DNA from: Streptomyces sp. P9-A4 | GTDB lineage: Bacteria; Actinomycetota; Actinomycetes; Streptomycetales; Streptomycetaceae | Assembly: GCF_036634195.1 (NCBI RefSeq) | Contig: NZ_JAZIFY010000001.1 | Location: 62,001-126,000, forward strand | Reading direction: 5' to 3' | Length of the DNA stretch: 64,000 bases | Shown: piece after piece, positions 1 to 64,000 of the stretch | How positions within the stretch are numbered: the first letter of the stretch is position 1 | Layout of the letters: every line of letters starts with the position of its first letter | Translations under genes and position numbers: made by a program | The notes under the pieces: model-generated | What the model saw: the letters and a program-made list of their open reading frames with translations, nothing else | What the model was told of the DNA's origin: nothing | Databases searched by the model: none

Positions 1-252
1 GTGGTCGAGGTGGACGGCGACCGGGGTCTTGGCGGCGCGGGCGAGGGCGAGGGAGGCGAGGGCGACCGGTTCGAGGGCTCCGTGGTAGCGGACGGTGTTC
101 TCGCTGATCTGGAGGACCACGGGTCGGTCGGCGGTCTCGGCGCCGGCCACGATGGCCTGGGCGTGTTCGAGCTGGAGGACGTTGAACGCCCCCACGCCGG
201 TGCCCGCCGCTCGGGCTCGGCGGACGATCTCATCGGTCGGCGTCAACGGCAT
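1..252 (-). CDS. Class II fructose/tagatose-bisphosphate aldolase, N-terminal part (cut by window edge)
   Basis: The visible 84 residues begin MPLTPTDEIVRRARA and contain GVGAFNVLQLEHAQA and PVVLQIS, followed by the VAVHLDH stretch that carries a zinc-ligand histidine in class II aldolases of the KbaY/GatY/FbaA family. The family cleaves ketose-1,6-bisphosphates to dihydroxyacetone phosphate and glyceraldehyde-3-phosphate. The next gene upstream in the same direction is a SIS-domain sugar isomerase with a DeoR regulator divergent to it, which favours a tagatose/galactosamine-type role over central glycolysis. The gap to that gene is about 40 bases, so one operon is likely. The C-terminal part lies outside the window, so the substrate cannot be decided. 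Confidence 0.85.
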   Translation of the reverse strand, partial: MPLTPTDEIVRRARAAGTGVGAFNVLQLEHAQAIVAGAETADRPVVLQISENTVRYHGALEPVALASLALARAAKTPVAVHLDH

Positions 253-292
253 GGTGTTTCTCCGGGGTGTGAGCGGGTGCGGGCGGTGACGG

Positions 293-1216
293 TCAGGCGG
301 GGGCGTCGGTGAGGACGACCGAGCGGGTCAGGTTCCGGGGGGTGTCCGGGTTCAGGCCCTGGGCCTCCGCGACGGCCACCGCGAGCCGCTGGGCCCTGAT
401 CAGGTCCGCGAGCGGGTCGAGGTCGCTCTCGGAGAGCGTGCCGCCGACCTTGCGCACGTCGTCCGCGAGCCCGGCAGGCAGGGTGCCGAAGCCCCAGGTG
501 ACGCGGCCGGGGCCGGTGATGCTGATGGGGCCGTGGCGGTACTCCATCGCGGGGTAGGCCTCGGTCCAGGCGCCGGCCGCCTCGCGCATCTTCAGCCCGG
601 CCTCCAGGGCGAGTCCGTAGGTCCAGCCGGTGCCGAGAAAGGTGAACTGCTCCGCCGTGCGGATGCTCTCGTCGAGCGGGGAGGCGAGAGCCAGTTCGGC
701 GTCGCGCGCGGCGTCCTCCACGGTGGCGACGCCCTCGGGCAGGGCGTCCTCGGACTCCAGGTGCGCGCGGAACAGGGCGAGCACCGTGGTCGCGAAGCGG
801 GTCTGGACCACCGACTCCTCGTCCGCGAAGTCCAGGACGGCGACCTCGTCGGCGAGGTCCATCACCGGGGTGGTGGGGTCGGCGGTGACGGCGCCCGTGG
901 GGACGGTGCCGCGCAGCCGGGACAGGACGGCGAGGACCTCGCTGGTGGTTCCGGAGCGGGTGATGGCCACGACCCGGTCGTAGTGGCGGCCGTAGGGGAA
1001 CTCCGAGGCGGCGAAGGCGTCGGTCTCGCCGTGACCGCCGGACTCGCGCAGCTCCGCGTAGGCCAGCGCCATGAACCAGGAGGTGCCGCAGCCGATGACC
1101 GCCACGCGCTCGCCTCGCCGGGGCAGGGCGGCGGTGTGCTGGGGCAGGGTGCGGGCCGCCTGGCGCCAGGTCGTCGGCTGGGAAGCGATCTCCACGGCGG
1201 TACGGGTGGTGCTCAT
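293..1216 (-). CDS. SIS-domain sugar isomerase/deaminase (AgaS-like)
   Basis: A 307-residue protein starting MSTTRTAVEIASQ. It carries two SIS (sugar isomerase) lobes; the first has the phosphosugar-binding turn VAVIGCGTSWF and the serine/threonine-rich loop AITRSGTTSEVL, and the second contains FLGTGWTYGLALEA. This is the layout of AgaS and the isomerase half of GlmS, which convert phosphorylated amino sugars. The start at 1216 was chosen because GGAG sits at normal distance upstream (AAGGAGACCGGCC before ATG); a longer open frame upstream has no such site. It precedes the aldolase and is divergent from a DeoR regulator, so the set probably handles a galactosamine- or tagatose-type sugar phosphate. 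The exact substrate is inference. Confidence 0.82.
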   Translation of the reverse strand: MSTTRTAVEIASQPTTWRQAARTLPQHTAALPRRGERVAVIGCGTSWFMALAYAELRESGGHGETDAFAASEFPYGRHYDRVVAITRSGTTSEVLAVLSRLRGTVPTGAVTADPTTPVMDLADEVAVLDFADEESVVQTRFATTVLALFRAHLESEDALPEGVATVEDAARDAELALASPLDESIRTAEQFTFLGTGWTYGLALEAGLKMREAAGAWTEAYPAMEYRHGPISITGPGRVTWGFGTLPAGLADDVRKVGGTLSESDLDPLADLIRAQRLAVAVAEAQGLNPDTPRNLTRSVVLTDAPA

Positions 1217-1365
1217 GGCCGGTCTCCTTGCAAGGTGAGTGCGATGCAATGACTGAAGTTGTTCGAAGCTGGGCTCATTCAAGCAGAAACATGCATCCTC
1301 TTTCCAGATCCCGCACGCGTCGGCGGATAGAATCGGACGCGCGCACGAGCCCGAGGGAGGGACCC
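1217..1365. promoter_or_regulatory. Divergent promoter region between SIS isomerase and DeoR regulator
   Basis: This 149-base gap separates the divergent isomerase/aldolase operon from the DeoR gene and is less GC-rich than the genes. It contains AT-richer stretches such as TTGTTCGAAGC and TCATTCAAGCAG that could serve as promoter or regulator half-sites. DeoR proteins commonly control the adjacent divergent sugar operon. No precise operator can be assigned by eye. Confidence 0.45.
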
Positions 1366-2172
1366 ATGCCCAAGCACGAGCGGTGGAACACGCTCCTTGA
1401 ACTCCTCGCAGCCTCGGGGAAGCTGGAGGTCGAGGAGGCGGCGTCCACGCTGGATGTCTCCGCCGCCACGATCCGCCGGGACCTCGACGAGCTGGCCGAG
1501 CAGCAGCTGCTGGTACGGACCCGGGGCGGCGCGGTCGCGCACGGCGTCTCGTACGAGCTGCCCCTGCGGTACAAGTCGACCCGGCACGCCCCGCAGAAGC
1601 GCCGGATCGCGGAGGCGGCGGCCGACCTGGTCGCGCCGGGCGAGGTCGTCGGCCTCAACGGCGGGACGACCACGACCGAGGTGGCCCGCGCGCTCGCGCT
1701 GCGGTTCGCGAGCGGTCGCCCGGAGGGCCCGGGGAGCACCGCGCCCGCCGGGCCCGCCCTGACCGTGGTCACCAACGCGCTCAACATCGCGGGCGAGCTG
1801 GCGGTGCGCCCGCAGATCAAGATCGTGACAACCGGCGGGGTGGCCCGCCCCCAGACGTACGAGCTGGTGGGGCCGCTGACGGTCGGCGTGCTGAACGAGG
1901 TCGTCCTCGATGTGGTGGTCCTGGGGGTCGACGGGGTCGACCCGCACCTGGGCGTGATGGCCCATCAGGAGGACGAGGCGAGCATCAGCCGGCTCTTCGC
2001 GGAGCGCGCGAGCCGGGTCGTCGTGGTGACCGACTCCTCCAAGCTGGGCCGCCGGGCGTTCGCCCGCATCTGCGGTCTGGACCGGATCGACCTGCTCGTC
2101 ACCGACACCGGCATCAGCCCGGAAGCGGCCGCACAGCTGACCGAGGCCGGCGTGGAGGTCCTCACCGTCTGA
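1366..2172 (+). CDS. DeoR-family transcriptional regulator
   Basis: A 268-residue protein. Residues about 5-58 form a DeoR winged helix-turn-helix (RWNTLLELLAASGKLEVEEA then VSAATIRRDLDEL), followed by the hinge RGGAVAHG. The C-terminal DeoRC sensor domain has the phosphosugar-binding signature LNGGTTTTEVARAL, and later VTDSSKLGRRAF, as in GlpR/DeoR/AgaR. The start at 1366 has GAGGGAGG upstream; an in-frame start further upstream would overlap the promoter region. It is divergent from the isomerase and aldolase and is expected to repress them until a sugar phosphate binds. The effector is inferred, not shown. Confidence 0.93.
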   Translation: MPKHERWNTLLELLAASGKLEVEEAASTLDVSAATIRRDLDELAEQQLLVRTRGGAVAHGVSYELPLRYKSTRHAPQKRRIAEAAADLVAPGEVVGLNGGTTTTEVARALALRFASGRPEGPGSTAPAGPALTVVTNALNIAGELAVRPQIKIVTTGGVARPQTYELVGPLTVGVLNEVVLDVVVLGVDGVDPHLGVMAHQEDEASISRLFAERASRVVVVTDSSKLGRRAFARICGLDRIDLLVTDTGISPEAAAQLTEAGVEVLTV

Positions 2173-2339
2173 CGCACCCGATGCCATTGGTATGAATTCG
2201 GACCAATTCCCGTCCCGGTGCTACTTGGTCCTGGTGTGTTAATCCAGTAATTACCTCGCGGGCGTATACCTTTAAGCCGCCCTCCCTCATGATGTCCCCG
2301 ACGTGCCGCAGGGGCACAGCGTGACAGGAGGGGCGGGGC

Positions 2340-4364
2340 ATGCTTCCCATCAGCCGCAGAGGGTTCGTCGGGATCGGCGCGGGGCTCGTGGCGGGGGCGG
2401 CCCTGCCGCCCGTACGGGCCTCCGCCGCCGCGACGACGGCCACCGGCACCCTCACCGACGTCAAGCACGTGGTGATCCTCATGCAGGAGAACCGCAGCTT
2501 CGACCACTACTTCGGCACCCTGCGCGGCGTGCGCGGCTTCGCCGACCGCGCCGCGGGCAACCTGCCCGGCGGCTGGGGCATGTTCAACCAGCCCAACTGG
2601 GGCGGCCGCCAGTACCCCTGGAAGCTCAGCGACACCCCGCCCGCCGGCGGCGTCGACGGCGAGACCCTCGCCCAGTGCAACGGCGACCTGCCGCACAGCT
2701 GGAACTCGCAGCACGCCGCCTGGAACAAGGGGCGCATGGACAATTGGGTCACCGGTGTGGGCAACACCCGCTCGCTCGGCCACCTCGGCCGTACGGACAT
2801 CCCCTTCCACCACGCCCTCGCGGACAACTACACGATCTGCGACGCGTACTTCTGCTCCACGCTGAGCGCCACCGGCCCCAACCGCACCTTCCTGTGGAGC
2901 GGGAAGGTCGACGGCTCCAGCAAGGACGGCGGCGACGAGTCGGGCCTCACCTGGGAGACGTACGCCGAGGCGCTCCAGCGGGCCGGGGTGAGCTGGAAGC
3001 TCTACCAGAACGCGCAGGACAACTACGGCGACAACGGTCTCGCGTATTTCAAGAAGTTCACCGACGCGCGCCCCGGCGACCCGCTCTACGACCGCGGCAT
3101 GGGCTCGGTCCCCAAGGTGACCGGATCGACCCCGGACGACATCGCGGCGGCGATCCGCGCCGATGTCGTCGCGGGGACGCTGCCGCAGGTGTCGTGGGTG
3201 GTGGCGAGCGAGGCGTTCTCGGAGCACCCGTACGCCCCGCCCGGGGACGGCGCGCACTTCGTCGACCTGGTCTACCGCGCGCTCGCGGCCGACGCCGAGG
3301 TCTTCGACTCGACCGCGCTCTTCCTCAACTACGACGAGAACGACGGCTTCTTCGACCATGTGCCGCCGCCGGTCGCTCCGCCCGGCACGCCGGACGAGTA
3401 CCTCGACGGCGTCCCGATCGGCCTCGGCTTCCGCGTCCCCATGATTGTCATGTCCCCGTGGACCCGGGGTGGCTGGGTGAGCTCCGAGGTCTTCGACCAC
3501 ACCTCCGTGCTCCGCTTCATGGAGAGCTGGACGGCGGCCCTCGGCACCCCCGCCACCTGCCCCAACATCAGCGCCTGGCGGCGGAAGGTGACGGGCGATC
3601 TGACCGGCGTGTTCGACTTCGCCCACCCGGTGTACGGGGTGCCGGCCGGCCTTCCGGCCACGGCGAAGGTCATCGGCCAGTCCACCTGCGGCCCGCTGCC
3701 CAACCCGGCCCCGCAGAACAACGCCCTGCCCGCGCAGGAGTCCGGCACCCGGCCGGCCCGCGCCCTGCCCTACCAGGTGAACGGCAACCTCGACCGCTTC
3801 GAGTTCGGCGCCGCCGGAAAGATCCTGGCCTGGTTCTCGATGACCAACCAGGGCACCGAGGCCAAGCGGGCGGCGCACTTCTCGATCCACCCCCACCAGT
3901 ACCGCGACACGGCCGCCTGGCAGTACACGGTCGACGCCGGCGCCACCGCGTCCGACTACTTCAACATCGGCCTCGGGTCGGGTTCCGGCAAGTACGACAT
4001 CTCGATGATGGGCCCCAACCGCTTCCTGCGCCGCTTCATCGGCGACGCGTCCAAGGCGGGCAAGGCCATCGAGGTGGCGGCCCGGTTCGCGACCGAACCG
4101 GGCACGGGCAGGACGGCCCTCTACTTCAAGCTGAGCAACACCTCGGCCGGGCCGGTGACCTTCACCGTCCGCTCGAACGCCTACCGTACGGACGGCCCGT
4201 GGACGTACACCGTCCCGGCGAACTCCACCCGCGAGGACTTCTTCAACGCGGTGGCGTACACCAACGGCTGGTACGACTTCACGGTCCTCGCCGACATCGA
4301 CGGGACCTGGTCGCGCCGGTACACCGGCCACATCGAGACCGGGGCGCCGAGCATCAGCGGGTGA
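2340..4364 (+). CDS. Phosphocholine-specific phospholipase C, Tat-secreted
   Basis: A 674-residue protein that hydrolyses phosphatidylcholine or sphingomyelin outside the cell. The N-terminus has a twin-arginine signal (SRRGFVGIGAG, residues 5-15) ending near ASAAA. The phosphoesterase domain follows, with the family signature MQENRSFDHYFGTLRG near residue 48 and the metal-site segment LNYDENDGFFDHVPPP. The last 200 residues hold two repeats typical of bacterial phospholipase C C-terminal domains (DUF756), each ending in Thr/Tyr-rich beta strands. Length matches the non-haemolytic PLC family (about 650-700). RBS AGGAGGGG lies before the ATG. Such enzymes often belong to phosphate-starvation regulons, but I see no convincing PHO box here. 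It stands alone, converging on the next gene. Confidence 0.95.
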   Translation: MLPISRRGFVGIGAGLVAGAALPPVRASAAATTATGTLTDVKHVVILMQENRSFDHYFGTLRGVRGFADRAAGNLPGGWGMFNQPNWGGRQYPWKLSDTPPAGGVDGETLAQCNGDLPHSWNSQHAAWNKGRMDNWVTGVGNTRSLGHLGRTDIPFHHALADNYTICDAYFCSTLSATGPNRTFLWSGKVDGSSKDGGDESGLTWETYAEALQRAGVSWKLYQNAQDNYGDNGLAYFKKFTDARPGDPLYDRGMGSVPKVTGSTPDDIAAAIRADVVAGTLPQVSWVVASEAFSEHPYAPPGDGAHFVDLVYRALAADAEVFDSTALFLNYDENDGFFDHVPPPVAPPGTPDEYLDGVPIGLGFRVPMIVMSPWTRGGWVSSEVFDHTSVLRFMESWTAALGTPATCPNISAWRRKVTGDLTGVFDFAHPVYGVPAGLPATAKVIGQSTCGPLPNPAPQNNALPAQESGTRPARALPYQVNGNLDRFEFGAAGKILAWFSMTNQGTEAKRAAHFSIHPHQYRDTAAWQYTVDAGATASDYFNIGLGSGSGKYDISMMGPNRFLRRFIGDASKAGKAIEVAARFATEPGTGRTALYFKLSNTSAGPVTFTVRSNAYRTDGPWTYTVPANSTREDFFNAVAYTNGWYDFTVLADIDGTWSRRYTGHIETGAPSISG

Positions 4365-4377
4365 GTCCGGGGCCGCG

Positions 4378-5010
4378 TCAGCGGCCCGCGAGCGCGGCGC
4401 GGTGGATCGTGGCATCGAGCAGGGCCACCGCGTCGGCCGCCGTACGGCCGGGGGCCCGGTTCCACGGCCCGATCAGCTCGTGCCAGCCGCGCGAGCGCAG
4501 CTCGGTCATGATCCAGGCGGCGGCCTCGTTCATCGTCGTCGCACCGCCGTAGCCGAGGCGGTGGGCGGCCAGCAGGGCGCCGCAGACGCACCGGGCTCCC
4601 CGGGCGTCGCGCAGCTTGTAGGGGGCGTTCTGCCAGCCCCACTCCGTCAGCACCAGGCGCGCGTAGCCGAGGTGGACGGAGGGGCGCAGCTCGGGCTGTC
4701 CGATGCGGCGCCAGGAGTGCAGCCGGTCGGGCAGGACCGCCCCGAGCCGGCCGGGGAGGCGGCGCTCGACGGGCAGGGGCGGGGGGAGCGCGTCGAGCGC
4801 GTCGGCGACGAGGCGGTCCACCGGGACGGTGAGCAGCCGTCTCCATCGCTCCACGTCCGGCGCCGGTACGGCCGTGGGCGCGGGGGCGGGGGCGGCCGTG
4901 GGCGCGGGGGTCCAGTCCGTGACGATCCGCTGCCAGGTCGCGCTCTCGTAGAGCGCGACGGCCTCGCGGTCGAGGGTGTCCGGGCTGAGCAGGGGGGTGG
5001 AGGGCGACAT
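4378..5010 (-). CDS. DUF6197-like protein of unknown function
   Basis: A 210-residue cytoplasmic protein with no signal or membrane segment. An Ala/Pro-rich linker (TPAPTAAPAPAPT) separates a short N-terminal part from a C-terminal domain containing APYKLRDARGARCVCGAL and AAHRLGYGG, then AWIMTELRSRGW and IGPWNRAPGRT. That C-terminal pattern matches proteins labelled DUF6197 in actinomycetes; function is unknown. The start at 5010 was chosen because GAGGAG lies eight bases upstream; the frame is open for a further 150 bases. It converges on phospholipase C with 13 bases between stop codons. I cannot assign a role. Confidence 0.65.
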   Translation of the reverse strand: MSPSTPLLSPDTLDREAVALYESATWQRIVTDWTPAPTAAPAPAPTAVPAPDVERWRRLLTVPVDRLVADALDALPPPLPVERRLPGRLGAVLPDRLHSWRRIGQPELRPSVHLGYARLVLTEWGWQNAPYKLRDARGARCVCGALLAAHRLGYGGATTMNEAAAWIMTELRSRGWHELIGPWNRAPGRTAADAVALLDATIHRAALAGR

Positions 5011-5354
5011 CCGGGCGGCTCCTCGGTCGGGGTCGCTCCCATCTTTCAGGAAGAATGTCTGGTTTGCGACTTTTACCCCGCCCTGTACGCACCTCCAGTA
5101 GGTCTTTACGGCACGATTCCCCATTAACCGAATTACCTCACATATTCGGACATTGAACACCTGGTGACGCGACTCACTTTTCCGGACACGCCCCTCCGGC
5201 CGTCGCCCGCCGAGGCCGTGCCGGACAAGGGAGTTCCACGGCGACGAGTTCCCGTCGATCTTGAATTACGTGAATTCCGTGATCCTTCACGGAGGCCATC
5301 GCTCCGGCCCTCTTGTTCTCCATCGCATTACTGGCCTACGGTCACCTCCATTCG
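5011..5354. promoter_or_regulatory. Divergent intergenic region upstream of the DUF6197-like gene and the c-di-AMP riboswitch
   Basis: About 340 bases without a gene. It is AT-richer than its surroundings on the left side (around 5090-5160), as expected for promoters, and must hold the leftward promoter of the DUF6197-like gene and the rightward promoter of the riboswitch leader. A short inverted repeat GTGAATTCCGTGATCCTTCAC lies near 5270-5290. No start with a good ribosome site and coding-like codon use was found. Confidence 0.4.
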
Positions 5355-5530
5355 AGCGGATCGCCGAATCCTGCCACCGCTCGAAATACCTCCCTTTTCA
5401 CCCGACGGCAGGAGCGGGGGACCCACGAATACGCCGACCCGGATTCCGGGACGGCTCGGGGTGCAGCCGCGTGCGCGCGGCCGGACATCTCCCGTCCGAA
5501 CCCGACAGCTCACCCCGCAGGCGCCGGAGA
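5355..5530 (+). promoter_or_regulatory. Cyclic di-AMP riboswitch (ydaO-yuaA type)
   Basis: The leader of the LysM/transglycosylase gene contains, in order, the conserved blocks of the ydaO-yuaA class: GCCGAATCCTGCC, then the paired GGCAGGAGCGGGGGACCCA, ATTCCGGGACGG, CGGGGTG, TCCCGTCCGAACCCGACAG and CTCACCCCGCAGGCG just before the RBS. Spacing and order fit the class, including the closing pairing of CGGGGTG with CACCCCG. The class binds cyclic di-AMP and usually turns expression off when ligand is high; in streptomycetes it precedes cell-wall hydrolase genes. The aptamer ends about ten bases before the start codon, so control may act on translation or termination. Confidence 0.9.
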
Positions 5531-5540
5531 GGACACCGTC

Positions 5541-6446
5541 ATGCCTGCAGTCGCCAAACACCGCCGCACCCGCCGCAACCCCGTCTCCCGTGGATGGGCG
5601 CTGGTCGGGACGGGTGGGGCCGCCATCGCCCTGCCCCTGATCGCCCCCGCGGGAGCCAGTGCCGCGCCCGTCTCGGCAGCACCGGAAATCGCCGTGCGCG
5701 CCGTCGCCGCCCCCGCCGCTCCGGCCGCCCTCGCGGCACCGGCCAAGGCTCCGGCAGCCCCCGCCACCGCACGCACCTACACCGTCGTCGGTGGCGACTC
5801 GCTTTCCCTGATCGCCAAGAAGAAGGGAATTCAGGGCGGCTGGAAGGACCTTTACCGGGCCAACAGGGCGACTGTGGGTGACAATCCGTCACTTATTCAT
5901 CCGGGACTTGAACTGACGATTCGTCGGGATTCCGCGAAGGCCGCCCCCGCGCAGGCGAAGAAGTCCTCCGCGACCACCGAGCGGGCGAGTCGCTCCGAGC
6001 GCCGGGCCGCCCCCGCCCCCGTCACCGCCGCCGTCGCCACCGGCACGGGCGCCTCCGCCACCCAGGCCCTGCCCGTCGCCGCTCCGGCCGCCGTCCAGGC
6101 CGCCCCTGCCGCGGCCACCCGGTACGCCGACAACCTCGACGGCTGGATCCGGGAGTCGCTGGACATCATGGCCCAGCACGGCATCCCCGGCTCGTACGAC
6201 GGCATCCTCCGCAATGTGATGCGCGAGTCCTCGGGCAACCCCCAGGCCATCAACCTCTGGGACTCCAACGCGTCGGCCGGCACGCCCTCCAAGGGTCTGC
6301 TCCAGGTCATCGAGCCGACCTTCCAGGCCTACCACGTGCCCGGTACGGCCCTGGACCTGTTCGACCCGGTCGCCAACATCACCGCCGCCTGCAACTACGC
6401 GGCCGACCGCTACGGCTCCATCGACAACGTCAACGGCGCCTACTGA
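5541..6446 (+). CDS. Secreted LysM / lytic transglycosylase-like cell-wall protein
   Basis: A 301-residue exported protein. Residues 1-40 form a signal peptide (basic start, then GWALVGTGGAAIALPLIAP and ASAAP). An Ala/Pro-rich spacer leads to a LysM peptidoglycan-binding domain at about 78-128 (TYTVVGGDSLSLIAKKKG to HPGLELTIRR). A second Ala-rich spacer follows, and residues 195-301 form a transglycosylase (SLT-type) domain with the likely catalytic glutamate in MRESSGNPQAINLWD and the SKGLLQVIEPTFQAY segment. GGAGAGG precedes the ATG. It sits directly behind the c-di-AMP riboswitch, matching the known link between that signal and wall hydrolases in spore germination and growth. The gene ends seven bases inside the convergent gene. 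Confidence 0.93.
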   Translation: MPAVAKHRRTRRNPVSRGWALVGTGGAAIALPLIAPAGASAAPVSAAPEIAVRAVAAPAAPAALAAPAKAPAAPATARTYTVVGGDSLSLIAKKKGIQGGWKDLYRANRATVGDNPSLIHPGLELTIRRDSAKAAPAQAKKSSATTERASRSERRAAPAPVTAAVATGTGASATQALPVAAPAAVQAAPAAATRYADNLDGWIRESLDIMAQHGIPGSYDGILRNVMRESSGNPQAINLWDSNASAGTPSKGLLQVIEPTFQAYHVPGTALDLFDPVANITAACNYAADRYGSIDNVNGAY

Positions 6447-7726
6447 TCCCGGAAGTGCCCGGTGAACCAGGAGGTGGCGAGCTCCGCCACCTCCTCCAGG
6501 GCGCCCGGCTCCTCGAACAGATGGGTGGCGCCCTCCACGACCTCGAGCCTGCTCTCGCAGCGCAGCAGCGACCGCGCCCGCCGGTTGAGGTCGAGGACCA
6601 GCGCGTCCCTGCCTCCGACCACGAGCAGCGTCGGCGCGCGGACCCGCGCCAGGTGGTCGGCCGCGAGGTCCGGCCGGCCGCCACGCGAGACGACCGCGGC
6701 CACCTGCGAGGACGGATCGCCCGCCGCCCACAGCGCGGCGGCCGCTCCCGTACTGGCCCCGAAGTACCCGAGCGGCAGGCCGTCGCTGACCGGCTCCCCG
6801 GCCAGCCATTCCGTGGCTCCGGCGAGCCGGCCGGCGAGCAGCGGGGTGTCGAAGACATGGGCCCGGTCGACCGCCTCGGCCTCGGTCAGCAGGTCGAACA
6901 GGAGCGTGCCGAGGCCCGCCCGGTTGAGCGCGGCGGCGACGGCACGGTTGCGTGGACTGTGCCGGCCGCTGCCGCTGCCGTGGGCGAACAGGACGATGCC
7001 GGTGGCGCCTTCGGGCACCGCGAGCCGCCCGGCGAGGGTGACCCCGGGGAGCGGGACGCGGACGTCCGCGTCCTGGACGACCGGGTCGTGCGCGGCGCGG
7101 ATCCGGTCGAGACAGGCGACCACCTCGGCGTCGGGGGTCTGGGAGAAGTCCTGATAGAACTGGCCGATAGCGTAGAACGGTTCCGGCGTACGGACGCTCA
7201 CCGTCTCGTCGGCCTCGCCGCCGAGACGGGCCGTCCAGCCGTGCGGTGCGACCGGGACAGCGAGCACGATCCGGGCGGCGCCCCTGGCCCGTACCACCCG
7301 GCAGGCCGCGAGGGCGGTGGCGCCGGTGGCGAGCCCGTCGTCGACGATCAGGACCGTGCGCCCCTCCAGGGGCACGGCCGGTCTGCTCCCCCGGTAGCGG
7401 CGACCGCGCTGCTCCAGTTCGAGCTGCTCGCGCTCCTCCACGGCGGCGAGTTCGCGCTCGTCGACCCCGGCCTCCCGCAGCACCCGTTCGTTGAGCACCC
7501 GTACGCCGCCCTCGCCGAGCGCGCCCATCGCCAGCTCCGGCTGCCGGGGCACGCCCAGCTTGCGTACGAGACAGATGTCCAGCGGTGCGCCGAGGGCGTC
7601 GGCGACCTCCGCGGCCACCGGCACTCCCCCGCGCGGAAGACCGAGCACCACGACGTCGTCGCCCTTGAACCGGTCGAGGCGGGCCGCGAGCCGGCGTCCC
7701 GCGTCCGTGCGATCGCTGAAGAACAT
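6440..7726 (-). CDS. Fusion of phosphoribosyltransferase and alpha/beta (dienelactone-type) hydrolase
   Basis: A 428-residue two-domain protein. Residues 1-215 are a type I phosphoribosyltransferase fold with LGLPRGGVPVAAEVA and the PRPP-binding loop TVLIVDDGLATGATALA (about 124-140). Residues 220-428 are an alpha/beta hydrolase: VLFAHGSGSG (oxyanion region), nucleophile elbow YFGASTGAAAAL, acid in VVGGRDALV and histidine in GATHLFEE, so the triad is intact. The start at 7726 has GGAAGGG upstream. Each half also occurs separately in actinobacteria, and this fusion recurs beside stress proteins; here a two-domain universal stress protein is next upstream. The substrates of both halves are unknown, so function is left open. 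Confidence 0.88.
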   Translation of the reverse strand: MFFSDRTDAGRRLAARLDRFKGDDVVVLGLPRGGVPVAAEVADALGAPLDICLVRKLGVPRQPELAMGALGEGGVRVLNERVLREAGVDERELAAVEEREQLELEQRGRRYRGSRPAVPLEGRTVLIVDDGLATGATALAACRVVRARGAARIVLAVPVAPHGWTARLGGEADETVSVRTPEPFYAIGQFYQDFSQTPDAEVVACLDRIRAAHDPVVQDADVRVPLPGVTLAGRLAVPEGATGIVLFAHGSGSGRHSPRNRAVAAALNRAGLGTLLFDLLTEAEAVDRAHVFDTPLLAGRLAGATEWLAGEPVSDGLPLGYFGASTGAAAALWAAGDPSSQVAAVVSRGGRPDLAADHLARVRAPTLLVVGGRDALVLDLNRRARSLLRCESRLEVVEGATHLFEEPGALEEVAELATSWFTGHFRDQ

Positions 7727-7824
7727 CCTCGGCCGCCCTTCCGTCACGCGGCTCCGGGCAACGGGGCGAAACGGTCCGTCCGTCCCCTGCCCGTGTCTCC
7801 AGGGTAGACGCGTCGGCGCCGGGG

Positions 7825-8805
7825 TCACCCCCGGACGACGGCGACCGGGCACTCCGCGTGGTGCAGCAGGGCCTGGCTGACCGAGCCGAGCAGCAGCCCG
7901 GCGAATCCGCCGCGCCCCCGGGCGCCCGTCACCACGAGCTGGGCGTCGGCGCTCTCCGCGAGCAGGACCGGGCGGGTCCTGCCCCGTACGAGGCGCCGCT
8001 CGACCGGGAGGCCGGGCCGCCGGGCCACCGCCGCCGCGAGCGCCCCGTCGAGGACGCGCCCCTCCTCGCCCCGGATCTCCTCCGTGCCGTGGAAGAGCGG
8101 GGTGAGGTCGGCGGGGCCGGTCGTCGGGGTCCAGGCGTGCACCGCGAGCAGTTCGGCGCCCCGGGCCGCGGCCTCGGCGAAGGCGAACTCGACGGCCGCG
8201 TCGGAGTCGGCGGAACCGTCGACGGCGAGCAGGACGGGCCCGCTCGGCCGCTCGCGGCCCCGGACCACCAGCACGGGGCAGGCGGCGTGGGCCGCGAGAT
8301 GGACCGCGACCGAGCCGACGAGGAGGCCCGTGAACGCGCCCGCGCCCCGGCTGCCGACCACCGCGAGCGCGGCCGAGCGGGACCGGGTGGCCAGCACGGT
8401 GAGGGGTTCCCCCTCGATGACCTCCCCCGTGACGTCGACCTCCGGTGCGCAGGCCCGGGCGCGGGCGACGGCCGTGTCGACGATGTCCTGGGCCTGCTGC
8501 CGGAGACCGCCGCCGGGCGGACCGTACGCCGAGGGGCCGAGGGGAACGTGGAGCAGGGGCCATACGAAGGCATGGACGACGCTCAGGGCCGCTCCGTGCG
8601 ACCGGGCTTCCTGTGCGGCGGTCTCCACCGCGCGCAGCGCGGACTCGGAGCCGTCGACCCCGACGAGCACATGACCGCGCGCTCCGTCCCGGCCGTCACC
8701 GCCCGGCGCGTCCCCGCCCGGTCCGTGCGCGCCCCGTGTCCGCCCGCCGTGCCCCTGACCGCCCTGCTCCTGCTCGCCGTGCCCGTGACCGGTCCGCTCC
8801 GTCAT
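7825..8805 (-). CDS. Universal stress protein with two UspA domains
   Basis: A 326-residue cytoplasmic protein. After a Gly/His-rich N-terminal tail (to about residue 42), two tandem UspA folds follow: the first starts HVLVGVDGSESALRAV and the second VLLAVDGSADSDAAVEF. Both contain the ATP-binding signature: VVGSRGAGAFTGLLVGS and VTGARGRGGFAGLLLGS, each followed by CPVxVV. They are therefore expected to bind ATP. The start at 8805 has GGGAGA upstream, which is better than the in-frame start 81 bases earlier. It lies about 100 bases upstream of the phosphoribosyltransferase-hydrolase fusion on the same strand, suggesting a stress or dormancy unit. The exact role is inferred. Confidence 0.92.
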   Translation of the reverse strand: MTERTGHGHGEQEQGGQGHGGRTRGAHGPGGDAPGGDGRDGARGHVLVGVDGSESALRAVETAAQEARSHGAALSVVHAFVWPLLHVPLGPSAYGPPGGGLRQQAQDIVDTAVARARACAPEVDVTGEVIEGEPLTVLATRSRSAALAVVGSRGAGAFTGLLVGSVAVHLAAHAACPVLVVRGRERPSGPVLLAVDGSADSDAAVEFAFAEAAARGAELLAVHAWTPTTGPADLTPLFHGTEEIRGEEGRVLDGALAAAVARRPGLPVERRLVRGRTRPVLLAESADAQLVVTGARGRGGFAGLLLGSVSQALLHHAECPVAVVRG

Positions 8806-8935
8806 CGGTCTCCCGCCCTTCCGTCCTTCCGGCCGGTGCGCTCGCGCACCCTTCATCCGTCGGGTGCCCGGCGGCCGGGCCGTCACCCGGGACTTCGGTC
8901 CCTGGTGACGGCGCGAAAGGTCCCTTCTTCGCCGG

Positions 8936-9700
8936 TCAGGCGGCGAGGAAGGCCTCGATGGCTCCGGCCAGGGCCTCGGGGGTCTCCTCGGGGGCGTAGT
9001 GGCCGGCGTCCTTGAGCACTTCGAGGCGCGCGTTGGGGTACCAGCGCAGCCAGGTCGACTCCATCGCCTCGCTGCCGAGGGCGGGGTCGTGGGCCCCGAC
9101 GACGAGCAGCACCGGGGTGGGGTTGTCGCGGACCCGCTCGTGGAAGTCGGTGCGGGACCAGGAGTCGAGGTAGCTGCGGAAGGCCGTGGCGGAGGAGCGG
9201 CCGACGGAGCGCTCCACGAGGGCGTCCAGCCAGACGTCGTCGTAGCGGTTGCCGGTGGTGTTGTCGATGATGGCCCGCCGGTTGGCCGGTTCCGCGGCGG
9301 CGCCCGCGAAGAGTTCCCAGGTCTCCCCGTCCAGCGGGAAGCCCGCGGCGGAGACGGGCGAGACGCCGATGATCGAGCGGACCCGGTCGGGGGCGTCCAG
9401 GAGCATCAGCTGGGCCGCCTTGCCGCCCATCGAGTGCCCGATCACGGAGAAGGTGTCCCAGCCGAGGTCGTCGGCGACCGCGAGGGCGTCGGCCGCGACC
9501 TCCTCCATGGTGAAGGCGCCGCTGCGGTCGAGGGCCTCGCCGTAGCCGCGGCAGTCGACGAAGGCGTACGAGCCGGTGGTCCCGTCCAGATGGTCCCGCA
9601 GCGGGGCGAAGCTGGTCCGGTCGCCGAACCAGTTGTGCAGGAAGAGCGCCCGCGCGGGGCCCCCGCCGTGTACGTCGTACGGAAGAACCCGGTCCGTCAT
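8936..9700 (-). CDS. Alpha/beta hydrolase
   Basis: A 254-residue single-domain alpha/beta hydrolase. Visible parts are the oxyanion HNWFGDRTSF, the nucleophile elbow VIGHSMGGKAAQL (Ser in GHSMG), the acidic residue in LLVVGAHDPALG and the histidine in DAGHYAPEETPE near the C-terminus, so the catalytic triad is complete. No signal peptide. It resembles the lactonase/esterase or haloperoxidase-like branch, which is broad, so the substrate is not assigned. The ATG has AGGGGG upstream. The next gene upstream (SpoIIE phosphatase) is divergent, with a 133-base gap that must contain both promoters. Confidence 0.9.
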   Translation of the reverse strand: MTDRVLPYDVHGGGPARALFLHNWFGDRTSFAPLRDHLDGTTGSYAFVDCRGYGEALDRSGAFTMEEVAADALAVADDLGWDTFSVIGHSMGGKAAQLMLLDAPDRVRSIIGVSPVSAAGFPLDGETWELFAGAAAEPANRRAIIDNTTGNRYDDVWLDALVERSVGRSSATAFRSYLDSWSRTDFHERVRDNPTPVLLVVGAHDPALGSEAMESTWLRWYPNARLEVLKDAGHYAPEETPEALAGAIEAFLAA

Positions 9701-9833
9701 CGTGCCCCCTGGTCGCGAGGTGGTTCCGGCGCCGCGCCTCCGGCGGCGGCCGACCACCGAGTGTGACGGGACGGGCGCGTGCGGTCAACCTCCCCGGGGG
9801 GCGTGCGGGCGGGACCGGGCGCATCCTGGCTGT

Positions 9834-12431
9834 GTGACCTCGCACGGCACGTCCGGCACCGGCCCGGCGGACGGCACCGGGCGTCCGTCCGGGAACGAAG
9901 CCGCTGACGGGCCGGCTTCCGGCGCTCTGACCTGGGCCCTCGCCGAGACGGCGCTGCGGACCGTCGAGGAGGTCGGCGGATACGCGGGCGCGGTGTACCT
10001 GCGCTCGGGAACTCCGGGGCTACTGCGGCTCGCAGTGCTGGTGGGGTTGCCGGGGCCCATGTTCCGGCCGTGGTGGCGGATGCACGAGAACCGGCCGTTG
10101 CCGGTGGCCGAGGTGCATCGCTCGGGCCAGGCCGTCCACCTCCCCGACGTCGAGGAGGCCATGCGCCGGTTCCCCCAGCTGGTGGCGAGTCTGCCGTTCC
10201 CCTTCGCCTCGCTGTACGCGCCGGTCGTCGCGGGCCGTGAACGTTTCGGGGTGCTCGTGGCGCTGCGGGCACCGACCCCGGGGATACCGGTCGACACACG
10301 GGACCGCCGCCGCATGACGCGCGAGGCACTCCGACTCGGTGGCGCCCTGGCCGACCTGACCCGCCGGGGGACGCCGGTCGAATGGCCGGGCGATCCGGTG
10401 TGCGTCCAGCTGTCCACGGCGGGCGCGCCCCCGGTCCGGTTCGGCACCTTCGACTGGGACCTGGACACGGGCACGGTGACCATGGACGCCGGTCTCCTGG
10501 ACATCCTCGGCGCGGAGGTGACCTCGCCCTGTTCGATCGAGGTGCTGACGTCCCTGCTCGAGCCGGAGGACGGATACGCGCTGTGGGCGGCGGCCCGGCA
10601 GGCCACGGATCCGGGCGGGCGGCCGGTGGTGCGCCGGATACGCCTGAAGGGGCCGGACGGGGGGCTGCACCTCCTGGAGGTGTCCACGAGGGCGCGCAGG
10701 AGCCCGGCGGGGGCGGAGGGCGCGGGGCGGCCCGACGCGTTCGGCCGGTACGGCGCGCCGCCGGGGATCGGTACCTCCGACGGGTTCGCCGCGTCCACCG
10801 CCGGCGTGCGCCTCACCTGCACCCTCGTCGACCTCGGCACCGGTCTGGTCGGCTCCGACGCCACCGACCGGCTGCCCCGGGCGATCCTCGCGATCGACCG
10901 CCTGGGCCGCGTCACCTACGTCAACGAGCGCACCGAGCGGCTGCTCGGCCGGCCACGCGGGGCGCTCGCGGGGCGACCGCTGTGGGAGGCGCTGCCCTGG
11001 TTCGGTCTCCCCTTCCACGAGGAGCAGCTGCGCGCCGCGCTCCTCTCCGGCGAGCCGGTGCGGTTCCTGGCCCGCCCCGAGCAGGGCCGGTGGCTTTCGG
11101 TGTCGCTGCATCCGGGGCGGGACGGGGTGACCATGGTGCTGGTCCCCGAGGACGGTCCGACGGCGCGACCGCGGGGCCCCGGGGCACCGGGGCGGCCGGC
11201 GTCGCGTCCGGACGCCTCGGAGGGCCGGATCACCGAGCTGTACCGGCCGGTGGCCCTGGCCATCGCGCTCTCCGAGGCGGTGACGGCGCGCCAGGTGTCC
11301 TCGGTGGTGACGGAGGAGTTGCTGCCGGCGTTCGGCGGGCGGCAGCTGGCCATCTACCTGCTCAGCGACCGGCGACTGTACCTGGCCTGGGAGACGGGCT
11401 TCCCGCCGGGATTCCTCGAACCCTTCGACGGGGTGGCCCTGGACTCCCGGGTGCCGGGGGTGGAGACGCTGACGACGGGCCGGCCGCTGTTCTTCGAGTC
11501 GATGGAGCAGCTGGGCCGGGCGTATCCGGACCTCCCGCTGGACGCGCACTCGGGGGCGCGGGCGTTCCTGCCGCTGATCGCCTCGGGCCGGCCGGTGGGC
11601 TCCTGCATCCTGGGCTTCGACCGTCCGCGCGGGTTCAGCGCGGAGGAGCGGACCGTGCTGACGGCGCTCGCGGGCCTGATCGCGCAGGCCCTGGAGCGCG
11701 CGCAGCGGTACGAGACGGAGTCGGCGGTGGCGCGGGGCCTCCAGGACGCGCTGCTGCCGCATCGGCTGCCGGTGCGCGACGGCGTGGACACGGTGGGCCG
11801 CTATCTGCCGGGGACGGCGGGCATGGACGTCGGCGGGGACTGGTACGACGTGATCGAGACGGGGCCGAAGCGCCTCGCGCTGGTGATCGGCGACGTGCAG
11901 GGGCACGGGGTGGCTGCCGCGGCCACGATGGGTCAGCTGCGGAGCGCCGTACGGGCCTTCGCGCTGGCCGGGCACCGGCCGCAGGACGTGATGCGGGGCA
12001 CCAACCGGCTGCTCATCGACCTGGATCCGGGGCAGTTCGCCAGCTGCTGCTATGTGTTGCTCGACCCGGAGACGGGGGAACTGCGGGCGGTACGGGCCGG
12101 TCATCCGCCGCCGCTGCTGATGCGCCCCGACGGGACGACGGAGCGGGTGGAGCTCGCGGGCGGGATGGTACTCGGGATCGACGGCCGTGCCTCGTATCCG
12201 GTGACGCGGCTGCGGCTGGCTCCGGGCGCGGTGCTCGCGCTGTTCACTGACGGTCTGGTGGAAAAGCCGGGCGAGGACATCGACGACGGGATCGAGGCCC
12301 TGCGGCAGGCCCTCGCCGCGACCGCTTCGCTGCCGCTTGCGGAGGCCGCCGACCGGTTGACCCGGGAGGCCCGGGAGGCCACGGCCCGCCCGGACGACAT
12401 CGCGCTGCTGCTCGCGGCACGCTGGCCGTAG
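9834..12431 (+). CDS. Multi-sensor SpoIIE-type serine phosphatase (GAF-PAS-PAS-GAF-PP2C)
   Basis: An 865-residue cytoplasmic protein. A GAF domain lies at about 30-165. A PAS domain begins near 202 ([18 protein letters not shown]), and a second PAS near 346 ([19 protein letters not shown]). A second GAF runs about 470-615, and the PP2C/SpoIIE domain covers 640-862 with the metal residues in [12 protein letters not shown] and [19 protein letters not shown]. Such proteins dephosphorylate anti-anti-sigma factors, linking input to alternative sigma factors. The start is GTG at 9834, where coding-like sequence begins; no strong RBS is seen. No anti-sigma or STAS gene is adjacent, so its partner is elsewhere. 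Confidence 0.92.
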
Positions 12432-12672
12432 TCCGTGCCCGGAGAGTTCCGCCGGGCCCGATCGGCGTGGCACCCCGCCGGGGCCGTACCCGGAAGGCCC
12501 CGCCCGGCCGGATCGGCGGGGCACCCGCCGGGCCGTGTCCGGCGCGGCCCGGTCCGGTCGGGGGTCACCCGGTCGGACCTGTGGCGCTGGTCGGCCGCCG
12601 CGGGCGCGGGGAGGCTGGGGGTGCCGCGCCGATCCGGCCGGTCGAGCCAGGGCGTCAGCCCGAGGAGGACAC

Positions 12673-12939
12673 GTGCAGCAGGACAAGCAGCCCGAGTACG
12701 GCCCGGTGGTCTTCCGTGACCGCACGGCCGGGTACGCCTTTCTGACCCGGTCCACCGCGACCAGCGAGCGGACCATCGACTGGGACGACGGCAGGACGTA
12801 CCCGGTGATCGATGTCGAGATCTCCTCCGAGAGCCACCCGTTCTACACGGGCAAGGCCCGGACGGTGGACTCTGAGGGCCGGATCGCGAAGTTCGAGCGG
12901 CGGTACGGCGAGGGCGAGGGCGCATCCGGGGCGAGCTGA
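12673..12939 (+). CDS. rpmE2: 50S ribosomal protein L31, type B (zinc-independent form)
   Basis: An 88-residue protein (GTG start with GAGGAGGAC upstream). It has the L31 type B signatures [30 protein letters not shown], then [14 protein letters not shown] and the tail [11 protein letters not shown]. There is no cysteine, so it lacks the zinc-binding CxxC of the standard L31. In actinomycetes this paralogue often replaces zinc-L31 under zinc starvation and is repressed by Zur. In the 240 bases upstream I see no AT-rich Zur-like palindrome, only GC-rich hairpins, so this copy may be constitutive or controlled otherwise. It is alone, followed by an inverted repeat and an oxidoreductase gene. 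Confidence 0.92.
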
Positions 12940-12951
12940 GGAGCCCGGGGA

Positions 12952-12974
12952 AACTGGCCGGAAGATGGCCAGTT
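12952..12974. terminator. Inverted repeat after rpmE2 (terminator or operator)
   Basis: A perfect eight-base inverted repeat, AACTGGCC then seven bases then GGCCAGTT, starts 13 bases after the rpmE2 stop. No T-run follows. It could end rpmE2 transcription or be an operator for the oxidoreductase gene 74 bases downstream; the sequence does not decide. Confidence 0.45.
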
Positions 12975-13047
12975 CGCCTTCCAGGATGAGGTCACGAAGA
13001 CGGCGGGGCGTTCGCGCTCCGCCGGGGACTCCCTGGAGGGAAGAACT

Positions 13048-13884
13048 GTGATCGTGGTGACCGGAGCGACCGGAAACGTCGGACGACCGCTGGTGGAGCT
13101 GCTGGCCGCGGCCGGCGAGGAGGTCACGGCGGTGAGCCGTCGGCCGGCCGAGGGCCTGCCCGCGGGGGTGGCGCACCGGCGGGGTGATCTGGCCGAGGTG
13201 GACGGTCTCGGCGGCCTCTTCGAGGGGGCGGAGGCGGTGTACCTGCTGGTCGCCGGGCTGGGGGACGAGCTGAGGCCGCGCGAGATCGTGGCCGCGGCGG
13301 TGGCCGCCGGGGTGCGGCGGATCGTGCTCCAGTCCTCGCAGCTGGTGGGCACGCGGACGGACTCCGTATCGCACGCGATTCTCCGTACGTTCGAGGAGGC
13401 GGTACGGGAGTCGGGGCTCGACTGGACGGTGCTGCGTCCCGGGGGTTTCGCGTCCAACGCGTTCTTCTGGGCCCCTCAGGTGCGTGCCGACCGTGCGGTG
13501 GCGGCGCCGTTCGCCGATGTGGCACTGCCGCTGGTGGATCCGGCGGACATCGCGGGGGTCGCGGCGGAGGCGCTGCGCGGTCCGGGGCACGCGGGGCGCA
13601 CCTATGTGCTGACCGGCCCGGTGGCGGTGACGGCGCGCGAGCAGGTGCGGGCGCTCGCGGGGGCGCTCGGCGAAGCGGTGGAGTTCGCGCCGCTGAGCGC
13701 GGCCGAGGCCAGGTCCCGGCTGACGCGGTTCCTGCCGGAGGACGCCGTCGACGGGATGCTGTCGGTGATGGGCGAGCCCCGTCCGGAGGAGCAGCGGGTG
13801 AGCCCGGACGTGGAGCGGGTGCTCGGGCGGGGTCCGAGTCCGTTCTCGGCGTGGGCGGAGCGGAACGCGCCCGCCTTCGCCTGA
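13048..13884 (+). CDS. NmrA-like NAD(P)-binding oxidoreductase
   Basis: A 278-residue protein beginning MIVVTGATGNVGRPLVELL, the GxxGxxG Rossmann motif of NmrA/atypical short-chain dehydrogenases. Other family segments are VSRRPAEG, AVYLLVAG, VLQSSQLV and TVLRPGGFASNAF; the usual catalytic YxxxK is not evident, as in NmrA-like sensors and quinone reductases. The GTG start at 13048 has GGAGGGAAGAA upstream. It may reduce a small quinone or act as a redox sensor; neither is shown. The gene ends before a strong hairpin facing the convergent cyclophilin gene. Confidence 0.87.
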   Translation: MIVVTGATGNVGRPLVELLAAAGEEVTAVSRRPAEGLPAGVAHRRGDLAEVDGLGGLFEGAEAVYLLVAGLGDELRPREIVAAAVAAGVRRIVLQSSQLVGTRTDSVSHAILRTFEEAVRESGLDWTVLRPGGFASNAFFWAPQVRADRAVAAPFADVALPLVDPADIAGVAAEALRGPGHAGRTYVLTGPVAVTAREQVRALAGALGEAVEFAPLSAAEARSRLTRFLPEDAVDGMLSVMGEPRPEEQRVSPDVERVLGRGPSPFSAWAERNAPAFA

Positions 13885-13908
13885 GGAACCTGCCCCGGAG
13901 CCGGCGGA

Positions 13909-13944
13909 GGCGGGGACGCGTGTCGCACGGACGGCGTCCCCGCC
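13909..13944. terminator. Bidirectional terminator between oxidoreductase and cyclophilin
   Basis: A perfect 11-base inverted repeat (GGCGGGGACGC / GCGTCCCCGCC, loop of 14 bases) lies between two convergent genes, 24 bases after one stop. Such GC-rich hairpins without a U-run are common streptomycete terminators. Confidence 0.7.
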
Positions 13945-14002
13945 CCGGCCGGGTGGGTTCGAGGGAGGACGCGCGGCGCCCCCACTCGGCTCCGGAAGGC
14001 GA

Positions 14003-14500
14003 TCAGGCCTTGGCGATGCCGGAGTCGGAGACCTTGATGGTGGCGCTGGTGGCGCCGGAGCGGGAGCCGAGGCCCTCGATCTTCTTGACCAGGTCCTGGC
14101 CCTCGACGACCTCGCCGAAGACGACGTGCTTGCCGTCGAGCCAGTCGGTGACGATCGTGGTGATGAAGAACTGCGAGCCGTTGCTGTTCGGGCCGGCGTT
14201 GGCCATCGAGAGCAGGAACGGGCGGTCGTGCTTCAGCTTGAAGTTCTCGTCCGCGAACTTCTCGCCGTAGATGCTCTTGCCACCGGTGCCGTTGCCCCGG
14301 GTGAAGTCGCCGCCCTGCAGCATGAACTGCGGGATGACGCGGTGGAACGGGGAGCCGGCGTAACCGAAGCCGTGCTCGCCGGTGGCGAGCTCACGGAAGT
14401 TCCGGGCCGTCTCGGGGACGACGTCGTCGAACAGCTTGAAGGTGATGCGGCCCGCGGGCTCGTCGTTGATGGTGATGTCGAAGTAAACGTTCTCGCTCAT
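14003..14500 (-). CDS. ppiA: Peptidyl-prolyl cis-trans isomerase, cyclophilin type
   Basis: A 165-residue cytoplasmic cyclophilin, the usual single-domain size. Active-site segments are intact: [20 protein letters not shown] (catalytic arginine in FHR), [18 protein letters not shown] and the substrate-lining [15 protein letters not shown]. It catalyses proline isomerisation in protein folding and is usually a housekeeping protein. AGGAT precedes the ATG. It is followed by a strong bidirectional hairpin, and its upstream neighbour (small secreted protein) is on the same strand but separated by another hairpin, so it is probably transcribed alone. Confidence 0.96.
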
Positions 14501-14566
14501 GGGGACATCCTGTCATTACTCGCCCACGGCGCGCGCACGGGCCGCCTCCTCCCGTGTCACGGCGCG

Positions 14567-14604
14567 CCGGTGCCCCGCGGCCCGTCGGGGGCGCGGGGCA
14601 CCGG
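14567..14604 (-). terminator. Hairpin terminator after the small secreted protein gene
   Basis: A perfect 13-base inverted repeat (CCGGTGCCCCGCG / CGCGGGGCACCGG) with a 12-base loop lies just after the stop of the small secreted gene and before the cyclophilin gene on the same strand. It likely ends the upstream transcript. Confidence 0.65.
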
Positions 14605-14624
14605 TGGCGGCACGGTCGCCGACG

Positions 14625-14837
14625 TCAGAGCACTCCGCCGGTCCCCGGGTCCTGGAGGGCGCTCTCGGCGCCCTCGACGGTCTGGTGGAGCACGGGCCCG
14701 ACGCCGTCCTCCTGGAGGAGGCCGGTGGCGCCGCCCAGCGGGCTCTCGACGGCGTTCGCGTGCGGCGGCGGGGTGATGAGGGCGGTGACGACGCCTGCGG
14801 CGAGGGAGGCGATGGCGAGCATGCTGCGCTTCTTCAT
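14625..14837 (-). CDS. Small secreted protein of unknown function
   Basis: A 70-residue protein beginning MKKRSMLAIASLAAGVVTAL, a clear Sec signal peptide with a likely cleavage after HANA. The mature part is only about 42 residues (VESPLGGATGLLQEDGVG, then VEGAESALQDPG), without cysteines. Short secreted proteins of this kind, rich in Gly/Leu and resembling parts of surface-associated peptides, are common in streptomycetes but usually uncharacterised. It lies between a membrane protein gene and cyclophilin on the same strand. I do not recognise a family. Confidence 0.7.
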   Translation of the reverse strand: MKKRSMLAIASLAAGVVTALITPPPHANAVESPLGGATGLLQEDGVGPVLHQTVEGAESALQDPGTGGVL

Positions 14838-14867
14838 GACCGGGTCAACTGCTGAACGGCCGAGGAG

Positions 14868-15476
14868 TTACGGCCGTCTCCGGATCCAGACGAGGATCAG
14901 CAGCGAGGCGACCGCCGCGAGGGCGCACCAGGTGGAGAGGAAGGCCGTGCGCCAGAGGAGGGCGCAGACGGCCGCCCCCACCCCGGTGACCAGCCCGAGG
15001 AGCCTCAGGAGCCGGTCGCGGGCGAGGAGGAGGGCGCCGACGGTGGCGAGGAGGTAGGCGGCGAGGACGAGGGGCGCGTACGGCACGCCCACGGCGTAGC
15101 CGACGGTGCGGCCTCGGATCTCGGCCTCGACGGTGCGGGTGGCGAGGGCGTACGCGAGGAGGCCGGCGGTCGCGGTTCCGGCGGCGAGCGGGACGAGGAG
15201 GCGCGGCCGGTCGGCGGGGCGGGCGGCGGTCAGGACGCCGAGCGGTACCCACAGGGGCAGCAGCGGGAGGGCGATCACGGCCCAGGCGAGGGTGGCGGGT
15301 CCCGGTCCGCCGCCGGCGTGCCGGACGGCGGCCTCGACGACCTGGTGGGCGCCGAGGAGCAGGGGCAGGGCGGCGAGCGGCGCGTCCCCGGGGCGCCGTA
15401 CGGAGGCGAGGGAGGCCACGCCGACGGCGCCGATGCCGAGGCCCGCCCAGAGGTCGACCGTCGCACTCCAGCACAT
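14868..15476 (-). CDS. DUF6629-type integral membrane protein
   Basis: A 202-residue protein beginning MCWSATVDLWAGLGIGAVG. Hydrophobic segments occur throughout (for example LAWAVIALPLLPLWVPLGVL and PLVLAAYLLATVGALLL), giving about six to seven membrane spans. The opening MCWSAT and the GAHQVVEA motif match proteins labelled DUF6629. Function is unknown. It is 30 bases upstream of the small secreted gene on the same strand and could share its transcript. Confidence 0.8.
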   Translation of the reverse strand: MCWSATVDLWAGLGIGAVGVASLASVRRPGDAPLAALPLLLGAHQVVEAAVRHAGGGPGPATLAWAVIALPLLPLWVPLGVLTAARPADRPRLLVPLAAGTATAGLLAYALATRTVEAEIRGRTVGYAVGVPYAPLVLAAYLLATVGALLLARDRLLRLLGLVTGVGAAVCALLWRTAFLSTWCALAAVASLLILVWIRRRP

Positions 15477-15593
15477 AGCGCCCTTCTATCCCATATCGAA
15501 TGGAACCGTATGGTCGTGGCGGATGTCCCGAAGTCTCCGGGCCCGGGGAGCGTCCGTACGGAAGGACGGTCCCCGGGCCCGCGCCTCCGGTGC

Positions 15594-16097
15594 TCAGTCC
15601 CCCTCGGGACCGCTCTCCAGGTACACCGGTGTGCCCGTCCTGCGGGCCCGGTCGATGCCCGCGAGCCGGGCGAACTCCCGCGGCTCCATCTCCCGCTCCC
15701 ACTCGTCGAGGGTGCGCAGGCTGTACTCGCTGTGCTCCTCCGGGTCAAGCACGACGCCGGCGATCTGCTCGTCCGTCAGCTCACCGCCGTCGAAGACGAA
15801 GCCGATGTGGTTGGCCGGCCACTCCTCACCGCGGTCGACGACGAAGTGGGTGCCGAGGAGGCGGGGTTCGCCGGTGAAGGTGATCCCGGTCTCCTCGTGG
15901 CACTCGCGTACGGCCGTCTCCCAGGGAGTCTCCCCCGGGTCCATGTTGCCGCCGGGCCACTGCCACGGCTCGGTGCGGTAGGTGGCGCGCAGCTGGAAGG
16001 GGCGGCCTCCGGTGTCGGTGAAGTAGAGGCAGGCGTAAGCCGTCGCTCTCGGCAGGGTCGCGACGTACTCGACGGGCGGCAGCCAGATGTTCGCCAT
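15594..16097 (-). CDS. NUDIX hydrolase
   Basis: A 167-residue protein with a complete Nudix box: GGNMDPGETPWETAVRECHE followed by ETGI (pattern GX5EX7REUXEEXGU). It is preceded by WQWPGGN, typical of nucleotide-diphosphate hydrolases, and by a beta-rich N-terminus. The acid residues for metal binding (REC-HEE) are present. Members hydrolyse nucleoside diphosphates linked to varied groups; the specific substrate cannot be told. It is transcribed toward the DUF6629 gene with a 120-base gap. Confidence 0.93.
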   Translation of the reverse strand: MANIWLPPVEYVATLPRATAYACLYFTDTGGRPFQLRATYRTEPWQWPGGNMDPGETPWETAVRECHEETGITFTGEPRLLGTHFVVDRGEEWPANHIGFVFDGGELTDEQIAGVVLDPEEHSEYSLRTLDEWEREMEPREFARLAGIDRARRTGTPVYLESGPEGD

Positions 16098-16236
16098 GGG
16101 CGGCTCTCTTTCGACGGGCCGATGGGATCACCACCCATCCAAGCGGTCGCGGGCCCGGCGCCCGGCCGCTCGCGGGTGTATCACCGGATCGTGTGATCAC
16201 CACCGCCCCTGGTGGCAGCCCGCGCCTGCCGGGAGG

Positions 16237-16365
16237 TCAGGCGATGGAGACCGGCCCCGCCTCGTACGCGATGATCACCAGCCGCACCCGGTCGCGAGCC
16301 TCCGGTTCGGCGAGGAGACGGGTCACACAGGTCTTCGCGGTGGCGACGCCGATGTGGTCGCGGCC
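16237..16365 (-). pseudogene. C-terminal fragment of a LuxR-family response regulator
   Basis: On the minus strand, about 40 residues ending at the TGA at 16237 read GVATAKTCVTRLLAEPEARD then RVRLVIIAYEAGPVSIA. This matches the recognition helix and last helix of NarL/LuxR regulators (typically EATVKTHVSRLL then LRDRVQAVIYAYE-G-V). The invariant HV of the recognition helix is CV here. The receiver domain and first helices are missing, so this is a remnant. It abuts the ABC permease remnant on the opposite strand, suggesting one deletion joined two decaying genes. Confidence 0.65.
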
Positions 16366-16769
16366 GCTTCGTTCTGGCTGTCGCAGGCCGTCCTCTCGGT
16401 GCGGGACGCGGGGCTGTCGATCACGCATCCGGGGGCGCTGCGGCTCATGGTGGCGTCCGCGCTGCTCGCGCCGGTGGGCGCGGTGACGGGGATGGCGCTC
16501 GGCGCGCAGCTGCGGCGCAGCGCGGTCTCGGTCGTGGGGTCGGTGCTGCTGCTGTTGTTCGTGCCGATGGTGCTCGGCGAGCGGCGTCACCTGACCGCGG
16601 TGCTCGCGCACACGACACCGCTGAAGGCCTGGCAGCGGCTCGCGGCACCGGGGACGTTCGAGCAGCCGTACCCGTGGACGGTGGGGGGGGCGCGTGGCTG
16701 GTGTACGCGCTGTGGGCGGTCGGCGCGGCGGTGGTGACGGTGCTGGTGGTGCGGCGCCGGGACCAGTGA
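16362..16769 (+). pseudogene. C-terminal fragment of an ABC-2-type transporter permease, frameshifted
   Basis: The reading frame from about 16362 gives FWLSQAVLSVRDAG, HPGALRLMVASALLAPVGAV and VSVVGSVLLLLFVPMVLGER, typical of the last membrane segments of streptomycete ABC-2 permeases. After PYPWTVGGA the frame breaks in the run of eight G at 16683-16690; the expected ending LVYALWAVGAAVVTVLVVRR continues in another frame to the TGA at 16767. No start or N-terminal half exists, so this is a decayed gene. It adjoins the LuxR fragment. Confidence 0.72.
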
Positions 16770-16775
16770 GGTCCG

Positions 16776-17645
16776 CTACTCGGCGGCCGGGCCGCTCCCG
16801 CCGAGCCGCCGCTCGATGAGGACCTCGTGGACGAGGCGCCCGGCCAGGGCGCCTCCGTACACGACGAAGCCGACGCCGACGAGCCAGGACTGGAGGACGA
16901 GCACGGTGCCGAACTGGCCGTACGTCACCGCGTTGGAGGCGATGAGCGGCGAGAAGACGAGCTGGGAGAAGATCCGCAACCCCAGCAGTCCGAGTGCGGT
17001 GAGGACGGCTCCTGGGGCGAGGGCGCGCCAGCGGATGCGGCCGCAGAGCAGGAAGCGCTGCGACCACCAGAAGAAGACGAAGGTGCCGGCCAGGTCGGCG
17101 AGGGCGACCAGGGCGGTGATCGCGGCCGGGGACTCGGCGGGTGCCGGGGTGGCGACGAAGAGGAGGAGGCAGGCGACGAGGACGGCGAGCCAGACGACGT
17201 GCCGCCACATGGTGTGCCAGCGGGCGGTGGGGAGGTCCCAGGCCCGCTCGTACCCGGTCTGTACGGCGGATCCGAAGGTGACGCCGAAGGCGGCGAGGGC
17301 GGCGAGACCGAAGGCGGTGGTGCGTTGCAGGGCCGCTCCCGGCTGGCCGAAGAGCCGCTCGATCTGCTCCTGCGAGACCTCCGAGACGCCGAGGCCCTGG
17401 ACGAGCCAGCGGGCGAAGCCCTGGCCCCTGGCGAGGTCGGCCGCGGCGACCACGATGAGGAGCGGGACGAGGGTGAGCAGGCTGAGCGCGGCGAAGCCCA
17501 TGGCGCGGTGCATGAGTTCCATGGCTCGGCCGCGGTTCCAGGCGAGCCCGAGGGGCGAGGCGCTGACGCGGGTGTACAGGCGCTGGAACCAGTGGCCGTT
17601 GTCGGTGGGGGCACCGTCGTGCGGCGGACCTGGTGTGGAGGGCAT
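16776..17645 (-). CDS. YihY/BrkB-family inner membrane protein
   Basis: A 289-residue protein with about six hydrophobic spans (such as MGFAALSLLTLVPLLIVVAA, VVWLAVLVACLLLFVATPA and AFGLAALAAFGVTFGSAV). The order and spacing of spans and the segment RLFGQPG match the YihY/virulence factor BrkB family. Members were once thought to be RNase BN but are now considered membrane proteins of unclear role, possibly transporters. The start ATG at 17645 opens a short polar N-terminus. It stands next to the permease remnant with a seven-base gap and is transcribed toward it. Confidence 0.86.
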   Translation of the reverse strand: MPSTPGPPHDGAPTDNGHWFQRLYTRVSASPLGLAWNRGRAMELMHRAMGFAALSLLTLVPLLIVVAAADLARGQGFARWLVQGLGVSEVSQEQIERLFGQPGAALQRTTAFGLAALAAFGVTFGSAVQTGYERAWDLPTARWHTMWRHVVWLAVLVACLLLFVATPAPAESPAAITALVALADLAGTFVFFWWSQRFLLCGRIRWRALAPGAVLTALGLLGLRIFSQLVFSPLIASNAVTYGQFGTVLVLQSWLVGVGFVVYGGALAGRLVHEVLIERRLGGSGPAAE

Positions 17646-17717
17646 GCCTCGTTCGGTACCCGGCCGGGCGGCGGGACATCTCCCGGTGCGGCCGAACGGG
17701 TGCAGGGCGGGCGTGCG

Positions 17718-18191
17718 TCAGGCGTCGAGCGGGCGGGCGCCGGGGCCGGGGCGGACGGTGACGTCGCGGACGGTGAGGGTGGCCCGTTCCTCGCCCTCGC
17801 ACTGGACGACGACGCGGACGGCGGCGTCGCAGTCGGTGTGCCGGATGTCGAGGACGGGCCCCTCGGGCTCCCCGGCGTGGGTGTCGCCCCACTGTTTGAG
17901 GGCGAGCAGTACGGGCCAGAGGTCGATGCCCTTGGGGGTGAGCCGGTACTCGTACCGGGTGCGGGCGCCGGGTTCGCGGTAGGGCTCGGCGCGCAGGACC
18001 TCCGCGGTGACGAGCTTGCGGAGCCGGTCGGCGAGGACGGCCTCGGAGAGCCCGAGGTGCCGGCGGAACTCGTCGTAGCGGCGCACTCCGTTGAAGGCGT
18101 CCCGCAGGATCAGCAGGGTCCACTTCTCGCCCACGAGGTCCAGGGTGCGCCGGACCGGGCAGTTCTCCGTGTCGGTCTCCAGCCACTTCAT
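17718..18191 (-). CDS. HxlR-family transcriptional regulator
   Basis: A 157-residue regulator. The N-terminal winged helix begins with the family cysteine in ENCPVRRTLDLVGEKWTLLI and continues RDAFNGVRRYDEFRRHLGLS then VLADRLRKLV, the HxlR recognition region. The C-terminal 55 residues form an extra beta-rich part (VQCEGEERATLTVRDV). The start was set at ATG 18191; a GTG six bases upstream is also possible. HxlR proteins often sense aldehydes, quinones or electrophiles. It is divergent from a thioesterase gene, and an inverted repeat lies in the gap. Confidence 0.92.
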   Translation of the reverse strand: MKWLETDTENCPVRRTLDLVGEKWTLLILRDAFNGVRRYDEFRRHLGLSEAVLADRLRKLVTAEVLRAEPYREPGARTRYEYRLTPKGIDLWPVLLALKQWGDTHAGEPEGPVLDIRHTDCDAAVRVVVQCEGEERATLTVRDVTVRPGPGARPLDA

Positions 18192-18208
18192 CGTCACACT
18201 CTAGCCAC

Positions 18209-18231
18209 CTGACTCTGTCGTTGACAGTCAG
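18209..18231. promoter_or_regulatory. Putative HxlR operator between regulator and thioesterase
   Basis: A perfect inverted repeat CTGACT then 11 bases then AGTCAG lies in the divergent gap, close to the HxlR start. Its position and symmetry fit an operator controlling both genes; the binding protein is inferred from the neighbourhood. Confidence 0.55.
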
Positions 18232-18303
18232 CTGGCACCGCAGCTAGCTTCGCGGTACAGAGCCAGCTGGGAGCCAGCGGGCCACGGCGGGCGGAGAACG
18301 GTC

Positions 18304-18819
18304 ATGGCGCGGACGCGTACGGTCGAGTGGGAGGACGCCGGCGCCACCGCGCGCGCCGCGGCGACGATGGCGGGCCTCGACTTCCTGCGGGAGATCGTGG
18401 CGGGACGCCTGCCCGGACCCCCGATCGCCTCGCTCCTCGGCTTCAGCCTGGAGGAGGTCGAGGACGGGCGGGCCGTGTTCGTCCTGGAGCCGGGCGAGGA
18501 GCACTACAACCTCATCGGCAGCGTGCACGGCGGGGTCTACGCGACCCTGCTCGACTCGGCGACCGGCTGCGCGGTGCACTCCACGCTCCCGCAGGGGACG
18601 GCGTACACCTCGCTCGACCTGTCGACCCGCTTCCTTCGGCCGCTCACCACCGCCACCGGCAAGGTCCGTGCCATCGGCACGGTGATCTCGCGGGGCCGCA
18701 GGACCGCGCTGGCCGAGGCGGGGCTCTACGACGCGGAGGACCGCCTGCTCGGGCACGCGACGAGCACGTGCATGCTCTTCCCCGTCCCGGCGGAGGGTGC
18801 CGAGGGCACGCGCGCGTAG
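18304..18819 (+). CDS. PaaI-family hotdog-fold thioesterase
   Basis: A 171-residue single hotdog-fold protein. It shows the family core GSVHGGVYATLLDSATGCAV (HGG followed by the helix aspartate), then SLDLSTRFLRPL and ALAEAGLYDAEDRLLGHATS. These residues match PaaI-type acyl-CoA thioesterases. The substrate is not told by sequence; phenylacetyl-type or fatty acyl-CoAs are usual. It is divergent from HxlR with the inverted repeat at 18209-18231 between them, so HxlR probably regulates it. Confidence 0.9.
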   Translation: MARTRTVEWEDAGATARAAATMAGLDFLREIVAGRLPGPPIASLLGFSLEEVEDGRAVFVLEPGEEHYNLIGSVHGGVYATLLDSATGCAVHSTLPQGTAYTSLDLSTRFLRPLTTATGKVRAIGTVISRGRRTALAEAGLYDAEDRLLGHATSTCMLFPVPAEGAEGTRA

Positions 18820-18880
18820 CCACGCACGAGGGAAGCGTCGCACGCGCGCGTGGCCGCGCCTCGCCCGGGTACGCGCGCGT
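18808..18880. repeat. Three copies of the decamer ACGCGCGCGT
   Basis: The palindromic decamer occurs at 18808-18817, 18842-18851 and 18871-18880, at the end of and just after the thioesterase gene. Spacing is 34 and 29 bases. It may be chance in GC-rich DNA, a hairpin-rich terminator region or protein-binding sites; nothing decides. Confidence 0.5.
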
Positions 18881-18907
18881 GAAGCCGGATGCCCGCGGGG
18901 GCTCCGC

Positions 18908-19273
18908 TCAGCGGTGTCCGGGGACCGGCCGGATGCGGGTGCAGCCGTCCGGGGCGACGTCGGGGACGCCGTTGGCCTGGAGGGCGGCGCTCACCAGGGT
19001 GGCGAGCAGGTCGATGTCCGATCCCATGTCCAGACGGACCGTCACCCATCCGGAACCGGCGCGGAGCCGTACCGCGCTCGATCCGAGGAGCGCGTGGCGC
19101 AGTTTGGCGACCATGGCGCGGGTGAGGTGGACGTCGGCCTCGTGCTCGCCGTGGAAATGCACGATCTCCTGCGTCGCGGTACCCAGTCCGAGCGCGGCGC
19201 CGCAATGGGCGCGGGCGGGGGTCAGCGAGGGCCAGCTCATCAGACGTTCACTGGCATGCCTGGCCGTGTTCAT
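18908..19273 (-). CDS. Luciferase-domain (DUF5519-like) small protein
   Basis: A 121-residue cytoplasmic protein. The core EIVHFHGEHEADVHLTRAMV followed by LLGSSAVRLRAGSGWVTVRL and DIDLLATLVSAAL matches the small luciferase-domain family (PF17648/DUF5519-like) frequent in streptomycetes; despite the name, no light production is implied. Conserved H/E pairs may bind a ligand. The start at 19273 is uncertain because no strong RBS is seen; ATG 19240 is an alternative. The gene is alone between a thioesterase and a phosphatase. Confidence 0.6.
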   Translation of the reverse strand: MNTARHASERLMSWPSLTPARAHCGAALGLGTATQEIVHFHGEHEADVHLTRAMVAKLRHALLGSSAVRLRAGSGWVTVRLDMGSDIDLLATLVSAALQANGVPDVAPDGCTRIRPVPGHR

Positions 19274-19409
19274 ACGAGGAGCGTGACGGTCCCCGGGGCC
19301 GCGCACAAGCGTCCTGCGGGAAGAATCCCGCCCAGGCGGGAATCCCGTCGTACCCGGGGGTGGTGTGACCGTGCGTCACGTCCGTCCGTGGGGCGGAAGT
19401 GACCCCGTG

Positions 19410-20699
19410 TCACTGGGGTGCACGCGCGCGGATGCGGGCCGCGAGCACGGCCACGTCGTCCTCCGCCGTGTGCGCGTCCAGCCTCCGCAGGACCTCCTCG
19501 ACGACCTCGCGCGGACCGGAACCGGCGGGGAGCCGGAGCGCGGCGAGCCGGGCGAGCGACACGTCGATGTCCTCGCCCCGGCGTTCGACGAGGCCGTCGG
19601 TGAAGATCAGCAGGGTCGCGCCGGGGGCGAGCGGGCGCGTCGTCGGCTCGTACCCGCCGACGCCGGTGCCGAGGGGCGGGCCCACCGGGAGATCGACGAG
19701 CTCGGCCGAGCCGTCCGCGCCGAACACGGCGGGCGGCAGGTGCCCGGCGTTCGCGAAGGTCGCCGCGCCGCGGGCCGGGTCGACCCGGACGAGCAGGCAG
19801 GTGGCGGGACGGCGGGCGTCGTCCTCGGCGACCACCGAGTCGAGGTGGCGCAGCACCCGGTGCGGCGGCAGGTCGGTGGCGGCGACCTCGCGCAGGGCCG
19901 CGCGGTAGGCGTTCATGTCGACGGCGGCGTCCAGGCCGTGCCCCATCACGTCGCCGACGACGAGCAGGCTGCGGCCGAAGTGGAGCCGTACCGTCTCGAA
20001 CCAGTCCCCGCCCACGAGGGTGCGGTGCCCGGCGGGCAGGTAGCCGCCCGCGATCTCCAGGTTCGGGTGCGGCCGGCCGGGCTCGGCGACCAGGGCGCGC
20101 TGGAGGTGCAGCGCGGTGTCCTCGGTGGCCGCGAGCCGCCGCGCGTGCCCGAGGTGCCGGGCGGCGAGCCGGGCGGCGTGCCGGAGCAGCGCCACTTCGT
20201 CGGCGGGGAAGGGCCCGCCGGCGGTACGTGCGACGGTGACGGTCCCGAGGGGCGCCTCGTCGTGCACGGCGAGGGGAACGGCGAGGCGGTGGGCACCGGC
20301 GCCGATCGAGGCGGGCGCGGAGGGGAGGCCGGAGCCGGGCGGGCCGTAGCCGGGCGGGTGGAGACCGTGCGGGGCGGGGCCGGGTCGGAGCGGGCCGTAC
20401 TGGGCGGAGCCGGGCGGGATGGGGCCGGGGGCGCCGGAGCCGGACGGGCCGGAGCCGGGCCGGCGTGGGTTCCGCGTGGCCGTCCGGGCCCTCGTCCGCG
20501 CGCCGTCCGGCTGTGACTGCGGCTGTTCTGCCGCCAGGTCGACCGTCACCGAGGCACGCAGGTGCTCGGTGGCGAAGCGCACGAGTTCCCGGCACGTGGT
20601 CGTCTCGTCGAGCGTCGTGCCTATCTCGCCGGTCGCCTGCTCCATGGCCCGCACCCTGGTCACGAGCGCCTGGACCCGTTCCGTGTCCCGTTCCGCCAC
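19410..20699 (-). CDS. SpoIIE-type PP2C serine phosphatase with proline/glycine linker
   Basis: A 429-residue cytoplasmic protein. Residues 1-55 form a helical head with ATGEIGTTLDETTTCRELVR. A long Pro/Gly/Ser-rich linker occupies about 60-133 with repeated GPPG/GPLRPGP-like units. A short GAF-like stretch precedes the PP2C domain (about 195-429), which has metal ligands in LVGGDWFETV and VVGDVMGHGLDAAVDMNAYR and the closing TAEDDVAVLAARI. It likely dephosphorylates an anti-anti-sigma protein. The start is GTG at 20699; GGAGG lies only four bases before it. It is divergent from the MoxR gene. Confidence 0.88.
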   Translation of the reverse strand: MAERDTERVQALVTRVRAMEQATGEIGTTLDETTTCRELVRFATEHLRASVTVDLAAEQPQSQPDGARTRARTATRNPRRPGSGPSGSGAPGPIPPGSAQYGPLRPGPAPHGLHPPGYGPPGSGLPSAPASIGAGAHRLAVPLAVHDEAPLGTVTVARTAGGPFPADEVALLRHAARLAARHLGHARRLAATEDTALHLQRALVAEPGRPHPNLEIAGGYLPAGHRTLVGGDWFETVRLHFGRSLLVVGDVMGHGLDAAVDMNAYRAALREVAATDLPPHRVLRHLDSVVAEDDARRPATCLLVRVDPARGAATFANAGHLPPAVFGADGSAELVDLPVGPPLGTGVGGYEPTTRPLAPGATLLIFTDGLVERRGEDIDVSLARLAALRLPAGSGPREVVEEVLRRLDAHTAEDDVAVLAARIRARAPQ

Positions 20700-20873
20700 G
20701 ACACCTCCACCGCCGCGCGTGTGGCGCACCCGGTCCCCCCATTGCACCAGCGGGTGGCGCCCCGCGCGCGTCACGGACCTTGCGCGGAGCGGTTGTGCGG
20801 CGGTGCGTGATCTGATCGAGTACGACAGAGGCTACTGGTCAGTACGCGATTTCGCTCCCCGGGGGGACAGCCC

Positions 20874-21743
20874 ATGACGACCGGATTCTTCAGCTCCGTC
20901 GACGATGTCGCCGACAAGCTCGCGACGACCGGCTATCTGGCGTCGCCGGCGGTCGCCACCACCGTGTTCCTCGCCGACCGGCTCGGCAAGCCGCTGCTCG
21001 TCGAGGGTCCGGCCGGCGTCGGCAAGACGGAGCTGGCCAAGGCGGTCACCGAGGTCATGGGCGCCCGCCTGGTCCGGTTGCAGTGCTACGAGGGCGTCGA
21101 CGAGTCCCGCGCGCTGTACGAGTGGAACCACGCCAAGCAGCTGCTGCGGATAACGGCCGGCCGGGGCGAGTCCTGGGACGAGGCGCGGACGGACATCTTC
21201 GGCGAGGAGTTCCTGCTCCCCCGGCCGCTGCTCACCGCGATCCGCTCGGACGAGCCGACGGTGCTGCTCATCGACGAGACCGACAAGGCCGACGTCGAGG
21301 TGGAGGGCCTGCTCCTCGAGGTCCTGAGCGACTTCCAGATCACCGTTCCCGAGCTGGGCACGATCACCGCCACGCGGCGCCCGTTCACCGTGCTGACCTC
21401 GAACGCGAGCCGCGAGCTGTCCGAGGCCCTGCGCCGGCGCTGTCTGTTCCTGCACATCGGTTTCCCCGAGGAGGAGCTGGAGCGCCGGATCGTCGGCCTC
21501 AAGGTCCCCGGGCTCGACGCCGCGCTCGCCGCGTCCGTGGTACGGGTCGTGGGGGCGCTGCGGGCGATGGACCTGCGGAAGGTGCCGTCGGTCTCGGAGA
21601 CCATCGACTGGGCCCGTACCCTGCTCGCGCTCGGCGCGGACCGCCTGGACGAGCGGGTCGTACGGGAGACCCTGGGCGTCCTGTTGAAGCACCAGGAGGA
21701 CATCGTGAAGGCGGCGGCCAAGCTCGACCTGGACGCGGTGTGA
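20874..21743 (+). CDS. MoxR-family AAA+ ATPase
   Basis: A 289-residue AAA+ protein. Walker A is GPAGVGKT at residues 45-52 and Walker B is VLLIDETDKAD at about 130-140; sensor 1 asparagine lies in TVLTSNASRELSEAL and the arginine finger in EALRRRCLFLHI. Size and motifs match MoxR/CoxD-like ATPases, chaperones that activate metal- or cofactor-containing enzymes with a VWA partner. It overlaps the VWA gene by four bases (GTGA), the classic partnership. No CO dehydrogenase genes are beside it, so the client is unknown. Confidence 0.94.
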   Translation: MTTGFFSSVDDVADKLATTGYLASPAVATTVFLADRLGKPLLVEGPAGVGKTELAKAVTEVMGARLVRLQCYEGVDESRALYEWNHAKQLLRITAGRGESWDEARTDIFGEEFLLPRPLLTAIRSDEPTVLLIDETDKADVEVEGLLLEVLSDFQITVPELGTITATRRPFTVLTSNASRELSEALRRRCLFLHIGFPEEELERRIVGLKVPGLDAALAASVVRVVGALRAMDLRKVPSVSETIDWARTLLALGADRLDERVVRETLGVLLKHQEDIVKAAAKLDLDAV

Positions 21744-23149
21744 GCCCGGCGGATCCGTCCACGGCCCCGGCCGGCCCGTCCACCGCCTCCGCGGCCCATC
21801 GGCTGACCGGGCTGGTGGCGGCGCTCCGCGCGCACGGGTTCGGGATCGGGACCGGCGAGACCGTGGACGCGGGCCGGGCGCTCGAAGCGGTCGGTTTCAC
21901 GGACCGGGAACGGGTGCGGGAGGCCCTGGCGGCGACGCTGCTCCACGGGGAACGCCAGCGGGCGGTGTTCGACCAGGTCTTCGACCTGTACTTCCCGCTC
22001 GGGCACACCGGGACGGCGGAGTCGTACGAGAACACCCCGGCGGACCTCGCGGCGCTGCGCGAGCGGCTCACCGAGGCCCTCGGCGCCGCCGACGGCGCCG
22101 CGCTCGACCGGCTGGCGGCCGAGGCGGTGAGCGGCTTCGGCGGCTTCGGCTCGGCGCCCGGTTCGGACGGCTGGTCCTCGTACCAGACGCTCGCGCGGCT
22201 GCGCCCCGAGACGCTGCTCGCCCGGGTGCGGGAGCGGGTCGGAGCGGTGCGCGGCGCGGAGGAAGCCGAGTTCACCGAGCGGCTGCTCGACGACGAGATC
22301 CGGCGCCGCATCGAGGCGTTCCGCGAGCGGGTGCGGACCGAGGCCCGGCGGCGCGTCGCCGAGCGGCAGGGCCGCGACCGGGTCGCCCGCCGCGCGGTGG
22401 CGGGCACGGCGGACGGTGTGGACTTCCTGCTCGCCGGGCGGGCCCAGCTGGACGAGTTGCGGCGTACGGTACGGCCGCTGGCGCGGAAGCTGGCCACCCG
22501 GCTCGCGGCCCGGCGGCGCAGGGCGGCGCGCGGGGAGATCGATCTGCGGCGGACGCTGCGGGCCTCGCTGTCGACCGGGGGCGTGCCGGTGCGTCCGGTG
22601 CTCCGGCGGCGGCGCCCCCGGCGGCCCGAGCTGGTGCTGTTGTGCGACGTGTCGGGGTCGGTGGCGGGCTTCGCGCAGTTCACGATGCTGCTGGTGCAGG
22701 CCCTGCACGACCAGTTCAGCCGGGTGCGGGTGTTCGCCTTCGTCAACCGGGTGGACGAGGTGACCGGGCTGATCGCACGGGACGCGGAGGACCCGGCGGG
22801 GCTCGGCGACCGCATCCTCGCGGAGGCCGAGCTGACCGGGTGGCACGGGCAGAGCGACTACGGGACCGCCCTCGGGGAGTTCGCCGACCGGTACGCGGAG
22901 GCGATCGGTCCGCGCACGGTCGTCTTCGTCCTGGGGGACGCCCGCACCAACGGCTCCGACCCGAACCTGGCGGCGTTGAAGCGGATCGCTGACCGGGCCC
23001 GCAGGGTCCACTGGCTCAACCCCGAGCAGCCGTCGCTGTGGGGCACGGGCGACTCGGTGGCCCCGGCGTACGCCGGTCTGGTCGAGATGCGCCCGTGCCG
23101 CGACGCCCGCCAGCTGGGGGCGCTGATCGGCCGGCTGCTGCCGGTGTGA
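21740..23149 (+). CDS. VWA-domain protein, CoxE-like
   Basis: A 469-residue protein. The N-terminal half is helical and charged (for example IRRRIEAFRERVRTEARRR). The C-terminal half is a VWA fold with the metal (MIDAS) site in LVLLCDVSGSVAGFAQF (DxSxS near residue 303) and later TVVFVLGDARTNGSD. This matches CoxE-like partners of MoxR ATPases. Its GTG start overlaps the MoxR stop by four bases, giving coupled translation and a fixed ratio. The two should act together in maturing some enzyme complex, not identifiable from this window. Confidence 0.92.
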   Translation: MSPADPSTAPAGPSTASAAHRLTGLVAALRAHGFGIGTGETVDAGRALEAVGFTDRERVREALAATLLHGERQRAVFDQVFDLYFPLGHTGTAESYENTPADLAALRERLTEALGAADGAALDRLAAEAVSGFGGFGSAPGSDGWSSYQTLARLRPETLLARVRERVGAVRGAEEAEFTERLLDDEIRRRIEAFRERVRTEARRRVAERQGRDRVARRAVAGTADGVDFLLAGRAQLDELRRTVRPLARKLATRLAARRRRAARGEIDLRRTLRASLSTGGVPVRPVLRRRRPRRPELVLLCDVSGSVAGFAQFTMLLVQALHDQFSRVRVFAFVNRVDEVTGLIARDAEDPAGLGDRILAEAELTGWHGQSDYGTALGEFADRYAEAIGPRTVVFVLGDARTNGSDPNLAALKRIADRARRVHWLNPEQPSLWGTGDSVAPAYAGLVEMRPCRDARQLGALIGRLLPV

Positions 23150-23202
23150 GGCGGCGACCCCGGCCGCTCGGGCCGCGGCGGCGGGCACGTACGCGCGGCG
23201 GA

Positions 23203-23262
23203 AGCCCCGCCTCCGCGAGAAAGCGGGCCCTGAGCCCCGCCTCCGCGAGAAAGCGGGCCGGG
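23203..23262. repeat. Two-copy 30-base tandem repeat with internal hairpin
   Basis: Two adjacent 30-base units, each starting AGCCCCGCCTCCGCGAGAAA then GCGGGCC, occur between the VWA and HhH genes. They are identical except for the last bases of each unit, and a partial third unit (AGCCCCGG) follows. Each holds a self-complementary hairpin (CCCGC / GCGGG). They may act as terminator stems of the MoxR-VWA operon or reflect slippage. Confidence 0.85.
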
Positions 23263-23289
23263 AGCCCCGGACCGTGGCACGATCGCCCC

Positions 23290-23499
23290 ATGGCCAACGA
23301 GTCCGACCGCCCCGAGACCGAGTTCCCCCGTGCCATCGGCGCGCCCGCCACCCGCGCGCTCGCCGCCGCCGGCTACACCCGGCTCGACCAGCTCGCGGGG
23401 GTGCCCGCGGCCGAGCTCGGCGCCCTGCACGGGGTGGGCCCGAAGGCGCTGCGCGTGCTCGGCGAGACGCTCGCCGAGCGGGGCCTCTCGCTGGGATGA
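23290..23499 (+). CDS. Small helix-hairpin-helix protein
   Basis: A 69-residue protein. It starts MANESDRPETEFPRAIG and carries a helix-hairpin-helix unit: LDQLAGVPAAELGALHGVGP then KALRVLGETLAERG (GVGPKA is the hairpin loop). Such stand-alone HhH proteins in actinomycetes may bind DNA non-specifically; no enzyme domain is attached. The start has no strong RBS nearby. It lies after the tandem repeats and just upstream of the nucleosidase, on the same strand. Confidence 0.82.
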   Translation: MANESDRPETEFPRAIGAPATRALAAAGYTRLDQLAGVPAAELGALHGVGPKALRVLGETLAERGLSLG

Positions 23500-23550
23500 G
23501 CCCAGGTCCCGGTTGTACGGCGGGCGGGCCCGCGAACTAGCGTGACCTCC

Positions 23551-24135
23551 ATGGAACTCTTGGGAGAGATCGCCGTCGGCCGTCCGCTGCTCGTCCTCGC
23601 CGTGAAGGAGGAGGCGCATTACCTGGACACGGACCTGCCGGTACTGCTGACCGGCATGGGCAAGGTGAACGCGGCGACCGCGCTCGCGACCGTCCTCGCG
23701 CGCGGCCCCCGGCCGTCCGGGATCGTGAACCTGGGGACGGCCGGGGCGCTGCGGCCGGGCTGGACCGGGACCCATGTCGTCGGCACCGTCGTGCAGCACG
23801 ACCTCGACGGCGAGCTGCTCGCCACGCTGACAGGGGAGACGTACGGGGCGCCGCTGACGCTTCCGGACGGCGGCGACGTGGTGCTGGCCACCGGCGACGC
23901 GTTCATCTCGGACGAGGCCGCCCGCGCCCGGCTCGCGGAGCGGGCCCCGCTGGTCGACATGGAGGGGTACGCGCTCGCCGCCGCCGCCGGGCTCGCCGGG
24001 GTGCCGCTGCGCATCGTGAAGCACGTCAGCGACGAGGCCGGGGACGGGGCCGCGCGCAGCTGGCGCGAATCGGTCGCCGAGTGCGCGCGGGCCCTCGCCG
24101 ACTGGGCGGAGGCGAACACCCCGTACCACTCCTGA
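23551..24135 (+). CDS. Nucleosidase of the MTA/SAH nucleosidase-purine phosphorylase superfamily
   Basis: A 194-residue protein. It has the phosphorylase/nucleosidase core VLLTGMGKVNAATALATVLA, NLGTAGALRPGW and DMEGYALAAAAGLAGVP (catalytic/base-binding region), and HVSDEAGDG near the end. It is shorter than Pfs-type MTA/SAH nucleosidases (about 230), as in small actinobacterial nucleosidases. Likely reaction is hydrolysis of a nucleoside such as 5'-methylthioadenosine or a futalosine-like compound; the exact one is not told. ATG 23551 was chosen over a GTG nine bases upstream because codon use starts there; neither has a strong RBS. Confidence 0.82.
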   Translation: MELLGEIAVGRPLLVLAVKEEAHYLDTDLPVLLTGMGKVNAATALATVLARGPRPSGIVNLGTAGALRPGWTGTHVVGTVVQHDLDGELLATLTGETYGAPLTLPDGGDVVLATGDAFISDEAARARLAERAPLVDMEGYALAAAAGLAGVPLRIVKHVSDEAGDGAARSWRESVAECARALADWAEANTPYHS

Positions 24136-24170
24136 GCGGACGGCCCCGGATGGGGGCCCGCTCCCCGAGG

Positions 24171-26125
24171 TCAGCCCAGCGGCAGTTCCAGGAAGGACGG
24201 CTCGCCCGCCGGGGAGCCCACGACGGTCTGCGTCCAGGTGACGGAGGCGTCGCCGTACAGCGGGTCCTTGCTGTCGACGACCAGCATCAGCCGGTGGCCG
24301 GAGGGGATGTCGTACGCGGCGGCCTGGAGCCGCCAGGTGACGGTGGTGTCCTGGTCGGGGGTCAGGCCGTAGACGTTGAGCGGTTCGTGGCTGATGATCC
24401 GGGCCGTGTCGTCCTCGGCGACGTCCAGGAGGTGGGCGTAGAGGCTGGCGGAGGTCGCGGTGGAGCGGACCGTGAGGCGCAGTCGCGGGATGCCCCGGAC
24501 GCGGCGGCCGGCCGTCTCCTCCCCACCGGACGGCAGCAGCTGTTCGGTGGTCCACGCGAGCGCGTGCCTGCGGTCGATCTTGCGGGTGTCGTAGATCTTG
24601 GGGTTGCCGGCCCACTCCGCCCGGCCGGTCTTCATGATGGCGTCCATGGCGGTGGCCTCGGTGTCCACGCCCGCGAGGAACGCGCGCCGCCAGCCGGTCC
24701 CCTCGGTCTCGGGCGCTCCCCCGCCGACGGGGAGGAGGAGGCCGTCGGCGCCGCCCGCACCGTCGCCGGTGAGTCCGAAGACCTCGGTGGCGCGGGTGAC
24801 CTCGCTCCAGTCGGAGCGGAGCTCGCGGCGGGCGGGCGTGACGATCCGGTTCTCGCCGGTCGGCTCGCCGGTGCCGGGGGCCAGGGCGGGTTCCGTCGTG
24901 TACGTGAACATCACCTGGTTGCAGACCTTCGGCCAGTCCGCCACTCCGTTGGGCTCGCCCTTGAGGTGGTGGTCGAGCCAGGCGTACGCCTCCGCCATGG
25001 CGAGGTTGACTCGCCGGGGGCGGCGGGCGGGCCGATGAGCGCGGGGCCCTCCGGGGCGGCGTGGTCGCCGATCCACATGTTGAGCCGCTTGGGCACCTCC
25101 AGGCCGTTGAAGGTCTCCAGGACCTGGTTGACCGCGAAGAGGCTCTCGTGCCAGGTGTTGGAGAAGAAGGTCGGCGTGCCCTTGTCGTTGGTCAGTTCGA
25201 GGTACGACTCGGGGGCGCGCAGCCGGCCCCAGTCGACGACGTCCTCCAGGTTCCGGTCGGCCTGGAAGTCGGCGAGGATCCGCTGGTTCTCCTCATCGAA
25301 CTTGGACTCCACCGGCCCGCCGGTGAGGGCGAGGAGGGCCTTCACCGCGGCGAGGTGACGGGTGTCGTGGTCGTACAGGCTGGTCGCGAGGTTGCCCCAG
25401 GTGCTGAGCGCGACGACGGCGGCGACCCGGTCGTCGTGGGCGGCGACGAGCTGGCTGATGCCGGAGCCGTAGGACTCCCCCATGAAACCGACGGCGCTCG
25501 GGGCGAAGTGGTCGACGGCGAAGTCGATGACGGCGGAGCCGTCGGCCCAGTCGTGGGGTCCGGCGACGTCGACGAAGCCGCTGGAGGTCGAGGGCAGGCC
25601 GGGGACGCCGAGTCCTCGGGGCGTGTAGGCGAGGACGTGGTAGCCCTTGTGAGCGAGGACGAGGTACGACCAGAGGAACAGCGGCCAGCCGAACGGGGTC
25701 CAGCCGGCCGGGACGACGACGAGCGGGTGCGGGCCGGGGCCGAGCTGCCGGAGGCTGAAGGCGGAGAGCCTGACGTCCTGCGTGGCGCCCTCGATGCGGT
25801 GGTACGCGGGCACGGCGAGGCCGCGCACCTCCCTGACACAGGCGGCGAGTTCGGCGGGGAGCAGCTCCCCCGCGCCGCCGGTTCCCTCGCCGCCGTCGGC
25901 TGCGCCGCTTCCTTCGCCGCCGTCGGCCGTGCCGCCGAGGAGCACGTTGGCGAGGGTCTGGCCGAGCCGGACGGCGCCGGGGTCCACCGTTCCGTCGGCG
26001 GCCCAGAGGCCGCGTCCGGTGATCCGCGAGGTCTCGGCGGCGGTCAGCCCCGCCGTGACGTCCGGGAAGCCGGGGAAGTGTTCGGACGAGCCGGTGGTGA
26101 AGGGGTTCTCCTGGGGCACGTGCAC
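24171..26125 (-). pseudogene. CocE/NonD-family hydrolase (X-Pro dipeptidyl-peptidase-like) with a frameshift
   Basis: Two overlapping minus-strand frames join into one family member. The first (from GTG 26125, with GAGAGGAAC upstream) has the hydrolase start, LVVVPAGWTPFGWPLFLW, the nucleophile elbow GFMGESYGSGISQLV and GDHAAPEGPALIGPPAAP. The second resumes at RVNLAMAEAYAWLDHHLKG and runs to the S15 C-terminal beta-sandwich (TVTWRLQAAAYDIPSGHRLM). The shift falls near 25014-25030, beside a five-G run; total length is one base short of a multiple of three. Other motifs are intact, so sequencing error is possible. If real, the enzyme lacks its C-terminal domains. Confidence 0.8.
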
Positions 26126-26298
26126 CCGTTCCTCTCGACTGGACTGGTCACTGTCCGCGATGCGAGCGATGGCAAGCCTCACCTAATGTGGGGCGGAGCG
26201 GCCAGAGCGCACGAACGGCGCATGTGTCACGCAACCGGTCGGGAACGACACAAGACGCCCCGAACTCGATGTTTGGGGACGCCACCGAAAGGCCAAGG

Positions 26299-27438
26299 TC
26301 ACCCGGATCGGGTCGAGGCGGAGCCGACCGCGGCGTACTCGGGCGGGTACACCACGACCAGCGCGGCGATGTCGTCGTCGAGGCCGCCGGAGCCGTAGCG
26401 GGTGAGGTCCTTGTGCAGGATGTCCGGCAGGTCCCGGGCCGGTTCCCGGGCCCACCCGCGCAGCCGCGGTTCGAGCGGGTAGAAGGTGCCGGTCCGGTCG
26501 CGGGTCTCGCTGACGCCGTCGGTGTAGAGCAGCATCCGGTCCCCGGGGCCGAACGGCACCTCCTCGATGCGGTGCCGGGAGTCGGCGAGGCCGGCGAGGT
26601 TCACGGGCAGTGAGGGATCGGCGAAGCGCACGGGCTCGACCCGCGCGCCGCGCTGGACGAGGGGCGCCGGGTGGCCGCAGCTGAGCAGCCGGGCGATGTC
26701 CCCGTCGTCGGGGAGCTCCATGAGGACGACGGTGGCGAAGCGTTCGGCGGCGTCGGAGTCCGGGTCCCAGGCCCCGTACCGGGCGAGGCCCTCGTCGAGC
26801 CGGTCAGCGAGGACCGCCAGGTCGGGGGCGTCGTAGACGGCGGCGCGGAAGGAGCCGAGGAGGGCGGAGGCGGTCTCCACGGCGCCCAGGCCCTTGCCCT
26901 GGACGTCGCCGAGCATGATCCGGACCGCGCCGGGGACCCGTACGGCCTCGTAGAAGTCGCCGCCGATCCGCGCCTTCGCGGCGGCCGCCACGTACAGCAG
27001 GTGCAGGTCGTAGCGGCCGAGGTGCGCGGGGAGGGGGCGCAGGACGACCCGCTGCACCACCTCGGCGACGGCGGTGAGCTCCCGCAGGTCCTGTTCGTAG
27101 CGGATGCGGACGCGGCTGACCCAGGCCGCCGCGGCGGTGACGGCGACGATCACGGCCTCGCTGGCGACGAGTTCGGGGACGAGCTGTTCGCCCCGGATGA
27201 CGCCGAGCAACAGCCGGGTGGCCATGGCGAGCAGGCCGATGCCGATGGTCCCGCGCACGCTCCAGGTGACGGCGGCGAGCGCGGGGGCGGCGACGAGGAG
27301 TCGGTCGAAGCGCTCCTGGTCGGGGGTGACCACGTCCGCGAGGAACGCCAGGACCAGGACCAGGAAGGGCAGCGCGCGACCGAGGTTGAGCTGGGTGCGC
27401 GCCGCTGTGCCGGGACGGCCCCGGTGACCTGCGGGCAT
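26299..27438 (-). CDS. Membrane-anchored SpoIIE-type serine phosphatase
   Basis: A 379-residue protein. Residues about 20-110 contain hydrophobic spans (ALPFLVLVLAFLADVVTP, IGIGLLAMATRLLLGVI and EAVIVAVTAAAAWVS), so it is membrane-bound. The PP2C domain follows at about 140-375, with metal ligands in ARIGGDFYEAVRV and IMLGDVQGKGLGAVE, and the closing LDDDIAALVVVY. It likely dephosphorylates an anti-anti-sigma regulator in response to a membrane or ion signal. The ATG follows the MFS transporter stop by one base, so it is part of the TetR-MFS operon and translationally linked to it. Confidence 0.9.
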   Translation of the reverse strand: MPAGHRGRPGTAARTQLNLGRALPFLVLVLAFLADVVTPDQERFDRLLVAAPALAAVTWSVRGTIGIGLLAMATRLLLGVIRGEQLVPELVASEAVIVAVTAAAAWVSRVRIRYEQDLRELTAVAEVVQRVVLRPLPAHLGRYDLHLLYVAAAAKARIGGDFYEAVRVPGAVRIMLGDVQGKGLGAVETASALLGSFRAAVYDAPDLAVLADRLDEGLARYGAWDPDSDAAERFATVVLMELPDDGDIARLLSCGHPAPLVQRGARVEPVRFADPSLPVNLAGLADSRHRIEEVPFGPGDRMLLYTDGVSETRDRTGTFYPLEPRLRGWAREPARDLPDILHKDLTRYGSGGLDDDIAALVVVYPPEYAAVGSASTRSG

Positions 27439-27439
27439 T

Positions 27440-28951
27440 TCATGATCGTACGCACGGTCGACGCCGGGACCCCGGTGCGGCGGGACCCGGGCGTGTCCCC
27501 TCCCGGTCCGCCCCGCCCGACGGCGCCGGTCCCGCGGGGTCCGCGGCCGTGCCGGGGAGCGCGAGGGCCGCGGGGAGGGCGAGGGCGGCGAGCACGGCGA
27601 GGACCGGCAGGGCCGCGCCCCTGGCCGGTACGAATCCGCCGTGCGGGACGAGGGCGACGAGCAGGGTCGCGGTGGCGACGCCGAGCGCGGGGCCGATGTT
27701 CATCGCGGTCTGCTGGAGGCCGCCGGCGACTCCGGCGTGGGCCTCGGGGGCGCGGTGCACGACGACCGAGGTCGCGACGACCATCAGCGTGACGAACCCG
27801 GCGCCGAGCAGGGCGGCCGCGACGCCGACGGAGAGCGGACCGGCGGTGCTGTCGAGCCGGGCGAGACCGAGCACCCCGAGCGTGAGCAGTCCCGCGCCGG
27901 CGGCGGCCGTGCGCCGGGGGCCGAAGCGCCGCTGGAGCGGTGGGCAGAGCGGCGCGCCGAGCACCATGAGGACGGCGAGCGGCAGGACCCGGAGCGCGCA
28001 GTCGAGGGGGTCGAGCCGCTGGACGTCCTGGAGGAAGTACGTCGCGACGAACAGCGAGCCGAAGAGGGCCGCCGAGGCGGCGAGGAGGGCGGCGAGACCT
28101 GCCAGGACGGGCACGCTCCGGAGCAGCGCCGGGGGCAGCAGGGGGTGTGCGGCGCGGCGTTCGTGCCGGGCGAGGGCGAGCCCGGCGGCCACGGCTCCGG
28201 CGCAGGCGAGCGCTCCGGTTCCCGCGCCGCCGGGCCGCGCCGTCTCCACGAGCCCGTGGACCAGCAGACCGAGCGTGACGGCGAGGAGCAGCGCGCCGAG
28301 GGGGTCGAGGGCCGCGGGGCCCGCCTCGCGGGACCGGCCGGGCCCGGCGGTCCGCTCCCGGGTGACGAGGGCGAGCAGCCCGATGGCCAGGGTCGGCGGC
28401 ACGCCGAGCAGGAAGACCGAGCGCCAGCCGTACGCGGAGACCAGGGCGCCGCCGATCAGCGGGCCGGCCGCGGCGGCGAGGCCGATGGCGGCGGTGCGCA
28501 CGGCGATCGGGGTGCCGAGCCGCTCGGGCGGGTAGGCGGTCCGCAGCATGCCGAGGGTCGCGGGCTGGAGGAGCGCCCCGAACACCCCCTGGAACACGCG
28601 CAGCGCGATGACCGTGCCGATGCCCGGGGCGAGGGCGATGCCGGTGGAGGCGGCGGCGAAGCCGAGGGCGCCGACGGCGAAGACCCGGCGGGGGCCGTAG
28701 CGGTCGCCGAGCCGGCCGGCGAGGACGAGGAGGCTCGCGACGGCCACGAGGTAGCCGGTGCTGGTCCACTGGACCTGTCCGACGTCGGCGTGCAGATCGT
28801 CCTGGAGGGCGGGCTGGGCGACGGTGAGCACGGTGCCGTCGAGGGCGACGACGGCCGCGCCGACGACACTGCACGCGAGGACGGGGGTGCGGCGCCCGGT
28901 CACGGCTCCCGGGGGCGCCGCGACGGCGTCGGCTCCACGGTGCCGCGTCAC
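27440..28951 (-). CDS. MFS multidrug efflux transporter (DHA2, 14 membrane spans)
   Basis: A 503-residue protein with about 14 hydrophobic spans. DHA2 motifs are present: WTSTGYLVAVASLLVLAGRL then GDRYGPRRVFAVGALGF (motif A region), RVFQGVFGALLQPATLGML and GPLIGGALVSAYGWRSVFLL (motif C, GxxxGPxxGG-type). It is expected to expel toxic organic compounds using proton flow. Its GTG start overlaps the TetR stop by four bases, and TetR is upstream on the same strand, so the regulator likely controls it through the operator at 29620-29653. The drug specificity is unknown. Confidence 0.93.
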   Translation of the reverse strand: MTRHRGADAVAAPPGAVTGRRTPVLACSVVGAAVVALDGTVLTVAQPALQDDLHADVGQVQWTSTGYLVAVASLLVLAGRLGDRYGPRRVFAVGALGFAAASTGIALAPGIGTVIALRVFQGVFGALLQPATLGMLRTAYPPERLGTPIAVRTAAIGLAAAAGPLIGGALVSAYGWRSVFLLGVPPTLAIGLLALVTRERTAGPGRSREAGPAALDPLGALLLAVTLGLLVHGLVETARPGGAGTGALACAGAVAAGLALARHERRAAHPLLPPALLRSVPVLAGLAALLAASAALFGSLFVATYFLQDVQRLDPLDCALRVLPLAVLMVLGAPLCPPLQRRFGPRRTAAAGAGLLTLGVLGLARLDSTAGPLSVGVAAALLGAGFVTLMVVATSVVVHRAPEAHAGVAGGLQQTAMNIGPALGVATATLLVALVPHGGFVPARGAALPVLAVLAALALPAALALPGTAADPAGPAPSGGADREGTRPGPAAPGSRRRPCVRS

Positions 28952-29616
28952 CGCGTCGGCTCCGCCGGGCCGAGGTGGGCGTCGAGGGCCGCCGCGAGGA
29001 AGGGGGCGGGGTCGTCGTCGCCGGTCGCGAGCCGGAGGCTGCCCCAGTGCCGGAGCTGGGCGATGCCGTGCAGGTTGGCCCAGAGGGTGCCGGTGATCAC
29101 GACGGGGTCGGCGCCGGGGCGGACACGGGCGACGAGTCCGGTGAGGTGGGCGAAGAGCGGCAGGCTCGTCTCGCGCAGCCCGAGGCGTCCGCTCTCCAGG
29201 AGGTCGTGCCGGAACATCAGCTCGTACATGCCGGTCCTGTTCGCGGCGAAGTCGAGGTACGCGCGGGCGAGGAGCGCGATCCGTTCGCGCGGGGCGGCGG
29301 TCTCCCGGTCCTCGGCGGCGGCGCGTGCGCCCAGTTCGGCGAAGCCCCGGCGGGCGATGGCCGACAGGAGGTCGAGATGGGTCGGGAAGTGGCGGCGGGG
29401 CGCGCCGTGGGAGACGCCGGCGCGGCGAGCGATCTCGCGCAGTGTGAGGGCCTGGGCGCCTTCGGCGTCGACGAGCTCGACGCCGACGCGGACGAGCCGC
29501 CCGCGCAGGCCGTCGTCGGCCGGGCCGCCGGCGCCGCCGAGCGCACCGCCGTCACCCGGGCCGTCGTCGCCACCGTCGCCCCCACGGGGCTGATGATCTT
29601 CCGTCTCTTCACGCAT
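28948..29616 (-). CDS. TetR-family regulator of the adjacent MFS pump
   Basis: A 222-residue protein. After a Gly/Asp-rich N-terminal tail (about 35 residues), a TetR helix-turn-helix is present: LVDAEGAQALTLREIARRAG then VSHGAPRRHFPTHLDLLSAI. The C-terminal helical part should bind the inducer. No ribosome site precedes ATG 29616, and the operator at 29620-29653 begins just four bases upstream, so the transcript may be leaderless and start inside or beside the operator. It overlaps the MFS start by four bases. It probably represses itself and the pump; the ligand is unknown. Confidence 0.93.
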   Translation of the reverse strand: MREETEDHQPRGGDGGDDGPGDGGALGGAGGPADDGLRGRLVRVGVELVDAEGAQALTLREIARRAGVSHGAPRRHFPTHLDLLSAIARRGFAELGARAAAEDRETAAPRERIALLARAYLDFAANRTGMYELMFRHDLLESGRLGLRETSLPLFAHLTGLVARVRPGADPVVITGTLWANLHGIAQLRHWGSLRLATGDDDPAPFLAAALDAHLGPAEPTR

Positions 29617-29619
29617 GAG

Positions 29620-29653
29620 CAGTGTCTACCAAGACCGAGTAGACACTGTCTAC
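29620..29653. promoter_or_regulatory. TetR operator: overlapping palindromes with three half-sites
   Basis: CAGTGTCTAC (29620-29629) and GTAGACACTG (29639-29648) form a perfect ten-base inverted repeat with a nine-base gap. GTAGACACTGTCTAC at 29639-29653 is a second, tighter perfect palindrome (seven-base arms, one-base centre). Thus three half-sites GTGTCTAC/GTAGACA occur just upstream of the tetR start. This fits a TetR operator that may bind one or two dimers. Confidence 0.88.
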
Positions 29654-29685
29654 CTACGCTCGCGCCCCGGTCGGTTACACTCGGG

Positions 29686-29806
29686 GGCAGCGAAGGGGAG
29701 TAGCCCCGCAAACCGGTCGTCGACATACTGGAACCCCCGGGTTCCCGGTGACCGGGTCCGCGTCCGGCACGTACGGAGCGGACGGGCGAGACCTTCGGCC
29801 AGGCAA
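29686..29806 (+). promoter_or_regulatory. Manganese riboswitch (yybP-ykoY type)
   Basis: The leader of the GDT1-like gene carries the class signatures in order: GCGAAGGGGAGTAGCCCCGC at its start, then GTCGACATACTGG, a GC-rich variable stem, and GGGCGAGACCTTCGGCCAGG at its end. The GGGGAGTAGC and GCGAGACCTT loops are the conserved metal-binding parts of yybP-ykoY. The class senses Mn2+ and usually turns expression on. The downstream gene encodes an UPF0016 family member, the classic partner, which supports the call. About 117 bases separate it from the start codon. Confidence 0.92.
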
Positions 29807-29923
29807 CAACCGCGTCCGCGCTTCCGTGGGCGTGGTCCGTCATGCCGGGCCGAGTGGTCCTTCCGTCGCCCATCGAGGTGTCGTGCCGGGTCCACGGGCC
29901 CGGACCGAGCAGAGAGCCCCGGT

Positions 29924-30508
29924 ATGCACCTCGACCCCTTGGCGATCCTCACCGCCTTCGGGCTGATCTTCCTCGCCGAGCTTCCCGACAAGACGATGTT
30001 CGCGTCCCTCGCCATGGGCACGCGCATGCGTCCGCTGTACGTCTGGTTCGGCACCTCGACCGCCTTCCTCGCGCACGTCGCCATCGCCGTGGGCGCCGGC
30101 AGCCTGCTCGGGCTGCTCCCCGGCTGGTCGGTGAAGCTGGTCTCGGCCCTGTTGTTCGGCTTCGGCGCGTTCATGCTGCTGCGCGGCGGGGGCGACGACG
30201 ACGAGGCCGACGAGGGCGGCAAGACCGTCACCGGCTTCCTGCCCGTCTTCTCGACCGCCTTCATGGCCGTCTTCATCAGCGAGTGGGGTGACCTCACCCA
30301 GATCACCACCGCCAACCTCGCCGCCACCAACGGCACCTGGTCGACGGCGATCGGCTCCCTCGCCGCCCTGATGAGCGTCTCCGCGCTGGCCCTGGTAGCG
30401 GGCCGGTTCATCGCGAAGCGCGTACCGCTCAAGACCGTGCAGCGCATCGGCGGCGTCTGCATGGCCGGTCTGGCGATCTGGTCCCTGACCGAGGTCTTCA
30501 CCGGCTGA
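29924..30508 (+). CDS. TMEM165/GDT1-family (UPF0016) divalent cation transporter
   Basis: A 194-residue membrane protein with about six spans. It has the two family motifs: ELPDKT at 19-24 and EWGDLTQ in the second half (E-x-G-D-[KR]-[TS]-like), each beginning a hydrophobic repeat (LAILTAFGLIFLAELPDKTM and STAFMAVFISEWGDLTQ). An acidic loop GGGDDDEADEGG lies between the two repeats. Members move Mn2+ or Ca2+; bacterial ones mostly export Mn2+. The Mn riboswitch upstream supports manganese export. ATG 29924 is preceded by AGAGAGCC. A strong terminator follows. Confidence 0.92.
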   Translation: MHLDPLAILTAFGLIFLAELPDKTMFASLAMGTRMRPLYVWFGTSTAFLAHVAIAVGAGSLLGLLPGWSVKLVSALLFGFGAFMLLRGGGDDDEADEGGKTVTGFLPVFSTAFMAVFISEWGDLTQITTANLAATNGTWSTAIGSLAALMSVSALALVAGRFIAKRVPLKTVQRIGGVCMAGLAIWSLTEVFTG

Positions 30509-30522
30509 CATCCCGCGCCCGC

Positions 30523-30571
30523 GCGAACGGCGCACGCCCCGGCCTTCCCGGCAGGGGCGTGCGCCGTTCGC
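30523..30571 (+). terminator. Strong hairpin terminator after the GDT1 gene
   Basis: An 18-base perfect inverted repeat (GCGAACGGCGCACGCCCC / GGGGCGTGCGCCGTTCGC, loop 13 bases) lies 14 bases after the stop and 23 bases before the next start. It has no T-run, as usual in this group. Confidence 0.88.
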
Positions 30572-30593
30572 GCTCCGGTGCGACGATGCCCGC

Positions 30594-31889
30594 ATGGGCG
30601 GCGAGACGATCCACGGCGAACTGGACGAGCGGGCGGCCTCGGTCGCGGACCGGGTGGTGGCCTGGCGCCACCATCTGCACCGGCATCCGGAGCTGTCCAA
30701 CCGTGAGGTGAACACCGCCCGCCTCGTCGCGGACGAGCTGCGCGCCCTCGGCCTCGACGAGGTCCGTACGGGCATCGCCGGGCACGGGGTCGTCGGCGTC
30801 CTGCGCGGGGGCGCGCCCGGTGAGCGGGTCGTGGCGCTGCGGGCGGACATGGACGCCCTGCCGGTCAAGGACCTGTGCGGGGCGGAGTTCGCCTCCGCGA
30901 CGGTCGACGCGGACTATCCGGGCGGCCCCTTCCCGGTCTCGCACGCCTGCGGGCACGACTGCCACACGGCGGCGCTGCTGGGCGCGGCGACCGTTCTCGC
31001 GGGGGTGCGCGAGCGGCTGCCCGGCACCGTGCTGTTCGTCTTCCAGCCCGCCGAGGAGGGCCCTCCGGTGACCGAGGAGGGCGGGGCCCGCGCGATGCTC
31101 GCGGCGGGCGCGTTCGCCGACCCGGTGCCGACGATGGCCTTCGGGCTGCATGTGACACCGCATCCGAAGGGGTACGTGGGGTACCGGATCGGCAATCAGT
31201 ACGGCGCTTCCACGCTCGTCCGGATCGTCGTCACCGGCAAGCAGACCCACGGGTCGACCCCCTGGGAGGGCGTCGACCCGATGCCTGCGGCGGGGGCCGT
31301 CCTGACGGGCATCGGGCAGCTGTACCGGCAGGTCTCGGCCTTCGACCCGGTCACGGTGTCGATCGGGCACGTCGAGGACGTCGGCCGCTTCAACATCATC
31401 GGGCAGACGGTGACGCTGTGGGGCACGGTCCGCTGCGCCGTGGAGTCCGACATGGAACGGGTGCAGCAGCGGCTGACGACGCTCGCGGAGCACTCGGCGG
31501 CGGCGTACGGCGCGACGGCCACGGTGGAGTACCTCCAGCCGGTGCCGCCCGTGCACAACAGCGCCCCGTGGGTGGAGGCGGGGCTTCCGACCTTCCGGCG
31601 GGTGGTCGGTGAGGAGCGCGTGGTGGAGACCGGGGCGACGCTCGGGTACGACGACGTCTCCGAGTTCGTGAACCGGTTCGGCGGTCTGTACGTGATGCTC
31701 GGCGTGCAGGACGCGGTCCTGGACGCCGGGGGGCGGCCGGTGCCCGCACCCGGCGGGCGCGGTCTGGTCACCAACCACAACCCGCACTTCTACGCGGACG
31801 ACGACACCCTCGTCACCGGGGTCCGGCTCCACGCGCACGTGGCGTACGACCATCTGACGGGAGCCCTGGTCCCCCGGGCCGGCGGCTGA
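30594..31889 (+). CDS. M20-family amidohydrolase (hippurate hydrolase/aminoacylase-like)
   Basis: A 431-residue cytoplasmic enzyme, the usual size. It starts the family with WRHHLHRHPELSNREVNTA and has metal ligands in VALRADMDALPV, the HACGHDCHTAALL motif (residues 117-129) and FQPAEEGPPVT (two glutamates). A central dimerisation domain and a late histidine in TNHNPHFYADD complete it. It removes acyl or aromatic groups from amino acids. The gene is alone and follows a strong terminator. The substrate is unknown. Confidence 0.94.
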   Translation: MGGETIHGELDERAASVADRVVAWRHHLHRHPELSNREVNTARLVADELRALGLDEVRTGIAGHGVVGVLRGGAPGERVVALRADMDALPVKDLCGAEFASATVDADYPGGPFPVSHACGHDCHTAALLGAATVLAGVRERLPGTVLFVFQPAEEGPPVTEEGGARAMLAAGAFADPVPTMAFGLHVTPHPKGYVGYRIGNQYGASTLVRIVVTGKQTHGSTPWEGVDPMPAAGAVLTGIGQLYRQVSAFDPVTVSIGHVEDVGRFNIIGQTVTLWGTVRCAVESDMERVQQRLTTLAEHSAAAYGATATVEYLQPVPPVHNSAPWVEAGLPTFRRVVGEERVVETGATLGYDDVSEFVNRFGGLYVMLGVQDAVLDAGGRPVPAPGGRGLVTNHNPHFYADDDTLVTGVRLHAHVAYDHLTGALVPRAGG

Positions 31890-31990
31890 TCCCCCGCGGG
31901 CCGGTCCGCACGGCCGGCGGTCCCGAGTTGCGTCCCCGACGCCACGCGGGAGGCTGGGGGTATCCGGCCGCGCACCCCGCAGGGAGAGAC

Positions 31991-32311
31991 ATGATCCTGG
32001 ACCTCGCCGCCCTCGCCGACGAGCACCTGGCCGCGGCCCACTCCGCGCCGCACGGGCGCAGCGCCCATCTGATGATGCACGACGGGGTGCTCCGCCAGAC
32101 CGTCATCGCCCTGACGTCGGGGACGTCCCTGGACGAGCACAACGCACCGCCGGCCGCGAGCCTCCAGGTGCTCCGGGGCCGGGTGAGGCTGACGGCCGCC
32201 GGCTGGGCGGAGGAGCTCCCGGCGGGCACCCTGCGGATGATCCCCAAGGAGCGGCACGGGCTCACCGCCCTGGACGACGCGGTGGTGATCCTGACGGCCG
32301 TCAACGACTGA
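31991..32311 (+). CDS. Small cupin-fold protein
   Basis: A 106-residue protein. The fold is visible in VIALTSGTSLDEHNAPPAAS, LQVLRGRVRLTAAGWAEEL and GTLRMIPKERHGLTALDDAV. Histidines at the usual metal-ligand places (DEHNA and ERHGL) and an acidic partner are present, so a metal may bind. AGGGAGAG precedes the ATG at 31991. Function unknown; similar proteins are annotated as cupin or LuxR-type repressor-associated. It follows the amidohydrolase by 100 bases on the same strand. Confidence 0.85.
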   Translation: MILDLAALADEHLAAAHSAPHGRSAHLMMHDGVLRQTVIALTSGTSLDEHNAPPAASLQVLRGRVRLTAAGWAEELPAGTLRMIPKERHGLTALDDAVVILTAVND

Positions 32312-32354
32312 GCACCCGCGAGCCGGAGACCGAGGAACTCCGGCACCTGCGGGT

Positions 32355-32858
32355 TCACCCGGTCGCGTCGAGATCCTCCGCGTAGTGCTCGATGGCCGCG
32401 CGGTACTCCCGTACCGACGGGTCCCCGCTGGTGGCCGCGAGCAGCCGGAGCAGCAGCCGGACCGACTCGTGATGACCGCCCGTGTTGTAGTGCGCCATGG
32501 CGAGGAAGGCCTTCAGCGAGCCGTCCTCGGGGAACTCCTCGACGGCGCCGGTCAGGAGCGCGACGGCGTCCTCGTACCGTCCGAGGACGCGGTAGGTGCT
32601 GCCGAGGCCGAGGAGCGCCCCGCGCCGGTCGTCGGGGGTGAGTCCGGTCCCCGCGAGGGCGTTCTCGTAGTACGGCACGGCCTCCGCCTCCAGGCCGAGG
32701 ACGTCGTGGGCCCAGGCCGTCTGGTAGGCGATCCCGGCGTCGTCGGGATGCTCGGCGGCGAGCGCGACGAGCCGCTCTCGGGCCTCCTCCTTGCGGCCCG
32801 CCCCGCGCAGGGCGACGGCCTCTGCCAGCCGGCCGTCCTTCGTCTCGTGATGATCCAT
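32355..32858 (-). CDS. Tetratricopeptide repeat protein
   Basis: A 167-residue helical protein with TPR-like repeats: LAEAVALRGAGRKEEARERL, AIPYYENALA-type segment VPYYENALAGTGLTPDDRRG, and STYRVLGRYEDAVALLTGAV followed by LKAFLAMAHYNTGGHHESVR. Such folds mediate protein contacts and no enzyme domain is present. ATG 32858 was chosen because upstream in-frame sequence is not TPR-like and has no good RBS. It converges on the cupin gene with 43 bases between stops. Confidence 0.88.
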   Translation of the reverse strand: MDHHETKDGRLAEAVALRGAGRKEEARERLVALAAEHPDDAGIAYQTAWAHDVLGLEAEAVPYYENALAGTGLTPDDRRGALLGLGSTYRVLGRYEDAVALLTGAVEEFPEDGSLKAFLAMAHYNTGGHHESVRLLLRLLAATSGDPSVREYRAAIEHYAEDLDATG

Positions 32859-33027
32859 GGCGGCATCATCGCAGCTCGGTGCAGGTGCTCCGGGGGCACC
32901 TGCCAGGTGACGGGCCGCCATGGCGGGCGGGCCCGATTGTGGCACCCCCGCCCATGGAGGAGGGCCCGCGACCGCCCGTAGCCTCCCGGCCGTCCCTCCG
33001 TCAGGTAGGAGCCGTCCGGGAGACCCC

Positions 33028-33256
33028 ATGCGTTCACCCCGTCCCACCCGTCGCCGCGGGCCGCGCAGGTTCGCGGCGCTGCTGCTGTGCGCCGCCGCGA
33101 GCCCGCTCCCGCGGGCGGTCCCCCGCCGGGGCCGCCGCTCCCCCGCCCGTGCCCGGGGCGCTCCAGGCGTACGACACCGTGTACAGCGAGGGCGTCTCGT
33201 CCGGCGGCTTCCTGAACCGGGACGCGCCGGTGACGCTGACGGTCGAGTACCGGTAG
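33028..33256 (+). pseudogene. Small secreted protein gene with a frameshift
   Basis: From ATG 33028 the frame reads MRSPRPTRRRGPRRFAALLL then CAAASPLP, a signal peptide. The frame then fails, but one base later another frame gives AGAAAPPPVPGALQAYDTVY and SSGGFLNRDAPVTLTVEYR ending at TAG 33254. Together they would make one secreted protein of about 75 residues. The break lies between about 33100 and 33125, in a C/G-rich run. It may be true decay or an assembly error. The mature part has no family I recognise. Confidence 0.6.
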
Positions 33257-33297
33257 GCCGGGTGCGGCCGGGCGGGCCCCGGCCGCCGCGGGACTCC

Positions 33298-34290
33298 TCA
33301 GACCCGGGCCCGGTTCTCGGTGGTGACGAGGACCAGCGGGGTCCCCACGCAGGGCAGCAGGCGCAGCCCGTCCGCGCGGTGCCCCGTCCGCGGTCCCGCG
33401 AGGACGGCGCCGAAGTCGGGGCCCCTGGTCAGGGATCCGACCAGGTGGGCCGGGTCGGTGGAGGCGGCGACCCGGCCGCGCGCGTTGACCAGCCGGGCCG
33501 GCCCGGGGAGCGCCTGCAGCGCGGGCAGCACGGCCGCCTCGAAGTGGCGCAGATAGACGTCGGCGGCGGCGACCCCGACGAACGTACCGTCGAGGGCGAC
33601 CGGCGCGGAGAGCGTGAGGCTGTACTCGTCCGAGCAGAGGTAGTCGACATAGGGCCCGGCGACGGCCCGGCGGCCGGTCTCGCGGGGCAGGGTGTACCAG
33701 TCCCAGTGCGTGTAGTCGGAGTACGCCGAGTGCTCGGGGTCAAGGTCGAGCAGGAGCGGCCGTACGGCGCCGCCGGGGCCGCGCTGCCACCACTCCAGCC
33801 AGCCCGGTACGTCGCCGAGGAGGCCGGGCGCGGCGACGAAGCCCACGCCGGAGACGAGCGGGTGACGGTCGAGCCGGTCGCGCAGTCCGGGGCGCAGGGC
33901 CGCGAGGTCACCGGCGAGCGGTGCCCGGCCGGCACGGGAGGCGCCGGCGAGGAGGGCGCCGGTGTCGTCCCCGGTGGCGGCGACGACGAGGAAGACTTCT
34001 TCGAGCGAGGCGTCGACGCGGTCGAGGACGGCACGGTACGGGTCGGGCGTGGAGTCCGCCTGGCCGTGTGCGCGGTGGCCCTGAGCGGGGTCCGCCGCCG
34101 ACCGGACGGCCCGGAGGTCCTGGGCGGGCGTCCGCGCAGGGGTCCGGGCGGGAACCCCCGTCTCGTCGCGTGTGTCCCGGGCGCGGCCGGCCGGCTGTTC
34201 GGGGGCGGCCGTATCCCGTGTCGTCACGGCCGTGCGCGGGGTGTCAGCGGCGGCCCCCGCGCGGCCCGCGAGCCCGGTGCTCCTGCCCAT
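33298..34290 (-). CDS. Soluble Cache-domain (PDC sensor) protein
   Basis: A 330-residue protein. The first 95 residues are charged and Ala/Thr/Arg-rich without a signal peptide. The rest matches a PDC/Cache sensor fold: LRDRLDRHPLVSGVGFVAAP, GWLEWWQRGPGG, AVAGPYVDYLCSDEYSLTLS and APVALDGTFVGVAAADVYLR, similar to the ligand-binding ectodomains of histidine kinases. No membrane span is seen, so the sensor is expected in the cytoplasm. It overlaps the GntR gene by 47 bases and is divergent from an ABC importer, so it may sense the imported amino compound. Function is inferred. Confidence 0.8.
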   Translation of the reverse strand: MGRSTGLAGRAGAAADTPRTAVTTRDTAAPEQPAGRARDTRDETGVPARTPARTPAQDLRAVRSAADPAQGHRAHGQADSTPDPYRAVLDRVDASLEEVFLVVAATGDDTGALLAGASRAGRAPLAGDLAALRPGLRDRLDRHPLVSGVGFVAAPGLLGDVPGWLEWWQRGPGGAVRPLLLDLDPEHSAYSDYTHWDWYTLPRETGRRAVAGPYVDYLCSDEYSLTLSAPVALDGTFVGVAAADVYLRHFEAAVLPALQALPGPARLVNARGRVAASTDPAHLVGSLTRGPDFGAVLAGPRTGHRADGLRLLPCVGTPLVLVTTENRARV

Positions 34291-35092
34291 GCGTGTCCTC
34301 CTCGGAACGAGGCTCGGGTGCGCGTCCGGGGGCGCCGAGGCGCAGCGTGATCAGCCGCCCCACCGACTCCCGTACGCACGTCTCGGCGAGCGCTCTGGCT
34401 CGCTCGTCGGCCTCATCCTGCACGGCGGAGATCACGGCGCGGTGACGATCCGACACACTCGCCAGATGGCCGGGGTCGTCCAGGACCAGGCAGAGCAGTG
34501 CGCCCAGGTCGGTCTGGAGCTCGATCTCCTCGCGGGTCAGACGTGCGGACTGCGCGGCGGCGGCGAGTTCGACATGGAAACGGCCGTAGAGCCGGCTGCG
34601 GGTCGCCGGGTCTTCGGCGGTGGCGAGTTCCTCCGCCGTACGGGCGAGGGGGCGCAGGTCGCCGGGCTGGGTGCGACGGGCGGCCAGCAGGGCGGCGGCG
34701 CCGGAGACGGCCGCCCAGTGGTCGCCGAGGTCGCGCAGTTCCTCCGTGGACCAGTCGGCGAGGCGGGCGCGCAGCCGCTCCTCCGGCGGGTCGTCGGGGA
34801 GCGTGACGAAGCTGCCGCCGCCGCGGCCCCGGCGGGTGGTGACGAGTCCTTGCTGCCGCAGGGCCATGAGGGCCTCGCGAAGGGTGACGGTGGAGACACC
34901 GAGCTGTCCGGCGAGTTCGGTCTCGCCGGGCAGCTGCTCCCCGTCGGCGAGGAGTCCGAGTTCGATGGCGTCGCCGATGCGGCGGACGACGGTGTCCACC
35001 CGCGCCCGGGTGTCGACGGGCGTGAAGACGGCCCTGCGGGCGGCGCCCGTACCGGCCGCGCCGCCGTCGTCCGGTCTGCCGTCTGGTCTCAC
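34244..35092 (-). CDS. GntR/FadR-family transcriptional regulator
   Basis: A 282-residue protein. The winged helix is VVRRIGDAIELGLLADGEQL, then LAGQLGVSTVTLREALMAL and LVTTRRGRGGGSFV. The helical effector domain (FCD-type) follows, with H/D residues near LYGRFHVELAAAAQSARLT. GTG 35092 has GAGGTGG upstream. The gene overlaps the Cache protein by 47 bases, so the two are one operon, divergent from the ABC importer that starts 130 bases away. It probably represses the importer and may respond to the solute or act with the Cache protein. Confidence 0.92.
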   Translation of the reverse strand: MRPDGRPDDGGAAGTGAARRAVFTPVDTRARVDTVVRRIGDAIELGLLADGEQLPGETELAGQLGVSTVTLREALMALRQQGLVTTRRGRGGGSFVTLPDDPPEERLRARLADWSTEELRDLGDHWAAVSGAAALLAARRTQPGDLRPLARTAEELATAEDPATRSRLYGRFHVELAAAAQSARLTREEIELQTDLGALLCLVLDDPGHLASVSDRHRAVISAVQDEADERARALAETCVRESVGRLITLRLGAPGRAPEPRSEEDTHGQEHRARGPRGGRR

Positions 35093-35126
35093 GGTTAACC
35101 ACCTCGCGCGTCGAGCGTTGACTCAG

Positions 35127-35141
35127 CCTTTACCTTAAAGG
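35127..35141. promoter_or_regulatory. Putative GntR operator / promoter in the divergent gap
   Basis: CCTTTACCTTAAAGG is a near-perfect palindrome (CCTTTA / TTAAAGG) in the AT-rich gap between the GntR gene and the importer operon. Its site and symmetry fit an operator. Which protein binds is inferred from position. Confidence 0.5.
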
Positions 35142-35223
35142 GGTCTTGAGATTTGAACTATGACTTCATATGTTTACGCCCACGCCCGAGCAACGCTCCA
35201 CCGCACCAGAAAGGTTCCCGCCC

Positions 35224-36261
35224 ATGGAGGGAATGGCGATCCGGCTGACGGGACTGCGCAAGACCTACGGCAGCACGCAAGCCGTGGCCGGTGTGGACCT
35301 GGAGATCGCCGACGGCGAGTTCTTCTCGATGCTGGGCCCCTCCGGCTCGGGGAAGACGACCGTCCTGCGGATGATCGCCGGCTTCGAGGCCCCGAGCGCG
35401 GGCACCGTCGAGCTGGCCGGCCGGGACGTCACCCGGCTCGCCCCCTTCGAGCGGGACGTGCACACCGTCTTCCAGGACTACGCCCTCTTCCCCCATATGA
35501 CGGTGGAGCAGAACGTCGCCTACGGGCTCAAGGTGCGGGGGGTCCCCCGCGCCGAACGCCTGGTGCGGGCCCGCGCCTCCCTCACCCGCGTGGGACTCGA
35601 AGGTCTCGGCCGGCGCAGGCCGGCCGAGCTGTCCGGCGGCCAGCGCCAGCGCGTCGCCCTGGCACGCGCGCTCGTCGGCCGCCCCCGTGTGCTGCTGCTC
35701 GACGAGCCGCTGGGCGCACTCGACCTGAAGCTCCGGGAGCGGATGCAGGTCGAGCTCAAGCAGATCCAGCGGGAGGTCGGCATCACCTTCGTGTTCGTCA
35801 CCCACGACCAGGAGGAGGCCCTGACCATGAGCGACCGCATCGCCGTCTTCCACCAGGGCCGGATCGAGCAGGTCGCCGCCCCGGCCGATATCTACGAGCG
35901 CCCCGGCACCCCGTTCGTGGCCGGCTTCGTCGGCACCTCCAACCTGCTGAGCGGCGACACCGCCCGGCGCCTCGTCGGGTCGCCGGGGACGTACAGCATC
36001 CGCCCCGAGAAGATCCGCGTACTGACCGATCCGAAGGCCCCCGGCACCCCCGGGCTCGCGACCGCCGCCGGCACCGTCGCCGAGGTCGTCTACCTGGGCG
36101 ACTCCACCCGCTTCCTGGTGGACCTGGACGCGGGCGGGCGGCTCACCGCGCTCCAGCAGAACCTGGAGACCTCCTCCGCCGACCTCGCCGCCTTCCGGGG
36201 CGCCCGGGTGGGCCTCAGCTGGCAGCCGCACCACGCCGTGCGCGTACCGGACAACGCGTAA
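35224..36261 (+). CDS. potA: ABC importer ATP-binding protein (polyamine type, PotA-like)
   Basis: A 345-residue ATPase. Walker A is MLGPSGSGKTTVLRM, Q-loop FQDYALFPHM, signature LSGGQRQRVALARAL, Walker B LLLDEPLGALD and switch histidine VFVTHDQEEAL. The last 90 residues are a TOBE-type domain (RPEKIRVL, VYLGDSTRFLV). The order PotA-D-B-C matches spermidine/putrescine importers. The frame opens further upstream, at 35170, without an RBS; 35224 has AAAGG at nine bases and was chosen. It is the first gene of a four-gene operon divergent from GntR. Confidence 0.93.
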   Translation: MEGMAIRLTGLRKTYGSTQAVAGVDLEIADGEFFSMLGPSGSGKTTVLRMIAGFEAPSAGTVELAGRDVTRLAPFERDVHTVFQDYALFPHMTVEQNVAYGLKVRGVPRAERLVRARASLTRVGLEGLGRRRPAELSGGQRQRVALARALVGRPRVLLLDEPLGALDLKLRERMQVELKQIQREVGITFVFVTHDQEEALTMSDRIAVFHQGRIEQVAAPADIYERPGTPFVAGFVGTSNLLSGDTARRLVGSPGTYSIRPEKIRVLTDPKAPGTPGLATAAGTVAEVVYLGDSTRFLVDLDAGGRLTALQQNLETSSADLAAFRGARVGLSWQPHHAVRVPDNA

Positions 36262-36306
36262 CGCACCCGTCGAACCCCCCGTCCCCCTCACCCCACGGAG
36301 CATCAC

Positions 36307-37506
36307 GTGCGCCCGCACCGTTCCCTCCTGACCGCAGCCGCCGTCTCCGGTCTGCTCCTCCTCACCGCCTGCGGCTCGGCCGACCCGGCCGGCTCCGGTG
36401 GGTCCGGCGGTCTCAACCCGCCGGACCTGAAGGCACCGACCTCGCTCGGCAAGGCCGAGGGCGAGGTCAACCTGATCGCCTGGGCCGGATACGTCGAGGA
36501 CGGCTCCAACGATCCGAAGGTCGACTGGGTCAGCGCCTTCGAGAAGCAGACCGGCTGCCGGGTGAACGCCAAGACGGCGGCGACCTCCGACGAGATGGTC
36601 TCGCTGATGAAGACCGGCGCGTACGACGCCGTCTCCGCCTCCGGCGACGCCTCGCTCAGGCTCATCGCCTCCGGCGACGCCGCACCGGTCAACACCGCGC
36701 TCGTACCGAACTACGCCGACGTCTTCGCCGGGCTCAAGAACAAGGACTGGAACTCCGTCAAGGGAGTCGCCTACGGCATCCCGCACGGCCGGGGCGCCAA
36801 CCTCCTCATGTACGACACCGAGAAGGTGAAGCCGGCCCCCGACTCCTGGTCCGCCGTCTTCGACAAGGCCTCGGCGCACAGCGGCAAGGTCACCGCGTAC
36901 GACTCCCCCATCTACCTCGCGGACGCGGCGCTGTACCTCAAGGCGACCAAGCCCGAGCTGGGGATCACCAACCCCTACGCCCTGGACCAGAAGCAGTTCG
37001 ACGCCGCCGTCGCCCTGCTCAAGGAGCAGAACAAGCACGTCGGCGAGTACTGGAGCGACTACCTCAAGGAGATCTCCGCCTTCAAGAGCGGCGACTCCGT
37101 CGTCGGGACCAGCTGGCAGGTCATCGCCAACCTCGCCAAGGCGGAGGGGGCGAAGACCGAGGCGGTGCTGCCGAAGGAGGGCTCCACCGGCTGGTCCGAC
37201 ACCTGGATGGTCTCGGCCGAGGCCAAGCACCCGGCCTGCGCCTACAAGTGGCTCGACTGGATCGTCTCGCCGAAGACCAACGCCCAGGTCGCCGAGTACT
37301 TCGGCGAGGCCCCGGCCAACGCCAAGTCCTGCGCCGAGACGGCCGACAAGAACCACTGCACCGTCTTCCACGCCGCCGACGAGACGTACTGGAAGCGGGT
37401 CCACTTCTGGACGACGCCGATCGAGCAGTGCCTCGACGGCCGGACGGACGCCCGCTGCGTGCCGTACGCCAAGTGGGTCCAGGCCTGGACCGAGATCAAG
37501 GGCTGA
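36307..37506 (+). CDS. potD: ABC importer substrate-binding lipoprotein (PotD-like)
   Basis: A 399-residue lipoprotein: signal with lipobox LLLTACGS (cysteine is lipidated, residue about 25). The mature part matches PotD/family 1-like polyamine or amino-compound binding proteins: NLIAWAGYVEDGSNDPKVDW, KTAATSDEMVSLMKTGAYD, GIPHGRGANLLMYDTEKV and KWLDWIVSPKTNAQVAEYFG. GTG start at 36307 follows the potA stop by 45 bases. It should bring a solute to the permeases. Polyamine or gamma-aminobutyrate are likely candidates; binding is not proven. Confidence 0.93.
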   Translation: MRPHRSLLTAAAVSGLLLLTACGSADPAGSGGSGGLNPPDLKAPTSLGKAEGEVNLIAWAGYVEDGSNDPKVDWVSAFEKQTGCRVNAKTAATSDEMVSLMKTGAYDAVSASGDASLRLIASGDAAPVNTALVPNYADVFAGLKNKDWNSVKGVAYGIPHGRGANLLMYDTEKVKPAPDSWSAVFDKASAHSGKVTAYDSPIYLADAALYLKATKPELGITNPYALDQKQFDAAVALLKEQNKHVGEYWSDYLKEISAFKSGDSVVGTSWQVIANLAKAEGAKTEAVLPKEGSTGWSDTWMVSAEAKHPACAYKWLDWIVSPKTNAQVAEYFGEAPANAKSCAETADKNHCTVFHAADETYWKRVHFWTTPIEQCLDGRTDARCVPYAKWVQAWTEIKG

Positions 37507-37514
37507 CCCGTCCC

Positions 37515-38462
37515 ATGACCGCGCTCTCCCCGCTCTCCCCCCGGCTCTCCCCGGAGTCCCCCGCCGGAGCCCCAGGAGCCGCCGGAACGAAGCGGACCGC
37601 CGGCGCCGTCCGGCGGTTCGCCGGGGCCCTGCACCGGCGGCCCCGGCTGCGGCTCGCGGCGCTGCTCACCGCGCCGCTGCTCTGGCTGGTCCTCGCCTAT
37701 CTCGGCTCGCTCGCCGCCCTCTTCCTCTCCGCGTTCTGGACGACCGACAGCTTCACCTCGGAGGTCGTACGGATCTGGACCTCGCGGAACTTCGAGGAAC
37801 TGGTCACCTCGCCCGTGTACCGGACCGTCGCCCTGCGGACCGTCGGCGTCGCCCTCGGCGTGACCGCGCTCTGCGCCGTCCTCGCCTTCCCGCTCGCCTT
37901 CTACACCGCCCGCGTGGCGCACCCGCGCCGCCGCCCGCTGCTCGTGGTAGCGCTGCTCACGCCGCTCTGGGCGGGCTACCTGGTGAAGGTGTACGCCTGG
38001 CGGCTGATCCTCTCCGAGGGCGGCCCGCTGGACTGGGCGCTGCGCCCCTTCGGCCTGAGCGGGCCGGGGTACGGCCTGACGGCCACGGTGCTCGTCCTGA
38101 CGTACCTCTGGCTGCCGTACATGGTGCTGCCGATCCACACGGCGCTCGTCCAGCTGCCGGAGAACCTGCTGCACGCCTCGGCCGACCTGGGGGCGAGGAA
38201 CGGACGGACCTTCCTCTCGGTGGTGCTCCCGCTGGTGTGGCCGGCGGTCGCCGCCGGGTCCGTCTTCACCTTCTCGCTGAGCCTGGGCGACTACATCACG
38301 GTGCAGATCGTCGGCGGCAAGACCCAACTGCTCGGCAACCTCGTCTACTCCAACGTCACCCTGAACCTGCCACTGGCGGCCGCGCTCGGCACCGTGCCGG
38401 TCGCCGTGATCGTGGTGTACCTGCTCGCGGTGCGGCGCTCCGGTGCGCTGCGCAGTCTGTGA
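37515..38462 (+). CDS. potB: ABC importer permease (PotB-like)
   Basis: A 315-residue protein with about six spans after a Pro/Ser-rich N-terminal tail of about 45 residues. The permease contact (EAA) loop is LPENLLHASADLGARNGRTF followed by VVLPLVWP. Other spans include LLAALLTAPLLWLVLAYLG-like and SLGDYITVQIVGGKTQLLG, typical of PotB/type I permeases. It starts eight bases after potD and ends 22 bases before potC. It forms the channel with PotC. Confidence 0.93.
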   Translation: MTALSPLSPRLSPESPAGAPGAAGTKRTAGAVRRFAGALHRRPRLRLAALLTAPLLWLVLAYLGSLAALFLSAFWTTDSFTSEVVRIWTSRNFEELVTSPVYRTVALRTVGVALGVTALCAVLAFPLAFYTARVAHPRRRPLLVVALLTPLWAGYLVKVYAWRLILSEGGPLDWALRPFGLSGPGYGLTATVLVLTYLWLPYMVLPIHTALVQLPENLLHASADLGARNGRTFLSVVLPLVWPAVAAGSVFTFSLSLGDYITVQIVGGKTQLLGNLVYSNVTLNLPLAAALGTVPVAVIVVYLLAVRRSGALRSL

Positions 38463-38484
38463 CCGGCCGGAAGGACCCCGACCG

Positions 38485-39300
38485 ATGAACCTCTCCCGTC
38501 CCGCGCGGATCGCGCTGCGCACCGCCGCCGGGCTCGTCCTCACGGCGATCTACCTGCCGCTGCTGCTCGTACTGCTCGGCTCGTTCAACCCGGACCGGTC
38601 GGCGAGCTGGCCGCCGCCCGGCCTCACGCTCGACTGGTGGGCGGCCGCCTGGGACAACGAGGGCGCGCGGGCGGCGCTCTGGACCTCGGTCAGGGCCGGA
38701 CTGGCGGCGACGGCGGTGGCGCTGGTGCTCGGCACGCTCATCGCCTTCGCGGTCCAGCGGTACACCTTCTTCGGGCGCGAGGCCGTCTCCTTCGCGGTGG
38801 TCCTGCCGATCGCACTGCCCGGCATCGTGACGGGCATCGCGCTCAACTCGGCCTTCGGCACGGTCCTGGAGCCGCTCGGGGTGGGCCTCGGGATGTTCAC
38901 GGTGGTGGTGGGCCACGCGACCTTCTGCATCGTGGTGGTCTTCAACAACGTGGTGGCCCGGCTGCGGCGGCTCCCGGGCTCGTACGAGGAGGCGGCAATG
39001 GACCTCGGGGCGCACACCTTCCGCGCCTTCTGGGACGTGACCTTCCCGCTGCTGCGGTCGGCGCTCCTGGCGGGCGGGCTGCTGGCCTTCGCGCTGTCCT
39101 TCGACGAGATCGTGGTGACGACGTTCACGGCCGGTCCTGGCCTGGAGACCCTGCCCGTGTGGATCTTCAACAACATGACCCGCCCTCAGCAGGCCCCGGT
39201 GGTCAACGTGGTGGCCGCGGTACTGGTCCTGCTGTCGGTGGTGCCGATCTACGCGGCACAGCGGCTCTCCTCGGAGACGGCGGGCGGGGGAAGGGTGTGA
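38485..39300 (+). CDS. potC: ABC importer permease (PotC-like)
   Basis: A 271-residue protein with about six spans and the permease loop LPGSYEEAAMDLGAHTFRAF followed by DVTFPLLRSALLAGG. Sequence FALSFDEIVVTTFTAGPGLE is typical of PotC. GGAAGGACC precedes the ATG. It is the last gene of the operon, with repeated GTGTGAGGCGC-like sequences after its stop. With PotB it forms the translocation path. Confidence 0.94.
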   Translation: MNLSRPARIALRTAAGLVLTAIYLPLLLVLLGSFNPDRSASWPPPGLTLDWWAAAWDNEGARAALWTSVRAGLAATAVALVLGTLIAFAVQRYTFFGREAVSFAVVLPIALPGIVTGIALNSAFGTVLEPLGVGLGMFTVVVGHATFCIVVVFNNVVARLRRLPGSYEEAAMDLGAHTFRAFWDVTFPLLRSALLAGGLLAFALSFDEIVVTTFTAGPGLETLPVWIFNNMTRPQQAPVVNVVAAVLVLLSVVPIYAAQRLSSETAGGGRV

Positions 39301-39434
39301 GGCGCGAGCTGCGCCGGGTTGTGAGGCGCGGGCAGGTGTGAGCGGCCTGCGGGCGGGAGCGCCGGGTGTGAGGCGCTGTCGGGTGCGGGGCTCCTCGCAC
39401 TGCCAGTTTTCCCGAATGCGCCCTTTGCTCCGTA

Positions 39435-39947
39435 TTGGAGCGCGTGCCCTCACCCGGCGGGCCGCCACCCTGCGGCTCCGGCGGCGCGGCGGAGGAACCG
39501 TCGGCCCGTACCGCCCTGCCGGTGGTCGCCGCGATCCTCGTCACCACGGCGTCGCTGCGCTGGGCGGGCCCACTGCTCCACGAGGCGCCCTCCGTCCTGT
39601 ACGTACCGCCGCTGATCGCCTTCCTGCCGGGTGCGGCGCTGACGCTCGGCGCGATCGAACTCGCCACCGGCGCCGCGCTCTCGGGCATCGCCCGGCTGGC
39701 CGGCGCCGCGAACGTGCTGTTCCCGCTCGCCCTGGGCATCCTGATCGGCACCGAACTCCTGAACCCGCGCCCGTCGTCCGGCCCCGCGGCCGATCCGCTC
39801 GGCGCCGGGGCGCCCTGGGTGGGCGTCCTGGTGGGCGCGGGCCTCCAGCGGCGCCCCCGGCTGAGCATCGGGGAGCCCGCCCCGGCGTCGACCCCGACCG
39901 CACCCGAACCGGCGGCGGAGACTCCGGAATCACCTGCTGGGCCCTGA
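39435..39947 (+). pseudogene. Fragment of a ThrE-type threonine/serine exporter
   Basis: The 170-residue frame contains PSVLYVPPLIAFLPGAALTL, AIELATGAALSGIARLAGAA and NVLFPLALGILIGTELLNP, matching the second half of ThrE exporters, which are normally about 500 residues with more spans before and after. The rest is missing, only TTG/GTG starts without RBS are present, and the end is Pro/Ala-rich. A remnant is most likely; a short independent membrane protein is possible. Confidence 0.6.
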
Positions 39948-39975
39948 GGGGCATGTGCGGACGGGGTCGCCCGCC

Positions 39976-40284
39976 TCAGCGGTCCTGCTTCACCCATTCG
40001 AGGGTCACGCGCAGGCTCGCGGTCGCGCTGCCCTGGACGACGAGCGCGGTGAGCACGCCCGCGTCCACGCCCAGTTGGCAGCCGAACTCGACGGTCGCCC
40101 GGTCCGGGGCCGCCTGGTGGAGCGCGTCTCCGATCTGTGCGGCGAAGGAGGAGAGGGCCCGGGTGACCGCCGACAGGTCGGGCGTACGACCACCGATCCC
40201 TTCGAGTTCCGCGTCGGGGCCGATCCGCCGTGCCTCCACGAAGAGGGTGCCGTCGCCGAGGTCGACCCGGGTGATGTCGGTCAT
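39976..40284 (-). CDS. CU044_2847-like (trypsin-co-occurring domain) protein
   Basis: A 102-residue protein. It begins TDITRVDLGDGTLFVEARRI and contains SSFAAQIGDALHQAAPDRAT then VEFGCQLGVDAGVLTALVVQ and LRVTLEWVK, which matches the small family labelled CU044_2847 or trypsin-co-occurring domain 1 (Trypco1). These often sit near trypsin-like proteases or in conflict-type systems, but no protease is adjacent here. Function unknown. It follows the L,D-transpeptidase gene on the same strand by 16 bases and may be co-transcribed. Confidence 0.8.
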   Translation of the reverse strand: MTDITRVDLGDGTLFVEARRIGPDAELEGIGGRTPDLSAVTRALSSFAAQIGDALHQAAPDRATVEFGCQLGVDAGVLTALVVQGSATASLRVTLEWVKQDR

Positions 40285-40300
40285 CGAAACTCCTGGTGGT

Positions 40301-41665
40301 TCAGAGGGCCGGGCGCAGGACGGTCGCGGCCGTCGCGGAGCGCGGCCGGGCGGCGCCCGTGTCGAGGGCGCCGGGGCCGAAGGCGCTGCCGCGCCGCCAC
40401 TCGGGCCAGTTGAGGTTCCAGTCGCCGAAGCCGTTGCCGAAGGGGGTCATGGGTTCGCCGTAGCCGTTGACGACGCGCACGAGGTCGCCCTCGCGGACGG
40501 TGCCGAAAAGCCAGGCCGCGTCCTCGGTGCTCATGCCGGTGCAGCCGTGGCTGACGTTCTCGCTGCCCTGCGCGTCGAGCGACCAGGGGGCGGCGTGCAG
40601 GTACTCCCCGCTCCACGTCACCCGGGTGGCCCAACGGACCTTCAGATCGTAGAAGTCGCTGCTGTCGCGGGCGATACCGATGGAGTCGCCGCGCATCCGG
40701 ACCATGGGTTCCTTGCCGAGGACGACCTTGGTGCCGCCGCGGGTGCGGTAGCCGGCCTTGCCGGTGGTGACCGGCAGGGTACGGAGAGGACGGCCGTCGC
40801 GGAACACGGTCATCTCATGGGCGGCGATGTCGGTGACGGCCTCGATCCGCGCCCCGGTGGTGAAGGTCAGGGGCTTCGAGCGGCCACCGTAGAGACCGCC
40901 GGTGATCCAGGCCCCTTCGAGACCGCTGCGGACCCGGACCGTGGTGCGCGCGTGCCAGTAGTGGCGGGGCCGGTAGTGGAGGGTGGCGGAGTCGACCCAG
41001 TACCAGGAGCCCTCGACGTGGGGTTCCGTCCGTACGTCCAGGGCGCGCTCGACGACACGCCGGGCCTCGGGGGCGTCGGCCGGCACGGGGTGGCTGAGTT
41101 CGGCGGTGACCGGCTGCCCGACTCCGTACGTCCCGCCGTCGTCCGGCCCGAAGGCGACGGTGAGCCGGGCCCCGGCGGAAGCGGCGACGGTACGGAAGTC
41201 CAGCCGGGCGACGTGCCGGAGCGGGCCCGCCGGGTCGGCCCGCTCGACGACGAGGCGGGCGGCGAACCGGCTTCCCGCGGGCAGCGGCGCGGCACTGGTC
41301 CACCGGCTTCCGTCGGCGCTCGGCGCGCCGGCGACGCGCCGTCCACGGTGGTCGGTGACGGTGACGTCGGCGAACACGCCCGGGCTCCGCAGGGCGAGTT
41401 CCACGGGCCCCGACGCCCGGGGGTCCAGGGTGAACGGCCGCGCGGTGAGGACGGGGCCGCCGCCGAGCGCGAGGGTGTGCCGGGGCGCGGAGCACAGGCC
41501 GCCGGCGGCGCAGCCGTCCACGGAGACGACGGCGGTGGCCGACGGGCCCGCGGCGGGCCGTGCGTCCGGGCCGGACTGCGGCGACTGCGCCGCCGTACCG
41601 ACGAGAACGGCTCCCACCGCGAAGGACAGCGCTCCCCACCCCCGTACGTATCTGCGTGACGACAC
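40301..41665 (-). CDS. L,D-transpeptidase with Ig-like domains
   Basis: A 454-residue exported protein. GTG 41665 was chosen because GGAGGT lies eight bases upstream; an in-frame GTG three codons earlier overlaps that site. A hydrophobic signal follows (RGWGALSFAVGAVLVGTAAQ). Two Ig-like beta domains fill about 50-290. The YkuD catalytic domain has SHGCTGMSTEDAAWL (cysteine about residue 375) after the WSLDAQGSENV segment. This matches LdtMt2-type transpeptidases that make 3-3 crosslinks in the wall. It is alone, with the Trypco1-like gene after it. Confidence 0.93.
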   Translation of the reverse strand: MSSRRYVRGWGALSFAVGAVLVGTAAQSPQSGPDARPAAGPSATAVVSVDGCAAGGLCSAPRHTLALGGGPVLTARPFTLDPRASGPVELALRSPGVFADVTVTDHRGRRVAGAPSADGSRWTSAAPLPAGSRFAARLVVERADPAGPLRHVARLDFRTVAASAGARLTVAFGPDDGGTYGVGQPVTAELSHPVPADAPEARRVVERALDVRTEPHVEGSWYWVDSATLHYRPRHYWHARTTVRVRSGLEGAWITGGLYGGRSKPLTFTTGARIEAVTDIAAHEMTVFRDGRPLRTLPVTTGKAGYRTRGGTKVVLGKEPMVRMRGDSIGIARDSSDFYDLKVRWATRVTWSGEYLHAAPWSLDAQGSENVSHGCTGMSTEDAAWLFGTVREGDLVRVVNGYGEPMTPFGNGFGDWNLNWPEWRRGSAFGPGALDTGAARPRSATAATVLRPAL

Positions 41666-41856
41666 GTAGGACACCTCCCCTTCCGTTTCCGTACGACGAT
41701 GTCGGCGGCCGTTGCCGACCGGAGCATCAAATCGGATGAGAGGAGGAAAAGATGATCAAGGCGTCGGGCGTGGCGGCGGACTCGTGGGCGAGACGACTCG
41801 AATGGATCAGCGGCCGGGGACCAGCAGGGCGGCGGCGGGGAACCAGCCGCGAGGGG

Positions 41857-42342
41857 TCAGCGGGGCGGCTCCGGGAGCTCCTCGCCGGTCTCCAGCAGGG
41901 ACTTGAGGCTGGACACCAGCGCGGGCCAGCCCTCGCCGATCAGCCCCTTCATCAAGCCGTCGGCCTCCAGGTCGTCGTGGGTCACCGTCAGTTTGACCGT
42001 GTCGCCGGAGGGCTCGATCACGAAGGTCACCCGCGACCGGCGCTCGCGGGCGAGGCGCTCGTACACATCCCGTCCGAGGCGCACGGCCTCCGCCCATTCC
42101 GGGGTGAAGGTGTGCCAGGTGTACGAGAGGAGGCGGCCGGGCTCGGCCTCGAGGACGACCTGCTCGGGGTCGGCGGTCCTGCGGCCGCCCTCGTCCCAGA
42201 CCATGGGGGCGCCGGGGGTCCACTCCGTCTCGAAGGCCACGCCCCAGAACCGGCGGGTGGACTCCGGGTCGGTGAGCGCCTTCCACAGCTCGTCGGGGGT
42301 GGTCCGGATGTAGGTGGTGTAGACGAACGTGTCGCTGTCCAT
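41857..42342 (-). CDS. SRPBCC-family (AHSA1-like) protein
   Basis: A 161-residue protein with the START/Bet v1-like fold: TFVYTTYIRTTPDELWKALT, DPESTRRFWGVAFETEWTPG, EPGRLLSYTWHTFTPEWAEA and the last helix EGWPALVSSLKSLLETGEEL. AHSA1-like proteins bind hydrophobic ligands or act as co-chaperones. GAGGGGC is eight bases before ATG 42342. A direct repeat (GGATCTGCCGTCCC, two copies) lies upstream. It is divergent from the PadR regulator, suggesting shared control, as in many SRPBCC/regulator pairs. Confidence 0.9.
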   Translation of the reverse strand: MDSDTFVYTTYIRTTPDELWKALTDPESTRRFWGVAFETEWTPGAPMVWDEGGRRTADPEQVVLEAEPGRLLSYTWHTFTPEWAEAVRLGRDVYERLARERRSRVTFVIEPSGDTVKLTVTHDDLEADGLMKGLIGEGWPALVSSLKSLLETGEELPEPPR

Positions 42343-42521
42343 CGCGCTGCCCCTCGGATCTGCCGTCCCGCCCCGCGGATCTGCCGTCCCCTGCATCCAG
42401 CCTAGGCAGGCGGCGGACGGACGTGCCAGCGTAGGACTCCCGTCCGACCCCTGTCCGACCCGCGGAACGGCGGTTGATTAGGTGCGGAGGAAACTATTCA
42501 ACGTGCTGCTAGCGTGTCCGG

Positions 42522-43142
42522 ATGTCCCTCAAGCACGCCGTCCTCGCAGCTCTCCTGGAGGGCGAGGCCTCCGGATACGACCTGGCCAAGATCTTCGACG
42601 TGTCCGTCGCCAACTTCTGGGCCGCCACCCCGCAGCAGCTCTACCGCGAGCTGGACCGGCTCGCGGTGGCCGGTCTGATCACGGCCCGCGTGGTGGAGCA
42701 GGAACGGCGCCCCAACAAGCGGATGTTCAGCCTCACGGAGCCCGGACGGCGGGATCTCGCCGCCTACACGTCGACGCCTCCGCGCCCCAGCGCCGTACGG
42801 GACGAGCTGATGGTCCAGGTGCAGGCCTGCGACGAGGGCGACACCAAGGCGGTCCGCGAGTTCGTGGCCCAGCGGATGGAGACGGCGCGGGCGAAGCTGG
42901 CGCGCTACGACCGGCTGCGGGAGTGGATGCTGAACGGCCGGGACGAGGACACGTACCTCGACGAGGCCGAGCGGGTGGGCCCCTACCTCACACTCATGCG
43001 CGGCCGGTACTTCGAGGAGGAGAACCTGCGCTGGGGCGAGCGTGCCCTCGCGGTGCTCGACCGGCGTGCGGAGGCGCGCGGCCGGGCCGCGGCGCAGGAC
43101 GGAGCCGCCACACGGGGCGGAGTCGCCGCGCGGCAGGCCTGA
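42522..43142 (+). CDS. PadR-family transcriptional regulator
   Basis: A 206-residue protein. The winged helix is SLKHAVLAALLEGEASGYDL, then FWAATPQQLYRELDRLAVAG and RRPNKRMFSLTEPGRRDLAA, all PadR hallmarks. The C-terminal helical arm (about 90-190) mediates dimers. A -10-like TAGCGT lies about ten bases before the ATG with no RBS, so the transcript is probably leaderless. An inverted-repeat-like TTGATTA / TATTCAA pair lies upstream and may be its operator. It may regulate the divergent SRPBCC gene. Confidence 0.92.
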   Translation: MSLKHAVLAALLEGEASGYDLAKIFDVSVANFWAATPQQLYRELDRLAVAGLITARVVEQERRPNKRMFSLTEPGRRDLAAYTSTPPRPSAVRDELMVQVQACDEGDTKAVREFVAQRMETARAKLARYDRLREWMLNGRDEDTYLDEAERVGPYLTLMRGRYFEEENLRWGERALAVLDRRAEARGRAAAQDGAATRGGVAARQA

Positions 43143-43245
43143 GCGTCGCCCGAATGGATGCGGCCGCCCCTACTCTGCGGTAGCGTCACCGGCCGGCCAC
43201 CGGACACACCGGCGGCGCACCAGGAATGATCGGGGACGGGCCGCG

Positions 43246-43695
43246 ATGAACATCGGTGACCTCGTGGAGGACTTCACCCTTCCGGACGAGACGGGCGCCC
43301 CGCGCTCCCTGACCGGGCTGCTCGCCGAGGGGCCGGTCGTCCTCTTCTTCTACCCGGCGGCGATGACCCCCGGGTGCACGGCCGAGGCCTGCCACTTCCG
43401 GGATCTCGCGGCCGAGTTCCGGGCCGTCGGGGCGCTGCCCGTGGGGATCAGCTCGGACGCGGTCGAGCGGCAGCGGGAGTTCACCGAGCGGCACTCCCTC
43501 GGGTACCCGCTGCTGTCCGACCCGGACGGTGCCGTGCGTGACCGGTTCGGGGTGAAGCGCGGATTCTCGCTCGCGCCGACGAAGCGGGTCACGTTCGTGA
43601 TCGGCCAGGACCGGCGGGTACGGGAGGTCGTGCGCAGCGAACTGCGGATGAGCGCGCACGCCGACCGGGCACTGGCCGCACTCCGCACACCCTGA
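43246..43695 (+). CDS. Peroxiredoxin (AhpC/TSA, bacterioferritin-comigratory type)
   Basis: A 149-residue protein with the thioredoxin fold: VEDFTLPDETGAPRSLTGLL, then FFYPAAMTPGCTAEACHFRD. The peroxidatic cysteine is in TPGCTAEAC, with a second cysteine five residues later for resolution. Also seen are LPVGISSDAVERQREF and the arginine in RVTFVIGQDRRV. It reduces peroxides using thioredoxin. The ATG at 43246 is without a strong RBS. Its neighbours give no operon link beyond direction. Confidence 0.94.
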   Translation: MNIGDLVEDFTLPDETGAPRSLTGLLAEGPVVLFFYPAAMTPGCTAEACHFRDLAAEFRAVGALPVGISSDAVERQREFTERHSLGYPLLSDPDGAVRDRFGVKRGFSLAPTKRVTFVIGQDRRVREVVRSELRMSAHADRALAALRTP

Positions 43696-43812
43696 GCGCC
43701 GTCTCCCCCGGGTCCGGCCCCCGCCGCACGACATGCGGCGGCGGCGGGTCTGGGCGAGACTCGCTGAAACGCCCGGTCGCTCCCGGCCGGCGTGGGATCG
43801 GAGTGTGCAGGA

Positions 43813-44214
43813 ATGGACGACTACCCCCTCCTCAACCTCTTCTGGACCATGCTGTGGTTCTTCCTCTGGATCATGTGGTTGTTCCTGCTGTTCAAGGTGA
43901 TCACCGACATCTTCCGGGACCACTCCCTCAACGGCTGGGCCAAGGCCGGCTGGCTGGTCCTCTGCATCGTGCTCCCGTACATCGGCGTGCTGATCTACGT
44001 CATCGCCCGGGGCAGGAGCATGGGCCAGCGTGACGTCAAGCAGGCCAAGGCGAGCGAGGCCGCGTTCCAGGACTACATCCGCAAGACCGCCGGAAGCCAG
44101 GGCGGCGGCGCGACGAGTCCCACCGACGAACTGGCCCGGCTCGCCGAGCTGAGGGACAAGGGCGCGATCACTCCCGAGGAGTTCGACAAGGCGAAGGCCA
44201 AGGTCCTGGCCTGA
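43813..44214 (+). CDS. Membrane protein with phospholipase-D-nuclease N-terminal and SHOCT domains
   Basis: A 133-residue protein. Two spans lie at the N-terminus (LFWTMLWFFLWIMWLFLLFK and WLVLCIVLPYIGVLIYVIAR), the PLDc_N arrangement. A charged middle leads to a C-terminal SHOCT domain: ELARLAELRDKGAITPEEFD then KAKAKVLA. SHOCT is a short oligomerisation-like module. Such proteins are common in actinobacteria and uncharacterised. ATG 43813 was chosen for TGCAGGA upstream. It precedes another membrane protein by 36 bases, likely co-transcribed. Confidence 0.9.
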   Translation: MDDYPLLNLFWTMLWFFLWIMWLFLLFKVITDIFRDHSLNGWAKAGWLVLCIVLPYIGVLIYVIARGRSMGQRDVKQAKASEAAFQDYIRKTAGSQGGGATSPTDELARLAELRDKGAITPEEFDKAKAKVLA

Positions 44215-44250
44215 CGCCGTCGAGGCGGTTCGGAAGGAGCGCGCACCGAC

Positions 44251-45213
44251 GTGCGGAAGAGGGCGCGGGCGGCACCGGCCGCCGGGCTCGCGGGCTCCCT
44301 GCTGAGGGAAGCCCTCACGGAGCCCGGCAGACTCCCGGAGTCGCTCGCGTCCTTCGCGTTGCGCCGTACGGGTCCGAGTGCGGCTGCCACCGTCGCCCGT
44401 CTCCGCTCGGACCACCCCGAGGCCGACGCCGCCGCCCTGCGGGTCATGGTCGTGACCCGGGGGCGCCGGTCGGTGACGGCGGAAGGGGCGTTCGTGGGCG
44501 GGCCCTTCCTGCTCCTCGTGCCGTTCGCGTTCTGCGCCGCCCTGCTCTCCCAGGCACGGACGGTGCTCGAACTCGCCGCCGTCGAGGGCCTGGACGCCAC
44601 GGACCCGGAACGGGCGGCCGAACTGCTCGTCCTGCAGGGCGTCTACGCGGAAACCGGGGCTGCCCGCGCCGCGCTGGAGCCGGCCGGGGGCGAGCGCACG
44701 GCACCTCGGCGGGGCGGCCGGACGAGGACGGCCGCCCTCTGGGAGCTGACCTCGCGCATGGCCCGGCTGCTCGGGCTGCTGACCCCCGATGAGGAGCCCG
44801 TCGGGCGGTTCACCCGGATCGGCCGGTGGGCGCTGCTCGGCGTCGTGTTCCTGGTCGGCCTGGTCGCCCCGCTGGTCTGGCTGCCGTACATGGCCGTCTC
44901 GTACCAGCGGGCCACCACCCGGCTGCTGGACAGGGCCGCGGTCTTCTACATCGACGAACCCGGTACGCGCTCCCCCCGCTCCCCGCGCGGCCTGCGGGTC
45001 GACCCGGCCCTCGCGATGTCGGGCCTGCGCGCGCTGGGTTCACTGATGCTGCCGGCCGTCGCCCTGTTCCTGGTGCTCGCCACGGACATCCGGATCGCGG
45101 GTGGGCAGTGGCCCGTACTCGGGATCGTCCTCACCAGCGGCTGCCTGATCACCGGCGGCTGGTGGCACTGGCGGCGCCGCAAGCGGCGGCGGAGCCAGGA
45201 GCCCACCCCTTAA
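44251..45213 (+). CDS. Integral membrane protein of unknown function
   Basis: A 320-residue protein (GTG start, GGAAGGAG upstream). Hydrophobic spans occur at about 80-103 (FVGGPFLLLVPFAFCAALL), 193-215 (ALLGVVFLVGLVAPLVWLPY), 260-280 (LGSLMLPAVALFLVLATDI) and 287-305. The C-terminus is basic (WRRRKRRRSQEP). I do not recognise a family. It follows the PLDc_N/SHOCT gene and may share its transcript. Its end lies against the NsrR operator. Confidence 0.7.
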   Translation: MRKRARAAPAAGLAGSLLREALTEPGRLPESLASFALRRTGPSAAATVARLRSDHPEADAAALRVMVVTRGRRSVTAEGAFVGGPFLLLVPFAFCAALLSQARTVLELAAVEGLDATDPERAAELLVLQGVYAETGAARAALEPAGGERTAPRRGGRTRTAALWELTSRMARLLGLLTPDEEPVGRFTRIGRWALLGVVFLVGLVAPLVWLPYMAVSYQRATTRLLDRAAVFYIDEPGTRSPRSPRGLRVDPALAMSGLRALGSLMLPAVALFLVLATDIRIAGGQWPVLGIVLTSGCLITGGWWHWRRRKRRRSQEPTP

Positions 45214-45234
45214 TGCGTATGCCGCATACCTCTT
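45212..45234. promoter_or_regulatory. NsrR-type operator upstream of its own gene
   Basis: A 23-base site AATGCGTATGCCGCATACCT ending CTT contains the perfect palindrome GTATGCCGCATAC (45217-45229) with AA and TT at the outer ends. This is the layout of NsrR sites in streptomycetes (outer AA/TT, 23 bases). It lies 16 bases before the nsrR start, so self-control is likely. Confidence 0.7.
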
Positions 45235-45249
45235 TGATACGGTCACGGT

Positions 45250-45693
45250 GTGAGGCTGACAAAGTTCACCGACCTGGCGCTCCGTGCCGTGATGCGCCTG
45301 GCGGTCACCGCTCCGGAGGAATCCGTCACCACCCGCGAGGTGGCGGAGTCGATGGACGTGCCCTACGCCCACATGGCGAAGGTGGTGACCCGGCTTCAGC
45401 ACCTCGGCGTGGTCGAGGCGCGGCGGGGCCGCGGCGGCGGCCTGGCCCTGACGGAGCGGGGACGGCATTCCTCGGTGGGCTGGCTGGCCCGCACCCTGGA
45501 GGGTGACGAGGAGGTCGTCGCCTGCGAGGGCGACCCACCGTGCCCACTGCGCTCCGCGTGCCGGCTGCGCGGGGCACTGCGTGAGGCACAGGAGGCCTTC
45601 TACCGGGCGCTCGATCCGCTCACCGTGGCGGAGCTGGTGAGGTCCCCCACCGGCCCGCTGCTGATCTCGCTCAGCCCACGCCCTTCCCCCTGA
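45250..45693 (+). CDS. nsrR: Rrf2-family NsrR-like nitric-oxide-sensing repressor
   Basis: A 147-residue Rrf2 regulator. The winged helix is KFTDLALRAVMRLAVTAPEE, MDVPYAHMAKVVTRLQHLGV and RRGRGGGLALTERG. Three cysteines (ACEGDPPCPLRSACRLRGAL) sit at the iron-sulphur ligand positions of NsrR. The GTG start has no RBS and a -10-like TACGGT is six to seven bases upstream, so the transcript is probably leaderless. It precedes flavohemoglobin and has matching palindromes before both genes. It should repress hmp until NO damages the cluster. Confidence 0.92.
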   Translation: MRLTKFTDLALRAVMRLAVTAPEESVTTREVAESMDVPYAHMAKVVTRLQHLGVVEARRGRGGGLALTERGRHSSVGWLARTLEGDEEVVACEGDPPCPLRSACRLRGALREAQEAFYRALDPLTVAELVRSPTGPLLISLSPRPSP

Positions 45694-45770
45694 GATCCCG
45701 GGGGCCCCGAAGCCCCTCTCCCCCTGATCCTCCGAGTCGTCATCCCGTCGGTTCGCTACCCTCAGCTTTA

Positions 45771-45793
45771 AATAGGTAGATCATCTACCAGAT
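45771..45793. promoter_or_regulatory. NsrR-type operator upstream of hmp
   Basis: AATAGGTAGATCATCTACCA contains the perfect palindrome GGTAGATCATCTACC (45775-45789) with outer AA, 23 bases before the hmp ATG. It resembles published NsrR sites, in which ATCATCTACCA occurs, and is longer and stronger than chance. Confidence 0.85.
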
Positions 45794-45804
45794 TGAGAGT
45801 TGTC

Positions 45805-46992
45805 ATGCTGTCCGAACAGGCCGTCCCCGTCGTCCGCGCCACCCTGCCCGCCGTCGGCGGCGCTCTCGACCAGATCACCGAGCGGTTCTACGGGAGGCTC
45901 TTCGCCGCCCACCCCGAACTTCTCCGCGACCTGTTCAACCGCGGCAACCAGGCCAGCGGCGAGCAGCGGCAGGCGCTCGCGGGCTCCATAGCCGCGTTCG
46001 CCGGCGCACTCCTCGAGCACCCGGACGCCCGGCCCGACGTCATGCTGTCCCGGATCGCGCACAAGCACGCCTCGCTCGGCGTCACGTCCGAGCAGTACAA
46101 GGTGGTGCACGAGCACCTCTTCGCCGCCATCGTCGAGGTGCTCGGCGAGGCGGTGACCCCGGAGGTCGCCAGCGCCTGGGACGAGGTGTACTGGCTGATG
46201 GCGAACGCCCTGATCGCCGTCGAGGCCCGGCTCTACCAGGAGGCCGGGGTCGCCGAGGGCCAGGTCTGGCGGTCGATGGAGATCGCCGAGCGACGTGAGG
46301 AGACGGCCGACACGGTCTCCTTCGTCCTGCGCCACACCGACGGGACCCCCACGGCCGCGTTCCGGCCCGGCCAGTACGTCAGCGTCCAGGTCACCCTGCC
46401 CGACGGCGCCCGGCAGATCCGCCAGTACAGCCTGTCCGCCGCTCCCGGCCACCCGCAGTGGCGGATCACCGTCAAGCGCGTCGACGGCGACCCGGCGGGC
46501 GAGGTGTCCTCCTGGCTGCACGCCCACGCCCGCACCGGGGACACCGTGGAGGTCTCCGCCCCGTTCGGCGACCTCGTCCTGCCCGAGGGCGACGGCCCCC
46601 TGCTGCTCGCCTCCGCCGGAATCGGCAGCACGCCGATGCTGGCCATGCTCGACCACCTCGCGGCCACCGGCTCGACCCGCCCCGTCGTGGTCGTGCATGC
46701 CGACCGGACCCCGGACTCGCACGCCCACGCCGCCGAACTCCGCGGCCTCGTGGACTCGCTGCCGCAGGCGGCGCTGCACCTCTGGTACGAGGAGCCGGGC
46801 GACTCCGGCGCCCGAACCGGCCGCGCCGACGTCACCGCGCTCGACCTGCCGGCCGGCACGACCGCGTACCTCTGCGGCCCCCTCCCCTTCCTCCGCACGG
46901 TCCGCGGCGACCTCGTCGGGCGGGGAACCCCCGCCGCCGACATCCACTACGAGGTGTTCGGACCCGACCTGTGGCTGGGCGCCGAGAGCTGA
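45805..46992 (+). CDS. hmp: Flavohemoglobin (nitric oxide dioxygenase)
   Basis: A 395-residue protein, the usual size. The globin part (about 1-140) has ITERFYGRLFAAHPELLRDL, the distal-glutamine region NRGNQASGEQRQAL, and the heme-ligand histidine in HKHASLGVTSEQYKVVHEHL. The FAD part follows with RQIRQYSLSAAPGHPQW and the NAD(P) part with LLLASAGIGSTPMLAMLDHL. It oxidises NO to nitrate with NADPH. ATG 45805 was chosen over an earlier TTG. An NsrR operator lies directly upstream, and the NsrR gene is adjacent on the same strand. Confidence 0.96.
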   Translation: MLSEQAVPVVRATLPAVGGALDQITERFYGRLFAAHPELLRDLFNRGNQASGEQRQALAGSIAAFAGALLEHPDARPDVMLSRIAHKHASLGVTSEQYKVVHEHLFAAIVEVLGEAVTPEVASAWDEVYWLMANALIAVEARLYQEAGVAEGQVWRSMEIAERREETADTVSFVLRHTDGTPTAAFRPGQYVSVQVTLPDGARQIRQYSLSAAPGHPQWRITVKRVDGDPAGEVSSWLHAHARTGDTVEVSAPFGDLVLPEGDGPLLLASAGIGSTPMLAMLDHLAATGSTRPVVVVHADRTPDSHAHAAELRGLVDSLPQAALHLWYEEPGDSGARTGRADVTALDLPAGTTAYLCGPLPFLRTVRGDLVGRGTPAADIHYEVFGPDLWLGAES

Positions 46993-47132
46993 CCCACCCC
47001 CTCACAGGGTTCCGGCAAGCCCTTCGATCCCCAAGCGTCATGGCGCTACCGCCACGGATACTGCATAGTGAGGGCGGTATTCGACCTCGCAATCAGCGGG
47101 TCCGTGGCGGATGGACGGAAGCGACGGAAGTG

Positions 47133-47900
47133 ATGGGATCGTTCGTTTCAGCAGACGGTGGCGGGGCCACGAAGCGGCCGGTGCGGGGCATCGCCCTCGA
47201 CATCGGCAGCTCCAGGACCCGCGCCTGGGCGCCGGGTGCGGGGGTCTTCGCGGACGTGCCGAGCGGTCCGGTCCGGCGTGGGCGCGTGACCGGGTCGGAC
47301 TCCCAGCTCCAGCTGCTCCGTCGGCTCACCGCCTCGGCTCCGGGCGGCGACGGGCACGACACCGTCGTGATGCTGACCCATCCCGTGCTCGCCGCCCCCG
47401 AGGAACGGGCGGCGGCGCGGCGACTGGTGGACGCCCTCGGTCCGGCGCGGGTCATCGCGGTCGACAGCGCCCGCGCCGCGGCGGCCTACGCCGCCCCGGC
47501 CGGCGGCGGCCCGCTGCTCGTGGTCGACCTCGGCGCGCAACTGACCGAGGTCACCCTCGTCGTGGACGGCCTCGTCGAGGACGCCCGGCTGGCCGAGGTG
47601 GGGGTCGACGACCTCCCGGCTTCGGGCGGCGTGCCGGAATCGGTCGCCGGAACGGCCGCGGACATGGTGAGCGACCTGTGGCGACGCGACCGCACGGGCG
47701 CGGTACGCGGGGCGCTGCGGCGTGGCGTTCTGGTCACGGGCGGCGGCGCACTGCGTCTCGACGTGACCGGCCGCCTCGCGCATCTCCTCCGCGCCCGAAT
47801 CCGCCTGGCGAACGACCCGTCGACCAGCGTGGTCCGAGGCGCCGGCCTGATGCTGACCTCCGCCCTACGCCACCCGACGGGCGCCGTCCCCCGAACCTGA
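47133..47900 (+). CDS. Compact MreB-like actin-fold protein
   Basis: A 255-residue protein, shorter than true MreB (about 345). It has the actin-fold phosphate-1 motif GIALDIGSSRTRAWAPGAG, phosphate-2 motif LLVVDLGAQLTEVTLVVDGL, the adenosine motif GVLVTGGGALRLDVTGRL and the second connector SVVRGAGLML, so nucleotide binding is possible. The missing part falls where subdomain IIB and other insertions lie. A third short MreB-like protein occurs in some streptomycetes. GGAAG lies close before the ATG. It converges on the Tap/Tpg-like pair with 64 bases between stops. Its role is not known. Confidence 0.8.
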   Translation: MGSFVSADGGGATKRPVRGIALDIGSSRTRAWAPGAGVFADVPSGPVRRGRVTGSDSQLQLLRRLTASAPGGDGHDTVVMLTHPVLAAPEERAAARRLVDALGPARVIAVDSARAAAAYAAPAGGGPLLVVDLGAQLTEVTLVVDGLVEDARLAEVGVDDLPASGGVPESVAGTAADMVSDLWRRDRTGAVRGALRRGVLVTGGGALRLDVTGRLAHLLRARIRLANDPSTSVVRGAGLMLTSALRHPTGAVPRT

Positions 47901-47964
47901 CCCCCGGGCCGTCCGCCGCCCGACCGCGGAAGCCCGGCCTCGGAAGCCCGGCCTCGGCTTCGCC

Positions 47965-48534
47965 TCAGGCGGCGAAGCCGAGGTTGCTCACGTACTCGTA
48001 CTTGCCCCAGTCGGACCCGAGATCGGCGATCTGGTCGATCCAGGCGTCGTCGAGGGCGCGCTCGTCCCCGGCGACCCAGGCGGCCACGATCCGGTCCCAC
48101 TGACGGATGTTCAGCGTCCTGAAGCCAAGGACCCGCTGGTGCGGCTGGGCCACCTGGGACTGGTTGAGGGGATGCAACTCGACGCGCGTACCGCCTCGGG
48201 AGTTCAGCCGGGCGAGGAGGTAGCGCGCGACGTTGAGCCGGCGCACCGACCAGTAGGCGACGTCGATCCGGTCGAGATTGGCCCGGTTGGGCCGGCGCTC
48301 CTCGGCGAGCCAGGCCCTGAGCGTGCGGTCGCTCGCTCTGAGCCCGGCCTCCTTCGCCTGCCGCAGCGCGTGCGGGGACCTGTTCAGGTAGTGCAGCCGG
48401 GCGAGGAGACCGCGTCGGCTGGTCACCGGTGAGGCGATGCCCTCGACGAGCCGGTCGAGCTGACGCGCGGCCGCCTCGCTGCCCTTGATGCCACGGGCAC
48501 CGTAGTGGCCGAAGTCATGGGTGTACTCGGGCAC
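47965..48534 (-). CDS. Tpg-like (telomere terminal-protein-like) second gene of a two-gene operon
   Basis: A 189-residue protein. About 42-95 resemble the helix-turn-helix of Streptomyces terminal protein Tpg: LLARLHYLNRSPHALRQAKE then ASDRTLRAWLAEERRPNRAN, LDRIDVAYW. Tpg has a comparable R-T-V-x-x-Y/W...K/R-x-P-R...L motif at the same place, and its length (about 185) is the same. The rest (SDWGKYEYVSNLGFAA end) is not recognised. Its GTG follows the Tap-like stop directly (TGAGTG), matching tap-tpg order. If homologous, it could be a DNA-linked priming protein or a regulator. This is inference, not a firm call. Confidence 0.5.
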   Translation of the reverse strand: MPEYTHDFGHYGARGIKGSEAAARQLDRLVEGIASPVTSRRGLLARLHYLNRSPHALRQAKEAGLRASDRTLRAWLAEERRPNRANLDRIDVAYWSVRRLNVARYLLARLNSRGGTRVELHPLNQSQVAQPHQRVLGFRTLNIRQWDRIVAAWVAGDERALDDAWIDQIADLGSDWGKYEYVSNLGFAA

Positions 48535-50142
48535 TCAGCCCTCCTCCTGCGCCGTGTAGACGTCCTTGACCTTCACTTCGGACACGCCCCGGCCCTCGGG
48601 GAAGACCCGCCGCCAGTCGCCGATGACGTGCAGCTCGTCGGTGCCCATCGCGCGGACGACGGTCAGCCCGCCCTCGTACGCCTTGTAGGCCTTTGTCCAG
48701 AGATTGGCGAAGGCCTGGGAGCGGATGATGTGCATCCAGTCGGGTCGGTACAGCTCCCGGTTGAAGTTCGACTCCCCCATGGTGGCGACGAACTTGGAGT
48801 ACATCGCCTTCACGTACTCCAGTGTGACCTCGTCCTCGGAAACGAGCGCGGCGGCCCGGGCGTCACGGAGCGTGTTGCGGAACTTCTCCAGAAGGTTCTC
48901 GGTGGCCCCGGAGGTGAAGGACTCGTGGACGACGGGCGGTTCGCACAGCCCGTACGCGGGCGAGGACAGCCGCAGGAGGAGTCGGAGGGTCGGCTCGGTG
49001 ATCCAGAGCGGGCCCGGTTCGTCGCGGGACCCGAGCGGGTTGGGGAGGTGTTCGCCGTGCTGCCAGTCGGGCGGGGTGACGAGATGGACCCCGGCCCGCC
49101 GCCGGTCGTGCACGCCGCCCGTGTGGTGTTCGAGGGCGCCGAGCGGCAGATGCGTCTTGAGGGCGCTGAGATAGGCGCCGTTGATGTCGAGGGCCGTGAT
49201 CTCCTGCGGTCCGGCCGGCAGCGCCGGACGCGTCCACTTGGGCCGCGCCTCCCAGACCTCGTCGGCTCCCCGGGAGGTCTTCTTCCGCAGAATGCCGGGC
49301 AGCGGAGGGTGCCCGACGATCTCGTAGCGGGCCCCCGTGCGGCACATGTCGAGCAACGCCATGGCGTCGGGGATGGCGGTACGCACGAGGTCCGCGGTCG
49401 CCGCCTCGGTGTCACCGCCGTGCCGCACCAGCGCCTCCCGGACGGCCTCCTGCACCGTCCCCAACGGGGTGGGCGCGGGCTCCTGGAAAGCCCGCAGACG
49501 CGCCGCCGAAGCCGCCCGGTCCGCCTTGGGCCGCTCCCGCTCGAAACGCTTGCCCTGCGAACGGGCCCGCTCGGGCCGCTCACGGCCGCCGGGAGGCGAT
49601 GCGGACTCACCGCCTTCACGGTCGCCGGGGGTCTGCGCGGGCTCACCGCCCTCGCGGTCGCGCGGGGTCGGAGCGGCGCCACCGCACTCCGCGGGATCGA
49701 GGTGCTGTGCGAATCCCTCGACCTCATGACGGGCCGGGTGTCCGCACAGGACACACGGTTGAGGTACGGCGAGCTCGTCACCCTCGGCGACCCCGCCCGC
49801 CGGCCCCGTAGCGACCTCCACTGACGGCGACGCCGGAACCGAGAACGGGGTCGGGGACGATGGCGGGGTCGGGTCCGGGGGCGCCGGTTCGTCGGCGGGT
49901 GCGTCGAGCTTGGCGCTGAGGCCGTCGAGCAGGTAGGCGTACCGCGTCCTGGTCTCCCCGGCAGGCTCGCGACCCGCTTCCCAGGCGGCCAGGGTCGTCG
50001 GGCTGACGCCGAGCGCACGGGCCACCTGCGCCTTGGTCAGTCGCGCGGTCTCCCGCAGCCGTACCCGCTCCTCGGGGGCGGGCAGTTCCGCCTCCGGTGC
50101 GACGCCCGCGAGGAGTGCGTCGACCGCGTCGAAGTCCTTCAC
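48535..50142 (-). CDS. Tap-like (telomere-associated-protein-like) HTH protein with polymerase-B-like motifs
   Basis: A 535-residue protein. Residues 26-78 are an XRE-type helix-turn-helix (TARLTKAQVARALGVSPTTL then AAWEAGREP). Residues 78-210 are disordered, with a Cys/His cluster CVLCGHPARHEVEGF then QHLDPAEC (C130, C133, H135/H139, H147, C153) that could bind zinc. The C-terminal part has motif-like sites: ITALDINGAYLSAL (D319, like motif A), VKAMYSKFVATMGES (K445-G456, like motif B) and MGTDELHVIGDW (like motif C). Tap has the same plan and about 700 residues. Motif C is poor, so catalysis is unlikely or altered. Upstream gap of 104 bases holds its promoter. Confidence 0.55.
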   Translation of the reverse strand: MKDFDAVDALLAGVAPEAELPAPEERVRLRETARLTKAQVARALGVSPTTLAAWEAGREPAGETRTRYAYLLDGLSAKLDAPADEPAPPDPTPPSSPTPFSVPASPSVEVATGPAGGVAEGDELAVPQPCVLCGHPARHEVEGFAQHLDPAECGGAAPTPRDREGGEPAQTPGDREGGESASPPGGRERPERARSQGKRFERERPKADRAASAARLRAFQEPAPTPLGTVQEAVREALVRHGGDTEAATADLVRTAIPDAMALLDMCRTGARYEIVGHPPLPGILRKKTSRGADEVWEARPKWTRPALPAGPQEITALDINGAYLSALKTHLPLGALEHHTGGVHDRRRAGVHLVTPPDWQHGEHLPNPLGSRDEPGPLWITEPTLRLLLRLSSPAYGLCEPPVVHESFTSGATENLLEKFRNTLRDARAAALVSEDEVTLEYVKAMYSKFVATMGESNFNRELYRPDWMHIIRSQAFANLWTKAYKAYEGGLTVVRAMGTDELHVIGDWRRVFPEGRGVSEVKVKDVYTAQEEG

Positions 50143-50246
50143 TGCCGCCCCGCCTCCACAACCCGCTCCACGTCCGCCACCCTACCCGTCGCCCCGCAGC
50201 GTCGGCGGTTGCGGGGAGGGGTGGGTGGGGTGGCGGCGTGGGTCGG

Positions 50247-50618
50247 TCAGCAGCCCATGGACCAGGTGTGGGAATCGCCTCGGTCATTGGCGGCGCCGTC
50301 GTAGCCGACCTCCTGGCCCGGGGCGAGACAGATGGTCGTGCTGCCGCCCTGCCAGGCGCTCTCGTAGACCTTGACGTGGTCCTTGATGCCGGGGCCGGAG
50401 ATGCCGTGGTTGGCCCAGGAGGAGTCGGTGTCGGAGATCCAGCTCTCCCACCAGCCGTCGTCTCCGCTCCAGTTGGCGCGCTGGCCGCTGAAATTGGCGT
50501 CCTGCCAGACGCAGAACTCGCCGCTGGGGCAATCGGCCGCCCCCGCGGAGGTGGCGAGGGCGAGTCCGGCGGTCGTGGCGAGCAGTGCCGCGGCGGCGGT
50601 GGCGAGGAATCGCTTCAC
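50247..50618 (-). CDS. Peptidase-inhibitor family I36 (beta-gamma-crystallin-like) secreted protein
   Basis: A 123-residue protein with signal KRFLATAAAALLATTAGLAL and cleavage near SAGAADCPS. The mature part, CPSGEFCVWQDANFSGQRAN then WSGDDGWWESWISDTDSSWA, with later cysteines (TTICLAPGQEV and WSMGC), matches the I36 family, which may inhibit proteases such as thermolysin or simply be a stable beta-rich extracellular protein. GTG 50618 overlaps the lipoprotein stop by four bases (GTGA). Translation of the two is therefore coupled, pointing to a joint role at the cell surface. Confidence 0.85.
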   Translation of the reverse strand: MKRFLATAAAALLATTAGLALATSAGAADCPSGEFCVWQDANFSGQRANWSGDDGWWESWISDTDSSWANHGISGPGIKDHVKVYESAWQGGSTTICLAPGQEVGYDGAANDRGDSHTWSMGC

Positions 50619-51328
50619 GAGTGGCTGATGCCTTTCTGCGGGTGAGTGGGCGCGGGCAGTTCGACTGCCCGCAGCAGTGCGCGGTCGCGCAGCTGCCGGT
50701 AGGTGGTGAGCTCCTCGCGGTGCAGGGCGCGCACCGTGGTCAGCTCGGCGGCCTCCAGGCGGGCTCGGACGGCGCCCAGTCCGCTCTCGCGGTCGCAGCG
50801 GGTGGCGACGGCCGGGTCCGGCCGGTCGGGGCGCGGTCGCCCCGGTGGGGTGACGCACTGCGTCCAGCGGGCGAGTGCCGCGCGGTGGGCGGGGTCGTCG
50901 CGCATCCGGGCCTGGGCCTCGGCCCGGAGGTTGTCGACGGTGACCTGGGCCCGGAACCAGCGGCGCTGGTCGCCGTACAGCCGCTGGCGGGCGGCGGCGA
51001 GGCAACCGTCGGAGTGGGCGGTGACGGTGGCGCCGGTGGCGAGGGTCAGGGAGAGTTCCTGCGGGCCGGCGCCGAAGAGCGCCGCTTGCAGGGTCCTGTC
51101 CTCGTCCGGGGCGCGGGGCCGGGCCGTGAGGGCGAGGCCCCGTTCGTCGAGGCAATCGACGACGAGCCGATGCTCGGCCGCTTTGAGAAGGGCGTTCTGG
51201 GCCGCCGTGCCGGAGGGTACGGCGGGGGTGGCGGGGGTTCCGGGGGAGACCGTGGCGCAGCCGGACAGCAGGAGCGCGGCGGCTGCGGTCAGCAGGGCGT
51301 GGCGGGTGCGTGAGGTCACTCGGAGCAT
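50615..51328 (-). CDS. Putative lipoprotein of unknown function
   Basis: A 237-residue protein with a lipobox: TRHALLTAAAALLLSGCATV (cysteine about residue 22). The mature part is charged and helical, with LKAAEHRLVVDCLDERGLAL, SLTLATGATVTAHSDGCLAA and RCDRESGLGAVRARLEAAEL; three or four further cysteines could pair. AAGGGGGA precedes ATG 51328. No family is recognised. It overlaps the I36 gene by four bases, so both are made together. Confidence 0.78.
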   Translation of the reverse strand: MLRVTSRTRHALLTAAAALLLSGCATVSPGTPATPAVPSGTAAQNALLKAAEHRLVVDCLDERGLALTARPRAPDEDRTLQAALFGAGPQELSLTLATGATVTAHSDGCLAAARQRLYGDQRRWFRAQVTVDNLRAEAQARMRDDPAHRAALARWTQCVTPPGRPRPDRPDPAVATRCDRESGLGAVRARLEAAELTTVRALHREELTTYRQLRDRALLRAVELPAPTHPQKGISHS

Positions 51329-51763
51329 CGGGTCCCCCTTGGATCGTCCCTGGTCGGAGCGGCCGCACGAGGTTCGGATCGGCGGCTCGGGATGATCACT
51401 GCCCGAGGCGACCGCCACCATGCGGGACCTCACTCGAACGGGTCGAACGCGCCGGAGCGCGCGCCCCTCGGGCGCCGTACTCGTACCACCGGGCAGGGGT
51501 CACGCGAGCGGAGTGCCACGAGGAGCGAGCGGAGTGCCGTACACAGGGTCGGAGACTCCCTGGAAACGACTGAGCCCCGGTTGGACGGGGGATTCCAACC
51601 GGGGCCGATCGCCGTGACGCGGAGGGCGGTCACCTCTGGGGGGGACCTTGGGGACCGGGCCCCTTCGCAGTCACATAAGTAGGAACGACGAATGTTTCCC
51701 GAATGTTCCGAGCGTGCCCGCGTGGGCGGTGTGAGCCGCCTCACCCGATTTCGGCGGGTCTCG
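51329..51763. other. Gene-free region with a strong hairpin and repeats
   Basis: About 435 bases without a supported gene between the divergent-direction-free lipoprotein gene and the deacetylase. It includes the hairpin at 51574-51605, two direct copies of GAGCGGAGTGCC about 27 bases apart near 51497-51535, and GAATGTTTCCCGAATGTTCC near 51690. The rest is unremarkable GC-rich sequence. It should contain the lipoprotein promoter on the left side. Confidence 0.5.
51574..51605. terminator. Perfect 11-base inverted repeat, terminator or small-RNA stem
   Basis: GCCCCGGTTGG, ten-base loop ACGGGGGATT, then CCAACCGGGGC. No T-run follows on either strand. It could end the leftward deacetylase transcript (159 bases after its stop) or be the core of a small RNA. 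Confidence 0.6.
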
Positions 51764-52552
51764 TCAGTCCTTCTCGGGCCGGTAGACGGCGCCCGGCTCG
51801 GCCTTGCCGGGGGCGAGGAGCTCCGGCACCGTCACGAAGGTGAAGCCTCGCCGCTTGAGCTCGTCGATGATCGAGGGGACGGCCGGGACCGTACCGTCGT
51901 AGATGTCGTGCAGCAGGATGATGCCGTCGCCGTGCGCCTGCTCCAGCACGCGCTGCCGTATGAGGTTCGAGTCGGTGGTGGAGTAGTCCTTGGCGGTGAT
52001 GCTCCAGAGGATCTGCGCGAGTCCCAGTTCCCGGCTGACGTCGGACACGGTGTCGTCGGTGCGGCCCTGCGGAGGGCGCATGAGCGTGGGCTTGCGGCCG
52101 GTGATCTTCTCGACGGCGTCCTGGGTCCGGGACAGCTCGTCGCGGACCTGCGCCTCGTCGAGGTCGGTCAGGATCCGATGGGTCCAGGTGTGGTTGGCGA
52201 CCACGTGCCCCTCGTCGGCGATGCGCTTGACGACCTGGGGGTAGCGGTCGACGTGCTTGCTGCCGAGCAGGAAGAAGGTCGCGGGGACCTGCTTCTCCTT
52301 GAGGATGTCGAGGAGCCGGGGGGTGTCCTTGCCCGGACCCGCGTCGAAGGTCAGCGCGATGCACTTGACCTTCGCGCAGTCGACCCGGCGAGCCGGGGCC
52401 CCCGCCTTGTCATCGGCTCCGCCCTCGCCCCGGGCGTCCTTCGGGGTGACGGTCTCCATCCCGCAGCCGCCGAGCGTCAGCATCAGCGAGGCGGCGGCAA
52501 GCAGCGCGACGGCCGGTCCCCTTCGTCGGCCCAGCCTGGATCGGAACGTCAT
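51764..52552 (-). CDS. Polysaccharide deacetylase lipoprotein (NodB domain)
   Basis: A 262-residue lipoprotein: signal ends in LTLGGCGME (lipobox). The NodB domain carries motif 1 IALTFDAGPGKDT, motif 2 with metal histidines VVANHTWTHRIL, motif 3 MRPPQGRTDDT and motif 5 ILLHDIYDGTVPA. The aspartate of TFDD is replaced by A in TFDAGPG, as is common in the family. It removes acetyl groups from a wall or polysaccharide sugar. It stands alone with an AT-richer region upstream. Metal binding looks intact. Confidence 0.93.
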   Translation of the reverse strand: MTFRSRLGRRRGPAVALLAAASLMLTLGGCGMETVTPKDARGEGGADDKAGAPARRVDCAKVKCIALTFDAGPGKDTPRLLDILKEKQVPATFFLLGSKHVDRYPQVVKRIADEGHVVANHTWTHRILTDLDEAQVRDELSRTQDAVEKITGRKPTLMRPPQGRTDDTVSDVSRELGLAQILWSITAKDYSTTDSNLIRQRVLEQAHGDGIILLHDIYDGTVPAVPSIIDELKRRGFTFVTVPELLAPGKAEPGAVYRPEKD

Positions 52553-52745
52553 GAAACCTGCCTTCCCCGCGGTGTCTTCGGTACAGCCGAAAAAACCGCC
52601 TGGTCAGGGCGGCGAGAACGGCCGAACAGGCACTCTACATACGGTGTATACCGGGGGCGTCGGCGGGGGTCGCCGACCGCACACGGGCACATCTGAACCC
52701 CGGACGGCGCCCGTCCGCTCCGTCCGGGGAGTTCGGACCTTCCGC

Positions 52746-53114
52746 TCAGCGGGAGGCGAGCAGCAGTCGGGCCTCGGTCTCCTGGTCACCGGAGACGGAC
52801 TGCATGGACTGGATGTCGAAGCCTGCGGCGAGCACCTTCTCGACCTCGTCGACGGCGTGATAGCCACCGGTGAGTGTGGCGCCGACCAGGGCGGACAGAT
52901 GGGTGGGCCGCACCTCCTGGTGCCGGCCGGCGGCCGTGTCGAAGGTGGCCGTCCAGACGGTGGTGGCCGGTCCCGTGGCCATCTGCGGGCTCGGGTTCGT
53001 CATGTCCTCCAGCTGGTAGACACCGTCGAGGACGTCGAAGACGGCCTGGGCGTCCTCGCGGCAGCATTCGCTGAGCTGCACGCTGACGTCGGTGTCGATG
53101 TGCGTTTCGTACAC
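52746..53114 (-). CDS. Small cytoplasmic protein of unknown function
   Basis: A 122-residue protein containing THIDTDVSVQLSECCREDAQ, VFDVLDGVYQLEDMTNPSPQ and TGGYHAVDEVEKVLAAGFDI. It resembles streptomycete proteins of unknown role; I do not recognise a family. GAGGAG lies nine bases before GTG 53114 but touches the in-frame ATG at 53123 directly, so the GTG is the better start. It is leftward and follows no other gene closely. No signal or membrane span. Confidence 0.6.
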   Translation of the reverse strand: MYETHIDTDVSVQLSECCREDAQAVFDVLDGVYQLEDMTNPSPQMATGPATTVWTATFDTAAGRHQEVRPTHLSALVGATLTGGYHAVDEVEKVLAAGFDIQSMQSVSGDQETEARLLLASR

Positions 53115-53243
53115 GTCGCTCATCTCCTCGCGGCCCACCGGTCGCGCGGGGCGCCCCCGCGCCCGCCGTACCGGCCGCTCGTCGTGGCACGTGTCCAGCA
53201 TCCCTCTCGGCGCCCCGTCCCGCGAGGCCCGCCCCTCCCCGCG

Positions 53244-54791
53244 TCAGCGGCGCCCGGTGATCTCCTCGATCGTGTCGGCCTCGGCGGCCGGCTTGTCGGG
53301 GCGGTGGCGTACGACGCGGGCGAAGCGCAGGGTGACGCCGGCCGGGTAGCGCGTCGAGGCCTGGAGCCCGTCGTACGCAATCTCCACGACGAGTTCGGGC
53401 CGCACCCGTACGGTGAATCCGTCGTCCTCCACGGCGAGTTCACGTAGCCGTTCGGTCTGCCACCGCAGCATCTCGTCGGTGAGACCTTTGAAGGTCTTGC
53501 CGAGCATGACGAACCCGCCGTCGGCGGTGCGGGCTCCGAGGTGGAGATTGGAGAGGAGCCCCGTCCTGCGTCCGTGGCCCCGTTCGACGCCGAGGACGAC
53601 GAGATCCACGGTGTGGACCGGCTTCACCTTCAGCCAGGTGCGCCCCCTCCGGCCGGCGACGTACGGCGCGTCGAGGGCCTTCACGAGGACTCCTTCGTGC
53701 CCACGGGTCAAGGTGTCGGCGAAGAACCGCTCGGCGGCCTCGGTCTGCGCCGGTTCGGCGGGATCGGTCACGACGAGACGGCGGACCCGTTGGGAGGCGG
53801 GGAGCAGCCGGGCCAGCACGGCGTGCCGTTCCCGCCCCGGCCGGTCGATCAGGCCCTCGCCGTCGACCGCGAGGACGTCGAAGAAGACGGGTACGAGGGG
53901 CAGCGCGGCGCTGGCGCCGGTGACGTCGGAGCGGGAACCCACCCTGCCGGCGATGGACTGGAAGGAGACCGGGCGCCCCGTGTCCGGGTCGAGGGCGATC
54001 ACCTCACCGTCCAGGATGAACGCGTCCGCGCCCACGGCGCGAGCGGTCACGACCACCTCCGGGAGCCGGTCGGTGATGTCGTCGAGGGAGCGGGTGTGGA
54101 CGCGGACGTCGTCACCGCTCCGGTGGACCTGGATCCTGATGCCGTCGAGCTTCTCCTCCACGACGCAGGGGCCGAGCGCGGCGACCGCCTCGGTGACGGA
54201 CGCGGCGGTGTGCGCCAGCATGGGCTGCACCGGGTTGCCGACCCGCAGGGTGAACCGGTCGAGCGCGGTGGCCCCCTCGGCCAGGACGGCCTGGGCGACC
54301 GGGGGCAGCGACCCTTCGACCATGACGGCGCGCCGGAGTTCTGCCGCGGGCACGGCGGCCGCCCGCGCGACGCCCTCCAGGGCGACGGCGTCGAGGGCCC
54401 CTTGACGCACCTCGCCGGTCAGCAGTCGCAGCAGGAGGTCCTGCTCGTCACGGGTGGCGGCGACGAACAGACTGCGCACCAGCCGTGACCGCTGTGCCCG
54501 GGCGCCCGCTCCTGAGACCGCGGCGAGTTCCGCCATCACCCCGTCGACCTGCCGGAGCGTGAGCCCCGGCTGTTCGACGGCCGGGACGACCGGGGGCACG
54601 AGGTCCTTGAGGACGCTCCACCCGATTCCGATCCGCCCCTGCGGGAGGCGCCCCGAGAGGTAGGCGATGACCAGAGGGCTCTCCTCGGGCGCGGCCTCAG
54701 CGAACAGCTCGGCGAGCAGCGCGATCTTGCGTGAGCGCGCGGAGGTGGCGGCGACCTCCCGGGACACCTCCGCGAGACGGGCGAGCAGCAT
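53244..54791 (-). CDS. ATP-dependent DNA ligase (LigB type)
   Basis: A 515-residue ligase. An N-terminal DNA-binding domain (about 1-170, with LSGRLPQGRIGIGWSVLKDL) precedes the nucleotidyltransferase with catalytic lysine K214 in VEEKLDGIRIQVHR, then AFILDGEVIAL, FDVLAVDGEGL, HEGVLVKALDAPYV and TWLKVKPVHTVDLVVLGVER (motifs III-V). The OB domain ends with FARVVRHRPDKP. This fits LigB-type ligases, an accessory to NAD-dependent LigA in actinobacteria, with roles in repair. ATG 54791. It is alone, followed by the DUF6397 gene upstream by 90 bases. Confidence 0.95.
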   Translation of the reverse strand: MLLARLAEVSREVAATSARSRKIALLAELFAEAAPEESPLVIAYLSGRLPQGRIGIGWSVLKDLVPPVVPAVEQPGLTLRQVDGVMAELAAVSGAGARAQRSRLVRSLFVAATRDEQDLLLRLLTGEVRQGALDAVALEGVARAAAVPAAELRRAVMVEGSLPPVAQAVLAEGATALDRFTLRVGNPVQPMLAHTAASVTEAVAALGPCVVEEKLDGIRIQVHRSGDDVRVHTRSLDDITDRLPEVVVTARAVGADAFILDGEVIALDPDTGRPVSFQSIAGRVGSRSDVTGASAALPLVPVFFDVLAVDGEGLIDRPGRERHAVLARLLPASQRVRRLVVTDPAEPAQTEAAERFFADTLTRGHEGVLVKALDAPYVAGRRGRTWLKVKPVHTVDLVVLGVERGHGRRTGLLSNLHLGARTADGGFVMLGKTFKGLTDEMLRWQTERLRELAVEDDGFTVRVRPELVVEIAYDGLQASTRYPAGVTLRFARVVRHRPDKPAAEADTIEEITGRR

Positions 54792-54881
54792 GGACCCATC
54801 GTCCCCACACCCCGCCTCCGCCGCATGCCGACCCGCAGCATCGGCACCGTCGGCGCCGTCGTGCTCCGTCGCGTGGGAGCG

Positions 54882-56003
54882 TCAGGGCCAGGACACCGGG
54901 CGACGCCTCCTCCCTTCGGCACGTCGGGCGGCCCCCTCGGCCCTCCTGCGCCGGAGCCGGTCGAGCAGCCTGACTCGTGCCGCCGCCCGGCTGGGTGGCC
55001 GCTCGACCGCCAGCGGCCGCCCGTCCGACACCGCCTCCCCCACCTCGGACGGAGCCGCGGCCCCAGGCGGAGAGAAGGACGGCGGCGAAGCGGACGTCAA
55101 AGGCGTCAGCGTCCCCGGTGCTCCCGTCCCCTCCCTCACCCCGGCGCGTGCCCACCGCGCCGCCGAGACCCACGAGACTTCCGCGCCCGGCTCGCGGGGA
55201 GCACCCGGACCACCCGCTCCGCGCGATGGGACCACCTCACCGGGATACGGAGCCGGCCGGCCCTCGCGTGCCTCGTCCAGGGCCAGGGCCAGACTCAGCC
55301 GGTGCCAGAGGATCTCGTCCGGGTCGTCGGCCCGTGTGAGCCGATCGGCGACCTCCCGTGCCGCCGCCCGCACGGGCAGCCCCGGCGGCGGTGGTGGGCG
55401 CAGCAGGTAGAGGTGATTGCGTTCGTACGGATCGTCGACCACCTCGGCCACCTGGACCGGGTCGAGGAGGGAGGCGATGGCCGCCGCCCGCGCCCAAGGG
55501 TCGTCGGCGGCGCGGAGCTGCACCGCGAGCCTGCGGGCCCGCCAGTTCCTCGGCCGCCGGTCCTCGTGCGCGGCGAGACGCTCGCGGAGTTCCAGAGGGA
55601 GGCGGCCTGTGAGCAACGCCGGGCAGGTCAGGCCGAACTCGGCGACCTCCTCCGCCAGGTAGCTCCACACCACCGCCCGGTAGCGGTTCAGGGAGAAGCG
55701 GGCCGGGCTGAGGTGTCCGGTCCGGGCCAGCTTCGTGAAGCGCTCCGGAGTGATGTCCAGGAGCGCGGCGGCCTCCCCGGTGCCGACCGCCCGCACCCGT
55801 TCGCGGAGGCCGGAGGGGAAGTCCGGCGCGGCCCTGAGCCGGTCGAGCTCGCGCTGCTCGACCCTCGGCCGCCCGCCCTCTCCCACCGACGCCGCCCTGA
55901 CCAGGCCGAGCTGGACCGCGAGCTGGAACTCGTCACGCCTCAGTTCCAGCTCCAGCGCGGCCCGCCCCGGCGTCACCGTGTTCGTACCTTCGTCGACCGT
56001 CAT
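54882..56003 (-). CDS. DUF6397-type protein
   Basis: A 373-residue protein. An N-terminal part resembles a DNA-binding or helix-turn-helix region (ELELRRDEFQLAVQLGLVRA and TGEAAALLDITPERFTKLAR). A middle, CPALLTGRLPLELRERLAAH to EVVDDPYERNHLYLLRPP, is typical of DUF6397. The C-terminal 150 residues are Pro/Ala/Arg-rich and end in basic RLLDRLRRRRAEGAARRAEG. Function unknown; regulation or nucleoid binding is conceivable. It lies 90 bases from the ligase on the same strand and may be co-transcribed. Confidence 0.85.
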   Translation of the reverse strand: MTVDEGTNTVTPGRAALELELRRDEFQLAVQLGLVRAASVGEGGRPRVEQRELDRLRAAPDFPSGLRERVRAVGTGEAAALLDITPERFTKLARTGHLSPARFSLNRYRAVVWSYLAEEVAEFGLTCPALLTGRLPLELRERLAAHEDRRPRNWRARRLAVQLRAADDPWARAAAIASLLDPVQVAEVVDDPYERNHLYLLRPPPPPGLPVRAAAREVADRLTRADDPDEILWHRLSLALALDEAREGRPAPYPGEVVPSRGAGGPGAPREPGAEVSWVSAARWARAGVREGTGAPGTLTPLTSASPPSFSPPGAAAPSEVGEAVSDGRPLAVERPPSRAAARVRLLDRLRRRRAEGAARRAEGRRRRPVSWP

Positions 56004-56167
56004 CCTGTGGCCCTCCCCCGTACATCCGTGTTCTCTCCGTGGCGCGAATCCCTCGGACCCATCACCACGAAGGTAACTCAGAGTGACGACAGCTGCACGA
56101 CCTGTGGATAACCGTCTGTGGACAACGGTCGGACGACAGCTGTTTCAGGAGAAGTGCCCCGAGGGCG

Positions 56168-56581
56168 TCAGAGCAGGCCGCCGCCCGGCCCCCCGGGCTG
56201 CCGCGCCGCCACACCGAGGTGTTCGCCCACCCGGTTGACCAGCAGCGTCATCTCGTACGCCACCTGGCCGACGTCCGCCTCGGCCGCACTCAGGACGCAC
56301 AGGCAGCTGCCCTCGCCCGCCGCCGTGACGAAGAGCAGTGCCTCGTCGAACTCCACCATCGTCTGCCGCGCCCTGCCCGCCCGGAAGTGCCGGCCGGAGC
56401 CCCGGGCGAGGCTGTGCAGGCCCGAGGAGACGGCCGCCAGATGCTCGGCGTCCTCCCGTACGAGGCCGCTGCTCGCGCCCGTCACCAGGCCGTCGTTCGA
56501 CAGCACGAGCGCGTGTCGTATGTACCCGACGCGTTGGGTCAGGTCGTCGAGCAGCCAGTCAAGTCCCTTGTCCAGTGCCAT
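56168..56581 (-). CDS. Roadblock/LC7 domain protein
   Basis: A 137-residue protein with the roadblock fold: GLDWLLDDLTQRVGYIRHAL, VLSNDGLVTGASSGLVREDA, HLAAVSSGLHSLARGSGRHF and LFVTAAGEGSCLCVLSAAEA. It is nearly identical in plan to the conservon CvnB at 58225, so it is a paralogue that lost its operon. ATG 56581 is preceded by GGGGAGGA. It is divergent from the F420/PPOX gene. It may serve as an extra or exchange partner for the cvn GTPase complex; this is inference. Confidence 0.92.
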   Translation of the reverse strand: MALDKGLDWLLDDLTQRVGYIRHALVLSNDGLVTGASSGLVREDAEHLAAVSSGLHSLARGSGRHFRAGRARQTMVEFDEALLFVTAAGEGSCLCVLSAAEADVGQVAYEMTLLVNRVGEHLGVAARQPGGPGGGLL

Positions 56582-56732
56582 CAGTGGTCCTCCCCCTAGC
56601 CGTTGCGTCCCCTTCGGCCCGGATTCCCGTGGTCCCGGGCCGCCGTGGTCCGCCGTATCGCCGCAAGCCTTACGCACTGTCGTGAACGGGGCAAGCACTG
56701 CATCACGCTCGCGCGTGCCGCAGGATGGGGAC

Positions 56733-57158
56733 ATGACGAAGATGAGCGGCGATCAGTGGCGGGCCTTCGTGTCCGAGGGGACCCGGACGGGCAAGCTCGC
56801 GACCGTCCGCGACGACGGCAGCCCCCATGTCGTGCCGATCTGGTTCCTGCTCGACGGCGACGACATCGTGTTCAACACGGGCAAGGACACGGTGAAAGGC
56901 CGCAACCTCGCCCGCGACGGGCGGGCCTCGCTGTGCGTCGACGACGACACGCCGCCCTTCGCGTTCGTCTCGCTGCGCGGTCGTGCCGAACTCGACGAGG
57001 ACCCGGTCGCGTTGCGCCACTGGGCCGGCCGCATCGGCGCGCGCTACATGGGCGAGGACCGGGCGGACGAGTTCGGGGAGCGCAACGCGGTCCCGAGCGA
57101 ACTCCTCGTCCGCTTCCGCATCGAGAAGGTGACCGCCGAAAGCGGTGTCGCCGACTAG
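56733..57158 (+). CDS. PPOX-class F420-dependent oxidoreductase
   Basis: A 141-residue protein. Split beta-barrel features: TGKLATVRDDGSPHVVPIWF, LLDGDDIVFNTGKDTVKGRN and RASLCVDDDTPPFAFVSLRG. Such proteins bind F420 or FMN and reduce small molecules; the term F420-dependent is usual in actinobacteria. ATG 56733 with AGGA upstream. It is divergent from the roadblock gene and convergent with the conservon. The substrate is unknown. Confidence 0.9.
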   Translation: MTKMSGDQWRAFVSEGTRTGKLATVRDDGSPHVVPIWFLLDGDDIVFNTGKDTVKGRNLARDGRASLCVDDDTPPFAFVSLRGRAELDEDPVALRHWAGRIGARYMGEDRADEFGERNAVPSELLVRFRIEKVTAESGVAD

Positions 57159-57193
57159 GTACGGCTCCGGTCGGGTCCCGGTGTCCGTTCAGC

Positions 57194-57814
57194 TCACCGT
57201 GTCACCGTGTCCAGGAGTCGGGCCGTGTGCATGCGGCCCGCGTATTCGACCAGGCGGATGAGGACTTCCTTCCCCGAGTCCCGATCGCGTGCGTCGCACA
57301 GCACCACGGGTGTGCCCCGGTCCAGGTCGAGGGCGCGGGAGACGTCTGCCGCGCCGTACGTACGCGCGCCCGTGAAGCAGTTCACGGCGACCACGAAGGG
57401 GATCTTCCGGTGCTCGAAGTAGTCGACCGCCGGAAAGCAGTCCTCCAGGCGGCGGGTGTCCGCGAGGACGACGGCTCCGAGGGCGCCCTGTGACAGCTCG
57501 TCCCACAGGAACCAGAACCTGTCCTGTCCTGGCGTGCCGAACAGGTAGAGGGAGAGCCCCGAGCGGATGGTGATCCGGCCGAAGTCCATGGCGACGGTCG
57601 TGGTCGTCTTCTGGTCTACTCCCCCGGTGTCGTCGACCGACTCCCCCGCGCGGCTGAGCTGTTCCTCGGTGCGCAGGGGCCGGATCTCGCTCACGGCGCC
57701 GACCAGGGTGGTCTTGCCCACGCCGAATCCTCCGGCGACCAGGATCTTCAGGGCGAGGGCGGTGGTGTCCGCTCCCTCGTCCCCGCCGCTGTTCTCAGAG
57801 CGCTCGTAGGCCAT
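57194..57814 (-). CDS. cvnD: Conservon ATP/GTP-binding protein (CvnD)
   Basis: A 206-residue small G-like protein. P-loop is LVAGGFGVGKTTLVGAVSEI, then a switch area TTTTVAMDFGRI, and LFGTPGQDRFWFLWDELSQG (G3 DxxG replaced by TPGQ, as in this family) and FVVAVNCFTG (NxxD-like NCF). It belongs to the MglA-like GTPase family typical of conservons and is expected to sit at the membrane with CvnA-C. It is last of the four genes and overlaps cvnC by 20 bases. It should act as an output switch, mechanism not fully known. Confidence 0.94.
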   Translation of the reverse strand: MAYERSENSGGDEGADTTALALKILVAGGFGVGKTTLVGAVSEIRPLRTEEQLSRAGESVDDTGGVDQKTTTTVAMDFGRITIRSGLSLYLFGTPGQDRFWFLWDELSQGALGAVVLADTRRLEDCFPAVDYFEHRKIPFVVAVNCFTGARTYGAADVSRALDLDRGTPVVLCDARDRDSGKEVLIRLVEYAGRMHTARLLDTVTR

Positions 57815-58211
57815 CGATTACTTCCCTCAGGATTCTTTCGTCAGGGAGCTGTGCGGGTGGTACCGGTCGGCTGACGCGCACGAAGCCCGATTCGAGCAGG
57901 TCGCCGAGGAGGACCCGGACGACGCCGACGGGCAGGTCGGCGTCGGCGGAGAGTTCGGCGACCGACTGCGTCTCCGCCCGGCACAGGGCCAGCAGGGAGC
58001 GGTGCTCGGGGCCGAGGAGGGACTCCTCGGCCGGTCCGGGCGGATCGTCGTCCACGACGACGAGCGCGATGAGGTCGAACCGTACGTTGCTGGGACCCGG
58101 CTTGGTGCGTCCGCCGGTCATCGCGTACGGGCGTACGAGCGGTCCGGCCTCGGCGTCGTACCACTGACTGCCCGGCGTGGTCGGGCCGGCGCCGGCGCTG
58201 TCCTCGTTCAT
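57795..58211 (-). CDS. cvnC: Conservon DUF742 protein (CvnC)
   Basis: A 138-residue protein. DUF742 features: GPLVRPYAMTGGRTKPGPSN, FDLIALVVVDDDPPGPAEES, LLGPEHRSLLALCRAETQSV and LSADADLPVGVVRVLLGDLL, a winged-helix-like domain. It links the kinase-like CvnA and CvnB to the GTPase CvnD in conservons. It lies 13 bases after cvnB and overlaps cvnD. Confidence 0.95.
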   Translation of the reverse strand: MNEDSAGAGPTTPGSQWYDAEAGPLVRPYAMTGGRTKPGPSNVRFDLIALVVVDDDPPGPAEESLLGPEHRSLLALCRAETQSVAELSADADLPVGVVRVLLGDLLESGFVRVSRPVPPAQLPDERILREVIDGLRAL

Positions 58212-58224
58212 GGTTCTCTCCGGG

Positions 58225-58659
58225 TCAGCCGGCGGCCGGCGGGCTCACTGTGAGCCGCGGCGGGGTGTGGAGGTGCTCGCCGACGCGTTTGACGAGGCGG
58301 GCCATCTCGTAGGCGATGAGGCCGATGTCGGCGCTCACGGAGCTGAGGACGGCGAGGCAGGAACCGTCGCCCGCCGCCGCGACGAAGAGGAAGCCGTCGT
58401 CCATCTCGACCATGGTCTGCCGGACCCCGCCGGTGTGGAACTGCCGTCCGGCGCCCTTCGCGAGGCTGTGGAAACCGGAGGCGATGGCCGCGAGGTGCTC
58501 GGCGTCCTCGCGGCTGAGCCCGCTGGAGGCTCCGACGGCGAGGCCGTCGTTGGAGAGCACCACGGTGTGGCGGACCTCCCGGACCCGCATGACGAGGTCG
58601 TCGAGGAGCCAGTCGAGCTCGCCGGACCGGTGGTGGGAGATCCTCTCGTGGTCGATCAT
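58225..58659 (-). CDS. cvnB: Conservon roadblock/LC7 protein (CvnB)
   Basis: A 144-residue roadblock protein: GELDWLLDDLVMRVREVRHT, VVLSNDGLAVGASSGLSRED, AIASGFHSLAKGAGRQFHTG and LFVAAAGDGSCLAVLSSVSA. It should bind CvnD as a GTPase regulator and dock at CvnA. ATG overlaps the cvnA stop by four bases (ATGA), giving coupled expression. It is very like the orphan at 56168. Confidence 0.95.
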   Translation of the reverse strand: MIDHERISHHRSGELDWLLDDLVMRVREVRHTVVLSNDGLAVGASSGLSREDAEHLAAIASGFHSLAKGAGRQFHTGGVRQTMVEMDDGFLFVAAAGDGSCLAVLSSVSADIGLIAYEMARLVKRVGEHLHTPPRLTVSPPAAG

Positions 58660-61600
58660 GCGTGGTCTCCTTCAGAGCCGTGGTTGTCGAGGGGGGTCGT
58701 GCCGGGGCCGAGGGGGCGTCTGCTTCCGGGCGCCGGGCCGCCGCCCCGGCGCCACCCCTCCCGGTAGGCGGTCATCCGGTCCCTGACCTGCTCCGGGGTA
58801 CGCGCGTCCGTGTCGGGCGCGACCGGTACGAACACCGGTGCCGGGGCGGGTGCCTCGCGCAACTGCGGCACGAGGCTCGCCTGCCGTACGCGGCGGGGCA
58901 GTTCGCCCTCCTGGTCGCCGTGACGGGTCGGGCCGGGCTGCGGCGCGGGCCCCTCCCGGGTCGACGGCGGTACGGAGGGACCGCGCCGGCGCAGCTCGGT
59001 GACCCCGGCGGGCGGTGGGCCCGACTCCGGCGGCGCGAGCGCGGGCACCGCGGTCGGGCGCGTCAGGGACTGCGGGCGGGAGACGGGCGGGGTCCTCGGC
59101 GCGGCCGGGGCCTGCGGGGCGGTCGGGGCCTGCAGGGCGGTCGCATCCTGGGGCCGGAATCCGGGCAGCCCTCCGACCGGCGGTTGCGGGGTGGCCCCGC
59201 GCGGGGCCGATACGGGGCCTCCGGGAGCTCCCCCGGTGATGACGGGACCGCCCCCGGCCGGTGGACCGGCCTGGCCCGACGGACGCGGCACCTGGGGGCG
59301 GCCGAAGCGACGGGCCTCGGCGCGGTGCGCCTCCTCGCGCTCACGGGCGGCCCGCGAGGCATCCGTACGAGGGTCGTCGGACAGACGCGGGAAGGGAAGG
59401 CCGGGAGGGCCGGAGACGGAGCGGCCGGAATCGGACACCGTGCCGGTGCCGGAAGCGCGGGTATCGCGCGCGTGCGGGCCGTCGGGGCCGGGCGCCGACG
59501 CGCTGCGGCCCGGCGGCAGAGCGCCCTGGAGGAGGTCCGTCGGGAGCAGGACGACCGCCGTCGTGCCGCCGTACGGGGAGGTCCTCAGCTGGACCTTGAT
59601 GTCGTGGCGGGAGGAGAGCCGGCTGACCACGAACAGACCGAGCCGGTCGCTGTCGAAGAGGTCCAGGGCCTCGGACTGGGCGATGCGGGCGTTGGCCTCG
59701 GCGAGGGTCTCCTTGCCCATGCCGAGTCCACGGTCCTCGATCTCCAGGGCGTAGCCGTTGCCGACGGGCTCGCCGCTGACGCGCACCTTGGTGTGGGGCG
59801 GGGAGAACTGGGCGGCGTTCTCGATGAGTTCGGCGAGGAGGTGGGTGAGGTCGGCCACCGCGCCGCCGACCACGGCCGTCTCGGGGAGCCGACGTACCTC
59901 CACGCGCGCGTAGTCCTCGATTTCGGACACGGCGGCGCGCACGACGTTGGTCAGGGGGACGGGCATCCGCCAGGCTCGGCCGGGAGCCGCTCCCGACAGG
60001 ATGATGAGGCTCTCGGCGTGGCGGCGCATCCGGGTGGTGAGGTGGTCGAGCCGGAAGAGGTCACCGAGTTCGTTGGGGTCGTCGGCGCGCCGTTCCATGC
60101 TGTCCAGGAGGTTCAGCTGGCGGTGGACGAGGACCTGGCTGCGGCGTGCGAGGTTGACGAAGACTCCGGAGATGCCGCTGGCGAGTTCGGCGCGTTCGAC
60201 CGCGGCGGAGAGTGCCGCTCGGTGGACGGTGGTCAGGGCCTCTCCGACCTGGCCGATCTCGTCCTGGGAGACCGGGCCCCGGGGTGCCTCGGCATGGACG
60301 TCGATCTCCTCGCCGGCGCGCAGGCGGCGCATGGCGGCGGGGAGTTTGCCGCGCGCGATGCCGAGCGCGGTGTTGCGGAGGCTGACCAGCTCGACGACGA
60401 GGCCGCGGCCGATCCGCACGGAGATGACGAGGGAGGCGGCGACGGCGGCGAGGCCGAGGACGACCGCGGCGCCGCCCGCGCTGAGGACGCCGCCGGCGAA
60501 GGGTTCGACGCGGTCGGCCTCCGAGGTGCGCGCGTCGGTCTCGATCGCGGTGAGTCCGCTCCGTACGGCGGCGAGGGTGTCGTCCCAGTCCATGGAGGTG
60601 ACGGCCTGGGCGGCGGGCCGGCCGGGGCTCGCGGCGCGGACGCGGTCCTCGGCCTTGGTGAGTCGGGTGTGGTCGCCGCCGGCGGCGAGCCGGGCCCAGG
60701 CGGCGCGTGGCGCGGCGGGCAGGTCGGCGGTGGCCGAGGCGATGAGCGTACGCCGGGTCTCGACGGCGCCGGAGAAGGCACGGAGGTGGTCCTCCGTGAA
60801 CCGGCCCGCGAGCTGCGCGGAGGTGAGCAGGGCGTCCTCGCGGGAGAGCATCTCGCCCGCTCGACCGAATTCCAGGAGCACGCGCGCGTCGGAGCCCTGC
60901 TGGGCGTCCTGGATGCCGGTGAGGGCGCCGCCGACGGCGAAACCGGCGGAGACGGCGGTGGTGTACTCCGCGTACACCTGGTCCCAGTCGGCGCGTCCGT
61001 CGGCCGCGGCGGTACGGAGCCGGGCGAGGCCCTCGACCCCGCCGACGAACGCGGACACCCGGTCGCCGACATCGCCGGGCAGGTCCCCGGAGTCGCCGAC
61101 GGTGTGCGTGCCGTCGAGGCGGAGGCGGTCGACGGCCTCGTCCGTGCGGCGGATCCGGTCCTTGAGCTCGGCTGCCCGGGTGGCGCCGGGGGCCGCGACC
61201 TGCCGTACCGCGGCGCGCCGCTCGGCCTGGAGTGCGCCGATGGCCGCCGTCACGGGTTCACGGATCTCGGCTTCGACGCTTTGGAGCTGACGGAGCCGGG
61301 CGATGTCCTGGGCGGTGGTGACGGTGGCGAAGCCCCAGAGCGCGAGGAGCGAGACCACCGGGACCATCAGGAGCGAGACGACCTTGGCGCGGACGGTACG
61401 GGGGCGCAGGCCGTGGCGCATGGGGCGCGGGCGGCGCGCGGTGCCGACGGGTGTACCGGCGGAGACGGCCCTGTCGGCGGTGTCGGCGGTGTAAGCGGCG
61501 CCGTCGGTCCTGAGCCCGTCAGTGTCCTCGTCACGGCGCTCGCCGCGGGATCCGTCACCGTGTCCGTCACGGCGCTCGTTGCGGAGTCCGTCACGGCGCG

Positions 61601-61772
61601 CGTCACCGCGCCCGTCCGGTACGGGGTGCCCGGCCGCTCCGGCCGGTGTACCGAGGGCGTGTTCCCCCGGTTCGTCGGCGGGCGGCCCTGCGTGCGCGCG
61701 CCGCCCGCGTGCGGTCGCCGATGGCGGCGTCGCCGACGCCTCGACGTCCTTGGTCCTGCGGGGAGTTCGCAT
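58656..61772 (-). CDS. cvnA: Conservon sensor histidine kinase-like protein (CvnA) with nitrate/nitrite-type sensing domain
   Basis: A 1038-residue protein. Residues 1-130 are low-complexity and charged. A membrane span at about 131-150 (VVSLLMVPVVSLLALWGFAT) leads to a NIT-type sensor (about 180-440), a second span near 455-475 (AVVLGLAAVAASLVISVRIG) and a HAMP segment. The ATP-binding domain (about 600-760) has LLAELIENAAQFSPPHTKVR and LEIEDRGLGMGKETL. The last 260 residues are Pro/Gly-rich. No phospho-accepting histidine is obvious, as in CvnA proteins. It overlaps cvnB by four bases. The operon should sense an extracellular signal through the NIT domain. Confidence 0.95.
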   Translation of the reverse strand: MRTPRRTKDVEASATPPSATARGRRAHAGPPADEPGEHALGTPAGAAGHPVPDGRGDARRDGLRNERRDGHGDGSRGERRDEDTDGLRTDGAAYTADTADRAVSAGTPVGTARRPRPMRHGLRPRTVRAKVVSLLMVPVVSLLALWGFATVTTAQDIARLRQLQSVEAEIREPVTAAIGALQAERRAAVRQVAAPGATRAAELKDRIRRTDEAVDRLRLDGTHTVGDSGDLPGDVGDRVSAFVGGVEGLARLRTAAADGRADWDQVYAEYTTAVSAGFAVGGALTGIQDAQQGSDARVLLEFGRAGEMLSREDALLTSAQLAGRFTEDHLRAFSGAVETRRTLIASATADLPAAPRAAWARLAAGGDHTRLTKAEDRVRAASPGRPAAQAVTSMDWDDTLAAVRSGLTAIETDARTSEADRVEPFAGGVLSAGGAAVVLGLAAVAASLVISVRIGRGLVVELVSLRNTALGIARGKLPAAMRRLRAGEEIDVHAEAPRGPVSQDEIGQVGEALTTVHRAALSAAVERAELASGISGVFVNLARRSQVLVHRQLNLLDSMERRADDPNELGDLFRLDHLTTRMRRHAESLIILSGAAPGRAWRMPVPLTNVVRAAVSEIEDYARVEVRRLPETAVVGGAVADLTHLLAELIENAAQFSPPHTKVRVSGEPVGNGYALEIEDRGLGMGKETLAEANARIAQSEALDLFDSDRLGLFVVSRLSSRHDIKVQLRTSPYGGTTAVVLLPTDLLQGALPPGRSASAPGPDGPHARDTRASGTGTVSDSGRSVSGPPGLPFPRLSDDPRTDASRAAREREEAHRAEARRFGRPQVPRPSGQAGPPAGGGPVITGGAPGGPVSAPRGATPQPPVGGLPGFRPQDATALQAPTAPQAPAAPRTPPVSRPQSLTRPTAVPALAPPESGPPPAGVTELRRRGPSVPPSTREGPAPQPGPTRHGDQEGELPRRVRQASLVPQLREAPAPAPVFVPVAPDTDARTPEQVRDRMTAYREGWRRGGGPAPGSRRPLGPGTTPLDNHGSEGDHA
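61530..61620. repeat. Imperfect tandem repeats inside cvnA
   Basis: Blocks of GTCACGGCGCTCG / GTCACGGCGCGCG alternate with GTCACCGTGTCC and similar units. They encode Gly/Asp/Arg-rich repeats (such as GDGSRGERRDEDTDG) in the N-terminal tail of CvnA. Slippage may vary its length between strains. Confidence 0.6.
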
Positions 61773-61902
61773 GGCCTCCTCGTTCCGGCTGTGGCTGTCT
61801 CTGGTGCGGTGGGTCTGCGGTTCAGGAATCCGCGCATCGTCGAATCCAGCGAGGTCTCCCGCCTCGGCGGGCCCTCATGGCCTCCTCGAACGCCCGTGTC
61901 GG

Positions 61903-62736
61903 TCAGTTCGTCGGCGTGCGGACCGGCTGCGCGATGCGGAAACCCGGGGGCGCGACGTCCACCGCGCGCTCGTCGGGCTCGGTGAGGCGGCCGGCGGAGG
62001 CGTACGCGGCCCGTTCCTTGGCCGTCGGGGAAAGCGCGACGAAGGCGGAGGTGATGAAGAGGTACGAGCCGAGGCCGACGGCGAGCGGGAAGATGAACTG
62101 CATGACCGTGGCGCCGGGCAGGGCCGCGCCGGAGGGGGCCACGTCCACGCGTACGGCGAACATACCCGTGTAGTGCATGCTGCTGACGGCCGCGCCCATG
62201 ACGAGCGAGGCGACGGCCACGGCGGCGGGCGAGTGGATGTTGAGGGCCGCCCAGAGCGCCGCGGTGGCGGCGACGACGGCGATGACGACGGAGAGGCCGA
62301 CGAGTACGGGGTCGAAGCGCACCTCGCCGTGGAGCCGAAGCGCGGCCATGCCCATGTAGTGCATGCTCGCCACGCCGACGCCAGTGGTCAGCCCTCCGAT
62401 CAGGAGCGAGCGCACGCGGTCGCGGCCGTAGCCGACGGCGAACACGCCGACGCCGACGACGGCCATCGCGATGACGAGGCTGAGGATGGTGAGCGGCACG
62501 TCGTAGCGGATGTCGGTACCGGTCACACCGAAGCCGAGCATCGCCACGAAGTGCATCGTCCAGATACCGGTGCCGATCGCGGAGGCCGCGGTGAGGAGCC
62601 AGTTCCGGCGCGAACGGCCCGTCGCGTCGAGTGCCCGTACGGTGCAGCGCAGCCCGAGGGCGGCGCCGACGCAGGCCATCGCGTACGAGAGTGCAGGTGT
62701 CAGCCAGCCGAAGGTGGCGTGGTCCAGGTGTCCCAT
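61903..62736 (-). CDS. MHYT-domain membrane sensor
   Basis: A 277-residue membrane protein with seven spans. Three MHYT-type motifs are visible: GIWTMHFVAMLGFGV, GVASMHYMGMAALRL and AVSSMHYTGMFAVRV, as in the family proposed to bind copper and sense gases such as oxygen or NO. No output domain is attached (no GGDEF or kinase), so this is a stand-alone sensor. ATG 62736. It is 130 bases upstream of cvnA on the same strand; a functional link is only suggested. Confidence 0.94.
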   Translation of the reverse strand: MGHLDHATFGWLTPALSYAMACVGAALGLRCTVRALDATGRSRRNWLLTAASAIGTGIWTMHFVAMLGFGVTGTDIRYDVPLTILSLVIAMAVVGVGVFAVGYGRDRVRSLLIGGLTTGVGVASMHYMGMAALRLHGEVRFDPVLVGLSVVIAVVAATAALWAALNIHSPAAVAVASLVMGAAVSSMHYTGMFAVRVDVAPSGAALPGATVMQFIFPLAVGLGSYLFITSAFVALSPTAKERAAYASAGRLTEPDERAVDVAPPGFRIAQPVRTPTN

Positions 62737-62887
62737 GGCTCAGGGACGCTAGTGCGCATCAGGGGGCGCATAAGGGGCGCATTTCGAAAGCTGCTGGAAT
62801 ATGACAGAGAGATGGTTCCGAACGATCGGGCCGAGCTCGAACGAGCACACAGAACGTTCACCCCTCCGGGTACGGAATCATGTGCGC

Positions 62888-63496
62888 ATGAGCGATGACC
62901 CCACACACGTACGAGAGTTCTTCGGTTCCCGCGCCGCCGACTGGGACACCCGGTTCCCCGACGACGGGCCCGCGTACGCCGCCGCCGTGAACGAGCTCGG
63001 GCTGCGTCCCGGAGACGCCGTACTGGACGCCGGCTGCGGGACCGGGCGCGCGCTCCCGCCCCTCCGTGCCGCCGTGGGTCCCACGGGCATCGTGCTCGGC
63101 GCCGACCTCACCCCCGAGATGCTCGAACAGGCCGCGCTCGCCGGGCGTGGAGGGTCGACCGGAACCGCCACGCTGCTGCTCGCCGACGTCGGCCGGCTGC
63201 CGGTGCGCGACGGCGCGCTCCACGCGGTCTTCGGAGCGGGGCTGGTCTCGCACCTGGCCAACCCCGTCGCCGATCTGCGGGAACTCGCCCGTGTCGTACG
63301 GCCCGGCGGCCGGCTCGCGCTCTTTCACCCGATCGGCCGAGCCGCGCTCGCCGCCCGACACGGCCGCCGGATCACCCCGGACGACCTGCGCGCCGAACCC
63401 CGGCTCGGACCGGTGCTGGCCGAGGCGGGCTGGCGGCTCGTCAGCTACGTCGACGAGGACGCCCGCTATCTGGCGACGGCCGTGCGGGAGCACTGA
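62888..63496 (+). CDS. Class I SAM-dependent methyltransferase
   Basis: A 202-residue protein. SAM-binding motifs: GDAVLDAGCGTGRALPPLRA (motif I), GIVLGADLTPEMLEQA (motif II) and LLLADVGRLPVRDGALHAVF. A late RELARVVRPGGRLALFHPIG (motif post I to III) fits UbiE/COQ5-like small-molecule methyltransferases. ATG 62888 was chosen because the MSDDPTHVREFFGSRAADWD start aligns with the family; earlier frames are unlike it. Divergent from MHYT with a 150-base gap. The substrate is unknown. Confidence 0.92.
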   Translation: MSDDPTHVREFFGSRAADWDTRFPDDGPAYAAAVNELGLRPGDAVLDAGCGTGRALPPLRAAVGPTGIVLGADLTPEMLEQAALAGRGGSTGTATLLLADVGRLPVRDGALHAVFGAGLVSHLANPVADLRELARVVRPGGRLALFHPIGRAALAARHGRRITPDDLRAEPRLGPVLAEAGWRLVSYVDEDARYLATAVREH

Positions 63497-63650
63497 GCCG
63501 CGCGCGGCCCTCCCGCGCCCGCGCGACACGCCGCACGCACGACACGCCGGACGCACAAAACGCCGCCCGTACGAGACGCCTCCCGCCCGGCTCGCCGCCC
63601 ACAGAACCAGGCGCACGCGGAACAGGTACCCCGGGAAGCAGGAGGAAGAG

Positions 63651-64000
63651 ATGGCCCGCTACAGATGGACGGGCAGTGTGGCGCTCGGGGCGATGGTGCT
63701 GGGAGTCACCACCGTCACCGGCTTCGTTCCGGCACGGGACGGCGGTGGGGCCGGCGCCTCCTGCGCGGCCGCGCACGAGCGGGACGTGCGGGCGGCCGTG
63801 GCCGCGGGGGCGCTCAGCCCGGACACCGGCGAACGGACCACCACGAACACGTCGCAGGACGGCCCGTACGCGGACGGCGACACGGTCATCGCGACGGCGG
63901 TGCCCGACCCCGGGTTCGTCTTCGTCGACTGGCTGCTGGACGGGAAGCCGTACGAGGGCGACGAGGACCGGAACGGCGGGGAGACGGCGGTCACCTTCGA
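63651..64000 (+). CDS. Secreted protein, N-terminal part (cut by window edge)
   Basis: The visible 116 residues start MARYRWTGSVALGAMVLGVT, a signal peptide (RWTG then AMVLGVTTVTGFVPA). The mature part has one cysteine (GASCAAAHERDVRA) and TVIATAVPDPGFVFVDWLLD, reminiscent of a small adhesive or Ig-like extracellular domain, without a firm family. GGAGGAAGAG precedes ATG 63651. The C-terminus is outside the window. Confidence 0.75.
   Translation, partial: MARYRWTGSVALGAMVLGVTTVTGFVPARDGGGAGASCAAAHERDVRAAVAAGALSPDTGERTTTNTSQDGPYADGDTVIATAVPDPGFVFVDWLLDGKPYEGDEDRNGGETAVTF

Follow-up and report, generated by a model that had tools for sequence, protein, structure and literature searches.

A distant relative of the tap-tpg gene pair as a probable non-archetypal end-patching system for linear replicons in Streptomyces

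Two directly adjoining genes of Streptomyces sp. P9-A4, identified as open reading frames in a window of 64,000 nucleotides (bases 62001-126000 of a 6,842,853-base contig), encode a large protein with an N-terminal helix-turn-helix and a small protein (Table 1). The pair had been singled out from the letters of the DNA alone (the original prediction), with correct positions, with the strand unstated, and with the suggestion of a diverged terminal-protein pair at an internal site. Neither gene is interrupted, and both show purifying selection, with dN/dS values relative to two relatives of 0.25 and 0.25 for the large gene and 0.15 and 0.14 for the small gene. These values, together with flanking DNA that is also present in both relatives, mark a kept chromosomal locus. 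The word "internal" is misleading, since the position of the window places the pair about 110 kb in from the end of the contig, a subterminal site. The absence of a tRNA beside the pair was borne out, none being found within the window.

Table 1. Features of the gene pair, in coordinates of the window, and of helicase-linked relatives, in coordinates of their own loci
Feature	Position	Strand	Remark
Tap-like protein, 535 aa	48535..50142	-	GTG start; TGA stop inside coordinates
Tpg-like terminal protein candidate, 189 aa	47965..48534	-	profile match to archetypal Tpg, P 4.6e-5
Large/small gene junction	48532..48537	-	TGA stop abuts GTG start of small gene
N-terminal helix-turn-helix, residues 28-75	49918..50061	-	Pfam HTH_31, E 9e-8, over its cut-off
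Cys/His cluster, residues 130-153 (C130, C133, H147, C153)	49684..49755	-	invariant in 10 close relatives
Motif A-like, residues 316-340, D319	49123..49197	-	best place of motif A profile, z 3.5
Motif B-like, residues 439-456 (VKAMYSKFV)	48775..48828	-	best profile place 439-452, z 3.8
Motif C-like, residues 495-507, D502	48622..48660	-	best place of motif C profile, z 4.8
DnaB-like/Tap-like fusions	L098:3166-6216, L106:1901-5968, L110:911-4798		end-located or plasmid-like copies

A search across the genome for a second Tap- or Tpg-like copy found none, and the pair is the only one detected; another Tap match at 4.62 Mb was rejected as a helix-turn-helix on an unrelated open reading frame. The outer 3 kb of the assembly's four contig ends have no terminal repeat in common and, by eye, no small-loop hairpin arrays, so the true ends are probably missing from the assembly. 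A telomere pattern gave three matches in this genome, compared with six in the control, and none at an end, while a ttrA fragment used as query gave no match in this genome, which says nothing either way. Contig C2 of the assembly (L013, G000) has one inverted repeat at its start, in the first ~45 bases.

The large protein matches the NCBIfam model telomere_Tap (NF047542) with an E value of 4.4e-23, best over residues 4-109, but at 81.9 bits it fails the 600-bit cut-off of this archetypal Tap equivalog. The small protein has no match among the family models, with none in NCBIfam at E<=10, including the Tpg model NF047541, which gives a control Tpg 293.6 bits. To represent the archetypal proteins, 14 Tap and 15 Tpg sequences from 30 loci of the genus were aligned and compared profile against profile with the pair. 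The N-terminus of the large protein matches that of archetypal Tap with P 3e-17, and its C-terminal half matches Tap with P 1.6e-5 over 176 columns (0.1 for the reversed control), a score reached by none of 200 column shuffles; homology to archetypal Tap thus extends beyond the helix-turn-helix. The small protein matches Tpg with a probability of 69% over 96 columns. These profile matches, a comparison that the original prediction had proposed, show the two proteins to be distantly related to Tap and Tpg without belonging to the curated families, and family searches did not assign them to an unrelated regulator family.

Pfam finds only the helix-turn-helix, solved structures searched by sequence with both proteins yielded only helix-turn-helix chains, and PHROGs matched the large protein with helix-turn-helix regulators and a few weak others; archetypal Tap searched against solved structures gave helix-turn-helix chains along with weak matches to designed and sigma-factor chains. 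Among viral contigs there were 12 pattern matches and no relative. At E<=0.001, relatives numbered 1795 of 8000 scored candidates for the large protein and 788 of 2479 for the small protein, which together with the dN/dS values shows that the two reading frames did not arise by chance. Among the best 120 of each, database names include "helix-turn-helix protein" and "transcriptional regulator," and many Streptomyces albidoflavus records hold a large protein of the family under the name "acyltransferase." The Cys/His cluster noted in the original prediction is conserved among close relatives (Table 1), although its residues are not invariant in a 133-sequence alignment, and it is a possible zinc site. 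In the small protein, S126 is invariant in 55 close relatives, with Asp or Thr in some distant ones, and this conservation makes it a candidate priming residue.

According to the available text of one study (PMC4513846), the terminal protein of the pairs Tap-Tpg and Tac-Tpc receives nucleotides in vitro from its partner with no other polymerase present, and the authors stated in 2015 that a DNA polymerase motif is lacking. Twelve phage protein-primed polymerases supplied profiles for motifs A, B, and C, which were scanned against the C-terminal domain, using the 133-sequence alignment. All three found their best places in the expected order along the large protein (Table 1), at the sites that the original prediction had proposed; because those sites had already been picked by eye, the scan is a confirmation and not a discovery. 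The motif C aspartate is D502 (GTDELHV), invariant in the alignment, and not D509 as first supposed, which is not invariant. Motif C reads GTD in place of DTD, with Gly replacing the first Asp; it is the second Asp of this motif that is the main metal ligand. In the same scan, archetypal Tap had motifs A and B ranked second and motif C outside the top four, so the polymerase motifs of the window protein are clearer than those of archetypal Tap, which has no match to the polymerase profile. An overall alignment of the large protein with the polymerases spans 184-188 columns and takes in all three motifs (the longest of 200 shuffles reached 102 columns), but its score is not significant, being reached by 48 of 200 shuffles. 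The large protein is likely to be kin to protein-primed family-B polymerases, which is short of proof. It resembles those of phi29, PRD1, and their relatives in having motifs A, B, and C in order, and differs from them in its N-terminal helix-turn-helix, shorter length, and GTD for DTD.

Of 393 Streptomyces genomes, 143 carry the small-protein family at E<=1e-20. Among 150 genomes, archetypal Tap scores over its cut-off in 98 and the 189-aa family is present in 64 (E<=1e-4, partial matches counted). By a hand count, the family is found in 40 of the 52 genomes without archetypal Tap, compared with 24 of the 98 with it (odds ratio 10.3; Fisher p 1.1e-9, with p values being optimistic because the genomes are related). 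Neither the family nor archetypal Tap over cut-off was detected in 12 of the 150 (G001, G012, G024, G069, G073, G087, G089, G110, G120, G121, G123, and G134), for which a different end-patching system, damaged copies, or a circular chromosome may be responsible.

In many complete chromosomes the small gene sits close to one end or to both. Its copies are equidistant from the two ends in G065 (605 bp), G129 (2550), G049 (3098), G109 (10.7 kb), and G068 (13.7 kb), and equidistant from both chromosome ends also in G204, G336, G151, and G334; further copies lie deeper inside some genomes. Contigs C1 and C2 of G334 carry truncated small-gene copies at the very ends, at bases 33-557 and in mirror copies. 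The small gene is present in 17 of 18 end or subterminal loci that were read, with a clear Tap-like neighbour in 13 of the 17; no clear Tap-like gene lies alongside it in three (G015, G104, and G010), and at the G052 locus the Tap-like open reading frame has only 273 aa. For the subfamily of the window, all copies among the matches listed are within 5% of an end in 15 of 17 single-contig genomes, where chance would give 10%; the exceptions are at 8% and 50%. This count covers single-contig genomes with nearly full-length matches of at least 60% identity, several lengths being rounded, and so leaves out multi-contig genomes and lower or partial matches such as that of G079. The family is common on plasmids. 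There, the subfamily of the window shows no enrichment towards the ends (KS p 0.13, for 60 listed of 165 records). For a G065-like variant, 13 of 16 cases (the first 16 of 60 listed, from 148 records) lie no more than 10 kb from an end.

Sg2247-type telomeres are arrays of GGA-, GTA-, and GAA-loop hairpins. The ends examined were at first the left ones in 36 genomes and the right ones in 12, followed by 20 left ends from 19 family-carrying genomes, a second batch chosen for the family and therefore holding no family-free genomes; many assemblies stop short of the telomeres. A left end was called Sg2247-type if blastn found it similar (E<=1e-3) to an end published as Sg2247-type or, in the case of G065, to an S. 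albidoflavus plasmid end. By this measure, nine of 33 genomes with the family (G015, G051, G065, G109, G129, G158, G182, G204, and G336) and none of 22 without it have Sg2247-type left ends (Fisher p 0.008), the match of G158 being weak (43 bases, 3e-4). Archetypal Tap over cut-off is absent from seven of the nine and present in G129 and G182. The clearest case is G051, which carries the subfamily of the window: its end is 81% similar over 185 bases to that of pSCAT, both of its ends are alike, the pair lies 17.2 kb from the other end, and archetypal Tap is absent. G151, G364, and G190 have the family yet show GCA- or CTTG-loop ends, and all three have archetypal Tap. Both ends of G052 (L158 and L159) stand apart from the others, with arrays of hairpins whose loops are GCCA and GTCA, and possibly represent another telomere class. 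Both replicons compared from the Sg2247 list in the accessible text of PMC8743542, pSCAT and pSGZL, encode the family. In two linear S. albidoflavus plasmids (L115, NZ_CP109086.1, and L116, NZ_CP108380.1) the small gene is ~0.7 kb from both ends; their large protein is named "acyltransferase" in one and a helix-turn-helix protein in the other. Adjacent genes with the partner first, a terminal location, and cognate hairpin telomeres are all found at the level of the family, the telomere of the window's own genome not being seen.

Of five large proteins scanned, three carry a DnaB-like helicase domain on the N-terminal side of the Tap-like one (E 4e-23, 5e-20, and 2e-16; Table 1), and in plasmid pRLB1-9.2 (L036, NZ_CP041652.2, 75.1-78.7 kb) a dnaB gene is just upstream of the family pair. 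Strand opening may therefore be coupled to priming in some members. The accessible text of PMC7205883 describes a further non-archetypal pair, GtpB-GtpA of S. griseus IFO13350 (Suzuki et al. 2008), in which GtpA is only 18% identical to Tpg and which accompanies GGA-loop telomeres in a Streptomyces population.

The window pair could be GtpB-GtpA in another species, with the same function and new only in its distribution, a reading to which we give somewhat less than even weight. The GGA-loop telomeres and the low identity to Tpg are both like the family of the window, a likeness drawn from the description in that paper and not from sequence. Against it, the same text finds no Tap/Tpg homologue on the linear plasmid pRLB1-9.1 with GtpA/GtpB queries at a 50% identity cut-off, and this plasmid appears to be the pair-carrying pRLB1-9.2. 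That the pair is a degenerate or spare one, a relic of plasmid or telomere exchange unused for the ends of this genome, is improbable. Its distance of ~110 kb from the contig end, the frequency of the family on plasmids, and telomere exchange, which is known in the genus (PMC7205883, available text), would fit a relic; however, an intact pair with dN/dS of 0.14-0.25 that is the only one found in the genome argues otherwise, as does the location of archetypal tap-tpg, which is likewise in terminal regions and not at the very end (PMC4513846, available text). The suggestion of an old integrated element is not supported.

Least probable, and in our view very unlikely, is a transcription-regulator pair unrelated to telomeres. 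The database names and the limitation of Pfam matches to the helix-turn-helix speak for such a role, while homology to Tap that reaches into the C-terminal half, along with the family's terminal position and its association with a telomere type, speaks against it. A telomere-independent role, which the original prediction had also entertained, is disfavoured, and its alternative of a diverged terminal-protein pair is the one that the data favour.

The best explanation, which we hold with considerable confidence, is that the two proteins form a non-archetypal machine that patches the ends of linear replicons, one being a terminal protein and the other its Tap-type telomere polymerase partner. 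This view rests on the profile matches to Tap and Tpg, the terminal location seen across the family, its complementarity with archetypal Tap and its association with Sg2247-type telomeres, and the conservation of motifs A, B, and C. The small protein would be the terminal protein that primes synthesis and stays covalently attached to the 5' end, while the helix-turn-helix end of the large protein would bind hairpins of the single-stranded 3' overhang and hold the terminal protein, and its C-terminal domain, as family-B polymerase kin, would add the first nucleotides. The cognate ends would be Sg2247-type telomeres, presumably including this genome's own ends, which are absent from the assembly.

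The pair is like archetypal Tap-Tpg in gene order, helix-turn-helix, profile homology of both proteins, and terminal location, and the small protein is similar in size to Tpg (189 aa compared with ~185 aa); it differs in that Tap has ~700-740 aa compared with 535 aa, and in that Tap-Tpg serves archetypal telomeres while the family of the window goes with the Sg2247 type. Tac-Tpc of plasmid SCP1 is likewise a two-gene system of a terminal protein and a partner, and it primes synthesis in vitro (PMC4513846, available text); the SCP1 telomeres are of another class, and this likeness to the window pair is one of description and not of sequence. We judge it to be a real non-archetypal telomere pair, which would work like tap-tpg yet is outside the curated families.

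A 2021 survey, in the text available, called the enzymes of the Sg2247 telomere type elusive. How the linear chromosome of J1074 is maintained without tap-tpg has been stated as an open question (PMC3937824), and the accessible text of PMC8743542 raises it for S. rimosus, S. albidoflavus J1074, and S. griseus 13350. No published report filling this gap was found in a search whose scope excluded most subscription papers and all preprints. We regard it as an even chance that this family supplies the end-patching system so far missing for Sg2247-type telomeres and that Tap-type enzymes are reduced forms of protein-primed family-B polymerases carrying a DNA-binding head, some end-located copies being fused to a DnaB-like helicase. 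The polymerase motifs, if real, would explain the source of the polymerase activity of Tap. The family, hidden behind annotations like "transcriptional regulator" or "acyltransferase," is a concrete and testable candidate for the upkeep of linear chromosomes in Streptomyces that lack tap-tpg.
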